Assembly (NCBI GenBank): GCA_937930235.1
Contig: CALGLJ010000112.1
Location: forward strand, 1-36,537
Direction of reading: 5' to 3'
DNA length: 36,537 nucleotides
DNA from: an uncultured Verrucomicrobiales bacterium
Lineage (GTDB): Bacteria > Verrucomicrobiota > Verrucomicrobiia > Verrucomicrobiales > Akkermansiaceae
This document shows positions 1-36,537 of this stretch, one piece after another. The notes below the pieces were generated by a model. The model did not search any database. It was not told the DNA's origin and saw only the letters and a program-made list of their open reading frames with translations. A program made the position numbers and the translations under genes. Within the stretch, counting starts at the first letter, position 1, and the number at the start of each line of letters is the position of its first letter.

Positions 1-2
1 CT

Positions 3-932
3 CAGCAGCAACAGCTTGGACCTGTTTCTCTCGCCCAACTTCAGCAACTTACCGCGAGCGGGCAAGTTCAAGCGACCCAACTCGTCTGGACTGAAGGAAT
101 GGCCAACTGGCTTCCCGCAAGTCAAATCCCCAATCTCTTCCAACAAGCAGCCACTCCTGCAGCGGGCGCTACAGGCGCAGGAGCAGTAACAAGCCCATAC
201 GCGGCTCCCGGAACTCAGGTCGCACCTCAAGGAGGTGGCGCAGGAGCTTACCCTGCTCCCTTTGTCAAAAAGACCTCCCTCATGATCTACTTGGGAGCTT
301 TTATTCTCTCATTTATCGTGATCGGTATTACTTTTGGCCCCCTTGCCGTATCATCTCCTAGCCCTCCCGATTATTCCGAGGAAATGAGCCGCATCGCCCA
401 AGCTGAAACTCAAGAAGAAATGGTAGCAGCTCGTGAAGCCTTAGATAAGAAGGAGGCTGAATTTTCAGATGAGATCAAAGGCACCTCCGGACTTTTCGTT
501 GGTTTTGCCTTACTTGGAGTCCTTGTCGCCCTCGCTTTAGCAATCTTCGCAATCGTCTACGGTTACATTATCATTTACCGTGCATGGCATGTCCTTCAAC
601 CCGGTGCCCCTCGCACGACACCAGGCAAAGCTGTCGGCTTCATGTTCATTCCAATTTTCAACATCTATTGGATGTTCCAGGCCTATGTCGGATGGGTCAC
701 TGACTGGAATCGCATTCGTAGCTCTTACGCCGATTTACAAGCCGCTCCGGCAGCATCAAGCGGCATCTTTCTTGGCGGCATTATCTGCATGCTTACCGGT
801 ATTCTTGCCCCTGTCGGTATGATTCTTATGATCATCGGCCTCAAGCAAATGTGCGATACAATCAACTTCTTCGCTCAAAGGCAGTCTCTCGGCACAGTGA
901 GAACCACCGGAACTCTCCCTCAACTTAGATGA
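3..932 (+). CDS. GYF_2-domain multi-pass membrane protein (5' end outside window)
   Basis: The reading frame is open from the first bases of the window, so the gene starts upstream. The first in-frame ATG (position 99) lies inside a domain and is not the real start. The translated edge contains GPVSLAQLQQL, then LVWTEGMANWLPASQIP, the signature of a GYF_2 (DUF4339) domain. A Pro/Ala/Gly linker follows, then a membrane segment near positions 280-350, a charged coiled stretch, a second long hydrophobic segment, the motif FIPIFNIYWMFQAYVGW and a last hydrophobic segment near the C-terminus. GYF_2 plus this membrane region is common in Verrucomicrobia and Planctomycetes. Its molecular role is unknown; GYF_2 domains are thought to be protein-interaction modules. 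The gene ends at TGA and is followed by a clear hairpin terminator. The family call is firm, the function is not known. Confidence 0.85.
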   Translation, partial: QQQQLGPVSLAQLQQLTASGQVQATQLVWTEGMANWLPASQIPNLFQQAATPAAGATGAGAVTSPYAAPGTQVAPQGGGAGAYPAPFVKKTSLMIYLGAFILSFIVIGITFGPLAVSSPSPPDYSEEMSRIAQAETQEEMVAAREALDKKEAEFSDEIKGTSGLFVGFALLGVLVALALAIFAIVYGYIIIYRAWHVLQPGAPRTTPGKAVGFMFIPIFNIYWMFQAYVGWVTDWNRIRSSYADLQAAPAASSGIFLGGIICMLTGILAPVGMILMIIGLKQMCDTINFFAQRQSLGTVRTTGTLPQLR

Positions 933-965
933 GTAATCCTTAAGCCCAGTTCCTTGTCTTTCGAA

Positions 966-996
966 GCCTCTGCGCCTATGCCAGAGGCCTCTTTTT
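966..996 (+). terminator. Rho-independent terminator of the GYF_2 gene
   Basis: A perfect 7-bp stem, GCCTCTG (966-972) with CAGAGGC (982-988), has a 9-nt loop and is followed by CTCTTTTT. It lies 34 bases after the stop codon of the upstream gene and on the same strand. Confidence 0.75.
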
Positions 997-1017
997 GGTA
1001 CTCCTTACCAGGCACAC

Positions 1018-1048
1018 AAAAAATGCCCCGGAATAATTTCCGAGGCAT
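1018..1048 (-). terminator. Rho-independent terminator of the histone-like gene
   Basis: The 11-base arms 1023-1033 and 1038-1048 pair with one exception. On the minus strand the exception is a T-G wobble, on the plus strand it would be a C-A mismatch, so the structure is built for minus-strand RNA. It is followed on that strand by a run of six T (1023 down to 1018). It lies about 90 bases downstream of the stop of the gene at 1138-1410. Confidence 0.65.
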
Positions 1049-1137
1049 CACAAAATCATTGAGAGTCACATCCGTGCGAAGAAAAATCTCACTTTTGAGA
1101 GATTCTCGATCTGCCGCTCAGGAGTGGAGTGAGTGAT

Positions 1138-1410
1138 TTACTCCTCTTCTTCCGCCGCACCGGTATCCTCGGCTTTGACTTCAGGATCTTTGGGCTTAGC
1201 CGCAGCTTTTTTGGTAGCTTTCTTGGCGACTTTCTTAGCCGCAGCCTTTTTCGCTACTTTTTTTGCCGCCTTTTTCGCAGGTGCTTTTTCTTTCTCCGGC
1301 TTAGGAGAAGATTTTTTCGCGGCGGCATTTGCGCGTAATTGAGTTTGTTTCCGCTTGAGATAATCCTTTCTCCGGCGGCGTTTGATTCGTGTTTTGAGAT
1401 TCTGGCCCAT
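1138..1410 (-). CDS. Lys/Ala-rich histone H1-like small basic protein
   Basis: This 90-residue protein starts at an ATG with a very basic N-terminus (MGQNLKTRIKRRRRKDYLKRKQ). It continues as a repetitive AAKKVAKKA-type tract (about residues 30-72) and ends in an acidic tail rich in Glu. The tract resembles the C-terminal tails of eukaryotic H1 and bacterial Hc1/AlgP-like proteins, which bind DNA or RNA without a fixed fold. I infer a nucleic-acid-binding role, perhaps nucleoid or ribosome associated. The basic head is not the usual H1 sequence and may be a lineage-specific module. The gene diverges from the rRNA methyltransferase gene at 1511 across a 100-base spacer and has its own terminator. 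The codon choice gives a Lys-rich composition, so database hits by similarity alone would be misleading. Confidence 0.75.
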   Translation of the reverse strand: MGQNLKTRIKRRRRKDYLKRKQTQLRANAAAKKSSPKPEKEKAPAKKAAKKVAKKAAAKKVAKKATKKAAAKPKDPEVKAEDTGAAEEEE

Positions 1411-1510
1411 AATTCTGGTGAGGGGTTGTTATTCTCCCAATCTCTGCGGATCAAGCGGAAAAGCGCTCCATGTCTTGATCTTCTCTCTCGACTAGCCTTC
1501 TCTCTCTGCC

Positions 1511-2659
1511 ATGGCAGGGGTGATTATCAAACCACGTTCGCGTATTTTCCACGGTCACGACTGGGTCTATTCGTCTGAAATCCAGAAAACTTACGGAAAT
1601 CCGGAGCCTGGCGATGTGATTTCATTAAAAGATTTTAAAGACCGCCCCTTGGGGACGGCGATTTATAATCCAAACTCGCAAATCGTGGCGCGCAGGATCT
1701 CTCGCAGAAAGCAAAAGCTTGATGAAGAATTTTTTACCCGTCGGATCTCACAAGCGATCGCGCTGCGGGGTGATGACGCGCTCGCTCGTCTCGTCTGGAG
1801 TGAATCTGATGGAGTCCCCGGGCTCATTGTCGATCGCTACCATGAACACCTCGTCATGCAGACGACAACGATGGCGATGGATCTCAATAAGGAACTCATC
1901 GCGAAAGTTCTGCAAGAGATCCTCTCTCCTCAATCGATCATTTTACGAAATGATTCCCCCATGCGGAAAGCCGAAGGGTTAGAGCCAGAAATCCGTATGA
2001 TGACGGGGAAGCAACCCGCTCCTTTCACGGTGACGCATCAAGGAATCACTTATGAGATCGACCCTGCAAACGGTCAAAAAACAGGCCTCTACCTCGATAT
2101 CATGGATGCCTACGCCAAGGTCGCTCGTCATGCGAAGGGGAAAAAAGTGCTCGATGTCTTTTGTAATCAAGGAGGCTTTGGGCTGAACTGTGCCAAAGAA
2201 GGCGCAGAGTCAGTCCTCTCCATCGATATCTCGGAAGATGCCATCGAAGCGGTGAAACGAAATGCAGCGCTTTCTGATCTCACCATCGAGGCTCAGGCAG
2301 AGAATGCGTTCACCTTTCTCCGTCATCACGAGGAGACTTACGACCTCATCATTCTGGACCCTCCTTCATTTACCCGAAATAAGAAAACGCTCAATGATGC
2401 CATGCGCGGTTACAAAGAAATTCACCTACGAGCCCTCCGACTGCTCAATCATAATGGCATTCTAGCGACCTTCTGCTGCTCTCATCATGCAACGCGCGAG
2501 ATCTTCCTCTCCAGCGTGCGCGATGCGGCGGTCGATGCTCGTAAGACCTTACGCCAACTTGAGTCCCACTCTCAGCGGCTCGATCACCCCATCATTGCCA
2601 CTCTTCCGGAAACTGAATATCTCAAAGGCTTCACCTTTCAACTCGCACCCAATCGGTAA
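1511..2659 (+). CDS. rlmI: Class I SAM-dependent rRNA methyltransferase, RlmI family
   Basis: The 382-residue product has the RlmI architecture: an N-terminal PUA-like domain (about residues 1-75, with GHDWVYSSEI), a central domain, and a Rossmann methyltransferase domain. SAM-binding motif I is VLDVFCNQGGFGL (about residues 213-225). Motif IV is LDPPSF. The catalytic region has Cys in ATFCCSHH. E. coli RlmI makes m5C at position 1962 of 23S rRNA; the exact target here is inferred from the family. The ATG at 1511 sits in the palindrome CTGCCATGGCAG and has no Shine-Dalgarno. The stop codon overlaps the start of the next gene (TAATG), so the two are probably translationally coupled. Confidence 0.88.
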   Translation: MAGVIIKPRSRIFHGHDWVYSSEIQKTYGNPEPGDVISLKDFKDRPLGTAIYNPNSQIVARRISRRKQKLDEEFFTRRISQAIALRGDDALARLVWSESDGVPGLIVDRYHEHLVMQTTTMAMDLNKELIAKVLQEILSPQSIILRNDSPMRKAEGLEPEIRMMTGKQPAPFTVTHQGITYEIDPANGQKTGLYLDIMDAYAKVARHAKGKKVLDVFCNQGGFGLNCAKEGAESVLSIDISEDAIEAVKRNAALSDLTIEAQAENAFTFLRHHEETYDLIILDPPSFTRNKKTLNDAMRGYKEIHLRALRLLNHNGILATFCCSHHATREIFLSSVRDAAVDARKTLRQLESHSQRLDHPIIATLPETEYLKGFTFQLAPNR

Positions 2660-3153
2660 TGTCACGCCACTTTTTTAGCATCTTATTGGTCCTCATCCTC
2701 CTCGGTGGAGGCGTCTACTTTTGGTGGAACCGGCAACCAACTCAGCAGATTGGACGACAGGTAGACCATCTCTTGGAGGCGATCAGTTATCAAAAACTCT
2801 CCCTCAAAAAAACGGAGAACCGCCATCAGGCTCTCCGCAAAATCTTTCCCGAAGAAGTCTCATTTACCGGGAAAAGCTACTTTCCAAATCAAAGGCTCTC
2901 GCTCGCGGAGATTCTTTCGCGGATGGACGAATTTCATGGCATGATCACATTGTGTGAATTGACGGAAAAGGAACGACTCATTTCGCTCATCGATGATTCC
3001 GCCGTGGTCACCCTGAACCTCAAAGTCAAAGTCGCCAGTGGCCCAAATTTCAAACAAACTCAGCTTTGGAAAGTGACCCTACATTTCGAAAAACTCGATC
3101 AGGGCTGGAAAATTGTGCGCATGGAGGGCGAACCAAAAGAACCATCAGCGTAG
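2659..3153 (+). CDS. Membrane-anchored NTF2/SnoaL-like small protein
   Basis: This 164-residue protein begins with one hydrophobic segment (FFSILLVLILLGGGVYFWW, residues 5-23) without a clear cleavage site, so it is probably a membrane anchor facing the periplasm. The rest has a helical stretch followed by an alternating beta pattern (VVTLNLKVKVAS, LWKVTLHFEKLDQGWKIVRMEG). The ending fits the typical close of NTF2-like folds, although I cannot assign a named family. The start overlaps the rlmI stop by one base, which implies coupling, but no functional link is obvious. The last 9 bases overlap the 3' end of the opposite-strand gene at 3145. Confidence 0.7.
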   Translation: MSRHFFSILLVLILLGGGVYFWWNRQPTQQIGRQVDHLLEAISYQKLSLKKTENRHQALRKIFPEEVSFTGKSYFPNQRLSLAEILSRMDEFHGMITLCELTEKERLISLIDDSAVVTLNLKVKVASGPNFKQTQLWKVTLHFEKLDQGWKIVRMEGEPKEPSA

Positions 3154-3885
3154 CCGACAAGCAGCAAGGCGTGAGTGTAAATCCGCTACCGAGTTCTCTC
3201 CAAAGCGATCTCGCAAACTCTGCTCTACCATTTTATTCCCCTCGATATCATCGAGAGAATTTGGATCAAGAAGGCGGCGCCCCACTTCAAAACGCACCTC
3301 AAATACGGATGGCTTTTGCTCAAAAAGTTGTGAAATTTTTGACAAGCTATAACGGTCCAGAACTTGCACAAAAACGGTAGAGAACACATCCCGAAAGAGC
3401 TTCTCGCTCGATTCGATCAGAAGGCCATAGGAACGTGGGCGATACTTCGGTTGTAAGGCGCTATCTTCATCGAGACCATGCTCCTCATGAATTGCAGTCA
3501 TTTCGCGATAAAGGCGAGCCAGTTTGCCTTTGCGTGTGGCCGCAGAACAAGCCATCTCCGCGATTTGCTGCGCTGGTAATGACGCTGCCACCAAAGATAA
3601 ATCTTCATGCAACCAGCCATTTTTCCAAATTTTGGCTCCTTCCAGCATCCTCTTGTGAAACGATGCCGCGATGTCCTCCACATTGAGCTCAAAATCCATG
3701 TCTCCCATCACCAAGTCCGAATAACGAGGGAGTAAAAAGTGATGTAAGCGCTTTCCATAACGAACAAGCTCTTGGTCAATCAGACTCTGAGGCTTGCTGA
3801 AAAAAGAGGCCAGAATCAAGTCGTATAACCCCTTTGATTCTTTTGAGCTTGTTTGGAAGTCTACCACAATAATTCGGCTCTTCAT
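3145..3885 (-). CDS. Conserved-looking protein of unknown function
   Basis: From the ATG at 3885 (MKSRIIVVDF) the product is 246 residues and looks soluble and mostly helical, with many charged residues. I recognise no domain. The frame stays open upstream: from a TTG at 3975 it would add a hydrophobic stretch (LLISVFLLWAFRKW if read from just before it) followed by basic residues, which would make a membrane-anchored protein. Neither start has a Shine-Dalgarno, so the start is unresolved. It lies downstream of and on the same strand as the disordered protein at 4037 and the ParA ATPase at 4618, so the three may form one transcript. Its 3' end overlaps that of the plus-strand gene by 9 bases. 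Confidence 0.6.
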   Translation of the reverse strand: MKSRIIVVDFQTSSKESKGLYDLILASFFSKPQSLIDQELVRYGKRLHHFLLPRYSDLVMGDMDFELNVEDIAASFHKRMLEGAKIWKNGWLHEDLSLVAASLPAQQIAEMACSAATRKGKLARLYREMTAIHEEHGLDEDSALQPKYRPRSYGLLIESSEKLFRDVFSTVFVQVLDRYSLSKISQLFEQKPSVFEVRFEVGRRLLDPNSLDDIEGNKMVEQSLRDRFGENSVADLHSRLAACRLR

Positions 3886-4036
3886 ACAAGGCTTTGGCGA
3901 CTGAATCAACCTATCTTTTGATCGATAATCACCAGCCCACTTACGGAAAGCCCAAAGCAAAAAAACGGAAATCAATAAATTACTGAAAATGAACGAGGCA
4001 TAATGGAGAGAATGCTAAAAACACTCTCTGCACTCC

Positions 4037-4591
4037 TCACACAGAACGTGGAAGTTTTGCTAATTCTTCTTTCGAAATGGATTCGGTCACGATTTTAAAA
4101 GGTGTCTGAATAGAGGTTGGCTTGACCGAAACAGGTTGAGCAGGAGTGGCGGCCGTTTTAACCGGCTCTGGACTCGGACTCACGGAAGCAGGTTTCACCA
4201 CCGGAAGAACGGGTTGAGCGCCCCCAGCTTCAGTTTTAGGAGTAACGGGAGGGAGAGAAACATTTGAAACCGCCTTGGCCTGGGGAGGTGTCGTGGCGAC
4301 CGCCTTGGGCTTCTCCGGAGAGGCTGAGGAAGAGGAGATGATGCCAGCACCGGCAGCGGTGTCTTGTGCTTTCGATAAATTCTCGCGCGCTTTTTCCAAA
4401 TTCTGAGCATTTCCTGCCGCTGAGCTTGTCTCTGATTTTTTAACTTCAGCAAACCCCACGAAGTTTTTGCCGTATGCCGCCGCGTCTTTCTCTTTTTGAG
4501 ACAGTTCTGGCGCAGGCTTCAGGAGACCTTCAGCTGTTTTGCGGAGTTTATCGGCATCGATCCAATCGTGAACGATATTTTCGTCAGACAT
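4037..4591 (-). CDS. Disordered Pro/Ala/Ser-rich protein, putative ParA partner
   Basis: This 184-residue protein starts at ATG with an ordered-looking head (MSDENIVHDWIDADKLRKTA) that could form one or two helices. From about residue 45 it is low-complexity, rich in Pro, Ala, Ser, Val and Lys. It ends with a short amphipathic segment (IVTESISKEELAKLPRSV). It contains no Cys, no membrane segment and no enzyme motif. It starts 26 bases after the ParA gene on the same strand. Orphan ParA/MinD-type ATPases often sit beside a cargo adaptor with short conserved ends and a disordered middle, and this gene fits that pattern. The partner role is an inference from position only. Confidence 0.7.
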   Translation of the reverse strand: MSDENIVHDWIDADKLRKTAEGLLKPAPELSQKEKDAAAYGKNFVGFAEVKKSETSSAAGNAQNLEKARENLSKAQDTAAGAGIISSSSASPEKPKAVATTPPQAKAVSNVSLPPVTPKTEAGGAQPVLPVVKPASVSPSPEPVKTAATPAQPVSVKPTSIQTPFKIVTESISKEELAKLPRSV

Positions 4592-4617
4592 AATATTGAA
4601 GTTGGGTAAGTGGAGAT

Positions 4618-5379
4618 TTAGATTGCGAGTTTACTGCGCACTTCCGTGAGAAGTTCGTCGAAACTCTTTTGCGCATGTGAGCCTTCAGGCATGACTCCTA
4701 CCGGAAGACCTTTGGCGCTCGCTTTAATGAAAATGTCATCCCTGCGAATTTCAGCTTTGGTGACCATTTCCTCTGGGAGGATTTTTCGTAGGGCCGCTAC
4801 TGCTTCCTTACTTTCCGAGAGGTGAGGCATGGTCATGGTCATGACGACTCCGAGCACCTTCAGCTTGGGATTATCAGCCCTCATTTTTACAAGAGCATCT
4901 AGCAAGGTCGGCACGGAGCGCACTCCGAGAGGCTCCGCTTGTTGAGGCACCAGCACGGCATCAGCTTCTCGCAAGATCATCGCAGTGGTTCCGAACAGTC
5001 CGGCTGCAGTATCCACAATGCAGACATCGTAGCCTTCAGAGCCGATCTCATTAAAAAATGCCGTCACGCTCTGCGCCGTCACATCAGGACTCCCCCCAAG
5101 CTCATAAGCCTCGGTCTGCCCCGCTGGGACGAGACTAAAAGTTTCCATCCGAGTGGGCACAATCACGTGACGAGCTTGTATCGAAGGCGAGGAGAGGCTG
5201 TCATAAAATCCATCGAGAGTGCGAGACTCGCGTGTCAGAGAGAGCCCGACAGAACCTTGAGGATCTGAATCTACAAGCAGAGTTTTCTTACCACTCTTCG
5301 CAAGAGCATAAGCGAGGTTGATAGCGACGGTCGTCTTACCGACGCCGCCCTTTTGACTGGTCACAGCGAGTATTATCAC
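4618..5379 (-). CDS. ParA/MinD-family ATPase (orphan, no ParB nearby)
   Basis: From the GTG at 5379 the product is 253 residues and opens directly with the ParA hallmark: MIILAVTSQKGGVGKTT, the deviant Walker A with its signature lysine. TLLVDSDPQGS (Walker A') and YDVCIVDTAAGL (Walker B) follow. The frame is open further upstream (an ATG at 5436, a TTG at 5466), but the family normally starts within a few residues of the first strand, so I chose the GTG. ParA ATPases form ATP dimers on the nucleoid and position plasmids, chromosomes or protein cargo. No parB, parS or origin is visible, so chromosome segregation is not supported; cargo positioning with the next gene is more likely. It diverges from the lipoprotein gene at 5517. 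Confidence 0.82.
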   Translation of the reverse strand: MIILAVTSQKGGVGKTTVAINLAYALAKSGKKTLLVDSDPQGSVGLSLTRESRTLDGFYDSLSSPSIQARHVIVPTRMETFSLVPAGQTEAYELGGSPDVTAQSVTAFFNEIGSEGYDVCIVDTAAGLFGTTAMILREADAVLVPQQAEPLGVRSVPTLLDALVKMRADNPKLKVLGVVMTMTMPHLSESKEAVAALRKILPEEMVTKAEIRRDDIFIKASAKGLPVGVMPEGSHAQKSFDELLTEVRSKLAI

Positions 5380-5516
5380 GAGGAATTGAAATCGATGAGT
5401 TAAGCGGCAGTGAATGCCGACAACAGAAAGAAGCATTTCCGGCCTCGTTTGTCTGGTTATTTTCAAGAAATTTCATAACTTTCACTCTCTCACAGCTAAA
5501 TCGCCCCACTTCGAAG

Positions 5517-7778
5517 ATGCCCTCTATCCCATTTCTTGCTCTTATATTGTGCTGTTTTCTTATCTCCTCATGCCGAGAGAAGAGTGAAAAGATCAATAAA
5601 CAAGCCGAACGCATTGCCGCTGATCAATTTTTCAAAACCCTTCCTGAAATTCCGCTTTCCAGCCTTAAAAATGAGATGAATCAAGGGGAGAGCGATCTGC
5701 TCCGATCCTTCCAGAACTACGATTTCCCCTGGCAGCACTGGGATGCTGAGATCCTGACAAAAGCCCGCAAGACTCAAAAACCGATCTTTCTCCTCATCAC
5801 CAACCCCCTCGCTCAAAAATCACTCACTTTCACAAACACCCTCTCAACTGAAGCTCTCTACAAAGACCTCCTCTCTCAGGATTTTGTCTGCGCCCTTGGT
5901 GATACCCATGTATCTCCCGAGTTGGGACTCATTGCATTTCAGTTCTGCCAAGCAGCGAATACCCAAATTTCATTCCCCCTGATTCTCTACCTCACGCATG
6001 AAGGCTTCCCGATCAGCACCCTCCCAATCGGAAACACCAAACCCGAAAAACTCGAGGCTCAAATCACGAATTACCATGCCATCGTTAAGGACATTTGGAA
6101 CCTTGATCAAAATTACATCATCAACAACAGTCGGGAGGTCGAAAGTTTGCGACAAAAAACAATTGATCGACACATTCAAGGCCTACCTCTTGATCACCCT
6201 TCTGGTATGCTTCCTCGTGAAACTACACGACAAGCACTCTTTCTCGAATCGGCCAGACGCGTCCTCTCTCTTTATAACAAGCATTCAAAAGTCGTCGACA
6301 ATATCGGAGGCTTGATTCCCTCCAGCGTGATTCATCTTCTCGCTCTCCAAGCCGCTCACCCTGCAACATACCCAGAAATACGGGAACGCTCACAAAGTGC
6401 CATTTTAGGCATGCAGGAATCCCTGACAAATGGAGCAATCCATGACGGAGTCGAAGGTGAATTTTTCTATGCTCGGCGAGATAGAGCATGGGCTCTCCCT
6501 ATTTTTGCCCGCGACTTATCTTCTCAAGCACAGCTGGCGAACGCTTTTTTTGTCGCGGGCACCCTTCTGAACGAACAGGACATGATCCAAAATGCGGAGA
6601 ACCTTCTCTCTCGTCTCGAAACGCACTGGATTGCGGAAGCCACCCCTCGTTCGTCTCTTTCGGAAGGGAGTGCACTCAATTCAAAGGATGTCTTCCTCTT
6701 CGAATATAAAACCCTCCAAACCCTCTTAGGGGCCGAACATTTCCCTATCGCCGAAGCATTCTATCAACTCAAACCTGAAGGAAATATCTCTTCAGAAACC
6801 GATTTCGAAAAACAATACCCCAATCTGAACACCCTCGCTCCCACCCGCACTCCAAAACAAATCGCCCAACGGCTCAACCGTCCGGTTGAAAGCATCCGCG
6901 CCTCAATTTCTAAAATTCAGAATACCATCGCGAAGATCCGCAATGAGAACGGCAATTTCCACCTTGAATCGACCATCGCGGCCAGCGAATTAGCCCTTGT
7001 CGGAATCGCCCAAACCAATCGCTACCGCTCCAGTAAACAAGCGAAAGATTTAGAGAAAGCGACGGCGACGGGAGAACGAATTCTTAAAAACTACACTTCG
7101 CAGGGGCGCTCTCTTTTTCGTCTTAAAGAGAAAGTGGCCGCCCGAGGCATCGACTATGCGCACTCGATCAATCTCTTCCTCAATCTGTATCAGGTAACCT
7201 TCAACCCAAAATGGCTCCAGACCGCCATCAATCTGACCGATGAAGCCATTTCACGCCTTGACCGCGAAGGATTCCCCCTCCTAGAAGTCGCTCCTAAAGA
7301 CAGCATTATTGCGACAAAACTCCATCATTCCGAAATGATCTTTTCCGAATCCACCCTTGGGATTTTTGATCTTATTTTTGCTTCACTCGCTACTCTCACG
7401 GACCAAGAACGCTACCACACCCAACGCTCTCTCCTCACTAAGAGCTTTAAAGAGAAAATCCAATCCAATCCAGTCTTACACACAGATGCTCTGAGAGGAT
7501 TTCTCCTGGGAGACGCCCCCCTCCAAATTATTTTAGAAGGTGATCACCAATCTCCTCTCTTTCAGAAAGCCCTCGCGGAACTCAACACGCCTGAAATCAT
7601 CAATTATACCATCATCCGACCAGCCGAACTCCCCCTTCTGAGCAATAAGGTCGATCTCCCGTCGCTTAAAAGCCAAATTCGCTTCAATTTGGTGCGAAAA
7701 AACAACATCCTGGCCCAATCCACGGATCTTTCAAAATTTAAAAAAATCCTAAAAAAATCCCTGGGCAAAAAAGAATGA
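5517..7778 (+). CDS. Lipoprotein with degenerate DUF255/YyaL-like (SSP411) architecture
   Basis: The 753-residue product begins with a lipoprotein signal peptide whose lipobox ends at Cys19 (LISSC). Residues 69-180 resemble the thioredoxin-like DUF255 domain of YyaL/spermatogenesis-associated protein 20. PWQHWDAEILTKARKTQKPIFLLI matches the family's W..EA...A....KPI pattern, but the expected Cys-x-x-Cys is replaced by NPLAQKS. The middle contains EFFYARRDRAWALPIFARDL, comparable with the family segment that reads roughly FxRYSxDxxWxxPHFEKML. The remainder is helical, consistent with the alpha/alpha toroid of the family. The family function is not established. Loss of the CxxC argues against redox chemistry. 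The lipobox predicts a membrane-anchored periplasmic location. The family assignment is from motif resemblance only. Confidence 0.7.
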   Translation: MPSIPFLALILCCFLISSCREKSEKINKQAERIAADQFFKTLPEIPLSSLKNEMNQGESDLLRSFQNYDFPWQHWDAEILTKARKTQKPIFLLITNPLAQKSLTFTNTLSTEALYKDLLSQDFVCALGDTHVSPELGLIAFQFCQAANTQISFPLILYLTHEGFPISTLPIGNTKPEKLEAQITNYHAIVKDIWNLDQNYIINNSREVESLRQKTIDRHIQGLPLDHPSGMLPRETTRQALFLESARRVLSLYNKHSKVVDNIGGLIPSSVIHLLALQAAHPATYPEIRERSQSAILGMQESLTNGAIHDGVEGEFFYARRDRAWALPIFARDLSSQAQLANAFFVAGTLLNEQDMIQNAENLLSRLETHWIAEATPRSSLSEGSALNSKDVFLFEYKTLQTLLGAEHFPIAEAFYQLKPEGNISSETDFEKQYPNLNTLAPTRTPKQIAQRLNRPVESIRASISKIQNTIAKIRNENGNFHLESTIAASELALVGIAQTNRYRSSKQAKDLEKATATGERILKNYTSQGRSLFRLKEKVAARGIDYAHSINLFLNLYQVTFNPKWLQTAINLTDEAISRLDREGFPLLEVAPKDSIIATKLHHSEMIFSESTLGIFDLIFASLATLTDQERYHTQRSLLTKSFKEKIQSNPVLHTDALRGFLLGDAPLQIILEGDHQSPLFQKALAELNTPEIINYTIIRPAELPLLSNKVDLPSLKSQIRFNLVRKNNILAQSTDLSKFKKILKKSLGKKE

Positions 7779-7815
7779 TTGGCTAGCTGGTCCCGATGCG
7801 TAGCATCCTGCGCTC

Positions 7816-9117
7816 ATGCAATTATCTGTCTTACGGAATTTTACTTTGTTTCTTCTTTTGGGAACGAGTCTTGCAAGCGCTGACAAGATCACTCTTGCCA
7901 GTGGAGAAATAATTGAAGGAACAATCGAAAAGGAAACTTCAGACGAATACGAGATCCGCGTTAAAAAAGGCGGTATTCGGCAGATGAAGACTTTTAAGAA
8001 GATTGAGATTAAAAAAATCGAGAAAGAATTGCCCGATCAAAAACCCTTCTCTGAAATACAAAAAAAATACCCCCTTCCTATCCCTGACCTACTTCCGCAA
8101 GAGAAATATGAGGATGCTATTCAAACGGACCTCAAACCTTTCATCACAAAATTCCCCAAATCTCGTCACCTTGACGAAGTCAAAAAAATCCTCGCTCAAT
8201 ACACGGAAGAGCTAGAAAAAATCAAAGCGGGGGACAAAAAAATCGAGAACAAATGGATTGCCGCTGCCGAGTGGAATGCAGATGCCATTGAGAATGACGC
8301 TCTGCTCGCACTCAAAGAAATGGAGAGACGAGCAAACGCGAAAAGCTTCCGAGGAGCAATGATCCAGTTCGACAAGATCCAAACGCAATACCCCGGAACT
8401 CGCGCTGCCATCAGCGCCAATGAAGTCGCAGCCAAAATCCTCCCCACCTACCAACGCATCGTCACCAGCAAGACTCTCGCGGCAAAAGACAAACTCGAAC
8501 AACAGCTAGAAGCTTTTGAAAAGCTCGGCAACCCGCGAAATACCAGACGGGCGAAAGCAGCCTTTGAAGAACGGATGGCGGCTCACGAAAAACGGATCGA
8601 ATCAGAGCGGGAAGCTCGGAACAAATGGATTCCGATGAACGACTTTGATCATAAGAATCTCAGACGCCTTGGATCTCACATCACCTCCACCCTTCGCAAG
8701 CTGGAACGCGGTTCCAAAAGTAGAAAAAATGTGGGAGAATTGTATCGCCAAGCTTGGGCACTTGCCAGCGTAGGCGATGAAAAGAAGCTCAAACGAGCCC
8801 TCGGCAAACTCAAATCCGCAGGCGCTGATGAAAAATATTTCGCCCTCCTTCAGACCCAACTTGAAGAAAACCCTGCTCCCAAGATGGTCGAAACCAAGCC
8901 GGAGCCAAAAATAGAAAATCCCCCGAAAGAGCAGCCCAAGAAAGACAAAAAGGACCGGAAGAAAAAAGAGAAGGACCAAAAACCAAAAAAAGACCGACCG
9001 GCTGAACCGGAAGAAGAAGTAGAAAAGAGCTCCGTGATTCCAATAATCGGAATCATTGCCGTCCTCTCATTAGTCGGGCTCTTTGTCGGCATATCCCAGA
9101 AAAAGAAAAAGAAGTAA
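7816..9117 (+). CDS. PTPDL-like secreted/membrane protein
   Basis: The 433-residue protein has an N-terminal signal peptide (cut probably after SLASA), then a small beta domain (KITLASGEIIEGTIEKET) typical of verrucomicrobial secreted proteins. Next comes a lysine-rich stretch and the motif YPLPIPDLLPQEKYEDAI. This motif corresponds to the name-giving region of the PTPDL family, here with PIPDL. A long helical, charged middle follows, then a Pro/Lys/Glu-rich tail (about residues 350-405), a C-terminal membrane segment (VIPIIGIIAVLSLVGLFVGI) and a poly-Lys end. The layout is a periplasmic helical body tethered by a C-terminal anchor. The role is unknown. The next gene, hisB, starts 25 bases later, so they may be co-transcribed, but a histidine link is not implied. 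Confidence 0.75.
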   Translation: MQLSVLRNFTLFLLLGTSLASADKITLASGEIIEGTIEKETSDEYEIRVKKGGIRQMKTFKKIEIKKIEKELPDQKPFSEIQKKYPLPIPDLLPQEKYEDAIQTDLKPFITKFPKSRHLDEVKKILAQYTEELEKIKAGDKKIENKWIAAAEWNADAIENDALLALKEMERRANAKSFRGAMIQFDKIQTQYPGTRAAISANEVAAKILPTYQRIVTSKTLAAKDKLEQQLEAFEKLGNPRNTRRAKAAFEERMAAHEKRIESEREARNKWIPMNDFDHKNLRRLGSHITSTLRKLERGSKSRKNVGELYRQAWALASVGDEKKLKRALGKLKSAGADEKYFALLQTQLEENPAPKMVETKPEPKIENPPKEQPKKDKKDRKKKEKDQKPKKDRPAEPEEEVEKSSVIPIIGIIAVLSLVGLFVGISQKKKKK

Positions 9118-9142
9118 GCATCATCCTTACCCCCACCTCATT

Positions 9143-9733
9143 ATGAGCGCACGCACCGCATCACAAGACCGTCAAACCGCGGAAACAAAAATCAGCCTCA
9201 AACTGAATCTCGACGGCGAGGGAACCTCGAACATCAATACCGGTATCCCCTTCTTTGATCACATGCTCACGCTCTTTTCCCGCCACTCGCTCATTGACCT
9301 CAATGTCGTGGTCGATGGAGATATCGAAGTCGATTACCACCACACCGTCGAAGATACCGGAATCGTCCTCGGTGAGTGCATTCGAGAAGCCCTAGGAGAC
9401 AAGTCTGGAATTCGACGTTATGGACAGGCCTACATTCCGATGGATGAAACTCTCTCTCGAGCAGTCATTGATTTGAGTAATCGCCCGCACCTTGAGTTCC
9501 GCACTCCTTCTGGCACCCCTGATGCCCAGAATTTCCCACTCACCTTGGTAGAAGAATTTTGCCGAGCGCTCACCGCTAATTTACGCTGTAATCTCCACAT
9601 CGAACTTCTCTACGGACGTGATGGGCACCACATTGCCGAAGCCATCTTCAAATCAACGGCTCGTGCATTGCGTGCCGCCCTTGAAAACGATCCTCGCATG
9701 ATCGGCATCCCCTCTACGAAAGAGGTCCTGTGA
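9143..9733 (+). CDS. hisB: Imidazoleglycerol-phosphate dehydratase
   Basis: This 196-residue enzyme catalyses the dehydration of imidazole glycerol phosphate to imidazole acetol phosphate in histidine synthesis. Metal-binding and active-site motifs are intact: FFDHMLTLFSRHS, DYHHTVEDTGIVLGE and GRDGHHIAEAIFK. It is the monofunctional form, without the phosphatase domain found in E. coli HisB. The ATG at 9143 gives the usual family start (MSARTASQDRQTAETKI). An upstream in-frame non-ATG start at 9083 would run into the preceding gene and was rejected. The stop overlaps the hisH start (TGATG), so the two genes are coupled. Confidence 0.96.
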   Translation: MSARTASQDRQTAETKISLKLNLDGEGTSNINTGIPFFDHMLTLFSRHSLIDLNVVVDGDIEVDYHHTVEDTGIVLGECIREALGDKSGIRRYGQAYIPMDETLSRAVIDLSNRPHLEFRTPSGTPDAQNFPLTLVEEFCRALTANLRCNLHIELLYGRDGHHIAEAIFKSTARALRAALENDPRMIGIPSTKEVL

Positions 9734-10344
9734 TGAAACTGGGAATGATCGATTACGGGCGAGGAAATCTTCGCAGCGTCATCAATGCCTGCCGTGCTCT
9801 AGGGCATGACCCCGTGCTCGTCACCCAAGCGGAGCAACTCGCAAATCTCACTCACCTCATTTTTCCTGGGCAAGGAGCCTTTGGAGACTGCATGGAGAGT
9901 CTGAACCGCCTCAAACTGACCCAGCCACTGCGGGACTGGATCGAAGCCGGAAAACCCTATTTTGGGATTTGTGTCGGATATCAGCTCCTCTTCTCGGAGA
10001 GCGAAGAATCACCCGGAATCGCCGGAATCGGAGTGATCGAAGGAAAGGTGCAACGCTTCACCGCAACAGACGTTAAAATCCCACACATGGGATGGAACCG
10101 CCTCAAACTCAACTTTCCCAACCACCCGTACTGGGCAGAGCTCGACTCAGAGCCTTACTTCTACTTTGTCCACTCATACTACCCTGTCACCTCAGAGGCG
10201 GAACGCATTGCAGCAACGTGCTCTTACGGAGAAGGCCCCTTTTGCGCCGCTATTCAGCGCGAAAACCTGCTGGCGACTCAGTTTCATCCAGAAAAAAGCC
10301 AACACGCGGGACTCCAGCTTCTAAAAAATTTCCTCAATCACTAG
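9733..10344 (+). CDS. hisH: Imidazole glycerol phosphate synthase, glutamine amidotransferase subunit
   Basis: This class I glutamine amidotransferase has 203 residues. Its nucleophile is Cys80 in YFGICVGYQLLF, and its His185/Glu187 pair lies in QFHPEKS. The oxyanion-strand start is IDYGRGNLRSV. It hydrolyses glutamine and passes ammonia to HisF, which is not in the window. The ATG at 9733 overlaps the hisB stop; a GTG one codon earlier (9730) is an equally possible start. hisB-hisH adjacency is common. Confidence 0.96.
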   Translation: MKLGMIDYGRGNLRSVINACRALGHDPVLVTQAEQLANLTHLIFPGQGAFGDCMESLNRLKLTQPLRDWIEAGKPYFGICVGYQLLFSESEESPGIAGIGVIEGKVQRFTATDVKIPHMGWNRLKLNFPNHPYWAELDSEPYFYFVHSYYPVTSEAERIAATCSYGEGPFCAAIQRENLLATQFHPEKSQHAGLQLLKNFLNH

Positions 10345-10419
10345 GAAGCTCACTTTTTGTGACCTTTCGCTTTCTGTTGCCATTCACCTCCGACGTCCCT
10401 AGGACACTGGACAGACACC

Positions 10420-11805
10420 ATGCCAAAAGCCCCTTTCAAAGTCGCCATCGTCGGACGTCCCAACGTCGGGAAATCTGCCTTATTTAATCGGCTGGCAGGG
10501 CGCCGCATCGCCATCGTCCATGATCGCCCCGGAGTCACGAGAGACCGCATCGGAGCCCCCAGCTCTCTTACCGAAACCGATTGTGAACTCATCGATACGG
10601 GGGGCATCATGGCCTCTAAGGAGGACCCCTTTTCTGATGCTGTCACCGTGGAAGCTCGCATAGCGATGGAAACGTCCGACCTCATTCTCTTCGTCGTCGA
10701 TGCCCGCGAAGGGCTCAATCCCGTCGATGAATCCGTAGCCGCCCTGCTGCGGAAAGCGAATAATAAAGTCATCTTCGTCCTCAACAAAGCAGACCATGAT
10801 GAACAAGACCTCGCCTCTGGAGACTTTGCTCGCCTAGGATTTGGCTCCGGCTTTCCCACCTCCGCAGAACATGGCCGTGGCATCTCCGCGCTTGTCGACG
10901 AAATGGACTCCAAGCTGTCCGAGCAAGAAGCGCGAGAGCTAGAAGAGAGCGAAGATCTTTCCGAAGGACTTAAAATCGCCGTTGTCGGAAAACCCAATGC
11001 GGGAAAATCCTCTCTGATCAATGCCATCTTGCGTGATGATCGCACCATCGTCTCCGACGTTGCCGGCACCACCAGAGACGCCGTCGATATCCCATACATC
11101 TGGCAGGGCGAACGCCATGTTCTCATCGACACCGCAGGTCTTCGCCAGCGCTCGCGCATGGATGACTCCGTCGAAGTGTTTTCCGCCATGCGGACGGAAC
11201 GCTCGATCCGCCGTGCCGACCTCTGCCTACTGGTCGTCGATCTAGCAGCCGGTATTTCCGCTCAAGATCGGAAGATCGCAAAGCTGATTCAGAAGGAACA
11301 GAAACCCTGTCTCATCATCGCGAATAAATATGACCTCTACCATCCTGACGCGAACAAAAAGGCTCGTCTGGAAGCGGCCGAAGAGCACATTCGCACCGAA
11401 TTTTTCTTCCTCTCCTACGCCCCCTTCATTTGCGTCTCCGCCCAACGGGGGGAAGCAATTCAGCACATCTTTAAAAATGTCGCAAAAATCCGGGAAGCCT
11501 CTCAGAACATCATCAATACGGGGCAGCTCAATCGCCTCCTGCAGGATGCCTTCATCAAAACGCCTCCTCCCGAGCACAAACGTCACAAGAAGCGTCTCAA
11601 ACTCTTTTACGCCACCACCGCCGTCAATGACCGCTATCAGAATATTCCCGTTCCGGAATATGTCCTTTTCGTGAATGATAAAAAATTTGTGGTTGAATCG
11701 TTTTCCAATTATCTCGTCAATACCATCTTGGCAAATCACCCCACCTTGGGACTTCCCATCCCTTTGTCCTTTCGCTCTCGCTCACAAAAGGACAAGATCC
11801 AGTAA
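10420..11805 (+). CDS. der: Ribosome biogenesis GTPase Der (EngA)
   Basis: The 461-residue protein has two tandem GTPase domains, the diagnostic feature of Der. The first P-loop is GRPNVGKS (residues 12-19) with DTGG and NKAD. The second is GKPNAGKS (about residues 190-197) with DTAG and NKYD. The C-terminal KH-like domain includes HKRHKKRLKLFYATT. Der acts in 50S subunit assembly in the cytoplasm. It lies 75 bases downstream of hisH and only 6 bases before the next ABC ATPase gene. The acidic linker between the G domains (LEESEDLSEG) is as in the family. Confidence 0.96.
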   Translation: MPKAPFKVAIVGRPNVGKSALFNRLAGRRIAIVHDRPGVTRDRIGAPSSLTETDCELIDTGGIMASKEDPFSDAVTVEARIAMETSDLILFVVDAREGLNPVDESVAALLRKANNKVIFVLNKADHDEQDLASGDFARLGFGSGFPTSAEHGRGISALVDEMDSKLSEQEARELEESEDLSEGLKIAVVGKPNAGKSSLINAILRDDRTIVSDVAGTTRDAVDIPYIWQGERHVLIDTAGLRQRSRMDDSVEVFSAMRTERSIRRADLCLLVVDLAAGISAQDRKIAKLIQKEQKPCLIIANKYDLYHPDANKKARLEAAEEHIRTEFFFLSYAPFICVSAQRGEAIQHIFKNVAKIREASQNIINTGQLNRLLQDAFIKTPPPEHKRHKKRLKLFYATTAVNDRYQNIPVPEYVLFVNDKKFVVESFSNYLVNTILANHPTLGLPIPLSFRSRSQKDKIQ

Positions 11806-11811
11806 GAACTC

Positions 11812-12786
11812 ATGGCACTCCTCGACGTCCGTAATCTCACCACTCGCTTTCACACTCGCAATGGCATTGTCCATGCCGTGGAAGATGTTTCCTTCAGCCT
11901 AGAAAAAGGGCAAACCTTGGGAATTGTCGGAGAATCTGGCTCCGGAAAATCCGTCACCTGCTACTCCATGATGGGGCTCATCCCCCAACCCCCAGGGAAA
12001 ATTCACTCTGGCACGGCCATGTTCCAAGGCACTGATCTTCTCTCCGCGCCTGAGAAAGACATGCTTGGGATTCGGGGAAAGAAAATCTCCATGATTTTCC
12101 AGGACCCCATGACCTCGCTCAATCCCTATCTGAAAATTTCCACCCAGCTCACCGAACCTCTGGAGATTCATGAAGGAATCAAAGGGAAGGCGGCTCTTCA
12201 CCGTGCCATTGAAGCTCTCGAAGAAGTCGGAATCCCAAATCCGGAACAGCGCATTCAGTCCTATCCACATGAATTTTCTGGTGGGATGCGCCAGCGCGTC
12301 ATGATTGCCATGGCCCTCATCACCCGGCCGGAGATCCTCATTGCCGATGAGCCTACCACCGCCCTTGATGTCACGGTGCAAAAGCAAGTTCTTGATCTCA
12401 TCAAGAGCCGCCAGCAGGAGCTTGGCACCGCCGTGGTCCTCATCACCCATGATCTCGGAGTAGTTTCTCTCGCCTGTGATCAGGTGAATGTCATGTATGC
12501 TGGGCGCATCGTGGAATCCGCCCCTGCCGACACTCTCTTTGCATCTCCCAAACATGCTTACACCCGCGCCCTTCTCAAGAGCATTCCCGCGACTCACCGT
12601 AAAGGTGAAAAGCTCTATACTATCCCTGGGTTACCACCGAATCTCACCAGCCCGCCTGCTTCTTGCTCCTTCCAGCCACGAAATACCCTTGGCGACGCCG
12701 ATCTCTGCCTCACTGCAGAAGCACCCCCACTGGAAGAACTCGAATCAGGTCACTTCGTTCAAAACTGCCCTGGCTGTCTGACTTAA
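11812..12786 (+). CDS. Oligopeptide/dipeptide ABC transporter ATP-binding protein (OppD/DppD type)
   Basis: The 324-residue ATPase has Walker A GESGSGKS, the Q-loop MIFQDPMTSLNP, the signature FSGGMRQRV, Walker B ILIADEPTTALDV and the H-loop ITHDLG. The C-terminus has the oligo_HPY-type extension with spaced cysteines (CSFQPRN, CLTAEAPP, CPGC). This places it in the OppD/DppD subfamily that powers peptide import. The start is 6 bases after der. No permease, peptide-binding protein or second ATPase (OppF) is next to it, since the following gene is glnS on the opposite strand. The remaining subunits must be elsewhere, or the gene is isolated. Confidence 0.9.
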   Translation: MALLDVRNLTTRFHTRNGIVHAVEDVSFSLEKGQTLGIVGESGSGKSVTCYSMMGLIPQPPGKIHSGTAMFQGTDLLSAPEKDMLGIRGKKISMIFQDPMTSLNPYLKISTQLTEPLEIHEGIKGKAALHRAIEALEEVGIPNPEQRIQSYPHEFSGGMRQRVMIAMALITRPEILIADEPTTALDVTVQKQVLDLIKSRQQELGTAVVLITHDLGVVSLACDQVNVMYAGRIVESAPADTLFASPKHAYTRALLKSIPATHRKGEKLYTIPGLPPNLTSPPASCSFQPRNTLGDADLCLTAEAPPLEELESGHFVQNCPGCLT

Positions 12787-12809
12787 GGGCAGCTCCGAAA
12801 AACGGGGTG

Positions 12810-14468
12810 CTAACCCTTCTTTGCCCAAGAATCTTTCAGAGTCACAATCCGGTTAAACACTGGCTGACTCTCAGTATGATCATCGTCAGCGGTAAAATAC
12901 CCTACGCGCTCAAACTGACAACGCTCTCCGGGTTTCATCATCGCAAGACTTGGCTCGATCTTTACCCCAGACAGCACCTTCAGACTCTCAGGATTTAAGC
13001 ATTTGAGATAGCCTCCTTCTACGGAATCAGGAAGCTCTTCGGTGAAAAGACGATCATAGAGCCGCACTTCCGCATCGATGGCATCCTCCACATTGACCCA
13101 ATGGATCGCAGTCCGGCACTTCACCCCTTCCGGGGCACTTTTCCCGATGGTATCTGGAATGAATTCACAGTGAATTTCCGTGACCTTCCCCTCCCCATCA
13201 AGCTCATGCCCAGTATGCTGAATAATGTAGGCCCCACGCAGTCTCACTGCGCCTCCCGGCTTGAGGCGGAAAAATTTCTTCGGCGCATCGAGCATGAAGT
13301 CTTCCCGTTCGATCCAGAACTCTCGCGTAAAGTGAAGCAGGCGTGATCCATCCTCTTCATTCTCAGGATTGTTTGGCACCTCGACCTGCTCCGATTGCCC
13401 TTCCGGATAGTTGGTCACTACGACTTTGACTGGATCAAGCACAGCCATCTTTCGGAGCGCCACCTTATTTAAATAACTCCGAATCTCAAACTCCAGAAGC
13501 GAAAGATCCGTGAGCGAGTTCTGCTTAGTGATTCCGATTGTTTTGACAAAATTGCGAATGGCTTCTGGAGGATACCCCCGGCGGCGCATCCCTGACAGAG
13601 TGGACATGCGAGGATCATCCCAGCCATTCACATGCCCCTCTTCCACGAGCTGGATGAACTTACGCTTACTCATCACGGTGTAACCAATATTGAGACGGGC
13701 AAATTCAATCTGACGCGGCTTGGAGGGAACCGGGCAATGATCGACCACCCAGTCATACAGAGGGCGGTGGTTTTCAAATTCCAAGGAGCAGAGTGAATGC
13801 GTGATATGCTCCTTCGCATCTTCCAGCGAATGCGCAAAATCATACATCGGGTAAATACACCACTCGTCGCCTGTGTTATGGTGGGACACATGGATCACGC
13901 GATACAGAAGAGGGTCACGCAAATTCATATTTCCTGACGTGAGATCAATCTTAGCTCGCAGGACTGCTTCTCCCTCTTGAAAGCCTCCCTCACGCATCTT
14001 CTGGAAGGCTGCCAGACTCTCCGCAATCGGCCGCTCGCGGAAAATCGAAGCCTCTCCAGGCTCGGTTACAGAACCACGCTTCCGGCGAATCTCCTCCGGC
14101 GAATCTTCATCAACATAAGCCAGACCTTTTTCGATCAAAGCCACAGCGCATTCGTAGAAAAATTCAAAGTAATCACTCGCAAAGTAGAGGTGCTCTCCCC
14201 AGTCGTAGCCCAGCCATTGGATATCCTTTTTGATACTCTCAACGTATGCCAGATCTTCTTTGACAGGATTGGTATCATCAAAGCGCAGATGGCAACGCCC
14301 CCCATATTCTTCAGCAATGCTGAAGCTCAGGCCAAGTGCCTTCGCGTGTCCGATGTGGAGGTAGCCATTGGGTTCAGGCGGAAAACGGGTTACGGGGGCG
14401 GCGTGCTTTCCGCTCGCTAAATCGGCCGCGACGATCTCGCGGATGAAGTCTTTTTTTTCGTCACTCAT
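12810..14468 (-). CDS. glnS: Glutaminyl-tRNA synthetase
   Basis: The 552-residue class I synthetase has the HIGH motif in NGYLHIGHAKAL, preceded by RFPPEPNGY. The second signature is MSKRK (VMSKRKFIQLVEEG). The C-terminal anticodon-binding beta-barrels follow (EREDFMLDAP, GGAVRLRGAY). It charges tRNA-Gln directly. It starts 5 bases after the stop of the M20 peptidase gene on the same strand, so it is most likely the last gene of a five-gene minus-strand operon. Length and motifs are normal. Confidence 0.97.
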   Translation of the reverse strand: MSDEKKDFIREIVAADLASGKHAAPVTRFPPEPNGYLHIGHAKALGLSFSIAEEYGGRCHLRFDDTNPVKEDLAYVESIKKDIQWLGYDWGEHLYFASDYFEFFYECAVALIEKGLAYVDEDSPEEIRRKRGSVTEPGEASIFRERPIAESLAAFQKMREGGFQEGEAVLRAKIDLTSGNMNLRDPLLYRVIHVSHHNTGDEWCIYPMYDFAHSLEDAKEHITHSLCSLEFENHRPLYDWVVDHCPVPSKPRQIEFARLNIGYTVMSKRKFIQLVEEGHVNGWDDPRMSTLSGMRRRGYPPEAIRNFVKTIGITKQNSLTDLSLLEFEIRSYLNKVALRKMAVLDPVKVVVTNYPEGQSEQVEVPNNPENEEDGSRLLHFTREFWIEREDFMLDAPKKFFRLKPGGAVRLRGAYIIQHTGHELDGEGKVTEIHCEFIPDTIGKSAPEGVKCRTAIHWVNVEDAIDAEVRLYDRLFTEELPDSVEGGYLKCLNPESLKVLSGVKIEPSLAMMKPGERCQFERVGYFTADDDHTESQPVFNRIVTLKDSWAKKG

Positions 14469-14473
14469 AGGGA

Positions 14474-15808
14474 TTAGGATTTGGAGAGTTCGATCAGAAG
14501 AGCGCGGCTCATTTCGATCCCGGCTTCAAAATTTTCCACCGCAAAGTTTTCATTAGGAGCATGAATCTGACAATCCGGAAGAGCCAAGCCGAGCATCAGG
14601 CTATCCGCTCCCAGAATCTCCTTCATATCCTGAATAATCGGGATACTTCCTCCCTCACGAATGAGCACCGGAGGTTTTCCAAAGCTTTTCTCAAGCGCCA
14701 CTTGCGCCGCCTTGCCAAACGATGAATGAGGATCATTGTGATAAGCCTTCCCTGAGTGGCCTCGCTCAATCTCGACGCTGACCCCTTTGGGCGTGTGAGT
14801 CTTGAGATGAGCAATGACCGCATCCTGAATCTTCTCCGGATCCTGCCCCGGCACCAAACGGCACGAGAGCTTAAACATCGCTTCCGCAGGGAGAACAGTC
14901 TTAGAACCTTCACCCTGATAGCCACTTCCGATTCCATTCACTTCGACAGTCGGGCGAGCCCAGATCAGCTCGGCCGCAGAATACCCTGGCTCTCCGAAGA
15001 CCTCAGAAGATCCAGTCACTTTTAGAAAATCCCCATCCGTAGCACCCGGAACCTGAGCCCACATCTCGCGCTCCCAGTCTTCCAACGCAATCACGTCATC
15101 ATAAAATCCGGCCACCGCGACTTTTCCCTCATCATCATGAAGGCTCGCGACCATGCGGGCCGCAGCCGAGGCAGGATTGGCGACCGCACCGCCATAGACT
15201 CCCGAGTGGAGATCTCCCGAGGGACCCTGAACTTTGACTTCCAAACACGTGATTCCCCGCAAGCCATATCCCAAAGTGGGCACCCCCGGTGCCACCATCC
15301 CGGTATCAGACACTGCGATAATATCGCAAGCGAAGTCCTCTCGATGTTGTTCCAGAAACGGCACCAGATTGGGAGAGCCAATCTCCTCCTCCCCTTCGAT
15401 CAAAAAGATGACATTCAGCGGCAGCTCTCCTTCTTCCTGAAGCATCTTCTCCGCTCCGAGCAGATGAACAAAATGCTGCCCTTTATTGTCCGCTCCTCCT
15501 CTTCCCCAAATTTTTCCTTCACGAATTTCCGGTTCAAAAGGTGGTGAATCCCAAAGCGCTACGGGATCTACCGGCTGCACATCATAATGACCATAAATCA
15601 ATACCGTTTTGCGCCCGGGAACTTGCTCATTGCGCGCGGTCACGATGGGATGCTTGGCCGTTTCATGAAGATCGGTCTGCAATCCCATGCCCTCAAACTG
15701 CTTCACCAACCACTCCGCATTCGCACGGACATCTCCCGCATGATTCGAATCAGTAGAGATGCTAGGGAAGCGAAGATGTTCAAAAAGGCGCTCAAGCTCA
15801 GGTGTCAT
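14474..15808 (-). CDS. M20 family dipeptidase (CNDP/DapE-like)
   Basis: The 444-residue metallopeptidase shows the M20 zinc-site motifs: IYGHYDVQP (His74, Asp76), WGRGGADNKGQ (bridging Asp near 107) and EGEEEIGSPN (catalytic and ligand Glu). A dimerisation/lid domain follows (DLHSGVYGG, NPASAAARM), with the last ligand His in LALPDCQIHAPNE. Close relatives cleave dipeptides or acylated amino acids in the cytoplasm. The exact substrate cannot be read from sequence. The gene lies between the small membrane protein gene (36 bases upstream) and glnS (5 bases downstream). Confidence 0.92.
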   Translation of the reverse strand: MTPELERLFEHLRFPSISTDSNHAGDVRANAEWLVKQFEGMGLQTDLHETAKHPIVTARNEQVPGRKTVLIYGHYDVQPVDPVALWDSPPFEPEIREGKIWGRGGADNKGQHFVHLLGAEKMLQEEGELPLNVIFLIEGEEEIGSPNLVPFLEQHREDFACDIIAVSDTGMVAPGVPTLGYGLRGITCLEVKVQGPSGDLHSGVYGGAVANPASAAARMVASLHDDEGKVAVAGFYDDVIALEDWEREMWAQVPGATDGDFLKVTGSSEVFGEPGYSAAELIWARPTVEVNGIGSGYQGEGSKTVLPAEAMFKLSCRLVPGQDPEKIQDAVIAHLKTHTPKGVSVEIERGHSGKAYHNDPHSSFGKAAQVALEKSFGKPPVLIREGGSIPIIQDMKEILGADSLMLGLALPDCQIHAPNENFAVENFEAGIEMSRALLIELSKS

Positions 15809-15844
15809 GAGTCATGGATGCCGTGAGGAACCGTTTCTCGCAAG

Positions 15845-16156
15845 TCACAAGTGCTCAGACTGGTCTGAATCTTCATCGAATTCCAATTTCTTCTTCTCTT
15901 CTCCAATGACAGACAATGCATCATAGACAGCCATCAGAAGGATGAAACCGCATAAGCATGCCGCTCCACCCCAGAATATGAGAAAGCGCCACAGGCCAAG
16001 CCCCAACCACTCACTGAGCGGCCACACCCCGAGCGCAAAAAGCCCGACGAGAACCGCTAACAAAGCCGAGATGAACTGACGACGACGCTTCCGGTCACCT
16101 AGGGTGACTTGCGCGATGGCTTTTGACATCAGCCACCATGTCGGACGTCCGCTCAT
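15845..16156 (-). CDS. Small two-TM membrane protein
   Basis: The 103-residue protein has a basic N-terminal segment (LGDRKRRRQ), then two hydrophobic helices (FISALLAVLVGLFALGVW and WRFLIFWGGAACLCGFILL). It ends in an acidic cytoplasmic tail (EEKKKLEFDEDSDQSEHL). By the positive-inside rule both ends are cytoplasmic. I recognise no family. An internal ATG at 16129 (MSKAIAQ) is an alternative start. It begins 13 bases after the Wzz-like gene and is probably in the same operon; it could assist that protein, but this rests on position alone. Confidence 0.7.
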   Translation of the reverse strand: MSGRPTWWLMSKAIAQVTLGDRKRRRQFISALLAVLVGLFALGVWPLSEWLGLGLWRFLIFWGGAACLCGFILLMAVYDALSVIGEEKKKLEFDEDSDQSEHL

Positions 16157-16169
16157 GCCTCGTCGAGTA

Positions 16170-17072
16170 TTAGCCCATTTTGGGAGTAAAGAGCTTCCAG
16201 AGTAGGAACATCAAGGTGAGGCCAAGCAAAAGCCCCGCACTCAAACCGTAGAGAGCAAATTTTTTCTGAATCGGAGCCTTATCGGGACCTGAAAAGCTGG
16301 CGGGAGGAACCGCCTCCTGCACGACTTGTGGCGCTCTCATTTTCGCCGACCAATGCAGGCGCTCTCTCGTTTGCTCTTTTTGAATTTGCTTCAAATTCTC
16401 TTTCGCAAGATCCAGATCCACACTAGCCGTGAGGACATCCTCAATTTCCAGATAAGGCCTCAAGTCGGTGTCTTCAGTGGGAATGATGGGCAATCCATTG
16501 GAGTCGAGAGCGATCTTGACCACTTCAAGCGCCAGTATGACCGGCTTTCGAGCTTCTGCGATTTCAGCTTCGAGTAAATTCAACGCCTCCGTTTTCTTTT
16601 TCTCGTCTAACACGTTGAGTGACTCCGTCGCTTGAGCCGCTACCGCATTTGCAATCTCAGCGGCTTCTTTCGGCGCACTACTAGTCACCCTGATTACCAC
16701 CTCGTCCTTATCTGAAATCTGCACATCGACCCCACCTGAAAGACGCTTGAGCGCTTCTGCATCGCTGAGAGTCCAGCGATTTGTTAGATTAAGAACCTGC
16801 ATCACTGGACGCAAGGTTCCCACTCCTTGGAGAATTTTTTTTGCCTCGCTTCGATTTGGATCGGTACTCGATTCCACTCCGGCAATGGCTTTTCCTTGTA
16901 AAAAACGCTTCCGAATATCCGCCTGGACGATGGCTTTGGCACGATATTCTTTTGCCCCTTTTTCCCATTCTTGGTTACCATAGTAGTAGCCCCCAACAAC
17001 GCCCCCAATCGCCAGCAGAATCAGAATCCAACTGTACCACCAAAATCCTTTACGTTTTTTGCGATTAAGCAT
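16170..17072 (-). CDS. Wzz/GumC-like chain-length-determinant-type membrane protein
   Basis: From the ATG at 17072 the protein has 300 residues: a basic start (MLNRKKRKG), TM1 (about residues 11-30), a periplasmic body of about 235 residues, and TM2 near the C-terminus (YGLSAGLLLGLTLMFLLWKLF) with a short tail. The body begins with YRAKAIVQADIRK and contains VVIRVTSSAPKEAAEIANAVAAQA, the pattern of the Wzz domain (tight-turn strand plus helix), followed by long helices. Wzz-type proteins set polysaccharide chain length. No tyrosine kinase, Wzx/Wzy or glycosyltransferase gene is nearby, so a polysaccharide role is not supported by context. A GTG at 17120 is a possible longer start. Confidence 0.7.
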   Translation of the reverse strand: MLNRKKRKGFWWYSWILILLAIGGVVGGYYYGNQEWEKGAKEYRAKAIVQADIRKRFLQGKAIAGVESSTDPNRSEAKKILQGVGTLRPVMQVLNLTNRWTLSDAEALKRLSGGVDVQISDKDEVVIRVTSSAPKEAAEIANAVAAQATESLNVLDEKKKTEALNLLEAEIAEARKPVILALEVVKIALDSNGLPIIPTEDTDLRPYLEIEDVLTASVDLDLAKENLKQIQKEQTRERLHWSAKMRAPQVVQEAVPPASFSGPDKAPIQKKFALYGLSAGLLLGLTLMFLLWKLFTPKMG

Positions 17073-17124
17073 GTCGTGATTTGTGCCTGAGTTCTTCCAA
17101 TCCCACAAGTCTAAGCTCACTCAC

Positions 17125-18201
17125 TTAAAGTGACTGATGAAAACGGTCCTTCGCTCCCAGATCAGCCACAAAGCCAGCCATGAGATCAATAGTCTGCTGA
17201 ATGTCACGGTAATCTGCCATTTCAACCACCGAGTGCATACACCGTAATGGCAATGACACGAGAGCACTCGGCACGCCATCGCGCGAGTGATAAATACTAT
17301 CGGTATCTGTTCCAGTGAAACGACTCGATGCTTCGTGCTGAAGAGGGATTTTACTTTTTTTCGCCACTTCAAGCAGGCGCTCAACAACCATGGGATGGCT
17401 CGCCGTGCCATGCGTGATCGAGGGCCCTCCCCCCAGAGTCACCTTCCCATACATCGGATGGCTCAAACCCGGAGTGTCTGTCGCATGTGTCACATCCGTG
17501 CAGAGGCACACGTCAGGCTGAAGCCGATGAGTCGCCATCTTAGCTCCGTAGCCCCCAATCTCTTCCTGCACGGCATTGAGACAAATGATGGTATAGTATG
17601 GTTTTGTTTTCGCCGCCGCTAACTTCTTCATGGCCTGGGCAATGATAAACCCTCCAATGCGATTATCGACAGCGCGACTCACCAGACGGTCTTTCCCAAG
17701 ATCCATCGCGCCATCGGCATAAACGGCTGGATGCCCAACTCGGAGCCCCATCTCGGCAACCTCTTCCTCAGAAGAAGCTCCCACATCGACCCAGAGCTCA
17801 TGAATTTTTGGAGCCTTTTCATTCGCGAGAACGTCTCGTCGGAGATGAATCGCAGTATTTCCGATGATGCCCTCAACGGTCCCTTGATCTCCTAGAATTT
17901 GTAACCGGCGTCCCCGTCCCGTCGCCGCATCACTTCCTCCCACGCGGTCAAGATAGAGAAACCCCTCCTTGCTAATGTGCTTCACCATGTAGCCGATTTC
18001 GTCCGCATGTGCTTCCAGCATCACCACCTTTTTGCTCTTCCCCTTCAGAGTCGCCCAAGTAGACCCATAGGCATCACATTCTACCGAATCGGCAAACTTC
18101 TTAAGATAACTCGCCCACACCCGCTGGCCCGGCATTTCAAAACCTGTGGGACTCGGAGTTTCTAAAAGTTGAAATAGAAAAGATTTTTCGGCTTTCGTCA
18201 T
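17125..18201 (-). CDS. M42 family metallopeptidase
   Basis: The 358-residue peptidase has the M42 (glutamyl/deblocking aminopeptidase) motifs: LEAHADEIG (ligand His65, Asp67), SRAVDNRIGGF (bridging Asp), VQEEIGGYGA (catalytic and ligand Glu) and CTDVTHATD. Such enzymes form cytoplasmic dodecamers that trim peptides. The ATG at 18201 (MTKAEKSF) gives the usual start; the in-frame extension upstream to 18258 is not supported. It is the first gene of the minus-strand group ending in glnS, with a 52-base gap to the Wzz-like gene. Confidence 0.92.
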   Translation of the reverse strand: MTKAEKSFLFQLLETPSPTGFEMPGQRVWASYLKKFADSVECDAYGSTWATLKGKSKKVVMLEAHADEIGYMVKHISKEGFLYLDRVGGSDAATGRGRRLQILGDQGTVEGIIGNTAIHLRRDVLANEKAPKIHELWVDVGASSEEEVAEMGLRVGHPAVYADGAMDLGKDRLVSRAVDNRIGGFIIAQAMKKLAAAKTKPYYTIICLNAVQEEIGGYGAKMATHRLQPDVCLCTDVTHATDTPGLSHPMYGKVTLGGGPSITHGTASHPMVVERLLEVAKKSKIPLQHEASSRFTGTDTDSIYHSRDGVPSALVSLPLRCMHSVVEMADYRDIQQTIDLMAGFVADLGAKDRFHQSL

Positions 18202-18258
18202 GACCAGAGAGTGCAGAAAGAACCCCTTTTGGTGAAGGGATAATTTCTCACAAAACAA

Positions 18259-18297
18259 TTTTGAACAAAGACCATTCAGAATGATCTTTGTTCAAAA
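18259..18297 (-). terminator. Strong hairpin terminator of the nrt-porin operon
   Basis: A perfect 13-bp inverted repeat (18259-18271 with 18285-18297) encloses a further stem. On the minus strand the intervening pair is a T-G wobble followed by CAT/ATG, giving a 17-bp stem with a 5-nt loop. On that strand it is followed by a T-rich run (TTGTTTTG). It lies 52 bases after the porin stop codon, before the M42 gene. Confidence 0.7.
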
Positions 18298-18348
18298 AAA
18301 ATGGGTCAATCAGTGAAAAGACGCTGATTCCAACAATCTCGCAAAACC

Positions 18349-19587
18349 TTAGAACTTATAGTCGACCTGAAAAGAAACTTGCTTGATATCATCGTAGAAG
18401 TCATCGCCCGAGAAATAAGAAAGCTTAGCCAGTCCCGTGAAATCATCAGTGAATTTTTTCACGAGAACAGCATCTGCCTCATAGCCGTAAGTATCGTCAA
18501 GTGAGCCATTCATAAAGAGGTGCAGGAAGCCCTTAAAGACCAGTCCCCCAGGGAGTCCCTTTTTGACATAGCTCGCGTAGAAATCCGTGATCCCATTATA
18601 GTTTCCACCAGGGCCACTATTGAGTCCGATCCGCTGGAGGATGAAAGCATCCGCAAAACCGTTATAGGCATGGACCGTTCCAAACGGGGTCTTAAAATGT
18701 TCCCCCAGATATTCAACTCCAATGGTCCCTTTACCCCCTGCTGCTTTTGCCGAATATTTCAAGTGACCATAGAGGGCGGAGTAGTCGCCGTCTCCTCCCA
18801 CTAGGTTACTATTCCCTTCTTGATAGGCTACTTCGGCATAGATTCCGGATTCACTATCAATAAAAGCTCCAAAGGTATTGCTTCTCCCGACATTCGCAAG
18901 TGGTCCCGCAGCGCCTTCGACATCAATGAGGTAAGCATATCCGCCAAGCGTGCCAAAGTCTTGCTTTGAACTGACATCAAAGAAGTGAAAATCACCCGTA
19001 AAAGAATGTAGGGGCGTGCCATCAGGAGCATCTTTTCCAAAGATTCGCTTTGCGGTGTCGGAGTAGACATAGTGAATGGCGAATCCATCTTTTTTATAAC
19101 CAATCTGCGCTGCATCGAAGGTCTGTTCATTCTGACGCCAACCGACGTTTCCAATGAAGGCTGCCTTATTGCGAATGATTCGCTGACGACCCACCTGGAG
19201 AAGCAAACCATTCTTTTGATATTTGAGATACGCTTGATTCAGCTCCGCATTGTTCGGGTCACTAATGACAGAATTACCCACTCTGAACGGACGTGTTAAG
19301 TTTGGATTCCCCGTGGGATTGCTTCGAAAATCTTCTACAATTCCCTGCGTCCCCTCCCCTTCAACAAAAGCTGAAAATCCATTAAATTCTCCAATCGTTA
19401 ATCCTAATCGAGCACGAACCGTGAGCGCATGCGAAGGGTCCAGAGGGTCGGTCTCGCGGAACTCGTAACGAGTACGAATATTGCCGCTGAATTTTATCTT
19501 TGTGAGAAAGTCTCCATCTTGAGCTTCTGCATTGGGGAGCATCCCCATGACGACCATAGCCAAACCTAGCGTAGTGATGTTCTTCAT
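18349..19587 (-). CDS. Outer-membrane porin, alginate-export-like beta-barrel
   Basis: The 412-residue precursor has a signal peptide (cut probably after NAEA) and then alternating amphipathic strands throughout. Recurrent patterns include NIRTRYEFRETDPLDP, LTVRARLGLTIGEFNGFSAFVEGEG and LLLQVGRQRIIRNKAAFIG. It ends in an aromatic terminal residue (YKF), the usual signal for outer-membrane insertion. The start region resembles Alginate_exp-family porins. As the last gene of the nitrate-type ABC transporter operon (91 bases after the second ATPase), it most likely lets the same anion through the outer membrane. That substrate is inferred from context; the barrel call comes from the sequence. 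Confidence 0.82.
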   Translation of the reverse strand: MKNITTLGLAMVVMGMLPNAEAQDGDFLTKIKFSGNIRTRYEFRETDPLDPSHALTVRARLGLTIGEFNGFSAFVEGEGTQGIVEDFRSNPTGNPNLTRPFRVGNSVISDPNNAELNQAYLKYQKNGLLLQVGRQRIIRNKAAFIGNVGWRQNEQTFDAAQIGYKKDGFAIHYVYSDTAKRIFGKDAPDGTPLHSFTGDFHFFDVSSKQDFGTLGGYAYLIDVEGAAGPLANVGRSNTFGAFIDSESGIYAEVAYQEGNSNLVGGDGDYSALYGHLKYSAKAAGGKGTIGVEYLGEHFKTPFGTVHAYNGFADAFILQRIGLNSGPGGNYNGITDFYASYVKKGLPGGLVFKGFLHLFMNGSLDDTYGYEADAVLVKKFTDDFTGLAKLSYFSGDDFYDDIKQVSFQVDYKF

Positions 19588-19678
19588 GTGCTTTCCTTAA
19601 AGCGATGAACGTGCCACCCTAGCATATTCAAAATGATGAATTGAATGAAAATGATTCATCAAGCGAGAATGATTATTC

Positions 19679-20599
19679 CTATGCCACGCTCGTGGCTTGC
19701 TCTCGCGCGGCATCTTCGAGATCCTCTCCTTCTTTATTTACGAACCCCATGAAATCTCCATTAGAAAAGGTCCGGGTTCCACTTTTGATGGGTGCCCGTT
19801 GTTCTAAGAAAGCCAGAAGGTGTTCACGATAATCAAAGAATTTTGGATCATGGAAAATGTCATCGCGATTTCGAGGACGCGGAAAATCGATTTCAAGAAT
19901 CTCACCAACACCAGCTTTGGGACCATTGGACATCATGACACAACGATCCGCCATGAAGACCGCTTCATCGACATCGTGGGTGACAATCATCGCGGTCATC
20001 TTTTCACGAGCGAGAATATCAATGATCACATCTTGGAGTTCCATGCGTGTTAGAGAATCGAGCCGACCGAATGGTTCATCCAAAAGAAGAACCTTTGGCT
20101 GAAGTGCGATGGCGCGAGCAATGCCGACTCGTTGCTGCATCCCGCCAGACATTTCTTTGGGATACTTTTTCATCGCGTCGGAGAGTCCCACCACTTCAAG
20201 AGAGTGTTCTACAATTTGTTTCCGCTCTGCTTTGGTCACATGCGGGTAAACATTTTTTACTCCGAGCATGACATTTTGAAATGAATTCAACCAAGGCATG
20301 AGACAGGGAGCCTGAAAGACAACGGACCGATCAGGACCTGGCCCATTAATCTCTTTATTTCCGACAATAATCCCTCCGCCGGAGATCTCATTGAGCCCAG
20401 CAAGCATCGTCAGTACAGTTGATTTACCACAACCTGAATGCCCAATCACGGAAATGAATTCTCCTTCCTGGATATTCAGATTAAAATTTTCGATCACCCG
20501 GAAATCATCTCCGTAGGGATTTGGATATTCTTTGATCAGATTAGAAATCTCAACAGAACGTCGGATTTTTGGATCGGGCATGAGTTCGAGAGTGCTCAT
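19679..20599 (-). CDS. Nitrate/nitrite-type ABC transporter ATP-binding protein (NrtD-like)
   Basis: The 306-residue ATPase has Walker A GHSGCGKS, the Q-loop [11 protein letters not shown], the signature [14 protein letters not shown], Walker [14 protein letters not shown] and the H-loop [14 protein letters not shown]. The sequence [10 protein letters not shown] after the Q-loop and [11 protein letters not shown] near the end are typical of the NrtC/NrtD/SsuB group. A C-terminal tail of about 45 residues ends in acidic and Ala-rich sequence. It lies 12 bases after the other ATPase gene; the pair would form a heterodimer energising the permease at 21519. Confidence 0.88.
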
Positions 20600-20611
20600 C
20601 GTAATAAAAAA

Positions 20612-21505
20612 TTAAGCTGCAGAAGTGGGTTGACTGACTTTGTTCTTGAGGCGAGGAGCCGCAGTGGGAGGAGAGAAATCTTTCGGTCGCACGTTGGGCA
20701 TGGGAACGACATCTTTGGAAATGGCTCGCGCTTCTTTATTCAGCCCCATCATATAGCTGGTGATCTCTGTTTTGAGGCGCTTGAACTCTGGGTGATCATT
20801 AAGAGTATGATGGTCACGCGGACGTGCCATGTTCACCGGGTAAGCATCTGCAAGAGTCGCCGAAGGCCCCATGGTAAGAGGAACGATTCGATCAGCCATG
20901 AGGACGGCTTCATCGACATCGTTGGTAATCATCACGACGGTGCGTTTCTCTTTCTCCCAAATATTGAGGATCTGCTCCTGGAGTTCTGAGCGCGTCAGGG
21001 CATCCAGAGCAGAGAGAGGTTCATCTAACAGGAGCACCTTGGGATCGAGTGAAAGAGTTCGGGCCAGAGAAGCTCGTTGCCGCATTCCACCTGAAAGTTC
21101 GTGAGGTAATTTATCTCCAGCATGCGAAAGTTTTACCATCTCGACATAGTGAGCAATTTTTTCCGTGATCTCTTTTTTGGAGAGCTTTGGGAAGACCGTT
21201 TTGACCGCTAGACGAATATTTTCATTCACGGTAAGCCAAGGGAGAAGAGAGTAATTTTGAAACATCATCCCCAAATCGGGTCCCGGTTCTTTAATGATAT
21301 TTCCGTCCATCCGAACTTCCCCTTTCGTCGGTTTCTGAAGACCACACAAAAGTGACATCAGAGTAGATTTCCCAGCTCCAGAAAAGCCAATCACCGCGAC
21401 AAATTCATTTTCTTCTACCGAAAGATGAATATCAGAAAGGACATGAGTCCGATCAGAGATTGGCCCAAAGGATACATCAACGTGATCAATTTCTAAATAG
21501 CTCAT
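20612..21505 (-). CDS. Nitrate/nitrite-type ABC transporter ATP-binding protein (NrtC/D-like)
   Basis: The ATPase has 297 residues from the ATG at 21505 ([15 protein letters not shown]). An upstream non-ATG start would overlap the permease gene and was rejected. Motifs are Walker [10 protein letters not shown]-loop [12 protein letters not shown], signature [15 protein letters not shown], Walker [14 protein letters not shown] and H-loop [14 protein letters not shown]. The usual threonine-His (THD) of the H-loop is Thr-Asn (TND) here, so the switch histidine is missing in this subunit. That would make the dimer asymmetric if true. The C-terminal tail ([16 protein letters not shown]) is not the binding-protein-like domain of cyanobacterial NrtC. 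It starts 13 bases after the permease stop. Confidence 0.87.
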
Positions 21506-21518
21506 AGCAGGATTGGTG

Positions 21519-23165
21519 TTACGCCGTGGCCGAGCCATCATCGAAGGATACAAGCTTCTGTAAAATGATCATGATGCGATCAAGAAAGAAGCCGATGATT
21601 CCTACGATGAAACAGGCGAGGAAGATGTTTGCGAATGATTGCGACGAACCATTTTGATATTCGTCCCAGACAAATTTCCCAAGTCCATCTGATGAAGAAA
21701 GAGCCTCGGCGGCGATGAGAACCATCCACCCGACCCCTAGTGAAATCCGTAGTCCGGCAAAGACCAGAGGAAGGGCCGAAGGAATGATGATCTTAAAAAG
21801 ACGAGACCAGAAACCGAGCTTCAAGACGCGGGCAACATTGAGGTGATCTTTATCAATGGCAGAGACCCCCAAGGCGGTGTTGACCAGCGCAGGCCAGAGG
21901 GCACACATCGCAACCGTGCAGGCAGAAAAGATCATCGCTGGATTGGTGTTAAGAAATGCGATGGGATTCTTGATCCACCCGAACCAGTATGTAGAATTCA
22001 AGGTGACAAACAGAGGGTGCTTCGCGGGATCAGGAAGGAAAAATGCTCCGACAATAATCTGAAAAATAAGAAGCCAGACAACGGGAGAGACCGGACGGAA
22101 GATTGAGATGATTGGAGTTAGGCAAGCCATCACAATACGATTCAAGCCGCACATGATCCCCAGCGGAATGGCAACCGCTGCGGCAATAAAAAAACCGACA
22201 AAGACGGTGGCGAGAGAACGCTTCGTCTGCCAAGCGATGGTGGCATTGGGAGCAAATTTTTGCGCCTCGATTCCATCAGCATTTTTACTGTTCGTGAGCA
22301 CGGCTTTTGATTTCGCGAGAACAACCTCAGGGTCCGCCGTTGCAGCCAGCTCTGCCTTTGCCTCCGAAACTTTGGCCAGCAGCGCAGCCTTCCTCACTTC
22401 CTTATTCCCATTTAAGATGTCGAGTCGTTTCTTGTAATGCTGTATTTCATCTTCGACTTTATTCGCTGCCAGTTGCGCGGCCTTAATTGACTCGGGAGGA
22501 TCGTCGCGAATTCCTTTAATCTGCGCTTCGAGCGTTTTCTTTCGCTCTTTCTCGGCTGCCGTCGTCAGCGCTTGCTGCTTCACTAGCGTCAGAATGGCAT
22601 CTGCGGATTCCTCTTTAGCGGCGACTTTCGCAGCGAGAGTTTCCAGAGCTGTCTTACGCTCCTGTTTGGCAATTTTGACTTCACCCTTCAATTGTGATAG
22701 TTGAATCTTAAGCGGGGCGATTTGACTCTGAATAATTGCAGCCCCTTCTTTGCTCGCTTTTGCTGAAACCTCCTGTTTCTCGGCTGCCTCTTTTTCAAGC
22801 TCGACCAGCTTCACTTCCACTTCCGCGATGCGAGCAATTCGAAGCTCACCAGTGAGTTCAAAATCTTTGACTTTCTCTTGCTCTCGTTCGCCGTAACGAG
22901 AGTTTTCAGAATAGGCTACGAGAACTTTTTTCGGAGTGGGAACTGCTCCTGACTTTGTCTTGTGAGTGGGTGCGACAACATGCCAAATCCAAATGCAAAT
23001 TGTGAGAAAGATGATCGGAAGAACCATGAATTTTGCAATATCACGGATCTGCTTCTGAGGATCTTCACCAAAGATCAGTCGAACTGGAGGGTCAAAAATC
23101 TTAAACCCGCTTAAGTCGATTAACCTGAGAAGCCCGTACTTAATCTTATCTTTCGTTTTTGCCAT
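21519..23165 (-). CDS. NrtB-like ABC transporter permease with large coiled-coil insertion
   Basis: The 548-residue protein has an N-terminal TM (about residues 47-64, [18 protein letters not shown]) followed by [10 protein letters not shown], as in NrtB. Then about 220 charged residues (about 95-310) rich in Glu, Lys, Ala and Leu show coiled-coil character, with no hydrophobic segment. The permease domain resumes at [21 protein letters not shown], with [27 protein letters not shown], the cytoplasmic loop [19 protein letters not shown] that docks the ATPases, and [17 protein letters not shown] second, shorter insertion (about residues 383-408) adds [14 protein letters not shown]. Ordinary NrtB proteins are roughly 280 residues. 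By topology the coiled coil should face the periplasm. The ABC-permease call is sure; nitrate as substrate is an inference from family resemblance. Confidence 0.87.
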
Positions 23166-23301
23166 CGCTTACCCGAAGCGCGGTGCAGGGAGTGAGCCAA
23201 ATCAACATGAATCAAATTCAAAAAAGGAATTAATCCAAAGAATTTAGCGAAATCACTCGCTCAAAAAGAGGGAGATTCAATGTACACGAATCGGCCTTCC
23301 C

Positions 23302-23315
23302 CAGTCCAAGGACTG
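23302..23315. promoter_or_regulatory. Dyad CAGTCC-AA-GGACTG, possible operator
   Basis: These are perfect 6-base inverted arms with a 2-base centre, too tight for an RNA hairpin but suitable as a protein-binding dyad. The site lies about 137 bases upstream of the permease start. The binding protein is unknown. Confidence 0.35.
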
Positions 23316-23388
23316 ATTTATGATAAAAAAATTTCATCCGCTTACACATCTCCGTTCAACCGTAACGAGTTCGTAAAAAAGTCGACCA

Positions 23389-23409
23389 CCTGATCAAGGT
23401 CAGATCAGG
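23389..23409. promoter_or_regulatory. Dyad CCTGATC-N7-GATCAGG, possible operator
   Basis: These are perfect 7-base inverted arms separated by 7 bases (one DNA helical repeat is about 10-11 bases, and the arm centres are 14 bases apart). The site lies about 224 bases upstream of the permease start and 107 bases before the small ORF at 23516. It could serve either direction. Confidence 0.35.
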
Positions 23410-23515
23410 GAGAATGATTTTATCTCTTGTCTTAAAGGCAAACTGCCAATGGATATAAAAGTTCACACGATTTCAAGTAGCCGAGATCGATTTCCCGCTC
23501 TATCTTGAATCAAAT

Positions 23516-23659
23516 ATGAGACAAATGTTCATTAAACGAATTTGCACCGCCTGCGAAACCCTCCTCCACCTTTCCTCTAAGCTCACCTCGTGGCTCGACA
23601 AATCATTCCCAAAACCAGCACCTGTCAAAATTGAGACGCGCTCAAGGCGGAGACCTTAA
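23516..23659 (+). CDS. Candidate 47-residue small protein
   Basis: An ATG-to-TAA frame encodes MRQMFIKRICTACETLLHLS and continues with an amphipathic helix (KLTSWLDKSFPKPAP) and a basic tail (RSRRRP). It has one Cys-x-x-Cys pair (Cys10, Cys13). Composition is protein-like and the frame fills part of an otherwise empty region. There is no Shine-Dalgarno, which is common in this window. I do not recognise it, and it could be a chance frame. Confidence 0.35.
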   Translation: MRQMFIKRICTACETLLHLSSKLTSWLDKSFPKPAPVKIETRSRRRP

Positions 23660-23701
23660 TCTCTCGCCTAGAGATGGTATTCTAAAATGCCTCACCACTT
23701 G

Positions 23702-23729
23702 TAGTCGTATTTTTTTGAAAATACGGCTA
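23702..23729 (+). other. 12-bp hairpin just upstream of a start codon
   Basis: The arms 23702-23713 and 23718-23729 pair with one T-G wobble and a 4-nt loop (TTTG). It ends 11 bases before the ATG at 23741, with no T-run after it. It may be a 5'-UTR structure or a weak terminator of the preceding small ORF. Confidence 0.4.
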
Positions 23730-23740
23730 GTCTGTAAGGC

Positions 23741-24016
23741 ATGCTCGCAGAAATCATTCTCTTAATTAGTGCCGTTTATTCAATTTTCATTCTCAACATT
23801 GCATGGCGTGCGATGCGTGCCCATGAAACGCTCGCCGTTGAAGCAAAACGACACAACGATCTTCAGGTAAATGATGGTTTAAAAGGACGGCGCGATGAAT
23901 TCATCGAGCAGAAAAAACAGTTTCAAAAATTTAATCGAGAAAATCCAGAATGTGATCACATGACTCCAAAAGAGCGTCATCAACGATTTCAGACTTGGCT
24001 GCAGGAGCAATCATGA
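23741..24016 (+). CDS. Small single-TM membrane protein coupled to rhomboid
   Basis: The 91-residue protein has an N-terminal hydrophobic helix (EIILLISAVYSIFILNIAW, residues 4-22), then a strongly charged, helical cytoplasmic part rich in Arg, Lys, Glu and Gln. No family is recognised. Its stop overlaps the start of the rhomboid gene (ATGA), so the two are translated together and may act together, for example as substrate or regulator of the protease. That role is inferred from coupling only. Confidence 0.7.
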   Translation: MLAEIILLISAVYSIFILNIAWRAMRAHETLAVEAKRHNDLQVNDGLKGRRDEFIEQKKQFQKFNRENPECDHMTPKERHQRFQTWLQEQS

Positions 24017-24588
24017 CCACCCGCACCTATCCGCAACGGCTACTCCAATACATCCGAGTCATTGCAGGTCTGTGGATCGTTGAAATCGTTGACCGGCTCC
24101 TTTTTGGAAATCGCCTCGAGTGGCATGGCATTCATCCACGCGATTGGTCTCACTGGGAAGGCATTCTCTTCTCCCCTTTTCTGCATGGGAACTGGGGACA
24201 TCTCATTGGAAACTCAATTTCCTTACTCATACTTGGAGCAACGATTCTAGTCCAAGGCTGGAGAACACTACTGCATGTCTCAATCGTCTCTGCACTCAGT
24301 GCAGGCATCCTCATCTTCTTCATCGGAGCGAGAAATTCCGTCCACATTGGATCCAGCTCAGTGGTCTTCGGCTACCTTGGCTATTTGATTGGAATGGGCA
24401 TTTATCAGCGCACTCCCACTTCCATCCTACTCGCCATATTAGTGCTCATATTCTACGGTGGTGGGATCGCTACGATGTTCCCCACGACCACCAGCCATGC
24501 GGCCCAAATTAGCTGGGAAGCACATCTTGGTGGTGCTATCGGCGGCTTCCTGATGGCAAAGAGAAACCGAAAACCTCTATCGAAATGA
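24013..24588 (+). CDS. Rhomboid-family intramembrane serine protease
   Basis: The 191-residue protein has about six hydrophobic segments. Rhomboid marks are present: FLHGNWGHLIGNS (the HxxxxHLxxN region, Asn67), HIGSSSVVFGYLGYL (catalytic Ser115 in the GxS context; the residue after Ser is Ser instead of the usual Gly) and EAHLGGAIGGFL (catalytic His171). It should cleave transmembrane substrates within the inner membrane. The ATG at 24013 overlaps the preceding stop. The frame extends upstream to a TTG, but ATGA coupling favours the ATG. It lacks extra domains, so it is a minimal six-TM type. Confidence 0.88.
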   Translation: MTTRTYPQRLLQYIRVIAGLWIVEIVDRLLFGNRLEWHGIHPRDWSHWEGILFSPFLHGNWGHLIGNSISLLILGATILVQGWRTLLHVSIVSALSAGILIFFIGARNSVHIGSSSVVFGYLGYLIGMGIYQRTPTSILLAILVLIFYGGGIATMFPTTTSHAAQISWEAHLGGAIGGFLMAKRNRKPLSK

Positions 24589-24603
24589 GACCACTCGAAG
24601 GAG

Positions 24604-24635
24604 ACTCAGCCGCCTCTGCGAAAAGGCAACTGAGT
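24604..24635. terminator. Hairpin between convergent genes
   Basis: The outer stem ACTCAG (24604-24609) pairs with CTGAGT (24630-24635), and the inner stem GCCT (24612-24615) pairs with AGGC (24624-24627). A small internal loop separates them. It lies between the convergent rhomboid and VOC genes and could stop both, but neither side has a T-run. Confidence 0.35.
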
Positions 24636-24652
24636 GATTCGGTATCCGCATT

Positions 24653-25099
24653 TTATGATGCTGCCATTGCCTGCGCGCGCTTCATCATTTCTTCAGGCGA
24701 GACCTCTTCTAAAAATTGGCGCAATGTCCAACGGTATCCGTATTGATCTTGCACCATGCCAGTCCTCATTCCCCAGAACTGATCCATAGGCTCCATCAAT
24801 GGCTTCGCTCCAGCGGCAACTGCCTGCGCGAATGCTTCATCGCAGCTCTCGACACCCAGAGAAAAAAGACAGGAGGCCTTTTCTCCCTCCGACATAGAAA
24901 AGGCATGCCATTCGGGAGAATCTTCCGAAAGATAGATCGTGCTATTTCCAATGGTAAATTCCGCATGCGCCACGCTGCCATCAGGCATTGGCATTCGAAA
25001 ACTTTCCTTTGCCCCAAATGCTTTGGCATAAAAATCAAGAGCTTCGCTTCCGTTATTTACGGTGAGTGAAATCGCGAGAGTAGGTTCATTGCCTTCCAT
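24653..25099 (-). CDS. VOC family protein (PhnB/glyoxalase-like)
   Basis: The 148-residue protein has the PhnB-like VOC pattern: LTVNNGSEALDFYAKAFGAKE at the start, then MPDGSVAHAEFTIGNSTIYLSED, SLGVESCDEAFAQAVAAGAKPLMEP and FWGMRTGMVQDQYGYRWTL. It is a single-chain domain with two beta-alpha-beta-beta-beta modules. Members include glyoxalase-like enzymes, resistance proteins and many of unknown substrate. The metal-binding residues of the true enzymes cannot be confirmed here, so I give no reaction. The gene stands alone on the minus strand between plus-strand genes. Confidence 0.88.
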   Translation of the reverse strand: MEGNEPTLAISLTVNNGSEALDFYAKAFGAKESFRMPMPDGSVAHAEFTIGNSTIYLSEDSPEWHAFSMSEGEKASCLFSLGVESCDEAFAQAVAAGAKPLMEPMDQFWGMRTGMVQDQYGYRWTLRQFLEEVSPEEMMKRAQAMAAS

Positions 25100-25182
25100 G
25101 TTCGTATCAATAGATTAAGAATGCGTTTTGTAAAACCTAGAATCTTCTTTCAATTGATGCTCTCTACCATGATGAAGAGGTC

Positions 25183-26079
25183 GTGATTTTTTTCCGGCAT
25201 CCCCTTCCTCCAGCACTCGTCTGTGCCCTGCTCTGGGGAAGCGCTTTTCCCGCGATCAAACAAGTCTATACTCATTGGGATGAACAAGGACTCGAACGCA
25301 GCTTAGCCATCATTTTACTTTTTGCCGGAGTCCGCTTCTGCATCGCCGGGGGAGGACTTCTCATCGCGAGTAACAATTTATCATCGGAACTGAAAGCTAC
25401 TCCTTGGAAATACCTTCTTGGCTTCACCGTCACTCAGACCTTGATCCAATATGTGTTTTTCTATCAAGCAGTCGCCACGTCCAGCGCGAGCCTTACGGCA
25501 TTACTCGTCGCAACCGGGAGTTTTTGGTGGATGTTCCTAGCCCCTTTAATTCAAAAAACTCCATGGCCCAGTCGAACGCAGTGGTTTGGCCTGATCATCG
25601 GAGGAATCGGGGTAAGCCTCGCCATTTATAAACCAGGAATTGGAGCAGGAAACCCTCTCCTTGGCGCCCTGTTCATGCTTTTAGCAACTTGCAGTGGCGC
25701 TTTTGCCATCATCCTTTTTCAAAAGATCAAGCCTACTATGTCCGCTATGAATGGCACCGGGATTTCTCTTTTCCTTGGGGGAATTGGACTCGTTCTTTTC
25801 GGTGCCACCGCCATTCCTTCGCTCCCCCTGATGTTCACCTCTCCCGTCATGATCAGCACCCTCTGGCTCGCGAGTGTTTCAGCCATCGCATTTAGCATCT
25901 GGAATCATCTCTCCACCATTTTCCCGGTGACTCTCCTGGCCTCTTATCGTTTTCTCATCCCCATCTGTGGAGTTTTAGAAGCCCTTCTCTTTGTCCCAGG
26001 AGAAGCTGCCGGCTGGGGACTCGTGATCGGAGGGCCGCTTGTGATTCTCAGTATGATTTGGGCACGCCGCTTGAAATGA
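25183..26079 (+). CDS. EamA/DMT-family transporter
   Basis: The 298-residue protein has about ten hydrophobic segments in two EamA repeats. The first repeat starts with ALVCALLWGSAFPAIKQV, the second with LGALFMLLATCSGAFAIILF. Both have the drug/metabolite-transporter pattern, including SASLTALLVATGSFWWMFLAPLIQ. It is an inner-membrane exporter or importer of a small metabolite; the substrate cannot be told. The start chosen is GTG at 25183. Upstream ATGs are out of frame and end quickly. Confidence 0.88.
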   Translation: MIFFRHPLPPALVCALLWGSAFPAIKQVYTHWDEQGLERSLAIILLFAGVRFCIAGGGLLIASNNLSSELKATPWKYLLGFTVTQTLIQYVFFYQAVATSSASLTALLVATGSFWWMFLAPLIQKTPWPSRTQWFGLIIGGIGVSLAIYKPGIGAGNPLLGALFMLLATCSGAFAIILFQKIKPTMSAMNGTGISLFLGGIGLVLFGATAIPSLPLMFTSPVMISTLWLASVSAIAFSIWNHLSTIFPVTLLASYRFLIPICGVLEALLFVPGEAAGWGLVIGGPLVILSMIWARRLK

Positions 26080-26148
26080 ATCGCATTCATTTTCACCAGA
26101 AACAAACTCTCATCCTCGTGGCATGCTTTTCGCTATCTAAGAATACTT

Positions 26149-27867
26149 ATGGCAGCGTCATCACCGTTTACTGAAGAGCAGACTGGATATCTCAACGGTT
26201 TCATGGCCGGGGTGCAGCAAGCCATCCCCTATCTAGGGCAAAATGCAGAGGGACAATTTACCCACCAAGAAGAAGAGTCGGTTTTTGGAACTCCCTTGGA
26301 TGAACTTTGCCGTGAAGAAGTCATCAAATATGAGCAAAATGGTCTCGATTGCTATGACACCATTATGGACCGAGCGCAAAAGGGAGAGTTTGCAAGTGAT
26401 GGAGACATCTTTCGTTTTAAATTTTTCGGCCTCTTTTACGTCACGCCAGCACAAGATGCCTACATGATGCGAGCCCGCATTCCTGGTTGCGCACTCGACG
26501 CGCGGCAATTCCGTGGCTTCGCTCAAATGGCTCGTGATTGGGGCGGTGGTTATGTCGATATCACCACGCGAGGAAATCTTCAGATTCGCGAAATCCAACC
26601 AGAGAACACCGTGAACATTCTCAATACGCTCGTCGATCTAGGGGTCACCTCTCGGGGTTCAGGAGCCGACAATGTGCGTAATATCACAGCCACTCCGACC
26701 ACCGGGTTCGATCAAAATGAGCTGATCGATGTCATGCCTTATGCCAAGGCCATGCATCACGCGATCATGAACAATCGCGATCTCTATGGCATGCCTCGTA
26801 AATTTAATATTTCCTACGACTCTGGAGGAGCCATCTCGGTCTGTGCAGATACCAATGACATCGCCTTCTATGCCGTGACCCTGAATGAAAAGGCTGCCGA
26901 CCTAGAGCCAGGCGTCTACTTCCGGGTCCAACTCTGTGGCATTACCGGTCACAAACAATTTGCATCCGACTCTGGCCTTCTCATCACCCCAGAGGAATCC
27001 ATCGCAGTTGCCTCTGCCATTCTGCGGGTCTTCATCGAGCATGCTGATCGCACGAATCGTAAAAAAGCGCGTCTCAAATATCTCATCGATGATTGGGGGA
27101 CTCCCAAGTTCCTCGAAGAAGTCCAGAAGAAGCTCACCTTCCCTCTTCGCTACCTCAGCACGGATCTCTGCACCAAACCTCGCCCCAAAATCAAGCATGG
27201 CCACATCGGCACCTACAAACAAAAGGACGGAAAAAGCTATCTCGGGATCGTCATTCCGGTCGGTCGCATGACCGCCGATACTGTCGAAAAAATTGCGCAC
27301 CTTGCAGAGGAATACGGCAATGGTGAGATCCGTCTCACCGCATGGCAAAATCTCATCATTCCTCACATTCCCGACGAAAAACTCGCAAATGCTCAGCAGG
27401 CCATAAAAGCCGCCGGCCTCTCCTATACCTCGACATCCATCTCCGGGGGACTTGTCGCTTGCACCGGGAGCACTGGCTGCAAATACGCGGCAGCCGACAC
27501 CAAAGGGCATTCAAAAATTCTAGGAGATTACCTCGATTCAAAAATCGAACTCGATCAACCGCTCAACATTCACCTCACAGGTTGCCACCACTCATGCGCA
27601 CAACACTACATCGGCGATATCGGACTCATGGGCACTCCCGTCAAACTTGATAATGGAGACAAAGTCGAAGGATATAACATCGTTCTTGGTGGAGGGGTTG
27701 ATGACACTCAAGCCATCGCACGAGAAGCCTACAAAGGCATCGCCTTTGATGAGATCCCTCCCCTCATCGAGCAACTCCTCACTACCTATAAGGAGAATCG
27801 CACTCCAGGAGAAACCTTCGCTCAGTATACGCAGCGAGAAAAAATAGAAGATCTCGTACCAGCGTGA
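26149..27867 (+). CDS. nirA: Siroheme nitrite/sulfite reductase, NirA family
   Basis: The 572-residue protein carries the siroheme-[4Fe-4S] cysteines: Cys438 and Cys444 (CTGSTGC) and Cys479 and Cys483 (GCHHSC). It has two ferredoxin-like half domains ([22 protein letters not shown] near residue 89, and [24 protein letters not shown]) and siroheme-contacting basic residues ([22 protein letters not shown]). The family reduces nitrite to ammonia, or sulfite to sulfide, by six electrons in the cytoplasm. Nitrite is preferred here because of the nearby nitrate-type transporter and the DmsBC-like gene downstream. The ATG at 26149 has no Shine-Dalgarno. Assignment to nitrite over sulfite is an inference. 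Confidence 0.88.
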
Positions 27868-27932
27868 CAAGAGTCCATCAATAACACCCGCTGCAGCAAT
27901 CGCTCTCTGAAAGCACAGGCCGTAAATTCGAA

Positions 27933-29414
27933 ATGGATACTCTTGTTGATAAGCTCCTCAAAGAACAGAAACAGCTCCAGACGCCTGTTGCCCGATTTTC
28001 CAAATCCCACGACAACGAAGAACTTCGTACCGATCTCTACAAACATCTCATTCCTCTGGAAAAACCGAACCCCGGAGAACAATACGCCTTTCAAGTAGAA
28101 TTGGACAAATGCACCGGCTGTAAAGCCTGCGTCGTCGCTTGCCATACTCTCAACGGCCTCGATGAAGAGGAAGCATGGCGTGACGTCGGCCTGCTCGAAG
28201 CAGGTAATGGCTTCCAGCAAACCGTCACCTCCGCCTGTCACCACTGCCTCGAACCAGAGTGCATGCATGGCTGTCCCGTCGGAGCTTACGAAAAAGAATC
28301 AGACACCGGCATCGTCCGCCACCTCGATGATCAATGTATCGGCTGCGAATACTGCGTTCTCAAATGTCCCTATGATGTTCCGAAGTATTCTCACGATCGA
28401 GGCATCGTAAGGAAATGCGATATGTGTCATCAGCGGCTTGAAGCTGGTGAAGCTCCCGCATGTGTCCAAGCTTGCCCAACAAGTGCCATCTCCATCATCA
28501 AGGTAAATCAAGCTGAACTGCGAGAAGACAATCCTTTTCTCCCTGGAGCGCCCTCTCCCAAGATCACCCTGCCGACTACTCGATATATTGGCCGCGAAGT
28601 TCCCCTCCACGCTCAGCCCGCGCATCAATCTCGCTTGAGCCCCCAACCCGCTCACTGGCCATTGGCCCTGATGCTTGTTTTGACTCAAATTGGGCTTGGT
28701 CTTACGACCGCCTCACTCACCGGAAACACCACCTTAGCAATAGTGGGCGCGGTGATCTTTAACATGGGAATGGCCGCCGCCACGTTTCACCTCGGCAAAC
28801 CTCAGAAAGCTTGGCGCTTCTTTCTCGGACTGAAACGATCTTGGCTCTCACGTGAAATTCTCGCTTTCACCCTCATCGCCCCCCTTCCTCTCATCATTGC
28901 CGCAGCACCATTCTTGCCTGAAATTTCATTCAAAGCCCCCCTCGTTTTCGTCGCAAAACTCTCACTCATTCCAGCCGCTTTAGGAGCTATCTTTACTAGC
29001 GTCATGATCTACCATGACACCAAACGAATCCCTTGGGATTTAAAAATCACGACCCCAAATTTTTTCCTCACCTTCACCGCTGCCGCAACTCTGTTCGTTC
29101 ATCCATTCCTTTTCATGATCAGCATCACCGCGCTGGCGATCATCGAAAGCTTTCACTTAATGCCTCTTCGTGAAGATCTCTGGTCTCCAGCTCGCCATAG
29201 CGCTCAACTACGCTACGGACCGATGCGATCTATTTTAGAATACCGATTTTTCACCCTCTTCGCAGCTCTTCTCACAGCCTTTATTTCTCCTTGGGTTGCC
29301 CTACCGATACTGATGTGTTCTGAACTCCTGAGTCGCCATCTTTTTTTCCGCTGCGTTCACGCTCCGAAAATGCCAGGCGGACTGAATCTCTCCGAGAGCC
29401 TGAATCACAATTAA
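27933..29414 (+). CDS. DmsB/DmsC fusion: four-cluster Fe-S protein joined to quinol-reactive membrane anchor
   Basis: Residues 1-215 form a DmsB-like ferredoxin subunit with four cysteine groups: Cys60/63/66/70, Cys102/105/110/114, Cys135/138/141/145, and KCDMCHQ with CVQACPTSAI near residues 165-185. After a linker, residues 245-485 form a DmsC-like membrane anchor with about eight hydrophobic helices (TFHLGKPQKAWRFFLGLKRSWLSRE is the family landmark). In DMSO-reductase-type complexes these two subunits pass electrons between quinol and a molybdopterin subunit. No molybdopterin subunit follows; the next gene is on the opposite strand. It lies 65 bases after nirA, so it may support nitrate or nitrite reduction. 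Confidence 0.88.
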   Translation: MDTLVDKLLKEQKQLQTPVARFSKSHDNEELRTDLYKHLIPLEKPNPGEQYAFQVELDKCTGCKACVVACHTLNGLDEEEAWRDVGLLEAGNGFQQTVTSACHHCLEPECMHGCPVGAYEKESDTGIVRHLDDQCIGCEYCVLKCPYDVPKYSHDRGIVRKCDMCHQRLEAGEAPACVQACPTSAISIIKVNQAELREDNPFLPGAPSPKITLPTTRYIGREVPLHAQPAHQSRLSPQPAHWPLALMLVLTQIGLGLTTASLTGNTTLAIVGAVIFNMGMAAATFHLGKPQKAWRFFLGLKRSWLSREILAFTLIAPLPLIIAAAPFLPEISFKAPLVFVAKLSLIPAALGAIFTSVMIYHDTKRIPWDLKITTPNFFLTFTAAATLFVHPFLFMISITALAIIESFHLMPLREDLWSPARHSAQLRYGPMRSILEYRFFTLFAALLTAFISPWVALPILMCSELLSRHLFFRCVHAPKMPGGLNLSESLNHN

Positions 29415-29492
29415 CAAGATCTCGAGAGTGACAAAAAAGTAAATGGACAGCGACCCAAGGGATTTCGATTGCAGAAAAAAGACTGACGAACG

Positions 29493-29504
29493 GAGTCATG
29501 ACTC
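29493..29504. repeat. 12-bp perfect palindrome GAGTCATGACTC
   Basis: This self-complementary 12-mer lies in the 106-base spacer between two convergent genes. GGAGTCAT recurs 20 bases later at 29514-29521, reaching the stop of the propeller gene. Its function is unknown and it may be fortuitous. Confidence 0.4.
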
Positions 29505-29520
29505 GCGCTAAAAGGAGTCA

Positions 29521-31005
29521 TCAATCAACAAACTGGACGCGATAAAATCCACGCCCGCTATTATTAGTGACGGTGGGGAAATCTCGCTCTGAATCAAAAG
29601 TGCCAGGTTCAGAAAATCCAACATTGGTAAACTCGGTCTCTAAATTGGGAGAAAACTGTAGCTGATATCGATCTCCGATTCTGGTTCCTCCGGGGATTCG
29701 AATGGAAATCTGATCTCCATTCACCTCGGTAATTTCGGGGACCCACTGGAAGAGGTTTCGCGGATCATTTGACCCCGTAACGTAGTCACTAAAATCTTGA
29801 TCGGCATTCCAACGGGCGAAGCTCACATTCCCGGTCCTCCCTTGAATGGTGTAGTTCCCTCCTACAAAAAGGTTTTGCCCAATTGCAACGCAAGATTGGG
29901 CGATTTGACTTGTGGTGCGTCCGACTCCGCCACCAACTTCCCCAAAGCGAGTACCATCCCAAGAGGCGACACGTTTTAAGGTCGTTCCACCAGATTCGAC
30001 TTCAAACACGCCCACAAAGTAGATCGTTCCATCATCAGTTTGGCAGATGTCAAAAATTCCATTTTCATTCGCGCCCGAGACAGGCATGAAATTTTCAGAT
30101 CCCAGCGAGTTCCAAAGTCCATCATTTTGCAGGAGAGCAATATCTCGGGCGGCGACTTGCGTTGCACCCGATCCTACACTGCTAAAATTTCCCACCACAT
30201 AGACCCCATCCTCAGTGACCAACATTTTACGAATAACACCATCTACTCCCCCGGCAACTGCTTGCCAGGATCCATTTTCAAGAACAGCGAGACTAGGGAT
30301 TTGTCGGGTTCCAGCTCCATTTCGAGTGAAACCTCCCGCAGCATAAAGACGTCCATCTGGAAGGATTTCGAGATCCCAGATGGTCCCTGGAGCACCTAGA
30401 ATTTCCTCATCTCCGATCGTGGCATCGGAAGACAGACCATCACCCAATGAAAGCCAGCGACCAGCATTGCGATCATAGCGTCGAATATTATTTCCGTTCG
30501 TGATAGTGGTTCCTAAAAGACTACCAGCGATGACTGGTTGCCCTTCAAAGATGATGATATCTCGAATGAAGCCACCTGCTTGAGTTCCAGTTTCTTCTCC
30601 TGTGAGAGAATCATCTCGAAGAGTCGACCAAGTCTCTGTCGTCAGATTAAAGACAGCGGTATTCCCGTTAGCCGCGCCAAAGCGTCCATTCCCTCCAGCA
30701 TACAGCAAGCCCTCAGACGCACTGTAATGAAGCGCACGTACTGCGACCGTATTATTGGTACCGTAGTTTGGCACAGGCTCCCAAGCTTCAGTCGCAAGAT
30801 TAAAGCGTTGAAGATTCTCACCACTAGAGGCGACTTCAAAAAATCCACCTCCGTAGATGAATTTTCCGACATGTTCGAGAGCGATGTGTTCACGGCCTGC
30901 AGCTCGGAGATCGAAGATCCAAGAATCAGCAGTTCCGGCTTGGCCATAAACCAATGAACTTGAAATAACAGAAAGGACGAAAGTGGATAAAACAGAGAGT
31001 TTCAT
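29521..31005 (-). CDS. Secreted seven-repeat beta-propeller-like protein
   Basis: From the ATG at 31005 the protein is 494 residues with a signal peptide (MKLSVLSTFVLSVISSSLVYG). Seven repeats of a pattern like G.F......N...FN..T..W..L follow. They include GGNGRFGAANGN, AGGFTRNGAGTRQIPSLAVLENGSWQ, VGNFSSVGSG and GGNYTIQGRTGNVSFARWN, consistent with a seven-bladed propeller. The C-terminus (RYQLQFSPNLE and GRGFYRVQFVD) matches a beta module frequent at the ends of verrucomicrobial secreted proteins. It has no catalytic motif; a binding or surface role is likely. An upstream in-frame ATG at 31086 would bury the signal peptide behind 27 residues and is less likely. Confidence 0.8.
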   Translation of the reverse strand: MKLSVLSTFVLSVISSSLVYGQAGTADSWIFDLRAAGREHIALEHVGKFIYGGGFFEVASSGENLQRFNLATEAWEPVPNYGTNNTVAVRALHYSASEGLLYAGGNGRFGAANGNTAVFNLTTETWSTLRDDSLTGEETGTQAGGFIRDIIIFEGQPVIAGSLLGTTITNGNNIRRYDRNAGRWLSLGDGLSSDATIGDEEILGAPGTIWDLEILPDGRLYAAGGFTRNGAGTRQIPSLAVLENGSWQAVAGGVDGVIRKMLVTEDGVYVVGNFSSVGSGATQVAARDIALLQNDGLWNSLGSENFMPVSGANENGIFDICQTDDGTIYFVGVFEVESGGTTLKRVASWDGTRFGEVGGGVGRTTSQIAQSCVAIGQNLFVGGNYTIQGRTGNVSFARWNADQDFSDYVTGSNDPRNLFQWVPEITEVNGDQISIRIPGGTRIGDRYQLQFSPNLETEFTNVGFSEPGTFDSERDFPTVTNNSGRGFYRVQFVD

Positions 31006-31006
31006 G

Positions 31007-31014
31007 CCTCCTTT
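31007..31014 (-). promoter_or_regulatory. Shine-Dalgarno sequence unusually close to the start
   Basis: AAAGGAGG on the minus strand is a near-perfect anti-SD match, but only one base separates it from the ATG at 31005. Most genes here have no such motif, so it supports a start at this site even though the spacing is poor. Confidence 0.4.
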
Positions 31015-31136
31015 ACCAGCTTGCGTAGTGACGATTACATACTTTCTTAGCAATCGATTAATTTTTTCATGTTCTCGGAAAGACATACTCTAAAATATTG
31101 AACATCGATCACTCCGCTGAGTCTCATTTCGATGAG

Positions 31137-31604
31137 ATGAATTTAAAAATGTCTTTTATGTCCTGGGTTGGACTTTTCCTATGTTTCACCGGATTGGCCA
31201 TCCTGATTCCGAGAGGAGAAAAAGGAGAGCTGAGAGAGACACCCCTTCACCCCAATCATCATTCCGAACGATCAACTCCACCACATTCCTCTAAAAATAG
31301 AGAAGAGAGAATTGACCGAGCGAGTGACCGATCAATGGCAACCAACACTCGAAGATTCGACAAAGATGAGATTTTTTCTCCATCTGATTTCATGGACAAT
31401 GGGATTCTTGACCCTCTCTATATCGAGTGGCGTGCAATAAAAGATCACTATCTGTCAAATATGTCTCAAGGCTTAAACTTCAATCACCCCATCATGATTG
31501 AGATCGGAGAACGCGGAATTGAAACTGCTGACAAGCTCGCAAAGTCGATCGCGAAAAAGAAAGCCACCAGAATGCAACTTCGATCAGACTCAAGAAGAAG
31601 GTGA
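31137..31604 (+). CDS. Single-TM protein of unknown function
   Basis: From the ATG at 31137 the protein has 155 residues. A hydrophobic segment (SWVGLFLCFTGLAILIP, about residues 9-25) is followed by a charged, Ser/His/Arg-rich disordered stretch. A more ordered part then has DEIFSPSDFMDNGILDPLYIEW and a helical end with many Lys and Arg. I recognise no domain. ATGs at 31149 and 31158 are alternative starts. It diverges from the propeller gene across about 130 bases that must hold both promoters, and converges on the methyltransferase gene at 31637. Confidence 0.6.
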   Translation: MNLKMSFMSWVGLFLCFTGLAILIPRGEKGELRETPLHPNHHSERSTPPHSSKNREERIDRASDRSMATNTRRFDKDEIFSPSDFMDNGILDPLYIEWRAIKDHYLSNMSQGLNFNHPIMIEIGERGIETADKLAKSIAKKKATRMQLRSDSRRR

Positions 31605-31636
31605 TTCGCGCGAACATTTAAGGTCACGAAAAGAGA

Positions 31637-32209
31637 TCAAATCACATTCGCGCTCTCACGCTGCCTCACCGCCTCATAAAGGCACACTCCTGCGGAAACA
31701 CTCACGTTGAGACATTCCACTTTTCCTTTCATCGGGAATTGAACTAGAAAATCACATTCTTTTTCCGTCAACTGTCGCATTCCTTCTCCCTCACGCCCCA
31801 TCACAATGGCCACTGGACCTTTCAAATCAGTTTCGTAGAGCGACTGTTTTGCCCGATCAGAAGTGCCGACAATCCAGATTCCTCGTTCCTTCAAAGCCCG
31901 CATCGTTCGGGCGAGATTCGTGACTTTTACAAAAGGAACAGTCTCTGCCGCTCCCACCGCGACCCGGCGTACCGTTTCCGTCAATCCCACTGATTTATCT
32001 TTCGGCGCGATCACGGCATCCACTCCGGCACCATCTGCGGTCCGTAAGATAGCTCCCAGATTATTAGGATCCTGCACACAATCCAAGATAAGGAGCAGTG
32101 GCGCCTCTCGATGCGCGATCAAAGCTTCTAGATCTCCCTCATGATAAGGCTTTTTCTCGCCTCCCCCACGATGACGATTCTCTCTCGCCTCTCCACCTCG
32201 TTTCCGCAT
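31637..32209 (-). CDS. SpoU-family 2'-O-ribose RNA methyltransferase (RlmB/TrmH type)
   Basis: The 190-residue SPOUT enzyme has all three knotted-domain motifs: [11 protein letters not shown] (motif 1, catalytic Arg), [10 protein letters not shown] (motif 2) and [13 protein letters not shown] (motif 3). RlmB methylates G2251 of 23S rRNA; TrmH-like relatives act on tRNA. The usual N-terminal substrate-binding domain (about 70 residues, L30e-like) is absent and is replaced by about 25 Arg/Gly/Lys-rich residues, so the target cannot be assigned. A GTG immediately before the ATG (32212) is an alternative start. Confidence 0.88.
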
Positions 32210-32560
32210 CACGCATTGCTACACTCCTTATGACATAGACACAAGTCTCAGGGTCATCCAGCGAGGAAAAACCTCGACTCTAGTCTGCCCAGATTTAGAG
32301 TGTTTTATTTTCCCATTCTGTTATTTCCCTTTATATTGTCTATCGTAAAAGAATATGCAATCGCCGCTCCCCACCTTTCCCTTCTTCGTTCTCGCTTCGA
32401 GTCAACTTCTCCATCGTGAACAAGAAAAAGGATTCCTCGCTCTCAGATCTAGGAAAAATGATCAAATTTCGAATCCGCATGCCCCTCTCGCCTCCTAAAT
32501 TTCTCCTGCATGTGTCATCCTCAATTTGCTCACTGAACTCATATTTTTCGTCTTAAGAAT
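32210..32560. other. Intergenic region upstream of the tandem secreted proteins
   Basis: This stretch is AT-rich in its middle (TTTATATTG near 32330). It has a small hairpin CGAGG-AAAAA-CCTCG (32262-32276) without a T-run. A 47-codon frame at 32355-32498 (MQSPLPTFPFF...) looks non-coding. It must contain promoters for the methyltransferase gene and for the gene at 32561, but I cannot place either with confidence. Confidence 0.4.
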
Positions 32561-33826
32561 ATGAAATACCTGCCCCTCTTGTTATTTTTCTCCATCGCTC
32601 ATGGATCGACTACCCCGATCGTGACCGAGAAATTTTTTGAGGAAAAAAACGGAGGAATTCTCGTAGAAGCAGAGCATTTCCATAAACAGGAAAAAACAAC
32701 CAAACAGGCTTGGTATATCACCACCGCGAAATCCACCCCAAAGGTCGCAAGTGATCAGGATCAACCACACATTAAGGGCTCCGGGCGAGATGCTTATGTC
32801 GAAGCCTTATCTCATCAACCTCAATCACCAAACACTGCAAAAGCGCAAATCAAAGCGCCCGGAGAAACTGCGATCTTAAGCTATCGTATAAAATTCACAA
32901 AAACTGGACGTTACTACTGCTGGGCGAGAGGATTCAATCACAGCAATCGCACTGCAAATGGGATCCACCTTGGCCTCAATGGCACCTGGCCTGAATCCGG
33001 CAAGGACATCCACTGGGCTACGCGTAAAATTAATTGGTCATGGAACTTCAAACAATCTGACTCCAGTGACCCGCTCAAACAAAGCTTAGCTTACATCACG
33101 ATTGATCAGCCCGGGATCCACACCATCCAATTCTCCATGCGAGAAGAGGGCTCCGAATTTGATCGATTTGTTTTACATCAAGTCAAACCCACCGAAGGAG
33201 AACTCCGCCCATCCTTTCTGGAGAAACGCCCTCCTAAAATCGTAAAAAAGACTCCCCAAAAAAAAACAACCAAGCCTCCAGTTGAGAAAAAGAAAACTCC
33301 AACAAAGGTTGCGAAGACCTCCAAAAAGAAAAAAGCCAAGCCTCCAGCTAAGAAAAAAAGTTCCATTCCTAAGCATCGGCATATTTCTGTCCCTGCCATT
33401 AAAGGGAGACACAATTCCGTCGAAGATGATGGATCATACTTGATTTTTTCAAAAAATTTCCCTGTTGGCAAAGCGTATCGTACGGTGGACTATCGATTTA
33501 TTTCTCTCAATACTAAATCGACTTATTCTGCCGATACCAGTGTCACTTTTCCGTATTTCAAACGGGAATATTACATCACCTTACACTACCTATCGGAATC
33601 ACATTGCGCCTCTCAACACCAAATTCTCATCAATGGTCAAACTGTCCTAACAGTTGATAACCCGATACAAAAAAAGGGAGGAAAAAGATATCTGTCTAAA
33701 AAAACATCAAAAAAGGTCAAAATCAAAAAGGGAGATACCGTCACCGTAAAAACACAAATTCTCGACTCAAAAAAATTGGGCACCCTTTCAGGACACTGGC
33801 AAATGCTCAGATTCAAACGGAATTAA
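32561..33826 (+). CDS. Secreted protein with carbohydrate-binding-like N-domain and Lys-rich linker
   Basis: The 421-residue protein has a signal peptide (ends about SIAHG). Residues about 25-210 form a domain with GGILVEAEHF, GRYYCWARGFNH, HLGLNGTWPESG and IQFSMREEGSEFDRFVL. It closely matches the N-domain of the next gene's product and resembles the beta-sandwich modules (CBM/malectin-like) of carbohydrate-active proteins. A Lys/Pro/Thr linker with PPKIVKKTPQKK-type repeats (about 218-270) follows, then a C-terminal beta-rich domain (about 285-421, INGQTVLTV, GDTVTVKTQIL). It has no visible enzyme motif, so it is probably a binding partner of the second protein, which starts 65 bases downstream. 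Confidence 0.78.
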   Translation: MKYLPLLLFFSIAHGSTTPIVTEKFFEEKNGGILVEAEHFHKQEKTTKQAWYITTAKSTPKVASDQDQPHIKGSGRDAYVEALSHQPQSPNTAKAQIKAPGETAILSYRIKFTKTGRYYCWARGFNHSNRTANGIHLGLNGTWPESGKDIHWATRKINWSWNFKQSDSSDPLKQSLAYITIDQPGIHTIQFSMREEGSEFDRFVLHQVKPTEGELRPSFLEKRPPKIVKKTPQKKTTKPPVEKKKTPTKVAKTSKKKKAKPPAKKKSSIPKHRHISVPAIKGRHNSVEDDGSYLIFSKNFPVGKAYRTVDYRFISLNTKSTYSADTSVTFPYFKREYYITLHYLSESHCASQHQILINGQTVLTVDNPIQKKGGKRYLSKKTSKKVKIKKGDTVTVKTQILDSKKLGTLSGHWQMLRFKRN

Positions 33827-33891
33827 AACAGCCATTGGCAAGAAACACGAAACATTGTTAGAATCCTGATTAGATTCATCATCACCTTCAC

Positions 33892-36387
33892 ATGTTTTTT
33901 TTCCGTGCAATCTTGTTTCTTTCTCTGCTCCCCTCTTCTCTATTTTCCAAGCCGCTCTCATCAGGCTCGCCTCTAATCTTCGAAGAAATTAATGGCACTC
34001 TGGAAATTGAGGCCGAACATTTCCGCTCACAGAATAAAAACAAAATCCGCTCTTGGCACATTGTCAGCGAGCATTCTCCATCAACGATCACCCCAGATGG
34101 CGATCCAAACCACGCGGCCACTGCCTCCGGTAGAAGCTACCTCGAAATCCTCCCCGATACCCGTCGCTCACAACACGACCCACTCATTCCGGGAGAGAAC
34201 TTTCACGACACTCCCGGCCAGATTGCCATCCTCACTTACAAAGCATATTTTCATCATCCGGGGAGATACTACTGCTGGATCCGCACTCACTCGACCACCA
34301 CTGAAGACAATAGCATTCATCTGGGGATTAATAACACATGGCCCGAGTCAGGTGCTCGGATGCAATGGACTCCCAAAAGCAAATGGCACTGGGACAGTAA
34401 ACAACGCAGTAAAAAATCAGGCCGGGGGGAGTTTGGGAAAATCTGGATCGATGTTCCCAATCCGGGACTCCATGAAATCCATTTTTCCATGCGAGAAGAC
34501 GGGTGCGAATTCGATAAATTCATCCTCACCAAAGAAAAACCCGACCCCGCACATCCACCCGGGAGTTCCAAATTTGCAAAAAAAACGCACCCCATCAAAA
34601 AGCCTGCGACCCCAGACCTCCAACAACCACGCCAAGAAGATGGCCAAGGCGCCATCACCATTTCGGGATCGAATACTCAATGGCAGCCCGTGACCCTCAC
34701 CTTTGACGGCCCCTTCGCACATGAACGTGATCGCAAACCGAATCCCTTCATCGACTATCGCTTCTCGGTGGAATTCACCCATGAATCCGGAACTCCAACC
34801 TACCAAGTGCCCGGCTACTTCGCGGCAGATGGTCAGGCTGGAGAAAGCTCTGCGGAATCCGGAACCAAGTGGCGAGCTCACCTCTCTCCGGATCAACCCG
34901 GTAAGTGGACTTACAAAACACACTTCCACGGAACGGCGAAAGTCATTCCACCACAAACTGGAAGTTTCATCATTTCTGCAACACCCAAAAATGCTCCCGG
35001 CTTCTATCAGGAAGGGCGTCTCACATACGTTGGAAAACACTTCCTCCAACTCGCAGGCTCAAAACGTTATTTTCTGAAAGCAGGCGCTGACGCCCCCGAA
35101 ACCCTTCTCGCCTACGCAGACTTCGATGGCACCATCGCTCGGAAAAAACATGTCCCACTCAAGACCTGGTCCCCTCACCTCCAAGACTGGAACCCAGGTG
35201 ATCCAACTTGGAAAAATGGCAAAGGAAAGGGACTGATCGGAGCTCTCAATTATCTCTCTGGTAAAGGAATGAACGCCTTTTCATTTCTCACATACAATGC
35301 CGGAGGAGATGGTGACAACGTATGGCCTTTCGTCTCACGTGATGAGAAACTCCACTACGATTGCTCCAAGCTTGACCAGTGGAATATCGTATTCACTCAC
35401 GCCCAATCCAAAGGCCTCTTTCTCCACTTCAAACTGCAAGAAACTGAGATGGACGATCACAATCGAGGGCAAGACAACGGAAAACGAGCGAAGATGAGGC
35501 ATGTCCCCACGTCCCTCGACGGAGGAGCCCTCGGCAAGGAACGCAAACTCTATCTCAGAGAAATGATTGCCCGCTATAGCCATCACCTCGCGCTCAACTG
35601 GAACATGGGAGAAGAGAATACCCAGACCACGGCACAGCTCAAAGAACAAGCCGCTTACATCCGCAAGACAGATCCGTACGATCATCACCTAGTGGTCCAC
35701 ACCTACCCCCACTCCCAAGACATTGTCTATCGGCCCCTCCTCGGTGGTGACTCTCTCACCGGAGTGTCTCTCCAAAACTCTCGCCTTCGCGATTGTCATA
35801 AACAAACCGTGAAATGGCACCGCGCATCCAACAAAGCAGGAACTCCCTGGGCCATCGCCTTTGACGAACCTGGAAATGCTCAATATGGCATGCCTCCTGA
35901 TCCAGACTATCCTGGGATCCCTAAAAATTTCCAAGGCCCGACCATTCATGAAACACGGACCCGCGCTCTCTGGGGCACCTTAATGGGAGGGGGCTGGGGA
36001 GTGGAATACTACTTCGGATACAAACTTCCGCAAAACGATTTGGTTTGCGAAGACTGGCGCTCCCGGGATCAGTCGTGGAATTACGCTCACATCGCGCTCC
36101 AGTTTTTCAAAAATGAAAAAGTACCCTACTGGGAATTGACTCCCGCTGACGAATTGGTCGGAAATTCCAAACACGAAAACTGGGCATACTGCCTCGCGAA
36201 GAAAGGGTACTATCTCATCTTCCTCGATGGGAGCCGATCGGTGACTCTCAAACCTTATCCGGGAGATTCTCCTAACAAAATCCAGTGGTTCAATACCCGC
36301 ACCGGAACCAAACAAAACCAGCAACCACTACCGAACTTGAAAATCACAGCCCCAGACCGAAACGACTGGATTGCCATTATTCAGTAG
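33892..36387 (+). CDS. Secreted DUF5060 / glycoside-hydrolase-like protein
   Basis: The 831-residue protein has a signal peptide (about residues 1-19) and then the same N-domain as the preceding gene (EIEAEHF, HLGINNTWPESG, IHFSMREDGCEFDKF). A Pro-rich linker follows. A DUF5060-type beta-sandwich (about 265-365) has FRFSVEF-like strands and VPGYFAADG, and then comes a TIM-barrel-like region. Candidate catalytic acids are Glu574/575 in WNMGEENTQ and Glu659 in AIAFDEPGNAQ, as expected for a retaining glycosidase. The C-terminal 80 residues (YYLIFLDGSRSVTL, IQWFNTRTGTKQ, WIAIIQ) match the putative collagen-binding domain that often ends DUF5060 proteins. The substrate is unknown; I expect a polysaccharide. 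Translation runs to a TAG at 36387. Confidence 0.85.
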   Translation: MFFFRAILFLSLLPSSLFSKPLSSGSPLIFEEINGTLEIEAEHFRSQNKNKIRSWHIVSEHSPSTITPDGDPNHAATASGRSYLEILPDTRRSQHDPLIPGENFHDTPGQIAILTYKAYFHHPGRYYCWIRTHSTTTEDNSIHLGINNTWPESGARMQWTPKSKWHWDSKQRSKKSGRGEFGKIWIDVPNPGLHEIHFSMREDGCEFDKFILTKEKPDPAHPPGSSKFAKKTHPIKKPATPDLQQPRQEDGQGAITISGSNTQWQPVTLTFDGPFAHERDRKPNPFIDYRFSVEFTHESGTPTYQVPGYFAADGQAGESSAESGTKWRAHLSPDQPGKWTYKTHFHGTAKVIPPQTGSFIISATPKNAPGFYQEGRLTYVGKHFLQLAGSKRYFLKAGADAPETLLAYADFDGTIARKKHVPLKTWSPHLQDWNPGDPTWKNGKGKGLIGALNYLSGKGMNAFSFLTYNAGGDGDNVWPFVSRDEKLHYDCSKLDQWNIVFTHAQSKGLFLHFKLQETEMDDHNRGQDNGKRAKMRHVPTSLDGGALGKERKLYLREMIARYSHHLALNWNMGEENTQTTAQLKEQAAYIRKTDPYDHHLVVHTYPHSQDIVYRPLLGGDSLTGVSLQNSRLRDCHKQTVKWHRASNKAGTPWAIAFDEPGNAQYGMPPDPDYPGIPKNFQGPTIHETRTRALWGTLMGGGWGVEYYFGYKLPQNDLVCEDWRSRDQSWNYAHIALQFFKNEKVPYWELTPADELVGNSKHENWAYCLAKKGYYLIFLDGSRSVTLKPYPGDSPNKIQWFNTRTGTKQNQQPLPNLKITAPDRNDWIAIIQ

Positions 36388-36467
36388 ATCCCCACAAAAA
36401 AATACCGCGCTCCACCAGAAACAGCGCACCGTCATCGATCCGCACTTGCGACTGTGAGAAAGAACAA

Positions 36468-36473
36468 TAAGGA
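36468..36473 (+). promoter_or_regulatory. Shine-Dalgarno TAAGGA for the ArsC-like ORF
   Basis: TAAGGA lies 7 bases before the ATG at 36481, near-ideal spacing, which supports this as a real start in a window where most genes lack such a site. Confidence 0.5.
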
Positions 36474-36480
36474 TCTCCGC

Positions 36481-36537
36481 ATGTCCAAAGTCACAATTTA
36501 TCACTTCAATCATTGAGGTTCCTCAAAAAACGCCTTG
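36481..36537 (+). CDS. ArsC-family (arsenate reductase-like) protein, partial, in-frame TGA at the catalytic Cys position
   Basis: From the ATG at 36481 the frame reads MSKVTIYHFNH, TGA (36514-36516), then GSSKNAL, and runs off the window. The E. coli ArsC start, from memory, is MSNITIYHNPACGTSRNTL. Ten of the 19 positions are identical and several more are conservative, and the TGA is codon 12, exactly where the redox Cys (Cys12) sits. The similarity on both sides of the TGA makes a chance stop unlikely. Either TGA encodes selenocysteine, or the gene is a recent Cys-to-stop pseudogene, or the base is a sequencing error. Only 22 bases follow the TGA, so the downstream selenocysteine-insertion hairpin and the rest of the protein cannot be seen. 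Read as an ordinary gene it would be only 11 codons. Confidence 0.5.

Follow-up and report, generated by a model that had tools for sequence, protein, structure and literature searches.

A predicted selenocysteine-containing ArsC-family protein encoded at a contig end of an uncultured Verrucomicrobiales bacterium

Does the TGA codon close to the end of this contig terminate a reading frame, or does it encode selenocysteine in an ArsC-family protein? The window, i.e. the whole stretch of DNA that was analysed, comprises 36,537 nucleotides and corresponds to contig C112; the genome to which it belongs is 86.61% complete, with 2,886,741 bases distributed over 179 contigs. Translation of the window end (36481-36537, forward strand) gives MSKVTIYHFNH-TGA-GSSKNAL. 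An earlier note had taken this as the start of an arsenate reductase with the TGA in place of the catalytic cysteine, i.e. as a candidate selenoprotein. The locus contains the following features.

33892..36387, + strand: upstream neighbour, 831 amino acids, DUF5060 and GH115_C match; 93 nt lie between its end and the arsC ATG
36469..36473, + strand: AAGGA, Shine-Dalgarno-like, 7 nt 5′ of the ATG; conservation absent among the 30 fetched relatives
36481..36537, + strand: first 19 codons of the predicted Sec-containing arsC; entire gene on contig C50 (L002:85-441, L003:85-441)
36514..36516, + strand: in-frame TGA, codon 12, predicted selenocysteine replacing Cys12 of ArsC
36533..36537, + strand: first five bases of the 5′ arm of the putative SECIS stem; complete stem-loop at C50:137-154
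C50:137-154, + strand: putative SECIS stem-loop; stem 137-143 paired with 148-154, GGUC loop 144-147

The last 141 bases of the window (36397-36537) are identical to the first 141 bases of C50, another contig of this genome (L003:1-141), so that the gene can be read entire on C50 without joining of contigs. An overlap of exactly 141 identical bases is presumably of the kind that assemblers leave at a graph branch. C50 alone carries the full gene of 118 codons, which extends from an ATG at C50:85 through the TGA at codon 12 to a TAA at C50:439-441. Under the standard code, the frame listed there (L003:139-441) is an ORF of 100 amino acids with a TTG start beyond the active site. Automatic annotation would therefore lose the selenocysteine residue, and the gene identified here is one that a standard-code caller would truncate. 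The Shine-Dalgarno-like AAGGA, which had been put forward in support of the ATG, is indeed present, but a steady Shine-Dalgarno sequence is absent from the 22 bases upstream of the ATG among the 30 fetched relatives. Its support for the start codon is therefore weak and the argument was dropped.

With the TGA read as selenocysteine, the protein passed the gathering threshold of the Pfam ArsC model (PF03960) with 46.6 bits at a cut-off of 24. The arsC equivalog model TIGR00014 for arsenate reductase (glutaredoxin), in the scoring of which U was treated as C, was matched over all 114 positions with 89 bits, which is below the cut-off of 106.05; all 30 aligned rows including the gene itself matched this model with an E-value of 0.001 or better. 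Spx-type models also matched, with 46.3 bits or less and under their cut-offs. A sequence search of the PDB gave 12 matches, all named arsenate reductase or Spx, with a best E-value of 1.3e-16. In two alignments with E. coli ArsC, Sec12 falls on Cys12 and Arg60, Arg95 and Arg108 fall on arginines, and Lys16 stands at the position of Arg16. In an alignment with the Yersinia protein, Arg60 is one place off, on a threonine. Residues 8, 12, 60, 95 and 108 are invariant in all 30 aligned rows. We take residue 12, His8, Arg60, Arg94 and Arg107 to be the residues with roles in the arsenate reductases of TIGR00014; this catalytic set is found here with Sec for Cys12, His8, Arg60, and Arg95 and Arg108 for Arg94 and Arg107.

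A structure model calculated from the 30-row alignment reached a mean pLDDT of 87.8. Its first 11 fold matches in the PDB were ArsC structures (3f0i, 3rdw, 1i9d and others) with a TM-score of about 0.8, followed by Spx. Structure alignment with the ArsC of E. coli plasmid R773 (PDB 1i9d, 1jzw) gave 27-29% identity. Both proteins share the fold, the catalytic position, His8, Arg60 and two C-terminal arginines, whereas the window protein has Sec for Cys, Lys16 for Arg16 and 118 instead of 140-141 residues. As expected, the reading frame goes on to encode a complete ArsC-family protein, which is shown by the 118 codons on C50, the Pfam match and the alignment with E. coli ArsC, in which the selenocysteine comes to lie on the catalytic cysteine as proposed. 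The narrower assignment as arsenate reductase stood with respect to family and residues but fell short of the TIGR00014 cut-off.

To what extent is the TGA conserved? A homologue search in the 260 genomes of the family gave matches in 54 of them. Exactly one in-frame TGA is present in 39 of the 40 close homologues; the fortieth (G203) is a fragment without the codon 12 site. The 39 TGA homologues come from the window's own genus (23 of its 27 genomes) and from three other genera (4, 1 and 11 genomes), and the 14 remote matches in family genomes (23-30% identity) have no TGA. Thirty of the 39 were fetched and aligned, and all 30 carry the TGA at codon 12. A scan of 84,980 species genomes provided 140 relatives, the best 80 of which are referred to as named loci; several contigs are common to these and the 39 TGA homologues. 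Codon 12 is TGA in all 80 named loci. By label, they belong to Verrucomicrobiota (59), Actinomycetota (16) and Planctomycetota (1), and four have no assigned phylum, three of these being labelled Microthrix. No Cys form was found among these best 80 of 140 relatives. The scan employed two peptide patterns, one of which had Cys in the active site, and should therefore have picked up close Cys forms. A further search at an E-value of 1e-12 in 384 genomes drawn from the class gave 19 matches, namely four close ones with TGA and 15 of the Cys type with 30-37% identity. Conservation of the TGA across homologues excludes chance or error.

A SECIS hairpin had been sought 15-40 nt after the TGA, and one was found there, its apical loop starting 23 nt past the TGA. 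The 51 nt starting at the TGA align gap-free, and columns 20-26 pair with columns 31-37 to form a 7-bp stem closed by an invariant GGUC loop. The 79 distinct sequences provide 553 cells, of which 97.5% are paired. Changes on both sides of a pair occur in 27 cells compared to 6.8 (sd 2.1) in shuffles, and the covariation score is 0.225 compared to 0.144; for both measures none of 500 shuffles was as high. Control stems slid along the alignment displayed 0-2 double changes. Two of the five covariation measures were weak: a double change is seen in 3 pairs, a number at least equalled in 34 of 500 shuffles, and further pair types number 7, which was likewise reached in 33 of 500. The strongest covariation is a G-C to A-U change of columns 24-33 in 15 sequences. 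Pairing fails at columns 22-35 in eight sequences, at 20-37 in two, at 21-36 in one and at 25-32 in three.

Three codons of the hairpin are unusually uniform. Codon columns were ranked only if at least 40 sequences shared a residue, and the most uniform of the 54 four- or six-fold degenerate columns were Val21 (GTC in 81/81), Ala20 (top-codon share 1.0 of 78) and Ala18 (0.96 of 81), the median share being 0.40. As judged from the alignment, the uniformity at codons 18, 20 and 21 is a constraint on the RNA and not on the protein. Codon 26 (C50:160-162), located outside the hairpin, ranks fourth (Gly26, GGA share 0.82 of 74 sequences). Folding of single genes over 40 nt produced the expected stem in four of five stretches, the own gene included. 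When 45 nt of the own gene alone were folded, a different structure resulted, and z-scores of folding energy were modest (-0.6 to -2.1). Single-sequence folding was thus of little help and the case for the SECIS rests on the alignments. A small apical loop containing a guanosine is given as a trait of bacterial SECIS elements in the relevant part of a metagenomic survey (PMC1088965). The hairpin described here is located just after the UGA and has a 7-bp stem and a guanosine-containing GGUC loop. With its compensatory changes and the synonymous constraint, this stem-loop is predicted to be a bacterial SECIS element.

It had been anticipated that the organism encodes SelA, SelB, SelD and tRNA-Sec, and this was confirmed for SelB and SelD. 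SelB is encoded on C121 (309.6 bits, cut-off 242.25) and contains the SelB winged-helix domain; SelD is encoded on C25 (384.4 bits, cut-off 125). The selD gene (L024:4983-6017, minus strand) has an in-frame TGA of its own near the N terminus (SACAGUASKLG), which is followed by a short-loop hairpin, and SelD of this organism is probably itself a selenoprotein. A bacterial small SRP RNA lies just downstream of selD (L024:4801-4895, minus strand). SelA was not found in the 86.61% complete genome with the TIGR00474 profile. Neither the SelA protein of a relative (G242) nor the DNA of its SelA neighbourhood had a match in the genome, both searches being without a positive control. For tRNA-Sec, the best RF01852 hit reached 36.6 bits compared to a cut-off of 47, with 150 of 282 candidates scored, and the eight best candidates are ordinary tRNAs according to ARAGORN. 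The tRNA-Sec DNA of G242 gave only a 31-base match in the genome (E 0.011); the same query did find the tRNA-Sec of G241 (4.5e-44) and G219 (1.3e-34).

Within the family, SelA was matched in 70 of 260 genomes, in 69 of them over the cut-off. SelA was found in 25 of the 27 genomes of the own genus and tRNA-Sec over the cut-off in 20 of the 27. Among the 39 genomes with a TGA-containing arsC, 37 have a SelA match, including one (G175) with two pieces under the cut-off, compared to 33 of the other 221 genomes; Fisher's p of 5e-23 for this association ignores kinship and is not to be taken at face value. Hits to tRNA-Sec over the cut-off were listed for two sets, the own genus and the genomes with TGA, and 28 of the 39 have one. 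The window's own genome is the only one of the 39 with neither SelA nor tRNA-Sec. Six genomes of the own genus (G238, G228, G227, G232, G236 and G237) have SelA and no tRNA-Sec match at an E-value of 1e-7 in a search that scored 15 candidates per genome, and in two of these (G238, which is 97% complete, and G228) BLAST with the tRNA-Sec of a relative gave no match either. A divergent tRNA-Sec or a miss of the tool is possible in these cases. G200 has two full SelA matches on contigs C5 and C122, and contig C205 of G221 carries a second fragment of SelA, which contains a TAG.

The conserved TGA at the position of the catalytic ArsC cysteine, the SECIS element and the presence of SelB and SelD substantiate the proposal of a candidate selenoprotein. 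Insertion of selenocysteine at UGA-12 is considered very probable, and the gene very probably encodes a functional ArsC-family selenoprotein. The location of the TGA inside the 141-bp overlap of two contig ends would fit a sequencing or assembly error, and a TGA could likewise be a nonsense mutation in a dying gene. However, the same codon is found in 80/80 named loci, which stem from many sequencing projects, and in 39/39 homologues covering the site, and synonymous constraint and covariation extend downstream of it. Both error and pseudogene were rejected on the basis of TGA conservation, and we consider them extremely improbable. If the UGA were read as another residue, due to a changed genetic code or plain read-through, this would have in its favour only that the UGA is in frame. 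Among 32 stop-to-stop frames of at least 250 codons counted in the window and three other contigs, eight end in TGA, although some of these frames may not be genes. Four arsC genes out of the 30 fetched (L030, L033, L053 and L055) also have TGA as their terminal stop. This use of TGA as a stop led to rejection of a changed code. Moreover, the hairpin together with SelB and SelD points to selenocysteine, leaving hardly any room for a different residue.

The missing SelA and tRNA-Sec raise the question whether the gene is a relic in a strain that lost both, all the more as no other of the 39 TGA-arsC genomes lacks the two together. Nevertheless, SelB, SelD, the open frame and the hairpin remain, SelA is nearly general in the genus (25/27) and the genome is incomplete and distributed over 179 contigs. 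A relic appears very unlikely; the likeliest reading is that the SelA and tRNA-Sec genes lie in the portion of the genome that the assembly does not cover.

For a functional Sec-containing enzyme, the following course of events can be proposed. Ribosomes would reach UGA-12, where SelB carrying Sec-tRNA would bind the downstream GGUC-loop hairpin and selenocysteine would be inserted, as suggested by the SECIS element and the machinery. By homology, Sec12 would share a pocket with His8, Arg60, Arg95 and Arg108, and its selenolate would attack arsenate or a similar oxidised substrate. In E. coli ArsC the adduct is resolved by glutathione/glutaredoxin, and the homologous step may take place here. 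Judging from sequence and structure model, we lean slightly towards arsenate as the physiological substrate.

The neighbours of the gene on C50 that were scanned encode a uracil-DNA glycosylase-family protein and an M3 peptidase. No ars gene was found among three neighbours scanned at the own locus or among two in L116. An upstream gene is common to 14 named loci (11 Actinomycetota, 3 of unassigned phylum) and is CoaE-like, the family having been checked in L116 only. None of the 22 neighbour clusters listed for the named loci mixes named phyla. Since the scanned neighbours do not point to arsenic, the arsenate reading is carried by fold and residues alone. The protein might be a Sec protein of the ArsC fold with a substrate other than arsenate, such as a thiol/selenol oxidoreductase or a YffB- or Spx-like protein. 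In line with this, the TIGR00014 score of 89 bits is lower than 106.05, Spx-type models match below their cut-offs, Spx folds come directly after ArsC in the PDB list, no ars gene is among the neighbours scanned, and the upstream gene common to the 14 loci is CoaE-like in L116. In contrast, the arsC model beats the Spx-type models (89 compared to at most 46.3 bits), and His8 and the three arginines aligned to E. coli ArsC are invariant in 30/30 rows. A substrate other than arsenate is conceivable, yet we regard it with some doubt.

Selenium-containing ArsC proteins had been suspected to be present already in marine selenoproteome surveys, and this proved correct. In the pertinent sections of the Sargasso Sea survey of 2005, an 'arsenate reductase' with a UxxS motif and 14 sequences is one of 15 new selenoprotein families (PMC1088965). 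The corresponding part of the GOS survey of 2008 contains 'ArsC 1' (pfam03960, UxxS) with the numbers 77, 23 and 784 (PMC2398784), of which we take 77 and 784 to be the counts of Sec and Cys sequences. The UxxS family is also included in the family lists of reviews from 2022 and 2026 (PMC9312934, PMC13188914); in its section on this family, the latter places the UxxS ArsC under TIGR00014 and describes the functions of such proteins as largely uncharacterised (PMC13188914). The window protein resembles the UxxS selenoprotein arsenate reductase, as outlined in these sections, in belonging to the ArsC family, in the UxxS motif (here U12-G-S-S15) and in the SECIS just downstream. No difference from the survey proteins was found, the comparison being based on published descriptions and not on sequences. 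Likeness also exists to the UxxC arsenate reductase-like selenoprotein (NF041106; GOS 'arsenate reductase 2', cd03032), which according to its summary description is ArsC-like and contains Sec. However, the motif of this type is UxxC instead of the UxxS found here, and at an E-value of 0.1 the NCBIfam matches of the window protein did not include NF041106.

The string 'verrucomicrob' is absent from the main texts of PMC1088965, PMC2398784, PMC9312934 and PMC13188914, and listings of the open-licence literature gave nothing on the clade beyond the cited surveys and reviews. The kind of protein has been known since 2005, and the window gene is a well-supported further member, which adds a selenoprotein to the genus of the window genome. 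New here are the absence of the Cys form from the best 80 of 140 relatives and the high similarity across phyla. A clade in which no Cys form was found lends itself to the question of what an ArsC enzyme gains from selenium.

Loci labelled as other phyla encode proteins with 72-81% identity to the window protein. These 20 loci (L089, L107, L112, L116, L124, L126, L129, L130, L132, L133, L139-L142, L144-L147, L152 and L153) are labelled as Acidimicrobiia or other Actinomycetota, as Microthrix and, in one case, as Pirellulaceae; 14 of the 20 have a common upstream neighbour that is peculiar to them. Identity of this degree across phylum labels suggests a possible gene transfer between phyla, but the similarity could also come from mis-binned contigs or strong constraint. 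Tentatively, and as a possibility somewhat short of probable, we propose that the clade is obligately Sec-dependent and that the gene, accompanied by its SECIS and by no other gene, has moved between Verrucomicrobiota, Acidimicrobiia and perhaps Planctomycetota. Every one of these groups would decode it with Sec machinery of its own, and the protein may have a function other than arsenic resistance.

A tree was calculated from 81 Sec rows and 15 Cys rows, the latter taken from the search of 384 genomes of the class. It is based on 117 columns, which are few for that many rows, the bootstrap had not settled and the branches among the Cys rows are long. In this tree, the Sec and Cys rows separate with a support of 99/95. 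Fourteen rows, 11 from Actinomycetota and three labelled 'Microthrix', form one cluster (98/82). L089, L107, L116 and L139 were placed without resolution, and L146 pairs with the Pirellulaceae row (94/88).
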